IMG/VR virus record: IMGVR_UViG_3300032134_000011
Span: 1-33,691 of that record
Length of the DNA: 33,691 nt
Direction: 5' to 3' (one strand)
Source: a virus
Within the stretch, counting starts at the first letter, position 1, and every line of letters begins with the position of its first letter. A program made the translations under genes and the position numbers. Shown here piece after piece: positions 1 through 33,691 of this stretch. The notes under the pieces were generated by a model, which was given only the letters and a program-made list of their open reading frames with translations, did no database searches and had not been told where the DNA came from.

Positions 1-1401
1 ATTGGTGCTGGTGTTATGACTGGCGATGTTAACGTCGCAATTGGATATGCATCAGGTCAGCAACTTGATGGTGGAGCTGGTAATACTTTTGTTGGTGGCA
101 GTACTGGTCTTGCTCTTCAAGAAGGTGCTAGCAATGTAGCGATTGGTAATAATGCTTTTGATGCTGCTGCTAACGCAGAAACAGGGAATATAGCTATTGG
201 TAAAGATGCAATGGGAGCTATAGCCGAAGGAACAAATGCTTCAAGTGGAGCGGCTAATGTAGATTATAATGTTGCTATAGGATTTAATGCTTTCCTTGGT
301 GGTACTTTTGGAGCTCAAGAAGATTCCACAGACAGGCAGTCTATTGGTAATGTAGCTATAGGAGCCCATGCGTTAGATGCTACTGGTACAAATCCGTGTC
401 TTGGTCAAATTGCTATAGGTCAAAATGCTCTTACAAACCTCACAACTGGTGTGGAAAATACTGCTGTTGGGTATCAAGCAGGACAAGCTATGACAAGTGG
501 CTCTAATTTAACGGCTGTAGGTTATCAATCTGCACTGCTCTTGCCTGCTGGTGCTAATGCAAATACAGCAATCGGGGCTGGGGCTTTGAAGGCTGGTAAT
601 GCCTCTACAACAGACCATAATACTTGTCTTGGATATTTATCTGGGTCAGGGATTACAGGTGGCGCTCAAAATGTTTGTATTGGTTCATCAGCTGGGTCAG
701 GAATTACATCCGCTAATAATTGTGTTTTTATAGGTTCAGCTACAACTGGAGGAGTTGTAACTGGTGCTAATAATACATCTGTAGGTTATGGTGCTGGAGC
801 CGCTTTAGCTGGTGGTGATTCAAATACTTGTCTTGGGGTAGTTGCCGGAAATACAATCAGCAGTGGGGCAGGCAATGTTATAATAGGCTCAAGTTCAGAT
901 GTAGATACTGCTGATAGAAATGGAGCTATTGCTATTGGAGATGGTGCGATTACTTATGCCGCTGACAATTCAGCTGTTATTGGAGACCAATCTAATTTTG
1001 TCAGATTAGATTTTTCTGGTACTGGAAATACTTGGGTAGCTACCTCTGATGAAAGAATGAAAAAAGATATTGTAGATACAGATTTAGGACTTGATTTTGT
1101 AAATAAGTTAAGACCTATAAAATATAAGAGTATACCGCCATCAGAATGGCCTGAAGTAATAAGACCTACAAATCTTAAACCAAGTCATTATACTTCTAAA
1201 GACAAACAAATAGATGGTCTGATAGCTCAAGAAGTAATACAGGTGGTTAAAGATTTAGGCGTTACTTTTAGCGGATGTGGAAGTGGTGATGAACCTGATT
1301 CAGAAAAACAAATGTTAGAATATGCTAAATTTGTAGTACCACTTATTAAATCAATTCAAGAATTATCAGCAAAAGTAAAAGCGTTAGAAGACGCACAATA
1401 A
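1..1401 (+). CDS. Trimeric tail fibre/spike with S74 intramolecular chaperone (5' truncated)
   Basis: The frame is open to the window edge, so the start lies upstream; the first internal ATG is at 16. The first 340 or so residues are a run of short repeats built on N-x-A-I-G / N-T-x-x-G, the pattern of YadA-head or left-handed beta-roll adhesins that form trimers. The last ~115 residues are a peptidase S74 (endosialidase-type) chaperone. It begins at the TSDERMKKDI motif, with the expected self-cleavage just before the Ser codon at 1045, and ends in a predicted coiled coil (SIQELSAKVKALEDAQ). In this family the chaperone trimerises the fibre and then cuts itself off. The likely role is host-receptor binding. 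The fold call is confident; the receptor is unknown. Confidence 0.9.
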   Translation: MGAGVMTGDVNVAIGYASGQQLDGGAGNTFVGGSTGLALQEGASNVAIGNNAFDAAANAETGNIAIGKDAMGAIAEGTNASSGAANVDYNVAIGFNAFLGGTFGAQEDSTDRQSIGNVAIGAHALDATGTNPCLGQIAIGQNALTNLTTGVENTAVGYQAGQAMTSGSNLTAVGYQSALLLPAGANANTAIGAGALKAGNASTTDHNTCLGYLSGSGITGGAQNVCIGSSAGSGITSANNCVFIGSATTGGVVTGANNTSVGYGAGAALAGGDSNTCLGVVAGNTISSGAGNVIIGSSSDVDTADRNGAIAIGDGAITYAADNSAVIGDQSNFVRLDFSGTGNTWVATSDERMKKDIVDTDLGLDFVNKLRPIKYKSIPPSEWPEVIRPTNLKPSHYTSKDKQIDGLIAQEVIQVVKDLGVTFSGCGSGDEPDSEKQMLEYAKFVVPLIKSIQELSAKVKALEDAQ

Positions 1402-1420
1402 TTAATTAACAGGAGATAAA

Positions 1421-1744
1421 ATGCATAATTATAAGGCATTAAAAGCGGCAAGTAAAGCATCGGTTCAGAAAGTCAAAGTGATTGACCAAGCTAAAGTAGA
1501 TGAAGTCAAAGATGACGATGGTGTTGTTACAACGATAGCTCGAGCAGAACGGTCTCACGAAGAACTACAAGTAGTTTGTAAGAGTTATAACTCTCAGACT
1601 GGCGAAGCTCAAGATGACTCTGTGAGGGCTTACTTACTTTCAGATGTGAAGCGTGAAGTAGACCATTGTAAAGCTGATGTTGTAAGAATCGAAGCTCATC
1701 AAGCCGAATGGGAACAATTAGAAACAGATTTAAAAGCTCTTTAG
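1421..1744 (+). CDS. Small charged protein downstream of the fibre
   Basis: This 107-aa protein starts at an ATG preceded by AGGAG six bases upstream, 19 bp after the fibre stop. It is rich in Asp, Glu and Lys, has no membrane segment or signal peptide, and is predicted mostly helical. I do not recognise a family. Its place directly after the fibre would suit a fibre-assembly or fibre-associated protein, but nothing in the sequence proves that. Confidence 0.75.
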   Translation: MHNYKALKAASKASVQKVKVIDQAKVDEVKDDDGVVTTIARAERSHEELQVVCKSYNSQTGEAQDDSVRAYLLSDVKREVDHCKADVVRIEAHQAEWEQLETDLKAL

Positions 1745-1784
1745 TGAGTAAAATACTACTCGCATGAGTACAATACTACGCACA
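1745..1784 (+). repeat. Near-perfect tandem direct repeat, two ~20-bp units
   Basis: Unit 1 is TGAGTAAAATACTACTCGCA (1745-1764). Unit 2, TGAGTACAATACTACGCACA (1765-1784), follows directly and differs by one substitution and a one-base shift near its end. The pair fills most of the gap between two plus-strand genes, upstream of the 1799 start. It could be a regulatory site or a replication-slippage duplication. Confidence 0.7.
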
Positions 1785-1798
1785 GTGGATAATGCATA

Positions 1799-2140
1799 AT
1801 GGCACAAGAGTTATCACCAGACAGTAAATTTACGCTTAGTTTACAGACTATGATTGGAGCTTCCATGGGGATAGCTTCACTTGTCGGAATGTGGTATATG
1901 CTTCAAGCTGACATACAAGAGGCTAAAGAGTTACCCGTGCCTTTGTCTCTATTCTCTCAGGAGTATCCAAGTAAGGGCATTAGTGATTACAACTGGAGTC
2001 CGTCCTACGAACAGTATAAACAGCAGGTAGGCAACCTTCAAGAAAACCAAGATGACATCTACGAGATTATTGAAGGACTTCAAGATGAAATTAAAGAACT
2101 AAATAAACAGATTACAAACTTAAGAATTGCAGTTCAATGA
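1799..2140 (+). CDS. Single-pass membrane protein with C-terminal coiled coil
   Basis: The protein has 113 aa. Residues ~12-35 form a hydrophobic helix (QTMIGASMGIASLVGMWYML). The last ~45 residues are a charged heptad-like helix (NLQENQDDIYEIIEGL onward). The topology suits a holin, antiholin or spanin-like component, and it opens a cluster of tiny membrane genes that ends at an endolysin candidate. No family is recognised from sequence alone. Its last codons overlap the next gene by ATGA. An alternative upstream ATG at 1792 is out of frame. Confidence 0.75.
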   Translation: MAQELSPDSKFTLSLQTMIGASMGIASLVGMWYMLQADIQEAKELPVPLSLFSQEYPSKGISDYNWSPSYEQYKQQVGNLQENQDDIYEIIEGLQDEIKELNKQITNLRIAVQ

Positions 2141-2532
2141 GGTGGTTACTATTATTATCATTGGCTTTCGGTCAACCAGCACAACAACAAGTAAACGATG
2201 CGAATTTTTTGGGAGCAATCTACAAAGGAATGCACTTAGTAAGGTTTACTGCCGAATGGTCAGATGACAATAAACAGAATTTTTATCAAGGAAAGTTTAT
2301 TGTGGATGGGGATAGTGCTTATCATGGCACTATGATAATGATACTCCCAGCAAAAAATATTCCAGAGACAGTAAGAAAATTAAGACTGCGGAATTTCCCA
2401 AGTGTTATTTTATTCAAAGATGGTAAAAAGAAAAAAGTTTGGAAAGCTGATTTTGATGGGAATTTAGATTTAACAACAGAACAAGTCCGAAAAGCTATTG
2501 ACTGGCATTCGGCGGTTTTAAAAGGTTATTAA
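2137..2532 (+). CDS. Secreted thioredoxin-fold protein lacking the CxxC redox pair
   Basis: The 131-aa protein starts with a short hydrophobic signal-like segment (MRWLLLLSLAFGQ). The body then reads like thioredoxin: beta strand LVRFTAEW at the place of the usual active site, followed by SDDNKQ instead of CGPC, then a cis-proline-type strand NFPSVILFKDGKK and a final helix. There is no cysteine in the protein, so it cannot be a disulphide oxidoreductase. It overlaps the preceding gene by ATGA and ends one base before the next start, so the three are probably co-translated. A structural or binding role in the envelope or virion is more likely than redox chemistry. The fold call is moderately sure. 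Confidence 0.7.
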   Translation: MRWLLLLSLAFGQPAQQQVNDANFLGAIYKGMHLVRFTAEWSDDNKQNFYQGKFIVDGDSAYHGTMIMILPAKNIPETVRKLRLRNFPSVILFKDGKKKKVWKADFDGNLDLTTEQVRKAIDWHSAVLKGY

Positions 2533-2859
2533 ATGCTTAAACCAATAGGATACTTCATCGCAGGAATTTTCGCAGGAATTACAATTTCCCTATTAATGAA
2601 AGATGCCAAGCCTGTTGAGAAGATAGCTATATACGATAGATACAGAGTACGATATGATTATCCTCATTATTATAGGGGTGGATACGATTACTATTACAGA
2701 CCTTTAGAATATCGTGGTGGTGCCCGCAATCAATCTAATACAAGGAATGATGAGGGTAAGCGAAGAGGTGGTGGAAAACCAAGAACGACTCCTCCAGTAG
2801 AACGTGGTGAAACACGTACTGGTGGAAATGTACCTCAAAATGATAGGAAGAAAAATTGA
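2533..2859 (+). CDS. Membrane-anchored Tyr/Arg/Gly-rich small protein
   Basis: The 108-aa protein has an N-terminal membrane helix (residues ~5-22, IGYFIAGIFAGITISLLM). A Tyr/Arg-rich stretch follows (many YR, YD and YY pairs, residues ~35-65). The tail is a low-complexity basic Gly/Arg/Pro/Asn region. Low-complexity basic tails of this sort can bind nucleic acid, polysaccharide or membrane, but no family is recognised. Its start abuts the stop of the thioredoxin-like gene. Confidence 0.7.
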   Translation: MLKPIGYFIAGIFAGITISLLMKDAKPVEKIAIYDRYRVRYDYPHYYRGGYDYYYRPLEYRGGARNQSNTRNDEGKRRGGGKPRTTPPVERGETRTGGNVPQNDRKKN

Positions 2860-2948
2860 ATCAGAAATTTGGAAATTTATATGCGAGATTTTTATTCTTA
2901 TTTGCAATATGGACAACAATCGCATTTGTAACTGGAATAGGATGGTAA
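2856..2948 (+). CDS. 30-aa single-membrane-helix micro-protein (TTG start)
   Basis: A TTG at 2856 overlaps the stop of the previous gene (TTGA) and is preceded by AGGAAG six bases upstream. The product reads MNQKFGNLYARFLFLF followed by AIWTTIAFVTGIGW, i.e. a short polar head and one hydrophobic helix. The frame fills the gap exactly to one base before the next start. Spacing, ribosome site and hydrophobicity favour a real gene. Confidence 0.6.
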   Translation: MNQKFGNLYARFLFLFAIWTTIAFVTGIGW

Positions 2949-2949
2949 C

Positions 2950-3180
2950 GTGAAAAAAATAGATTTACAAGGAGCGATTCTTGCAGGCGTAGGAACTTTA
3001 ATAATAGGTTTAACAGGATGGCTAATGACTACTACACTTGGTGTTGATAAAGACCAAGATGTTATGGAAGTTAGATTAGACCATGCTGAAGAAAATTATG
3101 ATAAGTTAAGATTGGATAGTCCGAATCATTCTATGGATACTTGTCCAGTATGTATGCATATGAAGTTAGGATACAAGTGA
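2950..3180 (+). CDS. Small membrane protein with a CPVC motif (GTG start)
   Basis: The 76-aa protein starts with GTG at 2950. Residues ~9-27 form a membrane helix (AILAGVGTLIIGLTGWLM). A charged helix follows, then DTCPVCMHMK near the C-terminus. The single CxxC could bind metal as a dimer or form a disulphide. No family is recognised. It overlaps the next start by GTGA. Confidence 0.65.
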   Translation: MKKIDLQGAILAGVGTLIIGLTGWLMTTTLGVDKDQDVMEVRLDHAEENYDKLRLDSPNHSMDTCPVCMHMKLGYK

Positions 3181-3335
3181 CATGGTTTTATTTACATTGT
3201 GTGATTGCGGTTGTGGTTCTGATTGCGGATGCAAGGGGAACTCTTGAGCCTGCTATTACTAAATGGGAAAAGAAATTGGGAATACCAGTCCCAGAAGAAA
3301 TCGTAAAAGAAGTTGAACAAAGAAACGATGATTAA
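3177..3335 (+). CDS. Small single-pass membrane protein (GTG start)
   Basis: I place the start at GTG 3177, overlapping the previous stop as GTGA, with AGGA about 8 bases upstream. An in-frame TTG at 3141 would lie deep inside the upstream gene. The 52-aa product has an N-terminal hydrophobic segment (FYLHCVIAVVVLIA). A charged helix then ends in EEIVKEVEQRNDD. Topology is the only clue; it fits the lysis-type micro-gene cluster. Confidence 0.6.
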   Translation: MTWFYLHCVIAVVVLIADARGTLEPAITKWEKKLGIPVPEEIVKEVEQRNDD

Positions 3336-3356
3336 CAATAAAAACAAGGAAATGAA

Positions 3357-3596
3357 ATGGCCAAAAAACAAAACAAAAAAGAAAAAGAGCCCTTTCTTAA
3401 CATTGACGGAGCTGAATATTCCGTTGATGAGCTTAACGACAATCAGAAGCTGATGGTGCAACATCTATCAGACTTAAATAGGAAGATTGATAGTGCAAAC
3501 TTTAATCTTCAGCAATTGCAATTTGGAAGACAAGCATTCGTTGATGCTTTGAAAGCTTCTATTGATGAAGCACCAGATAGCGACGACTCAGAATAG
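3357..3596 (+). CDS. Small soluble protein resembling DUF6447
   Basis: The 79-aa protein is preceded by AAGGAAATGAA. A basic N-terminus is followed by a beta-type motif (FLNIDGAEYSVDELNDNQK), then one long helix with the heptads LNRKIDSANFNLQQLQFGRQAF, and an acidic tail. The I-D/N-G-x-E/K-Y, D-E-L, Q-L-x-x-G-R-x-A pattern resembles DUF6447, small phage proteins of unknown function. The family call rests on memory of the pattern. It is the only clearly soluble member of this cluster. Confidence 0.65.
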   Translation: MAKKQNKKEKEPFLNIDGAEYSVDELNDNQKLMVQHLSDLNRKIDSANFNLQQLQFGRQAFVDALKASIDEAPDSDDSE

Positions 3597-3747
3597 CAGT
3601 CTAATAGATAAAGCCATAGTCTCGGCTATGATGATTGAATCTATTATAATTGCTTTTAGTATTAGAGATGATATGTTTTTATCGGTAGCGATAGGAGCAT
3701 TGGTGGTAATAGGACTACGAGCAACTAAGAAAGTGATAGATGATTGA
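3565..3747 (+). CDS. Small membrane protein, two hydrophobic segments
   Basis: I choose ATG 3565; an in-frame TTG sits one codon upstream. The gene overlaps the end of the preceding one by ~32 nt in another frame. The 60-aa product has two hydrophobic stretches (AIVSAMMIESIIIAFSI and FLSVAIGALVVIGL) separated by the charged turn RDD, a hairpin-like topology seen in small holins. It overlaps the next gene's ATG. Confidence 0.6.
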   Translation: MKHQIATTQNSSLIDKAIVSAMMIESIIIAFSIRDDMFLSVAIGALVVIGLRATKKVIDD

Positions 3748-4054
3748 TTCTAAGGTTTTCAACTTATATGCAGAATATGGTGCTATTGGAATAATAGTAG
3801 TTTTATTTGCTATGATGATAATCAATTTGATTAAAAGTCAGAAGATGCAGAATGAAGACTTAGATAAGATTAGACAATCAATTGCCAAAGCTGAGACTAA
3901 AATGGCTAATGTTGAAAGTGTGGTGTTAAAGATGTTGGACAGATGGAATCGTTCAGATGAAATCTCTCAAAGACATAGAGAAGACATAGTTAGGGAATTA
4001 AATGATGTTACAGATGACTTAGCATACTTAAAAGGTAGGATAAACGGAAAGTGA
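3740..4054 (+). CDS. Membrane protein with long coiled coil (holin/spanin-like topology)
   Basis: The protein has 104 aa. An N-terminal membrane helix at ~13-33 (GAIGIIVVLFAMMIINLI) is followed by ~70 residues of charged helix. One N-terminal helix plus a periplasmic coiled coil is the topology of inner-membrane spanins and some holin accessory proteins, but no family signature is visible. It overlaps its neighbours on both sides by 8 and 4 nt. Confidence 0.65.
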   Translation: MIDSKVFNLYAEYGAIGIIVVLFAMMIINLIKSQKMQNEDLDKIRQSIAKAETKMANVESVVLKMLDRWNRSDEISQRHREDIVRELNDVTDDLAYLKGRINGK

Positions 4055-4308
4055 ATAAAAATCAAGTGGACAGTTGGAGAACAGATACTCAAGCCAGACT
4101 TGAGGAGTTGACCGTTATGAGTGCGAAGCAATCAGGTGAAATAACTCATATTAAAGAAACAGTAGACGATATCAAAGTTTTAGTTAAGGAACAGAATGGA
4201 AGAGTTCGTGTATTAGAATCTTCTGTATCAAGTATACAGAGTGTAGGTTCTTTTGTAGCCCTTGTATTCGGTTCATTAATCGGATGGTTATATAAAGGAG
4301 ATGTATAA
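4051..4308 (+). CDS. XhlA-like coiled-coil protein with C-terminal membrane helix (GTG start)
   Basis: The 85-aa protein starts with GTG, overlapping the previous stop as GTGA. Residues ~10-60 are a coiled coil (TQARLEELTVMSAKQSGEI onward). Residues ~66-80 are a membrane helix (VGSFVALVFGSLIGWLY) followed by the tail KGDV. Coiled coil then tail anchor is the layout of haemolysin XhlA proteins of phage lysis cassettes. The match is by layout, not by a diagnostic motif. Confidence 0.65.
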   Translation: MNKNQVDSWRTDTQARLEELTVMSAKQSGEITHIKETVDDIKVLVKEQNGRVRVLESSVSSIQSVGSFVALVFGSLIGWLYKGDV

Positions 4309-4544
4309 TGGAATGGATTCAGAGTAATTGGGTAAGTATTGCGGGTGCAGTCGCTGTAGTAGGCGGCGGTTTGTATATACCATTTGTAAGGGGACTGGTT
4401 ATTACAGGACTTAAAACTGTAGTTAGTGAAGCAGTACTAAAGAAAGTTGCTATACAAGTTGTCGAAAAGCTTGTTAAATCAAGTAAGAATAAGTTAGATG
4501 ATATTTGGTTTGCCCAGTTTAAAAAGAATGTATCTGATTCTTAG
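4308..4544 (+). CDS. Small membrane protein, holin candidate
   Basis: The 78-aa protein starts at an ATG overlapping the previous stop (TAATG). A hydrophobic Gly/Val/Ala segment covers residues ~9-25 (SIAGAVAVVGGGLYIPFV). Two amphipathic helices with many Val/Lys residues follow. It is the last membrane gene before the endolysin candidate, which is where a holin often sits. Family not recognised. Confidence 0.6.
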   Translation: MEWIQSNWVSIAGAVAVVGGGLYIPFVRGLVITGLKTVVSEAVLKKVAIQVVEKLVKSSKNKLDDIWFAQFKKNVSDS

Positions 4545-4557
4545 ACTTTACGTCTAA
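4541..4557 (+). promoter_or_regulatory. Hairpin over the stop codon, upstream of the endolysin start
   Basis: TTAGAC / GTCTAA forms a perfect 6-bp stem with a 5-nt loop and includes the stop codon of the upstream gene. It is followed by CAAAAAAG and then TTTTT directly before the ATG at 4571. It is not a classic terminator, because the A-run precedes the short T-run. No Shine-Dalgarno site precedes the ATG, so the structure might control endolysin translation. Confidence 0.4.
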
Positions 4558-4570
4558 CAAAAAAGTTTTT

Positions 4571-5059
4571 ATGATTAGTATAAATCAAATCCGTTCATTG
4601 GTAAAGCGTACATGCTCTGCTATGGGTGAAAAATTTGCGTCCGATGATGCAGTAGAACTTGTTCTGGTAACTGGAATAGTTGAATCTGGATATAGGTATC
4701 TAAGACAACTTGGTGATGGCCCAGCTCGCTCGTTCTGGCAAGTAGAGCCAGCAACCTGTGTAGATAATCTTATACACTATCTTAAGCATAGAAAGTCATT
4801 AATAGTAAGTTGTGCAGAGGCCAGTCGTGTAGATAGTAAGTATTGGCAAGTGTATGATGAAGATATTTGGGCTGATATACTTGAAAAAAATATAGCAGCT
4901 GGTATAGTTCATTGTCGTTTAAAGTATTGGAGAGTTCCTAAACCTGTACCAAATACCACACAAGGCAAGGCAGATTATTGGAAGAAGTATTACAATAGTG
5001 AAGGTGGAGCTGGTAATCCAGAACACTTTGTTGAAGCTGCGAATAAATGGTTAGTATGA
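4571..5059 (+). CDS. Lysozyme/transglycosylase-like endolysin candidate
   Basis: The protein has 162 aa. The segment TGIVESGYRYLRQLGDGPAR followed by SFWQVEPAT (residues ~34-62) resembles the lysozyme-like fold seen in phage muralytic proteins. Glu38 in I-V-E-S-G is in the position of the catalytic acid, and GPARSFWQVEP takes the place of the usual GLxQ substrate-groove motif. The C-terminal half is rich in Trp and Tyr. There is no signal peptide, so export would need the small membrane proteins just upstream. Together these suggest the lysin of a holin-endolysin cassette. Cleavage specificity cannot be read, and a virion-associated muralytic role remains possible. Confidence 0.65.
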   Translation: MISINQIRSLVKRTCSAMGEKFASDDAVELVLVTGIVESGYRYLRQLGDGPARSFWQVEPATCVDNLIHYLKHRKSLIVSCAEASRVDSKYWQVYDEDIWADILEKNIAAGIVHCRLKYWRVPKPVPNTTQGKADYWKKYYNSEGGAGNPEHFVEAANKWLV

Positions 5060-5086
5060 AATTAAATAATAAAGCATATAGAAATA

Positions 5087-7450
5087 ATGCCTAAACAATT
5101 TAAAACATATACTAGATTTGAAGGTGGTTTAAATACTAAGACTGATGCTCGCTCCATTCAAGACAATGAATTAGCAGTGGCTAATAATGTTACGATTGAT
5201 GAGTTTGGAACTATACAGCAATGCGGTAAGGCAAATGACAACACCTCTGATTATGCTGTTCCCGCAATTGATGCTTCTCAGGCTGGGTATGGCTTATTTC
5301 AGTCTACATTTGATTATAATGCTGGCGGTACTAATACTCCCACTGTTAGGACTTTTTTAGCAGATACAGATGATACTTCGGATACCAGAATAGACATCTA
5401 TGATGCTGGTGGCTCTTGGGCTGCGGATATAATAGACTTAGGCTCCACCGCTGGTGGTGCAGTCATATACGATGTAGCAGATGGCGCTGTGAGAGTATGC
5501 GATACAAATTTTGGAGCTGGTAATACTCCTATGTGGTATGGATATATTAATAGAGAATTGTGGTACGAGGATGATGGCGATCAATTAGCTGATCACGATA
5601 CTTTTGCCCAATGGCTATCTACCGAACAAGGTCTTTATAAACCTTGGTCGTCAGCTAAAATAGTAACAAGTGGTGATGGTTATCCTACAGCTAGGGGTCT
5701 TGTTGGGTCAACTCTTGGTATAGAAGGAGCCCTAGAAACCGATTCGTCTTCAAGTAGTGTAGCAGTTACTTTCACTGCTGGAACCCTTGGAGTCGGAACA
5801 GTCGACAGGGCTCATATAAATGCCTCATTAGACCTAGGGCTACATAAACTTAGAGATTTTAGCGACGATCAAACGAAGGGTATTGCAACTTATGTTGATG
5901 AAGACCAGGTAACGGTTGACTCTGCATGGAGTCTTGTTTCTGATGCAACAGTGTTTATTGCTCCTGATGCAGGTCTTGGGTTCAATGTAGAGATTGTTCA
6001 AGCAGCTGCTACCGCAGTATCTGAAAGCGGTATGACAGCAGCTACATATGAATTTGCGCAAACATTCATATATGATGAAATTCAAGAAACGTTACCGTCT
6101 GAAATGGCTGGATTTATAACTGTTGCTGCTAGTAAATATTTAAAGGTTAGTATAATAGCGACTAGACCTTATAATAAAAGAATAACAGGTGGGAGAATAT
6201 ATTGGAGAGATAGTACTACAAAAGGAAAATGGGAATTATTAGCAGATATATCTCTTATTCATGGATGTAGAACAAGTCTTGACGAAGAATACAAAGGGTG
6301 GACATCAAGGCAGGTCTCATCAAAGGTTTGCACCGTAAGTATTGGTGCTCATAATTTAGATACATTTGAAACAATCAATAGTTACCCATCTGATGTTGAT
6401 TTTAATCATATTGGCGAAGCTGGTCTTGGGTATAAAACAAGTGTAGTTTCTAATCGAAGAAGATTTATTGCAAGTGTTAAAACAAAATCTGAGGTAACTG
6501 GATTAGGTATTCATAATGCAGATAGAATAATGTATAGCGAAATTAATAAATTTGATACTATTATTCCTAATAACTTTATAGATATAGGTGTTAATGATGG
6601 AGAAAGTTTTATTAAGGTTGAATCCTTTGCAGATAGATTACTTGCCTTTAAAGAAAAAACTTTATATATTATTAATATAGGTGGAGGTTCTGACACTCAA
6701 TGGTTTTTAGAATCCGAACATAAAAATATGGGTGTAGGATTTCACGCAGCTACTGTAAAAACAGACTTTGGTGTAGCTTGGGTTAATAAAAATGGTTTAT
6801 TCTTTTATGACGGATCGAAAATAACTAATTTACAAACCAAAATATTAGAGTCTGAATGGTCTGGCTTTGTTAACTCTGATACTATGCTTGGATACGAGCC
6901 AAGTCATAAACATTTAGTTGTTATAAGGGATGCTGATAATGAATCTTCAGATAATGGCGATGCTTATGTATATAGTTTTATTACGAACTCATTTACATTT
7001 GTAGAAGATTTGGTTTACGATAATGATAAGACTAACCCTATAACAGATGCTTATAATCAAATGACGCTAGGAGCTGGATTAGATGAGTTAGAATCATATA
7101 CAGGAGATGCGTCTGCCTTTGGAAATAAATTTGATATAACATTAAAAGATGATGACTTTGGTCTGCCTAATATTGTTAAAAAGATTTATGGGGTAACGGT
7201 AGAATATGTAAGTAGTGCTTCTAATTCTAATGCTGTAAAATATTTACTTACTAGCGATAGCGGTGCTAAATCTACCGGCAACATAGGCGACCTAGCAACC
7301 GCTGCTGGTGGTGGAGTTAGTAAGGTTGATTTTACGACACCATTGCTGGCTTCTTCATTTCAAGTAAGAATAGATATGGACGGAGATAGTACTCATACAG
7401 TAAGTAACGTAGGTGTAGAATATAGACCTATATATAAAAGAGTTACATAA
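5087..7450 (+). CDS. Large virion protein, tail/stabilisation-type, beta-rich
   Basis: The protein has 787 aa. The N-terminus (FEGGLNTKTDARSIQDNELA, then NNVTIDEFGTIQQCGK) matches the opening seen in podovirus tail or head-stabilisation proteins of the P22 gp10 type: a Gly-Leu-Asn start, then 'N..E...NV.ID..G....R.G'. The middle and C-terminal parts are strand-rich. They include propeller-like blades (residues ~480-590: RLLAFKEKTLYIINIGGG, GVAWVNKNGLFFYDGSKI). It is probably part of the tail hub or neck. Family assignment is tentative. It starts 27 bp after the endolysin stop with no clear ribosome site, and its stop overlaps the next start. Confidence 0.6.
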   Translation: MPKQFKTYTRFEGGLNTKTDARSIQDNELAVANNVTIDEFGTIQQCGKANDNTSDYAVPAIDASQAGYGLFQSTFDYNAGGTNTPTVRTFLADTDDTSDTRIDIYDAGGSWAADIIDLGSTAGGAVIYDVADGAVRVCDTNFGAGNTPMWYGYINRELWYEDDGDQLADHDTFAQWLSTEQGLYKPWSSAKIVTSGDGYPTARGLVGSTLGIEGALETDSSSSSVAVTFTAGTLGVGTVDRAHINASLDLGLHKLRDFSDDQTKGIATYVDEDQVTVDSAWSLVSDATVFIAPDAGLGFNVEIVQAAATAVSESGMTAATYEFAQTFIYDEIQETLPSEMAGFITVAASKYLKVSIIATRPYNKRITGGRIYWRDSTTKGKWELLADISLIHGCRTSLDEEYKGWTSRQVSSKVCTVSIGAHNLDTFETINSYPSDVDFNHIGEAGLGYKTSVVSNRRRFIASVKTKSEVTGLGIHNADRIMYSEINKFDTIIPNNFIDIGVNDGESFIKVESFADRLLAFKEKTLYIINIGGGSDTQWFLESEHKNMGVGFHAATVKTDFGVAWVNKNGLFFYDGSKITNLQTKILESEWSGFVNSDTMLGYEPSHKHLVVIRDADNESSDNGDAYVYSFITNSFTFVEDLVYDNDKTNPITDAYNQMTLGAGLDELESYTGDASAFGNKFDITLKDDDFGLPNIVKKIYGVTVEYVSSASNSNAVKYLLTSDSGAKSTGNIGDLATAAGGGVSKVDFTTPLLASSFQVRIDMDGDSTHTVSNVGVEYRPIYKRVT

Positions 7451-7641
7451 TGAGTATTGATAGAGAAAAAAGATTTTTATACAATTCTAAAAAACCTGAT
7501 GGAAAGCTTCAAATTGGGTTTCCTGCTCGTGCGTCTGGTAATAATGGCGAGGAAAGAATTGTTAAGACACCAGATGGTAAGCTAAGGCTATATAGAAAAG
7601 AGCTTGGTGCTTGGTATTATTTAGAATTTACAAGGAGTTAG
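7450..7641 (+). CDS. Small conserved-looking virion-region protein
   Basis: The 63-aa protein overlaps the stop of the large tail-type gene (TAATG). It is basic and beta-rich, with a repeated phrase: KPDGKLQIGF near residue 15 and TPDGKLRLYRKE near residue 40. The xPDGKLxxxx repeat suggests two matching beta hairpins. No family is recognised. Its position suggests a structural accessory. Confidence 0.65.
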   Translation: MSIDREKRFLYNSKKPDGKLQIGFPARASGNNGEERIVKTPDGKLRLYRKELGAWYYLEFTRS

Positions 7642-7642
7642 T

Positions 7643-8575
7643 ATGGCTACATTAGCAGAATTATTACAACAAATAGAGGGTGGACAGAGATCCGAATTTG
7701 GAGCGAAGGGAATGGGGCTTACAAAGGCTGGAGCCGATGATTTAAAAGCCTTAAGAGAGTATGAAATCGCCTTGAAGGAAGAAGCGGCGGAACGCGAAAG
7801 AGGTATAGGTCAGGCTAAATCACGCGGTGGTGCGACAAGATGGGTTACTAAGCTTATTGACTTTCTTGCTAAAGTACCGGTTGGCTCTGCACTTAGCAAG
7901 CCATTACAAGATTACACTAAAGACCATCGCTTTACTTTGTCTTCTCCTTTTGGCGAAAGGGTGAAAGACCCGTTTAGGTCATTGGAAACAAAAGCTCCGG
8001 ATACTACTTTTTATTCCACTTCTGCGAAAAAATTAGGATCTCAAGCCAGAACACTTGAAGATTTTCTAGGTGATGCTGAAAAGACGCTTGATGATACAGC
8101 AACTGTAAACGCGCTTACCGACATGTTTACATCTTACCAAACAACAGCTGCTGGATTTACTCCAGAATACGCAGGTGACATATTTAAAGATATTGGATCG
8201 GGGAAAGGGATTTTTGAATCAATAAAGGGAGCTGAAGCGTCAAGACGAAAAACTTTGATGGATGAATATATAGCAAATCTTAGTAAGGCTAAAGTGGGTG
8301 CTGATGGAGGAGCCCCTAGTGCAATATCCCAAGAAGCTTTCGGGAAAAAATTCGGTATGCCCGATAGCAAGTGGGCCATTGGAGGACAAGAACCATTTAA
8401 ACTTGGAAGATCAGTTAGCAATGTTTTAGAAAATCCAAATTTTAGAAGTATACTGCCAAAACAATATTCAAGAACGGGTTTTGACCCAAGAACAAATAAG
8501 CAAATATCAGATATTTTTGGATTTGACAAAAATTTACTTGACATATTAAAACAATACGGCTTTGGAGGAGGTTAA
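7643..8575 (+). CDS. Hypothetical virion protein, possible internal protein
   Basis: The 310-aa protein is preceded by AAGGAG. It is helical at the N-terminus (LAELLQQIEGGQRSEF; ALREYEIALKEEAAERERG). A mixed Gly/Ser/Phe-containing middle follows, and the end is Gly-rich (ILKQYGFGGG). No enzyme motif was found. It is the first of a group of genes read in one direction with short gaps, which in podovirus-like genomes often encode internal or ejection proteins. That role is inferred from position only. Confidence 0.65.
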   Translation: MATLAELLQQIEGGQRSEFGAKGMGLTKAGADDLKALREYEIALKEEAAERERGIGQAKSRGGATRWVTKLIDFLAKVPVGSALSKPLQDYTKDHRFTLSSPFGERVKDPFRSLETKAPDTTFYSTSAKKLGSQARTLEDFLGDAEKTLDDTATVNALTDMFTSYQTTAAGFTPEYAGDIFKDIGSGKGIFESIKGAEASRRKTLMDEYIANLSKAKVGADGGAPSAISQEAFGKKFGMPDSKWAIGGQEPFKLGRSVSNVLENPNFRSILPKQYSRTGFDPRTNKQISDIFGFDKNLLDILKQYGFGGG

Positions 8576-8577
8576 AA

Positions 8578-9354
8578 ATGACTGACGAAGAAATACAAGA
8601 ATTATTAAGAAAAGCTGGTGTAGGTGAAGACCAGTGGAAATACTATACGGCTAGTTCGGAGGAACTTCCGGGACTATTTGGATTTAGTGAATATCAAGGC
8701 AAAAAATTCGGAGAGCTTTTTGGTGGTTTTGGACAGTTTGACCCTAATAAAATTTCCGAAGCATACGGAGTTATTGACAAATATGGTCAGCAACAAAAAT
8801 CCGATATAGGTTCTAAATTGAAAACTGGAATGAGTGGCTTGGGTCAGGGACTTATGAGTAGCATTGGGTCAATAAAGGAAAATATAGGACAAAAAATTGG
8901 CGGGTTCGGTGCAAGGCAGAAAGAAATTGGCATGCAAAGAACTGGTGCATATGAAGGTGCCGGCGAATTGCGAAGACAAAGAGATATGGGTTTACTTAAT
9001 CTAGAAGAAAATCTTGGAGCAAGAAGCGCTTTGGTAGGCAGCAAGACTCAAAATTGGAGCGAAAAATTAATGGATCTGGTTTCGAAAGTTTATCAGATGA
9101 ATCCCGGAGATACCGATCCAAGGATTGGAACAGAGGGAATTTTAGGGGAAAAAGACCCTGCTATTAATTTCCCGGCTGGGACGACGAACGCCTATATGAA
9201 AGATCAACTTACGTCATACTTTCAACAAACAGGTATTGAGGCAAGCCAAGAAGAATTAGAAAATTATTTAAATCTTTATTCTGAGGCATACAGAGCAAGT
9301 GGGAATACACTATCGATAGCCGATTGGTGGGAATCACAGCAAACCGGAGGATGA
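8578..9354 (+). CDS. Hypothetical virion protein with Gly-rich helical core
   Basis: The 258-aa protein has the ribosome site GGAGGAGG upstream. The N-terminal ~80 residues are acidic and mixed. Residues ~80-130 are Gly/Met/Ile-rich (GMSGLGQGLMSSIGSIKENI), suggestive of a membrane-active or packing helix. The C-terminal part is helical, ending in IADWWESQQTGG. It lies in the same tight series as its neighbours (2-bp and 1-bp gaps). A DNA-ejection role is possible but unproven. Confidence 0.6.
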   Translation: MTDEEIQELLRKAGVGEDQWKYYTASSEELPGLFGFSEYQGKKFGELFGGFGQFDPNKISEAYGVIDKYGQQQKSDIGSKLKTGMSGLGQGLMSSIGSIKENIGQKIGGFGARQKEIGMQRTGAYEGAGELRRQRDMGLLNLEENLGARSALVGSKTQNWSEKLMDLVSKVYQMNPGDTDPRIGTEGILGEKDPAINFPAGTTNAYMKDQLTSYFQQTGIEASQEELENYLNLYSEAYRASGNTLSIADWWESQQTGG

Positions 9355-9355
9355 T

Positions 9356-11011
9356 ATGGCTGACGCCTTAGACACTTTACTAAACCAAACTCTTCCTAAT
9401 TTCTTAGGGCAAGAAATATCTAATTTGCGAACTGAAGCTCGGTTTCAAGCTCAAGAAGAAAGTGATAAGAAAAAATATCTTCAAGAATGGAATCGCAATG
9501 AAACTCGCTATCAGGACAAGATTCGTACTGAGCGTGAAGAGCGCAATGAAGAACGTGATAGAATAATTATATCCAGAGGTTTCGAAATGGACTTGGATAA
9601 AAAGAATGAATATTACGGGCAGCTAGTTAACTCCGGAAGAATGAAATCTGTATTCGGATATGACTTACTTGAAGGCGAGATGTCTCGTTCTAGCTCTGAA
9701 CTGGATAGATCGTCTACGCTAATGCAGGGTATTGATGTTTATAATTTAAATGATTTTGAACACCGTCAAATAGAAAATCTATATAAAAGTGGAAAATTTG
9801 ATGAAGGATTTGAAACTTTAAATGAAGTTTTGGACAGAAAGGTTGATCCAAAAAATTACCCAGAAATAAATCTTTCTGTTAAGACTTTATCTTCTCAGAT
9901 TGATGAAAATATAAAAGCCCTTGTCAGTCCACTTAATCAGAGCCTGTTAGATTCAAAACAAAAGCAAGCATATAGAGATGACATTACTCGACTTCAGTCG
10001 GAAATATCAACTATATTAGCTCCGCTTAGTAGACTGAAAGTTCCCGGTGTCGGTGGTGGAGCTGGTGATCCGGATTCTACTGATTGGGGTGTTTTACAAA
10101 TAAATGATAAAGTTTGGGATGAAACTTCACAGAAATTTTTTAATAAACCAGTGAAAAGATTGAGTTCAGGCGAACATATAAGATTAGGTGCTTGGATACA
10201 AAAAAACAGTCCTCGTAAAGTGGGAGATTCTACATCAGGTTGGAATAACTGGTCTGTTATTTTAAATAAGTCTTATGAAAAGCATCTTAATAAATCTGAT
10301 GCATATTATATGTCTGGAGGATTATCTAAGTCTGACCTGGGATTAATAAACCAAGAATTTGGTAAGGATGCGCCGATTGCAAAAGCTGTTATGATGGCAG
10401 AATCTGGTGGAAAATATGGTGCTATTAATCAGAATTTCCCCGGTGGCAAGTCAAGAACTGGCAGTCTAAAAGATATTACAGAGTTTAAACCATTTGAAGG
10501 GGAGTGGAATCAAATGGCTATAGATTATATGGCTAACGAGCTTGGAGTATCTAAAGAGGAATTAAAAAAAGATCATGGTGCGTATATAAGTAGTAATTTT
10601 TTACAAAAGTACTCTGACAAGCCAAATCTTAATTCGAAAAGAGCAAAAGAAAAACTTATATCGTTTACAAAGGAGTTAAAAAATACCCTACCTTCTCAAT
10701 CTGTACAATTTACAGTTCCAAGTGGAAAGCATCAAGGTAAAAAATTGAATAAATCAATAGTTACGGATTTGCTTAAGAGTAAACGTCAAGACGATTGGCA
10801 GGGTAAAATGAGAAAGGGAAAAATAATCTACGGGATAACTGCTGGGGCAAAGTACGAATGGCTTGATACGTTTGCTCAAGAACTTGGTTTTGATTCAGCT
10901 GAAGAATTGAATTCAAAAGAAGGTGCTATGGCAATGAGAGATTATTATAGCGGCAAGAGATCTCAGGCTGGTAAAGTTGATTTTGAACAACCATTTACTA
11001 TCACTAGGTAA
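9356..11011 (+). CDS. Internal virion protein with circularly permuted lysozyme-like (SLT) domain
   Basis: The protein has 551 aa and starts after CGGAGG. Residues 1-230 are charged, largely helical. A lysozyme-type motif set follows in swapped order. First comes DWGVLQINDKVW with Q248-I249-N250, an Asn/His-Ile-Arg-x-Gly-Ala-Trp-Ile helix and GWNNWSV (residues ~240-318), normally the C-terminal half of the domain. Then comes FGKDAPIAKAVMMAESGGKY with Glu349 as the catalytic acid and GAINQNF (residues ~326-362), normally the N-terminal half. Both halves look intact. The likely role is local peptidoglycan opening during DNA entry. The C-terminal ~190 residues are unassigned. Confidence 0.65.
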   Translation: MADALDTLLNQTLPNFLGQEISNLRTEARFQAQEESDKKKYLQEWNRNETRYQDKIRTEREERNEERDRIIISRGFEMDLDKKNEYYGQLVNSGRMKSVFGYDLLEGEMSRSSSELDRSSTLMQGIDVYNLNDFEHRQIENLYKSGKFDEGFETLNEVLDRKVDPKNYPEINLSVKTLSSQIDENIKALVSPLNQSLLDSKQKQAYRDDITRLQSEISTILAPLSRLKVPGVGGGAGDPDSTDWGVLQINDKVWDETSQKFFNKPVKRLSSGEHIRLGAWIQKNSPRKVGDSTSGWNNWSVILNKSYEKHLNKSDAYYMSGGLSKSDLGLINQEFGKDAPIAKAVMMAESGGKYGAINQNFPGGKSRTGSLKDITEFKPFEGEWNQMAIDYMANELGVSKEELKKDHGAYISSNFLQKYSDKPNLNSKRAKEKLISFTKELKNTLPSQSVQFTVPSGKHQGKKLNKSIVTDLLKSKRQDDWQGKMRKGKIIYGITAGAKYEWLDTFAQELGFDSAEELNSKEGAMAMRDYYSGKRSQAGKVDFEQPFTITR

Positions 11012-11014
11012 TAA

Positions 11015-14000
11015 ATGCCACAAATTACAGCAGAAGAATTTTTTGGTGCAACGGAACCGGAATCTGGATTAGGAGAAAGACTTTCATTTTTAAATACATT
11101 TGAAACTCCAAAGAATGAAGGCGTTTTGGGTGTTGATGATTTTTTTGGGACTGGACAATCTGTTCTCCCAGAGAATCAAAAAGTTGAAAGCTCCGAATTA
11201 TGGGATTATATTCCCGATGTTATCAAAAAAGGATATAACGAATCTGTTACAGGTATGGCTCAACAGCTTGCCACAGGTGAAGCTCCGTTTGATTTAGAAA
11301 ATTATCATCCGGGTGTTCTTGGGGACATAGGTTCTGCTGTTATAGGTTTCTTCATGCCCGCTGACGTAGCTTTGTTTGCAGCTGGCGGAGGTATTGGTGG
11401 TCAAGCTGCGAAGAAGGCTGGAAAATTAGCATTAAAACAAATGATGCGAGCTGGTGTTAAAAAAGAATTTGCCGAAAAAACTCTTCAAAGTGGAATGACC
11501 ACAATGGCTGGTAAAGCTGGTGTTTCAGCTGGAGCTAGCGCTGTTGCGCTTGGGTCTTATAGTGGAATTGCCGATGCAATGGTTCAGGAAATAGAAACTA
11601 ATAATATAGATTGGGGTCAGGTATCGAAAGCCACAGCTAAGGGTGCAGTTCTTGGTGCTACTGTAGGTGCAATTGGCGGGAGAGCAGCCGCAAAAGGAAC
11701 AAGTGAAGCGGTTAAGGTTGCTCAAGAAATAGCATCATTTGGAATTTTGGAACCCTCTCTTGATTTGAGAATACCCACACCACAAGACTTTCTTCATGCA
11801 AGCGGTATGATACTTGGTATACGTGGCGCTAATATGTCTATTAAGTTGGGTAAAAGAGCTATAAAAGGTGAACCGTTAATAAAGTCAGAACGAAAATATA
11901 AAGAAGCTTCTCCAGAATTTTTAGAAGAAACATCAAAGTCTGTATTGGAAAGAAGGATTGAAAAAAGAAAAGAATCTGAAATTTGGAAATCTGAAAGAAA
12001 AGGATTCGGTGAAACTAAAATAGTCGGCGAAAGGGAAACTGGTAAAGGTATTAAAGTTTTCCAATTAAAAGATACTCAATCTAATAAAACTTTAGAACTC
12101 CCAAAGAATGAATTCTTTAAAGAATTTGATATGTATAAAGACCCACTATCGCCAGAAGCGTTACAGAAGAAAAAATTTGGCGAAGTAGCTGGTCTGCAAA
12201 GAAAACTTACAACCGAAGAATATGGTCTTACAAACAATATTCTTTCAGAAAAGAAATTCCAAATTACTGGAAAAGAAAAGATAAGCAGTAGGGACATGAA
12301 TCCTCGTCAACTTTTCAAATACAGAAAAGCGCTGAGATATGAAAAAGAATTAATTGACATTAAGAAAGAGTTAAAACCAAACCTTGTTGAGTTTGAGCCC
12401 GGTAAGACGCTTGCTGAAAGACTGTTTCCTGAAAAAATGATTCAACCATTTTTAGCTGCTGAAACGAGACTTAAGTCAACCGAGGGACAATCACTTGGAA
12501 GAAGGATGATACCAGAAGCTGATGCAAAAAGAGCTGAGATAGTAGGTACATTTGTAGAAGAAGGAGTAAGACAGAGCGGACTAAGAACCTATAAAAATCC
12601 TAAAGAGGTAGCTGATGCTTTGGAAGGAAAACCTGTCAGCGCAGAAGCGAAGTTAATAGCTGATAAAGTCAAGATATCTTTGGACAAGGCTTATAAGTTG
12701 GCTAAGGATGCTGGAATAGATGTATCAGGATATATAGAGGGATATTTTCCAAGGATGATGAAAAAAGATATTCAACAGATTATCTTTGATGACCTAATGC
12801 CTTTTATAAAGAAGAACGAAAAACTTCTTGACAGAAAAATAACTAGACCAGAAGATTTAAAAATTCTTAACAAGCTTATAGAGAAACATGTTCAGTCCGG
12901 CGAATTTAATAATGTCACAAATAAGGCTGTAAATAAACTTGTAAAAGAAGGCAAACTAAGTTACAAGGAAGCTCTGAATAATCTAACTAGTGAAGTTATG
13001 GGTGAAATGTACTCTCCTTTTGGCAATCTAGAAAAAGCAAGGAAGATAGACCTTCCATCAGAATTTTATGAAAGAAATGCAAAGGAAGTTTTAGTAAGAT
13101 ATTTTGATAAATTTGGAAAAAGAATTGCGACTGCAGAAGTATTTGGAAAGCGAGGGGAAAAGGCAAAGGTTCTTCTTGATTCATTGAGATTAAAGAATCC
13201 AGCTGAACATAGGGTATTAAAAGAACTCTATACTAACTTCACCGGACTCTCAAGCGTAGACCCAGCTAAAGCTATGTCGCCTGCAGCTAGAAAGATATCT
13301 AATGATATTATGGCTTTCGAATACGCCACGAAGATTGGTCTTGGCTTTGCTACCATACCAAACATGAGTCAGTTTACCATTTCAACTGCTATGGAGGCTG
13401 GGTACTTAAGGACATTTAGGGGCGCATTTAGACTCTTTAATCCGGAAGTTAGAAAAAAGATAAGACAATCCGGTGCCACACATCACAATGTTATGGATAT
13501 GCTTCTTGGTACTGACATGGGATTTAATCCTCTTAGCTGGAGAGAGAATTTTAAGCACATGATTTTTGATAAAGGAAACAGATTAACTCACGCTGCTAGT
13601 ATTTTGTCTAGTGTTTCTGGTTTTAAAAGCATAAACTACTTCAACCAACTCTTGGCAGCTTCAACAGCTGAGGTATATGTAAAGGATTTGCATAGGGTGG
13701 CTAAATCAAATGCTCCAAAATCTCGAGGAGAAGAGGGGAATCGTAGATATAAATGGGCAACAAGAAATCTCACAAGACTTGGAATTTCTAAGGAAAGTTA
13801 CGCTAAAGAATCTTTAAGTAATTCAAATATAGAAAATGCAATGTATAAATTTGCAAAAGACAGTCAGTTGCAGAAAGACATTCTTAAAGACCCGCTGGCT
13901 TTTAATAATCCAAAATTGAGACCATTATTCATTTTTAAAAGATTTGGATATAGACAGGCTAAGTATTTTAAAGATGTTATGAATAGAGAAATAGCTATGG

Positions 14001-14614
14001 GAAATGTTTTAGCACCATTAAGGTTAGCTGTTGGTGGTATGTTCGGAGCTCAATTTATTGGATGGGCAAAAGATGGTCTTATAAAATTTTATAGCGGGCA
14101 AGATGTTGTCAGGGAAGATAAGGAAGGATGGGATAAGCTTAAAGAGGCTATGTCTAGAGTGGGCGCAATGGGATTCTTTTCTGATCTAATAGATGCTGAA
14201 AATAAGTTAGCAGCAATTAAATTTCTTGTAACTCCAGTTATGTTTTCCGATATGGAAAAGATTTATTCCGGAACAGAATCTCTTTTATACAACTTAGATA
14301 CTTGGGGATTCAATTCTATCGCACTCCAAAGAAGTGTTAAGGGTTACGCAGATATATTTGGAGCTGTACCAAAGCAACTTGCGAAACAAATCGAGCTTCC
14401 CGGTCAGAAGAAAAGGTCAATATCTTCCCAAAAAGGAAGACTTAGAACAAAGATATTCGATTTATTTTTAGAAAAAAAACCAGAAGAGGCTCGGAAACAT
14501 ATTATAGCGTGGAATAAAAGCAGACCAAGCAATCCATTTACTCCTTACGACATAAGCGATTCAGATATATATCAATATGTTGCTCGGAAAGCAAGAATTA
14601 AAGCAAACCCGTAA
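11015..14614 (+). CDS. Very large internal/ejection protein candidate (1199 aa)
   Basis: Near the N-terminus two similar short motifs occur, AEEFFGAT and VDDFFGTG. Several Gly/Ala-rich hydrophobic segments follow (residues ~105-130, ~167-190, ~205-225, e.g. GAVLGATVGAIGGRAAAKG). Then comes a long charged helical body, and another hydrophobic patch near residue 1000 (RLAVGGMFGAQFIGWAKDG). Size, place after other virion-type genes and membrane-compatible segments recall the long ejection proteins of podoviruses (T7 gp16 type) and the large multi-domain phage proteins. No catalytic motif was identified. The role is inference. Confidence 0.55.
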   Translation: MPQITAEEFFGATEPESGLGERLSFLNTFETPKNEGVLGVDDFFGTGQSVLPENQKVESSELWDYIPDVIKKGYNESVTGMAQQLATGEAPFDLENYHPGVLGDIGSAVIGFFMPADVALFAAGGGIGGQAAKKAGKLALKQMMRAGVKKEFAEKTLQSGMTTMAGKAGVSAGASAVALGSYSGIADAMVQEIETNNIDWGQVSKATAKGAVLGATVGAIGGRAAAKGTSEAVKVAQEIASFGILEPSLDLRIPTPQDFLHASGMILGIRGANMSIKLGKRAIKGEPLIKSERKYKEASPEFLEETSKSVLERRIEKRKESEIWKSERKGFGETKIVGERETGKGIKVFQLKDTQSNKTLELPKNEFFKEFDMYKDPLSPEALQKKKFGEVAGLQRKLTTEEYGLTNNILSEKKFQITGKEKISSRDMNPRQLFKYRKALRYEKELIDIKKELKPNLVEFEPGKTLAERLFPEKMIQPFLAAETRLKSTEGQSLGRRMIPEADAKRAEIVGTFVEEGVRQSGLRTYKNPKEVADALEGKPVSAEAKLIADKVKISLDKAYKLAKDAGIDVSGYIEGYFPRMMKKDIQQIIFDDLMPFIKKNEKLLDRKITRPEDLKILNKLIEKHVQSGEFNNVTNKAVNKLVKEGKLSYKEALNNLTSEVMGEMYSPFGNLEKARKIDLPSEFYERNAKEVLVRYFDKFGKRIATAEVFGKRGEKAKVLLDSLRLKNPAEHRVLKELYTNFTGLSSVDPAKAMSPAARKISNDIMAFEYATKIGLGFATIPNMSQFTISTAMEAGYLRTFRGAFRLFNPEVRKKIRQSGATHHNVMDMLLGTDMGFNPLSWRENFKHMIFDKGNRLTHAASILSSVSGFKSINYFNQLLAASTAEVYVKDLHRVAKSNAPKSRGEEGNRRYKWATRNLTRLGISKESYAKESLSNSNIENAMYKFAKDSQLQKDILKDPLAFNNPKLRPLFIFKRFGYRQAKYFKDVMNREIAMGNVLAPLRLAVGGMFGAQFIGWAKDGLIKFYSGQDVVREDKEGWDKLKEAMSRVGAMGFFSDLIDAENKLAAIKFLVTPVMFSDMEKIYSGTESLLYNLDTWGFNSIALQRSVKGYADIFGAVPKQLAKQIELPGQKKRSISSQKGRLRTKIFDLFLEKKPEEARKHIIAWNKSRPSNPFTPYDISDSDIYQYVARKARIKANP

Positions 14615-14633
14615 TGAAAGTTAGGTAAAAGAT

Positions 14634-15245
14634 ATGAACGGTAAAACAATTGACGACATAATAAATCAATCTGATATCATAAGTGTATTATCATCTATGT
14701 CAGCTGATGCGACGAATGTTGATACAAGAAACTCCCTTGTGGGTCAGCAGGGATTTGACCTTCCAAGCGTTGCGTTAGCTTCTGGTGGAAGAGCTCCAGA
14801 AATTAGGCAAACTACAGCTAGAGATTATACTGGTTTATCCGATGAAGATTTATTAAGTATGGTTATGGGGACTGCTGGAGGCGGTGGAGGTGCTAAAAGC
14901 TTGAAAGATGTTGTATCTAAAATGTTTAAAGAGTCTTCTAAAACTCCTCTTAAAAGGGCTTCAATCCCTTACGGAGAAGTTGGGTCTGGAACTGACGTAT
15001 GGAGAATGCTTAGTCCGGCTCAAAAAAAGCAAGCTGCTGATTTGTTTTCAAAACAATTCAATATTGAAACATTTAAGCAGGTTCAAAGGGCAAAAAAGGG
15101 AGCTGAACAGCTTCTTACCAAGGAAGTTCAGCCAGTAGGAAAGTTGGCAGATTATATGAAATTGACAGAGGGAAGGTCTTCGCTACCCTTACCGACATTG
15201 CCAGAGAATGTTGCTCGTGAAATATATAAACTGATGAAAAAGTAA
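14634..15245 (+). CDS. Hypothetical virion-region protein sharing a motif with the 15363 gene
   Basis: The protein has 203 aa. Its N-terminus, KTIDDIINQSDIISVL followed by a T-N-V-D, recurs as KSIDQIIQESNFIDVL and T-N-V-E in the product of 15363-15752. A Gly run (GTAGGGGGAKS) lies near residue 83, and the rest is basic and helical. No family is recognised. The shared segment suggests a common binding partner. Confidence 0.6.
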   Translation: MNGKTIDDIINQSDIISVLSSMSADATNVDTRNSLVGQQGFDLPSVALASGGRAPEIRQTTARDYTGLSDEDLLSMVMGTAGGGGGAKSLKDVVSKMFKESSKTPLKRASIPYGEVGSGTDVWRMLSPAQKKQAADLFSKQFNIETFKQVQRAKKGAEQLLTKEVQPVGKLADYMKLTEGRSSLPLPTLPENVAREIYKLMKK

Positions 15246-15361
15246 TGCCTAATCGAGCTGCAAAAGAGCGCAAGCGACGAAGACATAAGATTAATATTGT
15301 GAATAGGCGTAGAAAAAGAGAATTAAAAAAATTGCAAAAGGAAAAGATCGAAGGTAAATAA
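15245..15361 (+). CDS. 38-aa highly basic peptide
   Basis: The ATG overlaps the previous stop (TAATG) and the frame ends one base before the next start. The product begins MPNRAAKERKRRRHK and continues with NRRRKRELKKLQKEK; about half its residues are Lys or Arg. It is probably nucleic-acid binding or packaged with DNA. The composition resembles the basic tail of the bS21 homologue encoded nearby, but no homology can be claimed. Confidence 0.6.
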   Translation: MPNRAAKERKRRRHKINIVNRRRKRELKKLQKEKIEGK

Positions 15362-15362
15362 A

Positions 15363-15752
15363 ATGGCTGGACAAGAAGCATTTATAAAAGAAGGTGAAAC
15401 AAGTATACAATACTACACGCCAGAACAAGAAGACTTAATTAATCAAATATTTGACAAAGTTTCGTTCGACGATAATCTCCCTATAGCAGAGAGAATGCAA
15501 ATGATTTTAGAAATGATTAACAATCCAGATAAGCATGATTTCTTTGAAAGGAATCCAACTCTGCAGGAAAGACCAACGGCAAAAAGTATAGACCAAATTA
15601 TTCAAGAATCAAATTTTATAGATGTTTTGGCGCCAGCAGATAAAACAAATGTTGAGGCTACCTATACAAGAGGAAAAACTTCTATTGAAAGACTTTTAGA
15701 AAATCCAAGGATTCTTTCTCGGGAACCTATTCCAGATCCAGATATTATGTAA
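15363..15752 (+). CDS. Hypothetical protein, last gene of the plus-strand virion block
   Basis: The 129-aa acidic protein has an N-terminal helical half (EQEDLINQIFDKVSF; ERMQMILEMINN). The C-terminal half carries the KSIDQIIQESNFIDVL motif (residues ~74-90) shared with the 14634 gene. Its stop codon ends at 15752, directly next to the opposing stop of the bS21 gene at 15753. Confidence 0.6.
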   Translation: MAGQEAFIKEGETSIQYYTPEQEDLINQIFDKVSFDDNLPIAERMQMILEMINNPDKHDFFERNPTLQERPTAKSIDQIIQESNFIDVLAPADKTNVEATYTRGKTSIERLLENPRILSREPIPDPDIM

Positions 15753-15983
15753 TCAAAAAGGTTTTTTATCTACCTTAAGCTGTCTCTTCATAAGAAGTCT
15801 GGCTTTCTTCTTTTCCCGACGCTTTCTCTCGGATTTCTTTTCGTAAAATCGTTGTTCTTTGTATTCTTCCATCACCCCGCTTTCATTGAATACCTTTTTA
15901 AAGCGCGAAATTAGCCCTTGAACGCTTTCATTTTTCTTTCTTGATACCCCTATCGGCTTGGCTTGAAAAGTTTCTAATTTCAC
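15753..15983 (-). CDS. rpsU-like: Phage-encoded ribosomal protein bS21 homologue
   Basis: The 76-aa protein starts with GTG, overlapping the helicase stop as GTGA, with GGAGG seven bases upstream. It lines up with bS21: a short N-terminal strand, then SVQGLISRFKKVFNESGVM (family: E/S-x-x-x-A-L-x-R-F-K-x-x-x-x-x-x-G-V-L), EEYKEQRFYEKKSERKRR (family: x-x-x-R-R-E-F-Y-E-K-P-x-x-x-R-K-R) and a Lys/Arg tail. Length is close to cellular bS21 (~70 aa). bS21 sits on the 30S platform near the anti-Shine-Dalgarno end of 16S rRNA and aids initiation. A viral copy could replace the host protein and bias translation. Virus-encoded bS21 is known from other phages; the family call is strong. Confidence 0.85.
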   Translation of the reverse strand: MKLETFQAKPIGVSRKKNESVQGLISRFKKVFNESGVMEEYKEQRFYEKKSERKRREKKKARLLMKRQLKVDKKPF

Positions 15984-17323
15984 CCAATTACCTCCATCTC
16001 AAATTGTTTCTTTTCTAATTCGTGGTTTGTGGCAGCTTTCAAGTCATCAAAGAGTTTACAGCTATCACCTGCATATCCAACTTCAACTGAGCCTGTAGTT
16101 CCATATCTATTCTTAGACACCACCAGTTGTAATTCATTTTCAGTCCATACGCGACCAGTAGTATCTTCTTCTCCGTATCTTGATATATATGGATAGTGTG
16201 TGAATGCTACTATTTCAGCATCTTGTTCTAAGTTTCCAGACTCGGCAAGATCAGATAACCTTGGAACCGCATCGGTTCTGTATTCTATATTCCTATTAAG
16301 CTGTGATACAAGAAGTACACACATATCTTCTGATTTGGCAAGCCATTTATACTGCTTAGTTGTATCTCCTATTTTAAGCCTTAAGTCACGCCTATCGTTA
16401 GGTTGATATTCTATGAGACCTATGTGGTCATCTATCACAACGTCTGGTTTCACGTTCTTTATTTCGTGGAATGTATCAGATATTGTTCTTATATCATCAA
16501 ACATAAAAAGTTTATCTTTGTAGTTTTCGTATATGAAATCCATCGCCTCGTTTACTTTTGCTTTGCTGGCAGGTACGCCGTGCCTTAGATTTCTATATGA
16601 TATTGTATCACCCTCCATAGCTATGAACTTCTTCATCATCTCGGTATTCGGCATCTCCCTATTGAACATAGCTACCTTGTATCCGTTCATAACTAGATTT
16701 CTCGCAATGTTTGCTGCTACCGTAGTCTTTCCATTCGCAGGTCTTCCTGCTATAATAGTTATCTCACCCCTTGTCATTCCAGATATTACTTTATCAAACT
16801 TGTTTATACCAGTTTTAATATTTGTCCTTCTTTCGAAGATTGATTTTCTGGTTTCCTCAAGAACCTCTTCCATGTTAAACTCGTTAGAAGGTTGAAGCTT
16901 TATAAGATTACCTATAAGGGTATGTGAGTCATTAAGCAATTCTCCTATATCATTTGAGTTATCTTTCGTTAGACTGCCAAGCTTTTTAGAATATGTACCC
17001 AATCTTCTCCTAAGCCAATATCCGTGCAGCATCTTAGCGTAGTACTCAGCCCTTGATGGTGTAGCCTCGGATGTGGCTATTTCTGTTATATTGTATGCTA
17101 TTTCTTTAGTTATGCTATCTTTTTGTGGATAATTGTGTACTATACTTACCGCATCTATATCCTCGTCTCGTTCATCTAAGGATAAAATAGTTTCCCATAT
17201 ATTCTTATGGAACTTAAAATAGAATACATCCGGCTCTTCTATCCATTTCTGTACTAAATCTAAATTCTTCGGCTCCATCATCAGGGAACCGAGTAATGCT
17301 TTTTCTGTTGACTCGCTATACAA
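15980..17323 (-). CDS. dnaB-like: DnaB-type replicative DNA helicase
   Basis: The 447-aa protein has the DnaB order: an N-terminal helical domain opening with STEKALLGSLMM, a linker, and a RecA-type ATPase. Walker A is GRPANGKTT (193-201), Walker B is VVIDDHIGLI (295-304). Other motifs are LLVSQLNR (~337-344), DLAESGNLEQDAE (~358-370) and KNRYGTTG (~404-411). It should form the hexamer that unwinds DNA at the phage fork. No primase is seen in the window. The likely start is TTG 17323, 8 nt inside the methyltransferase gene; a weak ribosome site precedes it, so the exact start is less certain than the identity. Confidence 0.9.
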   Translation of the reverse strand: MYSESTEKALLGSLMMEPKNLDLVQKWIEEPDVFYFKFHKNIWETILSLDERDEDIDAVSIVHNYPQKDSITKEIAYNITEIATSEATPSRAEYYAKMLHGYWLRRRLGTYSKKLGSLTKDNSNDIGELLNDSHTLIGNLIKLQPSNEFNMEEVLEETRKSIFERRTNIKTGINKFDKVISGMTRGEITIIAGRPANGKTTVAANIARNLVMNGYKVAMFNREMPNTEMMKKFIAMEGDTISYRNLRHGVPASKAKVNEAMDFIYENYKDKLFMFDDIRTISDTFHEIKNVKPDVVIDDHIGLIEYQPNDRRDLRLKIGDTTKQYKWLAKSEDMCVLLVSQLNRNIEYRTDAVPRLSDLAESGNLEQDAEIVAFTHYPYISRYGEEDTTGRVWTENELQLVVSKNRYGTTGSVEVGYAGDSCKLFDDLKAATNHELEKKQFEMEVIG

Positions 17324-18008
17324 CCAACCTACCCTGCCTTTCTAATTGATCTACTCTCGTTAGTGATATTTCATAATAAATTTCATCTATTTCAGACCCT
17401 ATGTAATTTCTCTTATTGTCATAGGCAGCCTCAGCTGTGGTTCCTGAACCCATGAATGGGTCATAGACAATATCATTTTCCTTAGAACTTTTATTTACAA
17501 GATAAGAAATAAGTTCCACAGGTTTTTGTGTGGGATGTAATTTATTCCCTGTCCTTGCAAACTTTACTATGTTGGGGTCTCGCCCTCCGTTCAATAATCT
17601 TCTTCCCTTTGTGGCGAACAATATCATTTCATATTTAGGGGCATAATCACCCTTTAAATCGCCCATACTTGTGTTATTCTTTTCCCATATTAATATATTT
17701 TTAATTGTAAAATACCTTTCAAGAGATTGTTTGAATATATCTACATTGTGAAAAGAACAAAACATATATAGATGGGAATTTGTCTTGAGAATCCTATTGG
17801 CTTCTGCGCAGAAATCGTTCACCCAATCTAAATTATCGTCCCAATGTATGTTTCCATATCGTTCGGCTCTATGATTGCTTCTGAATTTCATTCCATACGG
17901 AGGGTCGGTTACGATAAGGTCAATGAATTTATTCTCCATTCTACCCATAGTATTCATACAATTCTCATTATGTATTTTATTAATCAATTTTTGGTGGGAT
18001 TCTGTCAA
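17316..18008 (-). CDS. Beta-class DNA methyltransferase (N6-adenine or N4-cytosine)
   Basis: The protein has 230 aa. Motif IV is DLIVTDPPYGMKF (DPPY at 35-38) near the N-terminus, HPTQKPVELISYL (158-170) comes later, and motif I/X is YDPFMGSGTTAEAA (182-195). Catalytic motif before the S-adenosylmethionine-binding motif is the beta-class order. The short target-recognition region between them gives no specificity. There is no restriction enzyme next to it, so self-marking against host restriction is likely. The start is TTG 18008, with AAAGGAAAT upstream. Confidence 0.85.
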   Translation of the reverse strand: MTESHQKLINKIHNENCMNTMGRMENKFIDLIVTDPPYGMKFRSNHRAERYGNIHWDDNLDWVNDFCAEANRILKTNSHLYMFCSFHNVDIFKQSLERYFTIKNILIWEKNNTSMGDLKGDYAPKYEMILFATKGRRLLNGGRDPNIVKFARTGNKLHPTQKPVELISYLVNKSSKENDIVYDPFMGSGTTAEAAYDNKRNYIGSEIDEIYYEISLTRVDQLERQGRLVV

Positions 18009-18351
18009 GTGATTTCCTTTCGTATTCTTTATTTAATCCGTATGTTGAATGTCCAGTCTTTATCATCCCAATTAGATACTTGATATTCAATCCTCTTTTA
18101 TGGAATTTTTCCTGGATATACTGTCTAATTGTGTTCCTTACAACAACATCCTTTGCATCCTCAATATTTTTTAAAAACGAGAATTTATCTAAATCATCAA
18201 TCGGAAAATATTTAGATATAGATTCAAACACATCATCTATTAACGAGAGCGTAAGCTTATCGCGAGATAATCTCATCTTCTCTATCCTTTTGTGATAGTT
18301 TTCTTTTTTTAGTTTGCTCCCGCAGGTAGGGCATTCACGCATTCTTGGCAT
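17980..18351 (-). CDS. Small protein with N-terminal CPTC zinc motif
   Basis: The 123-aa protein has a C7-P-T-C10 knuckle followed by a basic helical body (FHKRGLNIKYLIGMIKTGHS near the C-terminus). A full zinc ribbon would need a second Cys pair, which is missing, so the metal site is incomplete or intermolecular. GGAGAAGAG precedes the ATG. It overlaps the methyltransferase by 29 nt and the gene above by 43 nt. Function unknown; its place between replication genes suggests a nucleic-acid role. Confidence 0.65.
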   Translation of the reverse strand: MPRMRECPTCGSKLKKENYHKRIEKMRLSRDKLTLSLIDDVFESISKYFPIDDLDKFSFLKNIEDAKDVVVRNTIRQYIQEKFHKRGLNIKYLIGMIKTGHSTYGLNKEYERKSLDRIPPKID

Positions 18352-18758
18352 ACACTCTTCTCCATAGGTATGTTATTAAAAAAAGATTTTCTATAATACT
18401 CTTGTGCCCTATCACCACTAGACCAAGGTCTGTCACATATGGGACACCTGTATGGAGTCTTAGCTGCACCAGAGCGTGTACCAGCATTATCCTCTTTTAC
18501 CATTGATTCGAAGTCAAACCAATCTTCGTCAAAGTAAGTAATAAGCGTTTCCATCTGCGCCAACAATAGTCTTCTGTAATAGTTCGAACTATCGTTCTCA
18601 CCATCATGATTGCGTCGCCTCAGAGTTTCCGGTGTCAATTCTGCGCTGATAGAGATTTCACCATTTCTAACCATTTCTCTAATGGCTGGATCACGAAGAC
18701 CTCCCCTGCGTCCTCTTTTACGACTTGTATGTCCACTTCCTTGCTCGGCTTTAACCAT
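18309..18758 (-). CDS. Basic protein with C-terminal zinc ribbon
   Basis: I place the start at ATG 18758 because AGAGGA lies seven bases upstream; an in-frame ATG at 18785 has no ribosome site. The 149-aa product has an Arg/Gly-rich N-terminus (SRKRGRRGGLRD), an acidic helical middle (MKxx-free FDEDWFDFESMVKED) and a CPIC (105-108) / CQEC (137-140) zinc ribbon. It overlaps the nuclease gene by 124 nt in another frame, so that stretch encodes two proteins. Function unknown; probably DNA binding. Confidence 0.65.
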   Translation of the reverse strand: MVKAEQGSGHTSRKRGRRGGLRDPAIREMVRNGEISISAELTPETLRRRNHDGENDSSNYYRRLLLAQMETLITYFDEDWFDFESMVKEDNAGTRSGAAKTPYRCPICDRPWSSGDRAQEYYRKSFFNNIPMEKSVCQECVNALPAGAN

Positions 18759-18946
18759 TTCGCTATCCTCTTTCTTGTTTTGCATTGTATTTTATACCCT
18801 TCTATTTTTATATCAACCTCTTGGTGTTCGCCCATTGACCTTCCATCGGAACCCCAAGCTCGCTGCGCTTTTAATCCTCTCGATAGCGCTATCTTTACAC
18901 ACAATCTCTCGAATCTATTTCCTTTTGCTTTACTTTTGCTTGGCAT
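18635..18946 (-). CDS. PD-(D/E)xK nuclease, Hjc-like Holliday junction resolvase candidate
   Basis: The 103-aa protein has KAKGNRFERLCVKIALSRG (Glu13), then RAWGSDGRS, then EVDIKI (Asp45) and IQCK (Gln54-x-Lys56). E...D...QxK is the PD-(D/E)xK active site, and the length and order match archaeal-type Hjc resolvases and related phage nucleases. It would cut branched recombination or replication intermediates before packaging. It sits upstream of the methyltransferase and helicase. A restriction-type function is possible but less likely given the size. Confidence 0.75.
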   Translation of the reverse strand: MPSKSKAKGNRFERLCVKIALSRGLKAQRAWGSDGRSMGEHQEVDIKIEGYKIQCKTRKRIAKWLKPSKEVDIQVVKEDAGEVFVIQPLEKWLEMVKSLSAQN

Positions 18947-19079
18947 AGGTGTGCATCCTCACTTTTCTTTTAAAGATTTTTTCGCATCTTGAGCATATGT
19001 CATCTGCCTTTTCGCCACGATAGTAATATTCTTTGTGACCACAAAGCATTATCTGTTTTTTAAGTTTTTTTATCTCCAT
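18930..19079 (-). CDS. 49-aa zinc-knuckle micro-protein
   Basis: The ATG lies inside the end of the preceding micro-gene (10-nt overlap) and the frame runs 17 nt into the nuclease gene. The product has MEIKKLKKQIMLCGHKEYYY, then DDICSRCEKIFKRK: Cys13-x-His15 and Cys33-x-x-Cys36 could form one zinc site. The coupling and cysteine pattern favour a real gene, although its ribosome site is weak. Confidence 0.55.
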   Translation of the reverse strand: MEIKKLKKQIMLCGHKEYYYRGEKADDICSRCEKIFKRKVRMHTYAKQK

Positions 19080-19150
19080 TCGGAATACCAATAGAGACCT
19101 ACTAATGTTAAGATTGAACCAAGTAACAATCCTAAAAAGAATTCAGCCAT
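19070..19150 (-). CDS. 26-aa membrane micro-protein
   Basis: AAAGGAG lies eight bases before the ATG. The product is MAEFFLGLLLGSILTLVG followed by LYWYSEWR, a single hydrophobic helix with an acidic start and basic end. Its frame overlaps the next small gene by 10 nt. The strong ribosome site is the main support. Confidence 0.6.
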   Translation of the reverse strand: MAEFFLGLLLGSILTLVGLYWYSEWR

Positions 19151-19151
19151 A

Positions 19152-19376
19152 CTAATCTCCTTTCCCATATCTTTGCTCATCGGACATGCCGCTCATATAT
19201 TCTTCTTCTAACCATTTCTTGCCCATATTATCTAACTTATCATACCTCGGATAACAAGGCAGGCACAATATATAATTATGAGTTGTTGACAATACCACAG
19301 TGTATTTATCTTTACTTTCGCCACACAATGAGCACTTTTTATCGAAATTATGTTTTTTTATTCCATCTATTTTCAA
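19152..19376 (-). CDS. Zinc-ribbon protein (TTG start)
   Basis: The 74-aa protein starts at TTG with AAAGG eight bases upstream, overlapping the gene above by 29 nt. Two Cys pairs, C15-S-L-C18 and C38-L-P-C41, make a complete zinc ribbon, followed by an acidic tail (LEEEYMSGMSDEQRYGKGD). Ribbons of this type occur in phage and HNH-type small proteins, but there is no nuclease motif. Function unknown. Confidence 0.65.
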   Translation of the reverse strand: MKIDGIKKHNFDKKCSLCGESKDKYTVVLSTTHNYILCLPCYPRYDKLDNMGKKWLEEEYMSGMSDEQRYGKGD

Positions 19377-19563
19377 TGTTTTTACCTTTCTCTTCTATGT
19401 AATTTATTAACTTTTCTGTGTCGCCATTCATCTCTATATAATTCTCAATAAATATCCCCATTCGCTCTAAGTATTCCCTGTAATGGATAACTATTGATTC
19501 AAGAAATTCTATTTGTTTTATTAACTCTTTATATGTCTTTTTATTCTTCTTGACTCTCGCCAT
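19348..19563 (-). CDS. Small coiled-coil protein
   Basis: The 71-aa, mostly helical protein opens with MARVKKNKKTYKELIKQI and has a long charged helix through the rest. AAGGGA precedes the ATG. It begins the leftward run after a 168-bp non-coding gap. Family not recognised. Confidence 0.65.
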   Translation of the reverse strand: MARVKKNKKTYKELIKQIEFLESIVIHYREYLERMGIFIENYIEMNGDTEKLINYIEEKGKNIENRWNKKT

Positions 19564-19731
19564 TAATTTCCCTTTTTATTTAAAATTAAGGACTGGGGAT
19601 AGTTATTAACCAGAGCCCCAGCCCACCAGACAGAGAGGATAAGTTTTGCCAAACCAGTATTATCAAATTTTCAATTTCAACCTACACACCAGAAAGGAAC
19701 CCTTTCGTATGTTTGGGTTTCAAAAGAGTTT
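19564..19731 (-). terminator. Non-coding gap with CTGGGG/CCCCAG hairpin, candidate terminator or leader
   Basis: There is no plausible gene in these 168 bases. A stem of CTGGGG (19593-19598) with CCCCAG (19616-19621), extended by two G-C pairs after a mismatch, encloses a 17-nt loop. On the minus strand it is followed by TCCTTAATTTTAAAT, moderately T-rich. It lies downstream of the 19732 gene and upstream of the 19563 start, so it could end one transcript or sit in the next leader. The same six-base arms recur in the hairpin at 30830-30852. Confidence 0.4.
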
Positions 19732-19932
19732 TTAATTATTATCCTCTTTGTATTTCGAATATCTTTTTCTCAATCTGAATATAAGTTTTTTGTCCTCACG
19801 CTCGCTTAATTCGTAGATTGGCTTTTTAGGAGCTACCTCCCGGTGAGCTTCGCACATAGAATCTATACCCGCATCCCAACCCATGAGATCAGTCATAGAA
19901 TCCTCTATCTTAACCCAATCTTTTATCTTCAT
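19732..19932 (-). CDS. Small acidic/basic hypothetical protein
   Basis: The 66-aa protein opens with MKIKDWVKIEDSMTDLMGWD and ends in a basic tail with RLRKRYSKYK. It overlaps the gene above by 23 nt, with a weak AAGAGAG site. No motif is recognised. Confidence 0.55.
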   Translation of the reverse strand: MKIKDWVKIEDSMTDLMGWDAGIDSMCEAHREVAPKKPIYELSEREDKKLIFRLRKRYSKYKEDNN

Positions 19933-20218
19933 TCATCTCTCTTACATCAAACCCAAGTCTTGTTGCCTTGGCGCAGACCCAATCACAAAAATCTTCTACG
20001 TCTTTTTCAGTCATTTCTTCTGACTTCTCTATTCTTACCCTTTTCAATAGCGGCTCGCATTCTTCTAATTCTTTGAATTTTAAATTACTCATTTTTTCCT
20101 CTTCTGAAATAAAAGGGCTTGGAAGGTGTATCTCTGGTAAAGGATTAACATACTTAACCTCGCTAGTTGAGATTAAGCGTCCTATTCGCCCATCTTCATA
20201 GGATTTATACCAGAGCAT
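19910..20218 (-). CDS. Hypothetical protein with possible internal start
   Basis: The 102-aa protein begins at ATG 20218, with AAGGG six bases upstream. A second in-frame ATG at 20092 has its own strong site (AGAGGA, six bases), so a 60-aa short form may also or instead be made. The short form starts MSNLKFKELEECEPLLKRV and contains a helix with FCDWVCAKATRLGFDVRE. Family not recognised. It sits directly downstream of SSB. Confidence 0.6.
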   Translation of the reverse strand: MLWYKSYEDGRIGRLISTSEVKYVNPLPEIHLPSPFISEEEKMSNLKFKELEECEPLLKRVRIEKSEEMTEKDVEDFCDWVCAKATRLGFDVREMNEDKRLG

Positions 20219-20243
20219 CCAAGCCCTTACATATTCTAACTAC

Positions 20244-20822
20244 TTAGAAGGGCAAGTCCTCTTCTTTTTTCTCGCCCTCTTCCCAACTGAATATAGCGGA
20301 AGCTTTTGGTGTTATCTTTTCCTCGCCATCACTATTAACCCAAGTATCGTGGTAGAGCTTTGCTATAACAGGCAAGCCCTCGATATCACTTGAATCTAAT
20401 TCCGGCAGATAGAACTTACCATCCACTTCTTCCATACTTAACCCAAAGCTATTAACAAGTTCCATATACGACCTATTAGAACCCATATTTTCACTTAGCT
20501 TGGGGTATTCGCTTTTACTTGGCTTCTTGAATCTGAAGAAACCCTTGGAACGGAAATCTCTACCGACAAAGGTAGCACCACTTAGCGCTTCTCCCTTATC
20601 GTCTTGATATTCCATATCACTATTCTCGTCAGCAACCGTGAATATAACTTCATAAATATCTGAAAGAAACTTGCCTTTAACGACTACATTTCTTTTTATA
20701 TTTAATGATTTTACATGAGCTTTGTATTCGCCCTCCGGCATTGGGCCAGAGAAGTCTTGCTTTGGGTCGTACCAAGAATCCTGACTATTCTTACTTTCGA
20801 GTATTGCTCCGACATCAGCCAT
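20244..20822 (-). CDS. ssb-like: Single-stranded DNA-binding protein candidate
   Basis: The protein has 192 aa. The segments GPMPEGEYKAHVKSLNIKR and FLSDIYEVIFTVADE suggest an OB-like beta barrel. The acidic C-terminal tail ends EEGEKKEEDLPF, the hallmark tip (acidic residues then P-F) by which bacterial and phage SSBs bind partner proteins. It is followed upstream by an annealing protein and a nuclease, the usual companions. The ribosome site is AGGAG. The fold is inferred; the tail and context carry the call. Confidence 0.7.
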   Translation of the reverse strand: MADVGAILESKNSQDSWYDPKQDFSGPMPEGEYKAHVKSLNIKRNVVVKGKFLSDIYEVIFTVADENSDMEYQDDKGEALSGATFVGRDFRSKGFFRFKKPSKSEYPKLSENMGSNRSYMELVNSFGLSMEEVDGKFYLPELDSSDIEGLPVIAKLYHDTWVNSDGEEKITPKASAIFSWEEGEKKEEDLPF

Positions 20823-21456
20823 CTTTTTTCTCCTGTTCTTCGTTTATTAGTTGATCTATCCTGTTCATCACTTTCTTCAAGTCTGGCTTCACCACATCAC
20901 CACTTAACACGCTTTGCATTATCTTATCTTTCCACTCTTCAGAAAGTCCTTCCATCATTTCCTCTAACTTTTCAATATCTTCATCGGATAATGTGAGGTC
21001 TTGTTTTCTATAAACATCGTCAGCTATATTGCCAAGTCTATTTATTGCTCTCTTGAATCCATTGGTATTTGCACTTGCCAAGTTTTTATCTATATCAATA
21101 ACATACTCGGCGGTGTGTGGCTTACCCCTTTTGAATTGAACTCTTGCAGAGCCGGGAGAAAAGAACTCCCTCATTATCCCATTGTCTTCCAGTCTCAATA
21201 CACCAGTTACTATAACCCATTCGGCTCCTAAGAACTGTACTGGATTATCCCCTGCTGCAGACCAAGACCAACCAGGATATTCTTTCGTTAATTGATTACG
21301 CATATAAGCCTCTTCTACATAATCGAAACCATCTGGTCTCGTCTTTACATAGGCTTTAGGTGTAGTTCTTTGAGAAATACTTTTATGTTTTTCAATAAGG
21401 GCTTTACCTGCGGTTTCACCTGAAATCACTGCAATCTTATTTTTTTTATTAGCCAA
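20815..21456 (-). CDS. Rad52-like single-strand annealing protein candidate
   Basis: The protein has 213 aa. Motifs are YMRNQLTKEYPGWSWSAAGD, a beta region EWVIVTGVLRLED, and ASANTNGFKRAINRLGNIAD. These recall the Rad52/Sak superfamily, where G-W-x-W-x-x near the first third and A-x-x-x-A-L/F-K-R-A-x-x-x-x-G in the helix are conserved. The C-terminal ~60 residues are acidic and helical. The start is TTG 21456, with AAGGAG eight bases upstream. It lies between the SSB and the Cas4-like exonuclease, forming a complete recombination triad. Confidence 0.7.
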   Translation of the reverse strand: MANKKNKIAVISGETAGKALIEKHKSISQRTTPKAYVKTRPDGFDYVEEAYMRNQLTKEYPGWSWSAAGDNPVQFLGAEWVIVTGVLRLEDNGIMREFFSPGSARVQFKRGKPHTAEYVIDIDKNLASANTNGFKRAINRLGNIADDVYRKQDLTLSDEDIEKLEEMMEGLSEEWKDKIMQSVLSGDVVKPDLKKVMNRIDQLINEEQEKKDG

Positions 21457-22342
21457 AATTTATCTCCTTAAATTTATCTTTGTTATACGGACACACTTCC
21501 CGAGCGTCGCAATAGAATTCACATTTCTTTCCGCCCCATCTTTCTTCTTCACTACATATTTCTGGTAACTTACCAAGCGTTAAAGAGTTAATGAGGGAAT
21601 CTCTTTTTTCTGTAAATTTATCTATGATATGATCATTGTGTATGTAAGGAACTTCTATTAAATAGATTTTACGCTCAACGCCACGATCTCTGGCTGCTTG
21701 TATGCCACCATCACGAACAGTTACCTGAACATACATATTTTTTATTTCTTTCCCTTGTTTCTCAAGCATATATCTGTAGCAATTTATTTGCCACTCCCAG
21801 TCGCCAAGGTCTGCTTTCTCTGGATTCATCCAATATCTTCTTACCTTCTTTGGGTCTCCCTTTTGCCCCCACTTACCCTTCCGCAGATACACAGCACCCG
21901 ATGGGTCATCCTCTAAATAGAAGTCTAAACCTAAAGCCTGTCCAACTTTATACGAGCCTACATTCTTATAGTCAATAAGTGATTTACTCTCTTCATCATA
22001 CAAATCTACAATTCCAGTTATATCAAGACCTTCCATAGCTATTTCAGAAGTACCCTCGTCAGCATTGTTTTCAAGACGCGAGTGATGTAGAGTACCTGCC
22101 AAGGCAAAAGCGTGCTCCTGTGGGTCAATATAATAATCTTCAGTTCTTTTAAGGTAAGCCTCGCAAGTACCAATGAGGCATTCCGTTACGGATGGTTTAC
22201 GATCTGGGTCTCTTTGCTTCGCCAATTCTCTTAACATTGGCATAACTATTCCCATTTTTTCTAATTTTAATTTTCCATTCTCGAATATATCTTCAAAAGA
22301 TACTTCTTCACCGTCTGGGTATTTAAATCCTACTGCTGGCAT
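21449..22342 (-). CDS. Cas4/RecB-like PD-(D/E)xK exonuclease with Fe-S cysteines
   Basis: The protein has 297 aa. Motifs in order: Cys55/Cys60 (ECLIGTC), the histidine of GTLHHSRLE (86-87), ITGIVDLYD (Asp113), SLIDYKN (Asp124-x-Lys126), WQINCYRYML (Gln185), then CEFYCDAREVC (274-284). Together this is the RecB-family nuclease core. The four-cysteine set at the two ends typically holds a 4Fe-4S cluster in Cas4 and AddB. It would resect DNA ends to give substrate for the annealing protein encoded next to it. No CRISPR genes are nearby. Promoter candidate at 22375-22403. Confidence 0.8.
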   Translation of the reverse strand: MPAVGFKYPDGEEVSFEDIFENGKLKLEKMGIVMPMLRELAKQRDPDRKPSVTECLIGTCEAYLKRTEDYYIDPQEHAFALAGTLHHSRLENNADEGTSEIAMEGLDITGIVDLYDEESKSLIDYKNVGSYKVGQALGLDFYLEDDPSGAVYLRKGKWGQKGDPKKVRRYWMNPEKADLGDWEWQINCYRYMLEKQGKEIKNMYVQVTVRDGGIQAARDRGVERKIYLIEVPYIHNDHIIDKFTEKRDSLINSLTLGKLPEICSEEERWGGKKCEFYCDAREVCPYNKDKFKEINFG

Positions 22343-22374
22343 ATTCGTCCTTTCTAATCTATTTATTGCGTATA

Positions 22375-22403
22375 AATATACGACTTGCTAATATATAAAA
22401 CAA
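22375..22403 (-). promoter_or_regulatory. Sigma70-like promoter candidate for the recombination genes
   Basis: Minus strand: -35 TTGTTT (22398-22403), 17-bp spacer, -10 TATATT (22375-22380). It lies 33 bp upstream of the Cas4-like gene start. It lacks the conserved box seen upstream of the other early promoters. Confidence 0.45.
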
Positions 22404-22412
22404 GCAATTTTA

Positions 22413-22679
22413 TTATAAGTCTTTCCTTCCTTCCACCATTAAAGCTGCCTCTTTAAATTTTTCCATTTGTCTTATAAAATTTTTTGTCTTTGTATACTCA
22501 TAACAATCTATTACATAATAAAAGTTTAGCGGTCTTGTTTTCGCTCCTTTTCTGTTCATAACAATTCTTTCATAATCACGATAATTATTCATAAATTCTT
22601 CTGTAAAATCTTTCAAAGACAATTTCGTTTGATGAATAGCGACTCTTATTTCCCACACTTTTTTTATTTTATTTTTCAT
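22413..22679 (-). CDS. Small basic helical hypothetical protein
   Basis: I place the start at ATG 22679 (88 aa, MKNKIKKVWEIRVAIHQTK). The open frame continues upstream but through the TA-rich tract, where it would encode a Tyr-Ile repeat and is unlikely to be translated. GGGAG lies further upstream than usual. It contains NFYYVIDCYEYTKTKNF and is Lys-rich. No family; possibly an early regulatory or DNA-binding protein. Confidence 0.5.
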   Translation of the reverse strand: MKNKIKKVWEIRVAIHQTKLSLKDFTEEFMNNYRDYERIVMNRKGAKTRPLNFYYVIDCYEYTKTKNFIRQMEKFKEAALMVEGRKDL

Positions 22680-22740
22680 TTTTTGCTTGACAAACTCCCA
22701 TTTAAGGCTTAAATTATTAATACATTCTGTTGGTTGGGCT

Positions 22741-22764
22741 ATATATAATATATATATATATATA
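22741..22764. repeat. TA-dinucleotide tract
   Basis: Twenty-four bases of almost pure alternating T and A sit directly after the amidoligase stop. A similar tract lies at 31702-31724. It may serve as an easily melted or terminator-like segment, or a slippage product. Confidence 0.6.
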
Positions 22765-24108
22765 CTATACATCAGGATATAGATAATTCAAGTTAAAATT
22801 ATTAACAACATATTGCTTATCAATCTCACTTGTAAGGATTGGGTAGTTATTGAACTTCCTTACTCGTCCAATTATATACTGACTTATGTCATCCAATTCA
22901 AGCATATCTATAAAGTCAGCCAAACCTAAATCTCCTTCGGTCATAAATTTATATGTTTTAGAATCCCAATTCTCAGGAACCTCATCCATTACTTTACCAA
23001 GTGCTATCCCCTTCTCTACTATTGATTGGCATATAGTAATCCAATTCTTTATTTTGGTAGGATTATTGGTTCCAGAGTGGTATCTAAATTCTATTGTACC
23101 AAGATATACTCTTGCGTGTAAATTGAGTCCGTGGTATCTTGCATCATTATATTTACTCATAGAAGGGGACTCGCCGCAAGTGTCGTACCATGTTTGTATA
23201 AACTCTTCATTTGAATCTATTCTTATTATCTCACTTTTGCCCATCTTCATTGATTTGCACCAATTAGATTTGATTCTCGATTTTGGCATCATACTAAAGA
23301 CTACTCCTTCAAATGATTTCATAACAACGGCTATCCCCCTCAGGTCTTTGTAAAATAAATCTCTTGCATCTATATGTACGTGCAATCCACAAGACCTATT
23401 TACAATGAAATCATTGTCAAGAAGATAAGAGCAAATCTTATCTATTTCGAAAAACAAATGATCTCCTCGCATTGGCTTTGATACAAATTCAAAACCCCTA
23501 TATTCAGAATCACTTTCAATACTTCCATCAGAAGTAACACCGAATTCAGAGAAATTATCGTCATTTCTAATATCATCAGAACTACCGCCTGTAGTTTCAA
23601 TTTCTACGCCGACAGCTCTTTCGAACTTATTGGTTGAAAATGTATCACCCTCAACAGGAGGTTTCACTGTGCAACCATATTCAGTATCAAGACTTACATC
23701 ATCTCTTTCGTTATCAATACAGTAAGAGCACACACACATATCGTGATAATCACTGTATGGAGACTCCTCCCTTAATACTTCACAGTCACATATTGGGCAA
23801 TGCATAAAAATCTCGTAATAACAATCCTCGCAATAACAATCTCCGCCTTCTGTGGAATAAACATTATCATTAGAGTGAGCTTCTTCGCAACTTTCGCAAT
23901 GAAAGAACCTGAAACAAAAGCAATCATCGCAGTAGAAATCACCCTCAAACGTATTGCCCTCATCGCATTCAAACATATCTTCACAAGCATTACATAGGAA
24001 CATCTGATCAAAACACTCTTGACAGATTTTAGAACCTACCGATTCTACCATAACTCCCTTGCCCAACTCTTCTTCACACATTGGACAAGTCTTTACTGAA
24101 TTAGTCAT
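22765..24108 (-). CDS. Amidoligase with N-terminal array of zinc ribbons (first copy)
   Basis: The protein has 447 aa. Residues 8-130 hold eight CxxC pairs (8/11, 29/32, 39/42, 60/63, 71/74, 93/96, 104/107, 127/130), enough for four zinc sites. The C-terminal domain reads as a putative amidoligase (Amidoligase_2, glutamine-synthetase-like fold): AVGVEIETTGG (Glu169, Glu171), SDGSIE, FEFVSKPMRGD, SCGLHVHID (240-247), YHGLNLHA and GTIEFRYHSGT (337-347). The Glu, His and Arg residues of these motifs are the expected metal and ATP ligands. The family joins a carboxyl group to an amine using ATP. The second copy at 25639 and the amidotransferase at 24424 belong with it. The substrate is unknown. 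Confidence 0.8.
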   Translation of the reverse strand: MTNSVKTCPMCEEELGKGVMVESVGSKICQECFDQMFLCNACEDMFECDEGNTFEGDFYCDDCFCFRFFHCESCEEAHSNDNVYSTEGGDCYCEDCYYEIFMHCPICDCEVLREESPYSDYHDMCVCSYCIDNERDDVSLDTEYGCTVKPPVEGDTFSTNKFERAVGVEIETTGGSSDDIRNDDNFSEFGVTSDGSIESDSEYRGFEFVSKPMRGDHLFFEIDKICSYLLDNDFIVNRSCGLHVHIDARDLFYKDLRGIAVVMKSFEGVVFSMMPKSRIKSNWCKSMKMGKSEIIRIDSNEEFIQTWYDTCGESPSMSKYNDARYHGLNLHARVYLGTIEFRYHSGTNNPTKIKNWITICQSIVEKGIALGKVMDEVPENWDSKTYKFMTEGDLGLADFIDMLELDDISQYIIGRVRKFNNYPILTSEIDKQYVVNNFNLNYLYPDV

Positions 24109-24116
24109 ATTTTCTC

Positions 24117-24413
24117 CTATGCTATTCCGTAGTTAGCTGTTATTATATAAACAGCAAGGACACTAATCTCCTTAAGCCACCCAAGACTCTTTAGAGCATT
24201 ATACATTTCTTCCTCGGTATCAGCTTTTATCTCAATTCCTTCAAGTAGCTTAACCTGAGATTTAATATACTCTAAATATTCTTCGTACGACTTATCTGCC
24301 ATAAATGGATTTTTCTTAGCTCTTTTATAGAGCATTTTCATTACATAGCTTTTAGATTTTATCTGTATTTTATCAGCTATGCCAACAAAAACAGCCTTCT
24401 TTTTCTTTTTCAT
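24117..24413 (-). CDS. Small basic protein between amidotransferase and amidoligase
   Basis: The start is ATG 24413, with AGGAG seven bases upstream, 10 bp after the amidotransferase stop. The 98-aa product begins MKKKKKAVFVGIADKIQIK. It has a helical Lys/Glu-rich body and ends in a hydrophobic tail with a free Ala (VYIITANYGIA). No motif is known. Its position inside the enzyme cassette makes it a candidate carrier, regulator or substrate of the amidoligases; this is inference only. Confidence 0.65.
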   Translation of the reverse strand: MKKKKKAVFVGIADKIQIKSKSYVMKMLYKRAKKNPFMADKSYEEYLEYIKSQVKLLEGIEIKADTEEEMYNALKSLGWLKEISVLAVYIITANYGIA

Positions 24414-24423
24414 AGATTTACTC

Positions 24424-25596
24424 CTAAAGTTCAAATGGCGTACGACTCTTTTCGTAATCGTTGCAATGCTTACAGATCTTGTAACCGTTGAGTAAAATCA
24501 TGTCCTCAACTGGTTCAAAATCTCCACAATAAACACAAGGCTCCATACGGTTTGAGTCTTTGTTGCTGTAGTGATGGTGAGTATACTTTTTATTCTCGCA
24601 ATAGCTACAGACATAATCTCCATTTATCCATATCAAGTTTTCACCTTTTGTCTCTACTTTGCATTCTGAGCAATTAGCAATCCAATCTCCTCCATCGGTC
24701 AAGCGAAGACCCTCCTCGTATCCATCGTCTTTGCACTTGTAGCATATTCCGTCAGCCTTATAGGTTACCATCTGACAAAATTTGCAATGACTGCTATTGT
24801 TGGCGTAATTCGTTCCACCTGCATAATAAGTACTAACACCATAATAATTAGAGTGGCTCCAATTAGCATTTGTTTCTACCTCTACTGTATTAGCTTTCCA
24901 ATCCTTCCAAAATTCGGCAGTATTGAACTCATATACAGTATCGGTTGGTAGCTTGAATATCTCTATACAAAGACCAGCATCTTTCAATGCAATACCAAGA
25001 ATTTCTCTTGTAGATGCCCAAAATAGACATCTTGCTTTCTTCCAGTATGCTATATATAGAGGTCTACCTTCTTCGTGCATAAGATAAAGATTTTTGTAAT
25101 CTCTATCTATCCAACTCAACGCATAGTCGCCCTCAAGAAGATCAAATACCTCTTGGTACTTTTCTTTCTTGTTAAGCAACCCAAAAATAACTTCTGAATC
25201 AACTTGTACGTTTTTATCAATTTTCTTGGCAATCTCATTATGGTTTGCTATAATACCATTATGAGCACCTATGACGCTGCCCTTAACAAAAGGGTGAGCA
25301 TTCTGCTCTGTTACAACGCCCGTAGTTGCCAATCGTACATGTCCCAGAAAGACAGTAGTATCTTTATCAATTTTCTCAAGAATGTTGCACCAATCATCGC
25401 TGCAAACTAATTGATCTGAAGATTTAAGAGTTTTGTATACCAATTTTTCCGTTTTTGAAACGATGGCGAGACCAGTAGAATCCTTGCCTCTTATCGCCGA
25501 TTCAAATGTTAAATTGCTAACAATATCCTCTATCCTATCCATCTGTGATTCAGATTGCCAGCCTTCACGCTTGGCGAATCCGAAAATTCCACACAT
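24424..25596 (-). CDS. Class II glutamine amidotransferase with C-terminal zinc ribbons
   Basis: The protein has 390 aa. The N-terminal ~215 residues are a GATase type II (Ntn hydrolase) domain: Cys2 nucleophile in MCGIFGF after Met removal, IRGKDSTG (35-42), LGHVRLATTG (84-93), NAHPF, AHNGIIAN (111-118), VDSEVI (Asp133). No partner synthase domain is fused. Instead residues 271-378 carry six CxxC pairs (271/274, 285/288, 309/312, 330/333, 354/357, 375/378), three zinc ribbons of the same type as in the neighbouring amidoligases. The enzyme should release ammonia from glutamine, or act as an N-terminal-nucleophile amidase. The ribbons may dock it on its target or partners. Confidence 0.85.
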   Translation of the reverse strand: MCGIFGFAKREGWQSESQMDRIEDIVSNLTFESAIRGKDSTGLAIVSKTEKLVYKTLKSSDQLVCSDDWCNILEKIDKDTTVFLGHVRLATTGVVTEQNAHPFVKGSVIGAHNGIIANHNEIAKKIDKNVQVDSEVIFGLLNKKEKYQEVFDLLEGDYALSWIDRDYKNLYLMHEEGRPLYIAYWKKARCLFWASTREILGIALKDAGLCIEIFKLPTDTVYEFNTAEFWKDWKANTVEVETNANWSHSNYYGVSTYYAGGTNYANNSSHCKFCQMVTYKADGICYKCKDDGYEEGLRLTDGGDWIANCSECKVETKGENLIWINGDYVCSYCENKKYTHHHYSNKDSNRMEPCVYCGDFEPVEDMILLNGYKICKHCNDYEKSRTPFEL

Positions 25597-25638
25597 ATAT
25601 TATTCCTTTCTCTTTTTTGTTTACTTGTTACATTACCA

Positions 25639-27345
25639 CTATGAATGAGAACTATATGTCCATATAGTTTCTTTATCAGTATTATTAATTTCTGGTGAAT
25701 TACCTTCTATCATCTCATTAACATAGGGGATTAAATTAGAAACCCCCATTGCAGTTAAATAGTCTGAAAAATCTTTTGATTCTTTATTAATAAACAAGTC
25801 TAATACAGACTTTTTTTCTAAACTTAAAAATTGAGACCCATAGTCTGATATAGAAAGACAGAATAAAATCCAATTATTTATATAGTAATCGCTAATAGTG
25901 CCGTGATGATATCTGTATTCTATTGTTCCGTGTAAAAATCTTGAGTGTAAATTTAATCCTCTATATCTTGAATCATTATATTTTTCTGTAGTAGCTTGAG
26001 TATTATTCATTCTGTAATACCAAAGGTCGCAAAAATCTCTTGCATTCTTAACCCCCAAAATAATCTTTGAATCAATCTCATCCATTGGCTTTGAGTATCT
26101 GGATTCCATTCTATGTTTTGGAATCATTTTATATATAAAAGGCTCTAATGCTCTTGCTACCAGGAGTATTCCCTTTAACTGCTCTATTCCCATATAATAG
26201 GCATCGGTATGAACATGGAGACCACAAGTATTGTCTACAAAAAACTCCTCATCCCTTAGCCAACTGCAAAAAATTGATATTTTCTTCAGAGCATCGTCAC
26301 CAAACTCTGGTTCCATAATAAATTCTCTTCCGGATTCTCCGCCTATTGATCCATCGTAAGCATCTTTCCATCCAAGAGGATAATTGTATTCTCTACCATC
26401 TTCTGATTCCACATCGTAATTAACATCTACTGCCTCGATTTCTATCGCTACCGCAGTTTTACTTCTGTTAGCAATGTATTCTTTTCCTGAACCTAATGAT
26501 ATTTTATTAATAAGGCTCCTTGACAGCATTCTCGGTGGACTTGACATTACAGAAATTGCTTTTAAGTCAAAACATTTGCCACAATATCTATAAGAATCGT
26601 ACTCAAAGAATTTTTCATTAGCATAACTAACGCTACAGGATGTGCAAGTAAAAACTTTTATATCAAAACAATGCTGACAGACTTTATCACCTTTTAGTAA
26701 TTTTATTGATCTGTCTGTTATATAAAATTCTTTCTCGCACAAAGTACATTCATAGGTATATTCTTCGTAACAGTCTAAGCATAAATAACCCTCTCCTGAT
26801 ATATGGTAAGAATCATACTCTCCTACCCATTCACGACAAAATTCGCATTCCTCCTGCCATCCGTGTCTATTAAAACCTTGTTTCTCGGCAATCTTTTTAA
26901 GAAAATAACGAATATCCATTGATTCCATATTTTCTAACTCTAAGAAAGTCAGAGGTCTTATACCTCGATCAATAAGCACGGATAACTTAGAATCTCTTAA
27001 TCCACTCCTATGGCTTACAATTCTAATTCTATCATCTGTGTATTTCTTAACGATTACTACATAATGCGCTGCATCTTCACCATTCGCAGTTCTAATTGTA
27101 ACTAATTGACGATCTCTAAAAGAGTCAGAATCTGAAATCAATGCTATCTGTTTTTCGTGTAGATCGAACACCTTTCCAGGTATTTCTACTCTATAAATAT
27201 AAGGAGTATTTTCCGCAGTTCTTATGTGCGTTACTTCTCCAATGGAATTCCTCATTGTATCATCAAAGCCACTATCTTCATCTAAATCGGAGTCTCGAAG
27301 CAATATAAAGACTTTGTCTCCTACTTCAAATTTATGCTGCCTCAT
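25639..27345 (-). CDS. Amidoligase with SH3-like N-terminus and zinc ribbons (second copy)
   Basis: The protein has 568 aa. Residues 1-130 look like two small beta barrels (FEVGDKVFILL; QLVTIRTANGEDAAHYVVIV). Residues 167-258 hold six CxxC pairs (167/170, 189/192, 200/203, 223/226, 234/237, 255/258). The amidoligase domain follows: AVAIEIEAVD (Glu302, Glu304), DAYDGSIGGESG, CGLHVHTD (374-381), YRGLNLHS, GTIEYRYHHGT (473-483). It parallels the 22765-24108 product motif by motif, so the two are diverged paralogues; the N-terminal barrels are extra. AAGGA precedes the ATG. Substrate unknown. Confidence 0.8.
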   Translation of the reverse strand: MRQHKFEVGDKVFILLRDSDLDEDSGFDDTMRNSIGEVTHIRTAENTPYIYRVEIPGKVFDLHEKQIALISDSDSFRDRQLVTIRTANGEDAAHYVVIVKKYTDDRIRIVSHRSGLRDSKLSVLIDRGIRPLTFLELENMESMDIRYFLKKIAEKQGFNRHGWQEECEFCREWVGEYDSYHISGEGYLCLDCYEEYTYECTLCEKEFYITDRSIKLLKGDKVCQHCFDIKVFTCTSCSVSYANEKFFEYDSYRYCGKCFDLKAISVMSSPPRMLSRSLINKISLGSGKEYIANRSKTAVAIEIEAVDVNYDVESEDGREYNYPLGWKDAYDGSIGGESGREFIMEPEFGDDALKKISIFCSWLRDEEFFVDNTCGLHVHTDAYYMGIEQLKGILLVARALEPFIYKMIPKHRMESRYSKPMDEIDSKIILGVKNARDFCDLWYYRMNNTQATTEKYNDSRYRGLNLHSRFLHGTIEYRYHHGTISDYYINNWILFCLSISDYGSQFLSLEKKSVLDLFINKESKDFSDYLTAMGVSNLIPYVNEMIEGNSPEINNTDKETIWTYSSHS

Positions 27346-27499
27346 TCTTATTCCTTGTAATTTTCAAAGATTTCCTCTCCAAAATTGATTTTATGTAAGT
27401 TATTATTCCAGATACCATAGTACCTCCAAACAAAAGATAATATAGAAAGCCGTGAGGCTCGCCGCAAAATCCAAATAAATGTTTAATTATCTCTGTCAT
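27332..27499 (-). CDS. 55-aa membrane micro-protein
   Basis: The ATG lies 17 nt inside the end of the gene above and the frame runs 14 nt into the amidoligase start, so coupling is likely. The product is MTEIIKHLFGFCGEPHGFLY followed by a hydrophobic helix (YLLFGGTMVSGIITYI) and a basic tail. It carries the ribosome site of the amidoligase gene near its end. Family unknown. Confidence 0.55.
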   Translation of the reverse strand: MTEIIKHLFGFCGEPHGFLYYLLFGGTMVSGIITYIKSILERKSLKITRNKNEAA

Positions 27500-27878
27500 T
27501 ATACAATTCAGGGATAAAAATATTTAAATCAAATTCTCGGTCTTTGAACCACCTAACGATTAATTTCTCAATATTCTTATAATCATTAATTAATGTATTT
27601 AACGCCATCGAGGCATCGGGATTGAGATTACCTATCCTGAAGCCTTTTATTTCCAAGTTACGTATTTTCTCCCTCAATTTTGTTAGTTGCTCAAGGTTTC
27701 TATCTTTAAGCAATTCTTCTTCCCAATTACTATTTTCAGGAATATCTTCAATCTCTATGGGAGTTTTATAAACAATAAATTCATTATTTGAATCTACTGC
27801 TCCATTTATTATCTCATAATAAAAAGCTCCCTTTTCAATATCGGTTATTATTCTATTATGTAGTCTAAAATTTTTCAT
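27483..27878 (-). CDS. Hypothetical protein
   Basis: The protein has 131 aa. The N-terminal half is strand-rich (GAFYYEIINGAVDSN; FIVYKTPIEIEDIP). A helical region with LTKLREKIRNLEIKGF and LIVRWFKDREFDLNIF follows. No motif is recognised. Its ATG lies at the edge of the 20-bp tandem repeat, and only a weak GGA serves as ribosome site. Confidence 0.6.
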   Translation of the reverse strand: MKNFRLHNRIITDIEKGAFYYEIINGAVDSNNEFIVYKTPIEIEDIPENSNWEEELLKDRNLEQLTKLREKIRNLEIKGFRIGNLNPDASMALNTLINDYKNIEKLIVRWFKDREFDLNIFIPELYNDRDN

Positions 27879-27918
27879 ATTCCAGTTTTATATATCCAAT
27901 TCCAGTTTTATATATCCA
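27879..27918. repeat. Exact 20-bp tandem duplication at a gene junction
   Basis: ATTCCAGTTTTATATATCCA occurs twice without a gap (27879-27898 and 27899-27918). On the minus strand the first-read copy encodes part of the glycosylase C-terminus. The second gives its last residues and TAA stop and runs up to the next gene's ATG at 27878. Confidence 0.85.
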
Positions 27919-28334
27919 GCATCCCAATAATACTCCATATCATCTGATTCTTCCCAATTAAATTTGGAATAATATTCATAATCTTTTCTCAATAAATTGC
28001 TTCTATGAGATGCGTGTAATTTACTATTACCTAACCATCGAGGCATTTCAATGTTATCTGATAGTCCTATCATATCCATAGTATTGTTATATCCTCTAAG
28101 TATCCATTCCTCTATCATTTTGTTCTTGTATAACAATAAAGCCTCTTCATACCCCTTCCACATAATAACCGCAGGGTGATTAAGCCAACCTGTATAAGAT
28201 TTACCAGATTTAGTTGGAACACCAGTTAAGGCGTTGAAAATCTGTAAAGCCTCTACACGCTGCTTACCCAGTCGTCTGTAGTCAAGACATTCAGCTGTCT
28301 TTTCAAAACTCTTATATGGTAAAAATGTTTGCAA
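27888..28334 (-). CDS. Pyrimidine-dimer DNA glycosylase-like protein (Pyr_excise / MSMEG_6728 type)
   Basis: The protein has 148 aa. MQTFLPYKSFEKTAECLDYR, RLGKQRVEALQI, NHPAVIMWKGYEEALLLYKN, EEWILRGYNNT, HASHRSNLLRKDYEYY and DDMEYYWDAGYI are the successive motifs of the family related to T4 endonuclease V. Members cut at UV-induced pyrimidine dimers or are uncharacterised relatives. The start is TTG 28334, with AAGGAG seven bases upstream; the family begins M-Q-T-F, so TTG is very probably right. Its C-terminal end is formed by the tandem repeat. Strong promoter candidate upstream at 28397-28426. Confidence 0.8.
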   Translation of the reverse strand: MQTFLPYKSFEKTAECLDYRRLGKQRVEALQIFNALTGVPTKSGKSYTGWLNHPAVIMWKGYEEALLLYKNKMIEEWILRGYNNTMDMIGLSDNIEMPRWLGNSKLHASHRSNLLRKDYEYYSKFNWEESDDMEYYWDAGYIKLELDI

Positions 28335-28396
28335 ATAATTCTCCTTTATTTCTCTCCGCTACAAAATCCAAATTTTACACCTCTTTCTTGAATTGG

Positions 28397-28426
28397 AATA
28401 TACGACCAAAAAACGACATAAGTCAA
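28397..28426 (-). promoter_or_regulatory. Sigma70-like early promoter with shared upstream box
   Basis: Minus strand: -35 TTGACT (28421-28426), 18-bp spacer, -10 TATATT (28397-28402). The ten bases before the -35 read AAAACAATAC, the box shared with two other promoters. It lies 62 bp upstream of the TTG start of the glycosylase gene and should drive the amidoligase cassette as well. Confidence 0.6.
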
Positions 28427-28459
28427 GTATTGTTTTGCAGAATTAAAAATATTTTAGAG

Positions 28460-28506
28460 CGCCTTAATACTCTCTGTATGCCCAAATTTCGCTTCAATAC
28501 TCTCTG
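28460..28506 (-). repeat. Pair of 17-bp direct repeats 30 bp apart, one inside a hairpin
   Basis: CGCCTTAATACTCTCTG (28460-28476) and CGCTTCAATACTCTCTG (28490-28506) differ at two bases and start exactly 30 bp apart, about three helical turns. The second also forms a perfect 7-bp stem, CGCTTCA / TGAAGCG (28490-28511), with an 8-bp loop. They lie upstream of the leftward promoter, so they look like operator half-sites for an unknown regulator. The 28335-28613 gap holds this and the promoter; I see no gene in it. Confidence 0.55.
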
Positions 28507-28613
28507 AAGCGCACTCTTTTATAGAGAACGGAGTATGTCTTATTTATCTCTGTAATGGGAATTTCCGAGGGTTATGACTTCTGAGTATGTGGAATACATA
28601 TCACTTTCTGTTT

Positions 28614-28793
28614 TTAATGCCTTCTGGCGTCCATTCTCTTTATAGTTACATTCATTCTAATCTTTCGATCAGCTTGGTCTATAAACTCTATTTCTTTTTT
28701 CTTAGAGTCTATCTTTACTTTCTTAACTTCTGTAATACCATTTTCTACGAGAACGGCATAAAGAGCAGCATTAAGATTATGTGTATCTGGCAT
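28614..28793 (-). CDS. Small hypothetical protein with very strong ribosome site
   Basis: ATG 28793 (59 aa) lies seven bases after AGAAAGGAGGTGAT, a 14-base match to the complement of a typical 16S 3' tail. An in-frame GTG further upstream overlaps that site and is less likely. The product begins MPDTHNLNAALYAVLVENG and continues as a beta-rich, basic domain (KKVKIDSKKKEIEFIDQ). Function unknown; the site suggests very high expression. Confidence 0.65.
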   Translation of the reverse strand: MPDTHNLNAALYAVLVENGITEVKKVKIDSKKKEIEFIDQADRKIRMNVTIKRMDARRH

Positions 28794-28826
28794 ATGTATC
28801 ACCTCCTTTCTTTAATGTTTAGAATT

Positions 28827-29201
28827 TTATCCGAAATTTTCCTCCATAAGCTCACATCCAAAATGGTTTATAACCGATTGACCGCAAACAGGACACATAT
28901 TATCTGTATCACTATATGGGTGTTGGTCGCAAGTCGAGCAAGTTTCATCCTCAACAATATTGAGAGCCTTATTTATTTCTTCGTGAATTATGTCCTGCAC
29001 ACTAAACTCTGCGGTATCATCAGTATCTACACAATCCTTGACATATCCCTCGGAAACAAGCCTGTCAACACATCTAATTGCTATGTCTCTCGTATCATCG
29101 TTAGTCATCATTTGTTCTCCATTACTTTCACAGAGTTTATCTTTTAAAATATCCATACCCTCTATATCAGCTTGGACTTCTTTTAGAGTGTTATTCTTCA
29201 T
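28827..29201 (-). CDS. Small acidic protein with C-terminal zinc ribbon
   Basis: The 124-aa protein has the same AGAAAGGAGGTGAT site before its ATG. The N-terminal ~85 residues are helical and acidic. A CSTC / CPVC zinc ribbon follows (TCSTCDQHPYSDTD, then NMCPVCGQ). The tail ends GCELMEENFG. Function unknown. Its cysteine spacing is shorter than in the amidoligase ribbons. Confidence 0.65.
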   Translation of the reverse strand: MKNNTLKEVQADIEGMDILKDKLCESNGEQMMTNDDTRDIAIRCVDRLVSEGYVKDCVDTDDTAEFSVQDIIHEEINKALNIVEDETCSTCDQHPYSDTDNMCPVCGQSVINHFGCELMEENFG

Positions 29202-29202
29202 T

Positions 29203-29367
29203 CTATATCACCTCCTTTCTTTTTCTTACATTATGCCAAATGGCTATGAGTTGTCTTATGTGTTTAGAGTCTGCTTCCGAATAGGAAGTCTTGAAATATT
29301 TCTGATACCAAAGAACGAGCTGTTTCTTGGATTGATGAGGACATCTATTGTGGGAGTATCTTATCAT
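29203..29367 (-). CDS. 54-aa basic micro-protein
   Basis: ATG 29367 to the TAG ending one base before the next gene's ATG. The product is MIRYSHNRCPHQSKKQLVL then WYQKYFKTSYSE and a basic end (WHNVRKRKEVI). It is rich in Lys, Arg, His and Tyr. Its end contains the strong ribosome site of the following gene. Its own ribosome site is weak. Contains one Cys and several His. Confidence 0.45.
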   Translation of the reverse strand: MIRYSHNRCPHQSKKQLVLWYQKYFKTSYSEADSKHIRQLIAIWHNVRKRKEVI

Positions 29368-29412
29368 ATGCTGGCTTAGTTTATTTTACGAGGTTTAAAC
29401 TTTAAATTCTTA

Positions 29413-29526
29413 TTAAATTAAGAACTCTATTATTCGATAGAGAACCCAAATGCCTGTGATTATGGCTAATGCCACCACCCAGACCTCGAACCATCTATCT
29501 ATGGCAGATAGTATTTTATCTAACAT
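29413..29526 (-). CDS. 37-aa membrane micro-protein
   Basis: AAGGAG lies 8 bases before ATG 29526. The product is MLDKILSAIDRWFEVW then VVALAIITGIWVLYRI and a short tail, one hydrophobic helix after an amphipathic start. The strong ribosome site and one-base distance from the gene above support it. Confidence 0.6.
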   Translation of the reverse strand: MLDKILSAIDRWFEVWVVALAIITGIWVLYRIIEFLI

Positions 29527-29527
29527 T

Positions 29528-29620
29528 TTATTTCTCCTTATTTATTACTGAAATAATTCCGATTACTACAACTGCAAAAAATATGAGTAATCCAAGCAGG
29601 TGATTATTGCATATATCCAT
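29528..29620 (-). CDS. 30-aa membrane micro-protein
   Basis: AAAGGAG precedes ATG 29620. The product is MDICNNHLLGLLIFFAVVV then IGIISVINKEK, a single hydrophobic helix with polar ends. It ends one base before the next small gene's start and carries that gene's ribosome site. Confidence 0.6.
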   Translation of the reverse strand: MDICNNHLLGLLIFFAVVVIGIISVINKEK

Positions 29621-29652
29621 TTAACTTATCTCCTTTCTATTTATTTATTAAA

Positions 29653-30045
29653 TTAATATGTTCTGTCAAAAATTCGCATATCTATTTTACGAGTCTTTTT
29701 TCTCGCTGGTAAACCCTGCGTAGCCCTTACTCGTCTGTTATAGATTGTCAATCGCTGTCTTTCGTGGCAGGCTTCAAGATAATCAGTAAACTTACGATGA
29801 TCAGAATACTTTGTAGCTGTATTTTTATCTATCAGAGTATATTCTATGCTCCTATATTGGGCAATTTTGTGATAGTGCCAAATGAGTTTTTCACACGATT
29901 TGAGATCTGGCAGCTCAATAACCGCCCCATCTGGGAAAGTAAATTCCCAAGCAGATGGCGTATGTTCAAGACTGACAATTATTTTCTCTTTAGGTTTTAT
30001 ATTCTGAGATAAATAATCATCAATCGGAGTGGTTTCTTCTGTCAT
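29653..30045 (-). CDS. Hypothetical protein with basic C-terminus
   Basis: The 130-aa protein follows GGAGG. The N-terminal half is beta-type (KIIVSLEHTPSAWEFTFPDG; VIELPDLKSCEKLIW). The C-terminal part is strongly basic (YNRRVRATQGLPARKKTRK). No motif is recognised. A promoter candidate lies 40 bp upstream. Confidence 0.65.
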   Translation of the reverse strand: MTEETTPIDDYLSQNIKPKEKIIVSLEHTPSAWEFTFPDGAVIELPDLKSCEKLIWHYHKIAQYRSIEYTLIDKNTATKYSDHRKFTDYLEACHERQRLTIYNRRVRATQGLPARKKTRKIDMRIFDRTY

Positions 30046-30084
30046 TTTACCTCCGAGGTTAAGGTTTCTCTTCCATTCTAATAG

Positions 30085-30114
30085 AATTTACTAATAAAAT
30101 CCTATACGAAGCAA
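30085..30114 (-). promoter_or_regulatory. Early promoter candidate sharing the upstream box
   Basis: Minus strand: -35 TTGCTT (30109-30114), 18-bp spacer, -10 TAAATT (30085-30090), preceded by AAAATAATAC (30115-30124), identical to the box at 31779-31788. The -10 is weaker than at the other sites. It lies 40 bp upstream of the 30045 start. Confidence 0.5.
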
Positions 30115-30153
30115 GTATTATTTTGCTCTTTTGAAAGTATTTTGCAGTTAAAT

Positions 30154-30252
30154 TTACGAGTCTAATGATTTGTATGCGAGAAACAAAAAGTGTATTGCTC
30201 CAAGCAGGCACATAATTGAGATTATGTCCATCAATGTAATTAATTCACTCAT
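30154..30252 (-). CDS. 32-aa membrane micro-protein
   Basis: GGAGGTGAA lies shortly before ATG 30252. The product is MSELITLMDIISIMCLLGA then IHFLFLAYKSLDS, one hydrophobic helix. The ribosome site is strong and nothing else occupies the gap. Confidence 0.6.
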   Translation of the reverse strand: MSELITLMDIISIMCLLGAIHFLFLAYKSLDS

Positions 30253-30282
30253 ATTTTAGTTCACCTCCTCTCCATTATTTTA

Positions 30283-30777
30283 TCAGGTTATTAGGTTTCC
30301 ATTCTCATCATAGATATTTTTATTTAATCTCCATTCCAATTTATACTCTTCAGAGTATCGTCCTCCATTATACTTTTCGCAGCACTTACCACAAGCCCTC
30401 TTCTTAGATGTTCGTCTGTAACTCTGGTGCTCGTATCCGCAATTATTACAGCATCGAGACCATTTACCTCTGGGTTTATTCGCACCACTTGAGCATCTCT
30501 CTCCTGTGCATCCAATACTCTTAGCTATGGTTCTCCATATTCTATTATGTCCATTGCGAGAGCCCGCGAGAGCGTGAGCAATCTCGTGCAATATAGTATT
30601 TCTGATTACTTTATTATCATTAATCTCCGTGTAAAGAATCGAGAGATATATTGTTTTTTCAGAATATTTGCATAAACCAAGATGTGATTTGCTCTCATCA
30701 AATTTAAGTTTCCAGCCATTGAGTTTATGTTTCTCCATAAGGTCTCTGGCTAAACAAATTGTTTCAGTTAGTTTCAT
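30283..30777 (-). CDS. SprT-like zinc metalloprotease
   Basis: The protein has 164 aa. The HExxH motif is HEIAHAL (His64, Glu65, His68) in TILHEIAHALAGSRNGHN, with His77 in G-H-N as third ligand. A C-terminal zinc ribbon is formed by C110-x-x-C113 and C129-x-x-C132. This is the SprT/Spartan layout; bacterial and phage members are poorly characterised, while eukaryotic Spartan cleaves proteins cross-linked to DNA. The N-terminal region (CLARDLMEKHKLNGWKLKFD) also fits the family. A role in clearing proteins from replicating DNA is an inference. Confidence 0.85.
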   Translation of the reverse strand: MKLTETICLARDLMEKHKLNGWKLKFDESKSHLGLCKYSEKTIYLSILYTEINDNKVIRNTILHEIAHALAGSRNGHNRIWRTIAKSIGCTGERCSSGANKPRGKWSRCCNNCGYEHQSYRRTSKKRACGKCCEKYNGGRYSEEYKLEWRLNKNIYDENGNLIT

Positions 30778-30829
30778 ATTTTACTGTTATAAGTTTTCTC
30801 CGTGTTGTGTGATAGGTCTATAAGAAGTT

Positions 30830-30852
30830 GCCCCAGCTTTTTACACTGGGGC
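30830..30852 (-). terminator. Strong hairpin, candidate terminator or RNA structure
   Basis: GCCCCAG (30830-30836) pairs with CTGGGGC (30846-30852) around a 9-nt loop, 22 bp after the stop of the 30874 gene. On the minus strand no real T-run follows, so intrinsic termination is doubtful. A processing or attenuation role is possible. Arms match the hairpin at 19593-19621. Confidence 0.45.
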
Positions 30853-30873
30853 TCGCTCCGTTTGGTACTTGGT

Positions 30874-31134
30874 TTAGTCTTGACCTGCTACTGCGTGGCA
30901 ATATACCCCTGCCTTCATCAGCTTCCCTGTGTCAGGGTGAGTGAAAGTACCAATTTCTTTACATAAGCCCTCTGCTTCACCGTATTTTAACTGATTCTCG
31001 GCTGAGGCGTGAGTGATGTTTTTATTGGCTCGAATTCCTTTTAGGCGGAAATTCATATCCTCGGGGTTAATCCCCTGCTCTACGAGTTCATCCCACTGAT
31101 TTTGATTAATGGGAGTTTTTTTATCTGTTGCCAT
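30874..31134 (-). CDS. Small hypothetical protein, first gene of a leftward operon
   Basis: I choose ATG 31134 (86 aa) because AAGGAG lies six bases upstream; an in-frame GTG at 31176 has no site. The product begins MATDKKTPINQNQWDELVEQ and has a mixed alpha/beta body ending THPDTGKLMKAGVYCHAVAG. Function unknown. It lies just downstream of a strong promoter, so an early host-takeover protein is plausible. Confidence 0.65.
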   Translation of the reverse strand: MATDKKTPINQNQWDELVEQGINPEDMNFRLKGIRANKNITHASAENQLKYGEAEGLCKEIGTFTHPDTGKLMKAGVYCHAVAGQD

Positions 31135-31182
31135 TTTAGGCTCCTTGTCTGTTTGGTTTTTACTTGTCTTAATCACAAGAAG

Positions 31183-31212
31183 AGTATAGGTATAAAATCA
31201 TATATGAGTCAA
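31183..31212 (-). promoter_or_regulatory. Strong sigma70-like early promoter
   Basis: Minus strand: -35 TTGACT (31207-31212), 18-bp spacer, -10 TATACT (31183-31188). Before the -35 stands AAAATAAACC, eight of ten bases like the shared box, in an A/T-rich stretch. It lies 48 bp upstream of the 31134 start. Confidence 0.6.
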
Positions 31213-31501
31213 GGTTTATTTTTTTTATTTTACAGAAGTATATTTTATGACAGAAGAAGTAATTTCAACTGAATCTGGAATTTTCAACGAGATCTGGATT
31301 TTCTAATCTCGAAAACCGGGGGTGCCCTTTTCCGCGAAAAAGACTAGCACACAATATAGTCCAATTTTTGTAGTTTAGTACTATCTGTGTAGGTATTGTT
31401 ATAATATATTACAAGTCAGATATAGATATAGCGGTTTAACGCTGAATATGGTGCCTTTACGGCGTTTTTATGAATTCTTGGTACATACCTTAGCATACAG
31501 C
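31213..31501. other. Non-coding A/T-rich region with short repeats
   Basis: I see no convincing gene here. It holds two similar phrases, ATCTGGAATTTTC and ATCTGGATTTTCT (31275-31305). CGAGAT / ATCTCG arms lie around a 12-base loop, and a G-run (CCGGGGGTGCCC) lies near 31320. A TGTTATAAT extended -10-like sequence sits at 31398-31406 on the plus strand without a good -35. The site may hold regulatory or origin elements, but nothing is decisive. Confidence 0.4.
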
Positions 31502-31648
31502 TTATTTCTTAGCTTTTTCAACGTTTTTCTTTTTTATATAATTTGGTACAGGAGTACGGCTTTCAATCCAATCCTTAAAAATTTTTGTATAATTTTTTGT
31601 ATATTGAGTAAAATTAGATACTCTGTTTCTATCGCCTTTACCATTCAT
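31502..31648 (-). CDS. 48-aa basic micro-protein (GKGDRNR type)
   Basis: AAAGGA lies about 8 bases before ATG 31648. The product is MNGKGDRNRVSNFTQYTKNY then TKIFKDWIESRTPVPNYIK and a Lys tail. A similar G-K-G-D-R opening is seen in small phage proteins, as far as I recall; no function is known for them. It is the first gene of the leftward transcript from the divergent promoter. Confidence 0.6.
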   Translation of the reverse strand: MNGKGDRNRVSNFTQYTKNYTKIFKDWIESRTPVPNYIKKKNVEKAKK

Positions 31649-31701
31649 GTCATTTTCCTTTCTTTCTTTTAATATTACGATAGTAATATGTTTCTTTCTT
31701 T

Positions 31702-31724
31702 TATATATATATATATATATATAT
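31702..31724. repeat. TA-dinucleotide tract
   Basis: Twenty-three bases of alternating T and A in the leader between the leftward promoter and the 31648 start. Its counterpart is at 22741-22764. Slippage-prone; possible DNA-unwinding element. Confidence 0.65.
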
Positions 31725-31749
31725 TAGACCAAGCTTACTACGTACTAAC

Positions 31750-31778
31750 AATATAAGTCTTAAAGTGCTATTTGTCAA
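31750..31778 (-). promoter_or_regulatory. Consensus leftward early promoter
   Basis: Minus strand: -35 TTGACA (31773-31778), 17-bp spacer, -10 TATATT (31750-31755), preceded by AAAATAATAC (31779-31788). A full consensus -35, optimal spacing and an A/T-rich upstream box mark it as the strongest promoter seen here. It is back to back with the rightward promoter at 31803-31831. Confidence 0.7.
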
Positions 31779-31802
31779 GTATTATTTTAAAAAAGATTTC
31801 TC

Positions 31803-31831
31803 TTGGTTTATATTTTATTATGTTTTATATT
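31803..31831 (+). promoter_or_regulatory. Rightward early promoter placed for a leaderless transcript
   Basis: Plus strand: -35 TTGGTT (31803-31808), 17-bp spacer, -10 TATATT (31826-31831). The usual transcription start, 6-7 bases on, falls on the ATG at 31837. No Shine-Dalgarno site precedes that ATG. A leaderless mRNA is the simplest reading. Confidence 0.5.
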
Positions 31832-31836
31832 CTATC

Positions 31837-32046
31837 ATGAAAAAAAGCAGTAAACAGGATGCTAGGCGATATTGTGCTAATTGGAACGATGGCAAGTGTT
31901 TGGGTGCTATGATGTATCGCGAAGACGGTGTTTTGAGATTTGTTCTTGATAAGGACAAAGCTGATAAAGACTGTGCGATAGAAAAGGGATGTGATTATTT
32001 TGATAACATAGTAATACCGGGGATTAATGAAAATGGCATACAATAG
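31837..32046 (+). CDS. Four-cysteine small protein, first gene of the rightward early operon
   Basis: I choose ATG 31837 (69 aa) over an in-frame GTG at 31765, which lies upstream of the promoter and adds a Phe/Tyr-rich, non-coding-looking stretch. Cys13, Cys21, Cys46 and Cys52 (CANWNDGKC; DKDCAIEKGCDYF) suggest one zinc site. The pattern resembles small proteins of other phages whose function is unknown. Overlaps the next gene by 14 nt. Confidence 0.65.
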   Translation: MKKSSKQDARRYCANWNDGKCLGAMMYREDGVLRFVLDKDKADKDCAIEKGCDYFDNIVIPGINENGIQ

Positions 32047-32191
32047 AGATATTACACCGAAACAGATAAAACGAATGGAAAAGGTAATAGACGAAGTGAA
32101 AAATAAAAAAAGACCGATCAGGGCAGAAGTAATGCCGTGTACGGTACCGGCTTGGGGTTCAATGAGAAAAGATGAAGGAGAAGACAAATGA
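32033..32191 (+). CDS. 52-aa basic hypothetical protein
   Basis: ATG 32033 overlaps the previous gene by 14 nt and the stop overlaps the next ATG as ATGA. The product is MAYNRDITPKQIKRMEKVID, a charged helix, then RPIRAEVMPCTVPAWG. It carries the ribosome site (AAGGAG) of the next gene. Coupled position supports it; function unknown. Confidence 0.6.
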   Translation: MAYNRDITPKQIKRMEKVIDEVKNKKRPIRAEVMPCTVPAWGSMRKDEGEDK

Positions 32192-32481
32192 GAAAACTAG
32201 ATATAGGTGGTCACGAATATAAAGTAAAATTCATGGATGGCGAAAAATGTGGTGAAGGAAATAAGTATTTGTTTGGAATGAACAATCCACGTACTTGCGA
32301 AATATTCTTGGATGAGAAGCTTGTAACGTCAAGAAGGAATGAAACTTTCTTACACGAAGTAATTCATGCAATTCTTGTAAATACCGGCTGCGCTCATGAC
32401 GAGGGTATTATTGAAACACTTGCAAATGGTTTTCATCAACTAGGAGTAGGAGATTACTTATGGCGAAAAACGGGGAAATAG
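32188..32481 (+). CDS. Small HExxH metalloprotease-like protein (ImmA/IrrE-type)
   Basis: The 97-aa protein has AAGGAG upstream. RNETFLHEVIHAILVNTG contains His56-Glu57...His60, and IIETLANGFHQLG provides Glu76 as the third ligand. This is the gluzincin-like arrangement of small phage and ImmA/IrrE-type peptidases. The N-terminal half is a beta sheet. ImmA proteins cut repressors; whether this one acts on a host or phage regulator cannot be read. Confidence 0.7.
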   Translation: MRKLDIGGHEYKVKFMDGEKCGEGNKYLFGMNNPRTCEIFLDEKLVTSRRNETFLHEVIHAILVNTGCAHDEGIIETLANGFHQLGVGDYLWRKTGK

Positions 32482-32813
32482 TTAAGGCTATTGAATCCGG
32501 TTATCCTGTGATGATGGAAAGATTCTCGGATATAACCAAAGAACAATATGATTTGTTTTGCCGAAAGCAATATGATTACGGATGTGGCAATATAACTCTT
32601 GGTGGTGATTTAGATAATGATGAAGATAGAATGTTTGCATTGACTGCTTTGGTAATTAGAATGAACGACAAGGTTAATAGGCTTAAAAACATTATCGTAA
32701 AACATCGCGGCAAGAATGCTGTGGAAGATGAAACGTATATGGATGCCTTTAAGGATTTATCTGTATACGGAGTCATTGCACAGTTGGTCGCGGAGAAAGT
32801 TTGGGGAAAATGA
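32460..32813 (+). CDS. Nmad1/DUF1599-like protein (nucleotide-modification associated)
   Basis: The protein has 117 aa. Motifs are LFCRKQYDYGCGNITLGG (33-49), VIRMNDKVNRLKNI (65-78) and EDETYMDAFKDLSVYGVIAQ (89-108), the spaced K-x-x-D-Y-G / R-x-x-D/K-K-x-x-R-L / D-E-x-x-x-D-x-x-D-L-x-x-Y pattern of DUF1599. The family is all-alpha and related by fold to nucleotide pyrophosphohydrolases. It was named for its neighbourhood with base-modification genes. It overlaps the gene above by 22 nt. Either nucleotide clean-up or modified-nucleotide synthesis is possible. Confidence 0.65.
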   Translation: MAKNGEIVKAIESGYPVMMERFSDITKEQYDLFCRKQYDYGCGNITLGGDLDNDEDRMFALTALVIRMNDKVNRLKNIIVKHRGKNAVEDETYMDAFKDLSVYGVIAQLVAEKVWGK

Positions 32814-32905
32814 AAACACTGTTTCTTTATGTAGAATCATTATTTTTAAGATTGATTCTTAAGGTAAGTTGGTTTTTAATCAATCAAAGGAGAAAAAGAG
32901 TATGA
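32810..32905 (+). CDS. 31-aa hydrophobic/basic micro-protein
   Basis: The ATG overlaps the stop of the gene above (ATGA) and its own stop overlaps the ATG of the next. The product is MKTLFLYVESLFLRLILKV then SWFLINQRRKRV, a short amphipathic or membrane helix with a basic tail. It also carries the ribosome site of the exonuclease gene. Real coding is likely but not certain. Confidence 0.5.
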   Translation: MKTLFLYVESLFLRLILKVSWFLINQRRKRV

Positions 32906-33691
32906 AGTGGACTAAAGCTGAAATGAATATAATAAGCCAGTATACAAGAACGATGAAAAGCGTTAAAGACATTTGTTTCGAATTGGACGCTTCTGGATTT
33001 ATGCGTACATATAAATCTGTTACTCGTAAAATAGAATCCATGGGATGGTCTAGACCCACCGATGTAACCGATACTGGACTTCTTCCTAAGATATTGATTT
33101 TTGATATAGAAACAACTCCTATGCCTGTATGGGTATGGGATTTTGGGAAGCAATATGTTCCTCACACCAATATTGTAAAAGATAAGGCTGGTAAACAAAA
33201 ATTTTGGTATGTCCTCTCTTGGGCTGCCAAATGGCTTTATGACGAAAATGTCCTGTCTGACGTGCTTACTCCAGAGGAAGCGGTTGCTAGGGATGATAAA
33301 AGAATATTGGATTCTGTGTGGAAGCTGATTGATGAAGCTGATATTGTAATTGCTCACAACGGTGATCGGTTTGACATAAGGAAGCTTAACGCGAGGTTCA
33401 TACTTAATGATATGAATCCACCATCTCCATATAAATCAATAGACACTCTTAAGATTGCAAGAAGGGAATTCGCGTTTAGTTCTAATAAACAAGATTACCT
33501 TACTAAGACATTCGGTCTTTCGGAGAAACTGAAGACTGAGTTTCAATTGTGGATTGATTGCATGAATGGTGATAAAGAAAGATTAGCTGAAATGCTTAAA
33601 TACAACAAAGGTGATGTTGTGGGATTGGAACAGCTTTATCTTAAATTGCGACCATACATCAAGAACCATCCAAACCTTGGAGTATTGATTG
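32902..33691 (+). CDS. DnaQ-like 3'-5' exonuclease with N-terminal HTH-like segment (3' truncated)
   Basis: The open frame runs off the window (263 codons seen). Residues ~1-50 resemble a small helix-turn-helix (WTKAEMNIISQYTRTMKSVK, then SVTRKIESMGW). RNase H-fold exonuclease motifs follow: Exo I ILIFDIETTP (Asp68, Glu70), Exo II IVIAHNGDRFDIRKLNARF (His152, Asp158), and Exo III KYNKGDVVGLEQLY (Tyr234, Asp238). This matches DnaQ-type or standalone phage proofreading exonucleases. AAAGGAG precedes the ATG. A family B polymerase domain could follow beyond the window, but nothing here shows it. Confidence 0.8.
   Translation, partial: MKWTKAEMNIISQYTRTMKSVKDICFELDASGFMRTYKSVTRKIESMGWSRPTDVTDTGLLPKILIFDIETTPMPVWVWDFGKQYVPHTNIVKDKAGKQKFWYVLSWAAKWLYDENVLSDVLTPEEAVARDDKRILDSVWKLIDEADIVIAHNGDRFDIRKLNARFILNDMNPPSPYKSIDTLKIARREFAFSSNKQDYLTKTFGLSEKLKTEFQLWIDCMNGDKERLAEMLKYNKGDVVGLEQLYLKLRPYIKNHPNLGVLI

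Follow-up and report, generated by a model that had tools for sequence, protein, structure and literature searches.

What do two amidoligase-like enzymes and a glutamine amidotransferase do when they are encoded together in a phage, each with an array of paired CxxC motifs, and do they form a system that has not been described before? We addressed this in a viral record from IMG/VR (33691 bases; the window), for which the first-pass annotation had described three directly adjacent minus-strand genes, with zinc ribbons as a module shared by two unrelated enzyme folds. Two amidoligases (ligases A and B) and a class II glutamine amidotransferase (GATase) are indeed present as minus-strand ORFs and their families were confirmed with Pfam and PHROGs, but the genes are not directly adjacent, as a conserved gene for a 98-residue protein, here called S, sits between the GATase and ligase B. 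The cassette and its neighbours are as follows.

Pyrimidine dimer DNA glycosylase-like gene: 27888-28334, minus strand; PF03013, 6.5e-24
Ligase A: 25639..27345, minus strand; 568 aa, with an SH3/KOW-like region (~1-110), three LIM-like treble-clef modules (167-258) and a glutamine synthetase (GS)-like Amidoligase_2 core (~290-560)
Class II (Ntn) GATase: 24424..25596, minus strand; 390 aa, with a putative Cys2 nucleophile and three CxxC pairs in a C-terminal tail
S: 24117..24413, minus strand (alternative ORF start 24434); 98 aa, conserved small helical protein
Ligase B: 22765..24108, minus strand; 447 aa, with four CxxC-x17-19-CxxC modules (8-130) followed by a GS-like Amidoligase_2 core (~156-373)
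PD-(D/E)XK exonuclease: 21449-22342, minus-strand block; Pfam

The left part of the window holds plus-strand virion genes (tail spike, internal virion protein), while the cassette lies in a minus-strand block that also encodes a DnaB-type helicase, a DNA methyltransferase and the exonuclease, and is placed between the glycosylase-like and exonuclease genes. The GATase stop and the S start are ~10 bases apart in the window and overlap in two related contigs (L001 and L008), so translation of the two may be coupled. This operon layout fits a single complex of the enzymes, which, as first proposed, would act together on a target that the fingers hold.

Ligases A and B and the GATase

Both ligases match Amidoligase_2 (PF12224) far above the curated cut-off of 22 bits, ligase A with 83.6 bits (2.7e-23) and ligase B with 97.3 bits (1.7e-27). 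The predicted structure of ligase A (pLDDT 87, from 48 sequences) gives the GS-like amidoligase fold that had been proposed, and for ligase B this fold is predicted from the profile match. The best solved folds for the ligase A core (residues 290-560) were YbdK (Z 13.4, with 240 residues aligned at rmsd 4.2), plant glutamate-cysteine ligase (Z 12.7) and glutamine synthetases (~Z 11). YbdK and glutamate-cysteine ligase, both GS-like carboxylate-amine ligases with ~12-14% identity to ligase A, are metabolic enzymes that work on their own, with neither finger arrays nor a GATase partner. Among viral models the best matches were phage amidoligases, one of which is recorded as "LIM domain containing protein".

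Across aligned rows of both ligase types E302, E304, D331, S333, E341, H377, H379, R412, N457, R460, N465, H467, R469, E476, R478 and H480 (ligase A numbering) are invariant, and both enzymes therefore look active. The core fold and conserved motifs are shared with Amidoligase_2 proteins of phages and bacteria, whereas a long Cys-rich N-terminus was seen in only one of the best 80 bacterial loci, an Elusimicrobia MAG amidoligase (L237:5503-6864) whose N-terminus has 22 CxxC matches, in a spacing unlike that of the phage arrays. A quickly built tree of the ligase cores, made without bootstrap, places the cassette ligases in one group (SH-aLRT 98). We also considered that ligase A might have arisen in this phage by recent duplication of ligase B and rejected this, as the two fall in separate subgroups across contigs in the same tree.

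The GATase matches GATase_6 (1.4e-16) and GATase_7 (1.2e-12) in Pfam, with GATase_4 also above cut-off, and its profile matches GlmS. Residues C2, R88, T91, H101, N113, G114 and D133 show no variation in 46 rows, so that the N-terminal Cys after Met and the glutamine-site Arg, Asn-Gly and Asp are all kept, in agreement with the predicted class II assignment. Taken from these profiles and motifs, ATP-dependent, glutamine-fed amide formation by the cassette enzymes is a well supported prediction.

Distribution and partner genes

The arrangement GATase, S, ligase B, with or without ligase A upstream, recurs in ~70 viral contigs, which include near-copies, and about a dozen contigs carry GATase, S and ligase B with no ligase A upstream. 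The core of the cassette is therefore these three genes, and ligase A is dispensable to it. Contigs L012, L014 and L016, which lack ligase A, have a close relative of the pyrimidine dimer glycosylase-like gene immediately before the GATase, on its upstream side. None of the cultured phages and bacterial genomes searched has the cassette, and a pattern-matched genome scan found none in bacteria or prophages among the best 80 loci; the database searches may omit records very near the window. Likewise, tblastn of S against 50,697 phage records gave nothing, and alignments of the ligases in those records cover the core only.

Relatives of the window also carry a γ-glutamylamine cyclotransferase (GGACT, PF06094), which was found in 44/50 cassette contigs versus 18/50 other amidoligase contigs, counts that are non-independent because the contigs are related. 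In all 29 contigs checked it is encoded on the other strand, at a distance of 5.5-9.9 kb upstream from the GATase. There is no cyclotransferase in the window, which ends before the expected place; in contig L001 the gene lies past an exonuclease-like gene, and in the window that gene runs off the end. Using tblastn with the L001 cyclotransferase against phage records we obtained one record, and hence no base rate. The GGACT family acts in γ-glutamyl-amine chemistry, and its presence in the relatives suggests that the cassette belongs to chemistry of this type. Two contigs of 80 kb and 64 kb (L016/L176 and L113/L118) each contain two cassettes and two cyclotransferases, reflecting either two phage genomes per contig or a true duplication.

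Relation to known phage amidoligase sets

The earlier statement that no phage system of this form had been described is not supported, as phage sets of amidoligase and GATase, with cyclotransferase, ATP-grasp and COOH-NH2 ligase genes in addition, are known, albeit not in exactly this form (PMC5498523, PMC11945000, PMC10580990). A cassette of two amidoligases, an ATP-grasp enzyme, a GATase and a cyclotransferase is conserved in phiEco32, RIO-1, 7-11, PA11, tf, LUZ24, PaP3 and CW02, with PSA-HP1 also among the carriers, and has been assigned a role in peptidoglycan modification against superinfection, citing Hardies 2013 and Iyer (PMC5498523). The same peptidoglycan-modification idea is repeated elsewhere (PMC11945000, PMC10580990), and these papers give no experimental proof of the target or purpose of the kin cassettes (PMC5498523, PMC11945000, PMC10580990).

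The cassette resembles the phiEco32/RIO-1/LUZ24-type sets in having amidoligases, a class II GATase and, in its relatives, a γ-glutamyl cyclotransferase in one phage, and an amidoligase and a class II GATase stand in one operon here as they do in the seven-gene phage cassette. It differs in that its two amidoligases are of one clade and carry LIM-like arrays, its GATase has a CxxC tail and S is obligate, and in that the cyclotransferase of the relatives is encoded outside the cassette, 5-10 kb away and on the other strand. A further apparent difference is that no ATP-grasp gene lies inside the cassette and that the COOH-NH2 ligase (PF14395) was found in 0/50 relatives, in incomplete contigs and with silent controls, although the PF14395 model does recognise proteins of Slicky01 and PAS59, two phages in which PF14395, GATase and amidoligase genes are near one another. 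RimK was also found in 0/50 relatives, with a model that only grazes known phage ATP-grasps. We conclude that the cassette is real and conserved, a distinct version of a type of phage gene set already known, with its own obligate parts, of which we found no description in the literature searched. By analogy it probably works like the phiEco32/RIO-1/LUZ24-type sets, but we do not count it among them, given its own obligate parts and the searches that found no COOH-NH2 ligase or ATP-grasp gene.

From this kinship, a cell-wall peptide is the likeliest acceptor, and our preferred reading, to which we give roughly even chances, is of a glutamine-fed, ATP-dependent amide-forming set with fingers and S as docking parts and most likely such a peptide as its substrate. 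For the detailed chemistry, complex formation, target and purpose we infer the following. The GATase would free ammonia from glutamine, and the GS-like ligases would use ATP to activate a carboxylate, to which they would then couple this ammonia or a different amine. Docking through the LIM-like arrays and S would hold the set in one assembly and recruit the acceptor; in a peptidoglycan precursor this might be the carboxyl of a glutamate or of diaminopimelate, and the resulting change in the wall during infection could shut out other phages or tune lysis.

Glutamine-fed carboxyl amidation is what the predicted cassette chemistry would have in common with MurT/GatD and AsnB, although MurT/GatD come from other enzyme families. 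MurT is related to the Mur ligases and is not GS-like, GatD falls outside the class II GATases, and AsnB-type enzymes likewise carry out glutamine-fed amidation of a peptidoglycan carboxyl. For MurT/GatD this activity on bacterial peptidoglycan is described in PMC3267633. Counting against a wall target, we identified no wall-binding domain or secretion signal, and the cassette has DNA-metabolism neighbours (the exonuclease at 21449-22342 and the glycosylase at 27888-28334), though known cassettes likewise sit among DNA-metabolism genes (PMC5498523). The searches that gave no PF14395 ligase, and the lack of an ATP-grasp gene in the cassette and of a cyclotransferase in the window, weigh on the same side.

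These surrounding replication and recombination genes would also suit a cassette that makes a modified DNA base shielding the phage DNA. Class II GATase domains act in deoxyarchaeosine-type chemistry (Gat-QueC), which again speaks for a DNA product, but TGT/DpdA-type (PF01702) and thymidylate-synthase-type (PF00303) enzymes were each found in 0/50 cassette contigs, with positive controls and in contigs that are incomplete, and we regard this explanation as very improbable. Annotations of phage amidoligase cassettes go back years, while the literature cited here demonstrates no product for them. This compact form, in which GATase, S and ligase B are the obligate genes and a proposed docking module is conserved on both enzyme types, offers a small, testable set for finding what phage amidoligases modify and whether the infected cell is protected from other phages.

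The CxxC arrays

The CxxC modules reported at first are present, three in ligase A, four in ligase B and three in the GATase, with paired motifs starting at the following residues.

Ligase A: 167/189, 200/223, 234/255
Ligase B: 8/29, 39/60, 71/93, 104/127
GATase: 271/285 (short, spacing 10), 309/330, 354/375

As expected from the first-pass annotation, the finger cysteines are conserved in homologous loci, in alignments of all three enzymes with homologues of roughly 20-65% identity. All twelve module cysteines of ligase A are invariant or >90% conserved (48-row alignment, ligase B rows included), as are the eight in the last two modules of ligase B (40 homologues), while C309, C312, C330 and C333 show no variation across the 46 GATase rows. 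The arrays are therefore not due to chance, since core pairs are kept across homologues. Module number differs among the relatives, and in other contigs many GATases carry a single pair. Arrays also occur on phage amidoligases outside the cassette lineage in a few contigs (L042, L048); one of these (L048:1-7164) has five consecutive amidoligase ORFs around one GATase, four of them with CxxC arrays.

For ligase A, at least, the label of zinc ribbon is less apt than that of LIM-like treble clef (hairpin, hairpin, helix), which is what the model shows. Using DSSP, the CxxC motifs at 167, 200 and 234 were assigned to hairpins, and those at 189, 223 and 255 begin helices H190-195, H224-230 and H256-268. 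We call the ligase modules LIM-like only, because their inter-module spacer is 6-7 residues whereas a LIM domain proper has two fingers and a two-residue spacer. The modules would be expected to bind zinc.

Comparison of array profiles gave a probability of 97 for ligase A versus B and 85 for ligase B versus the GATase tail, but was weak (37) for ligase A versus the GATase tail; each real score beat all 60 control shuffles of the non-cysteine columns. The proposal of one module on two unrelated folds is therefore upheld in that the arrays are similar beyond their cysteines, and is weak where ligase A and the GATase are compared directly. Common descent of the GATase tail and the ligase arrays is plausible from these profiles but unproven, as treble clefs are subject to shared constraints. 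A regex test of module similarity was discarded, as it matched CxxC sites of one module with those of another and had ligases of later loci among its controls.

LIM-type arrays, like SH3-like domains, commonly serve to bind proteins, and the arrays here are conserved and form a large addition to the catalytic cores. Together with the N-terminus of ligase A (~1-110), which has KOW/Tudor/SH3-like PDB matches with weak E-values, this would favour a protein as the molecule that is amidated or tagged, such as host RNA polymerase, the ribosome, or a defence or virion protein, recognised by the fingers and the SH3/KOW-like region. We consider such a target possible but rather doubtful, given that the locus has no candidate target protein except S, and that the cyclotransferase and kin cassettes indicate small peptides with γ-glutamyl links, as in the preferred cell-wall reading.

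The small protein S

Every complete cassette carries S between the GATase and ligase B, and a search with S only gave 65 loci, in all of which GATase and ligase B adjoin within the stretches examined. S had no match above cut-off in Pfam, and none in PHROGs or a PDB fold search; DUF5312 was considered as its family and dismissed, the matches being weak and below cut-off. S is thus a new small protein family tied to the cassette. Its model has three confident helices (core pLDDT >90) between weakly modelled N- and C-terminal tails.

As the sole obligate non-enzyme partner, found nowhere else and encoded between the GATase and ligase B, S could itself be the substrate, a carrier or modifier with a side chain or C-terminus that is amidated or conjugated as in Pup or LysW, and the presence of its weakly modelled tails in nearly all alignment rows would agree with this. 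However, no Asp, Glu or Lys is invariant in the S alignment, K19 and K21 alternate with Arg, and the C-terminal residues vary (GIA, GV, AIS, NIT), so that S lacks the conserved acceptor or donor residue of a Pup/PafA-like small protein. The core is also a confident helical domain and not a disordered tag, and we judge a substrate role for S to be improbable. A conjugation or tagging machine, in which a LIM-like scaffold, two GS-like ligases and the GATase would modify S or reach a host protein through it, is similarly hard to credit; if true, it would represent a virus-encoded amide-tagging system.

Other features of the window

A tRNA search of the window found none. The DNA methyltransferase ORF (17316-18008, minus strand; 230 aa) adjoins the helicase gene and matches only positions 116-349 of 743 in phrog_67, and is a short or split form. 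On the other side of the cassette there is a gene for a SprT-like metallopeptidase (30283-30777, minus strand; 6e-12), with a second, weaker SprT/IrrE-like ORF on the opposite strand (32188-32481, plus strand).
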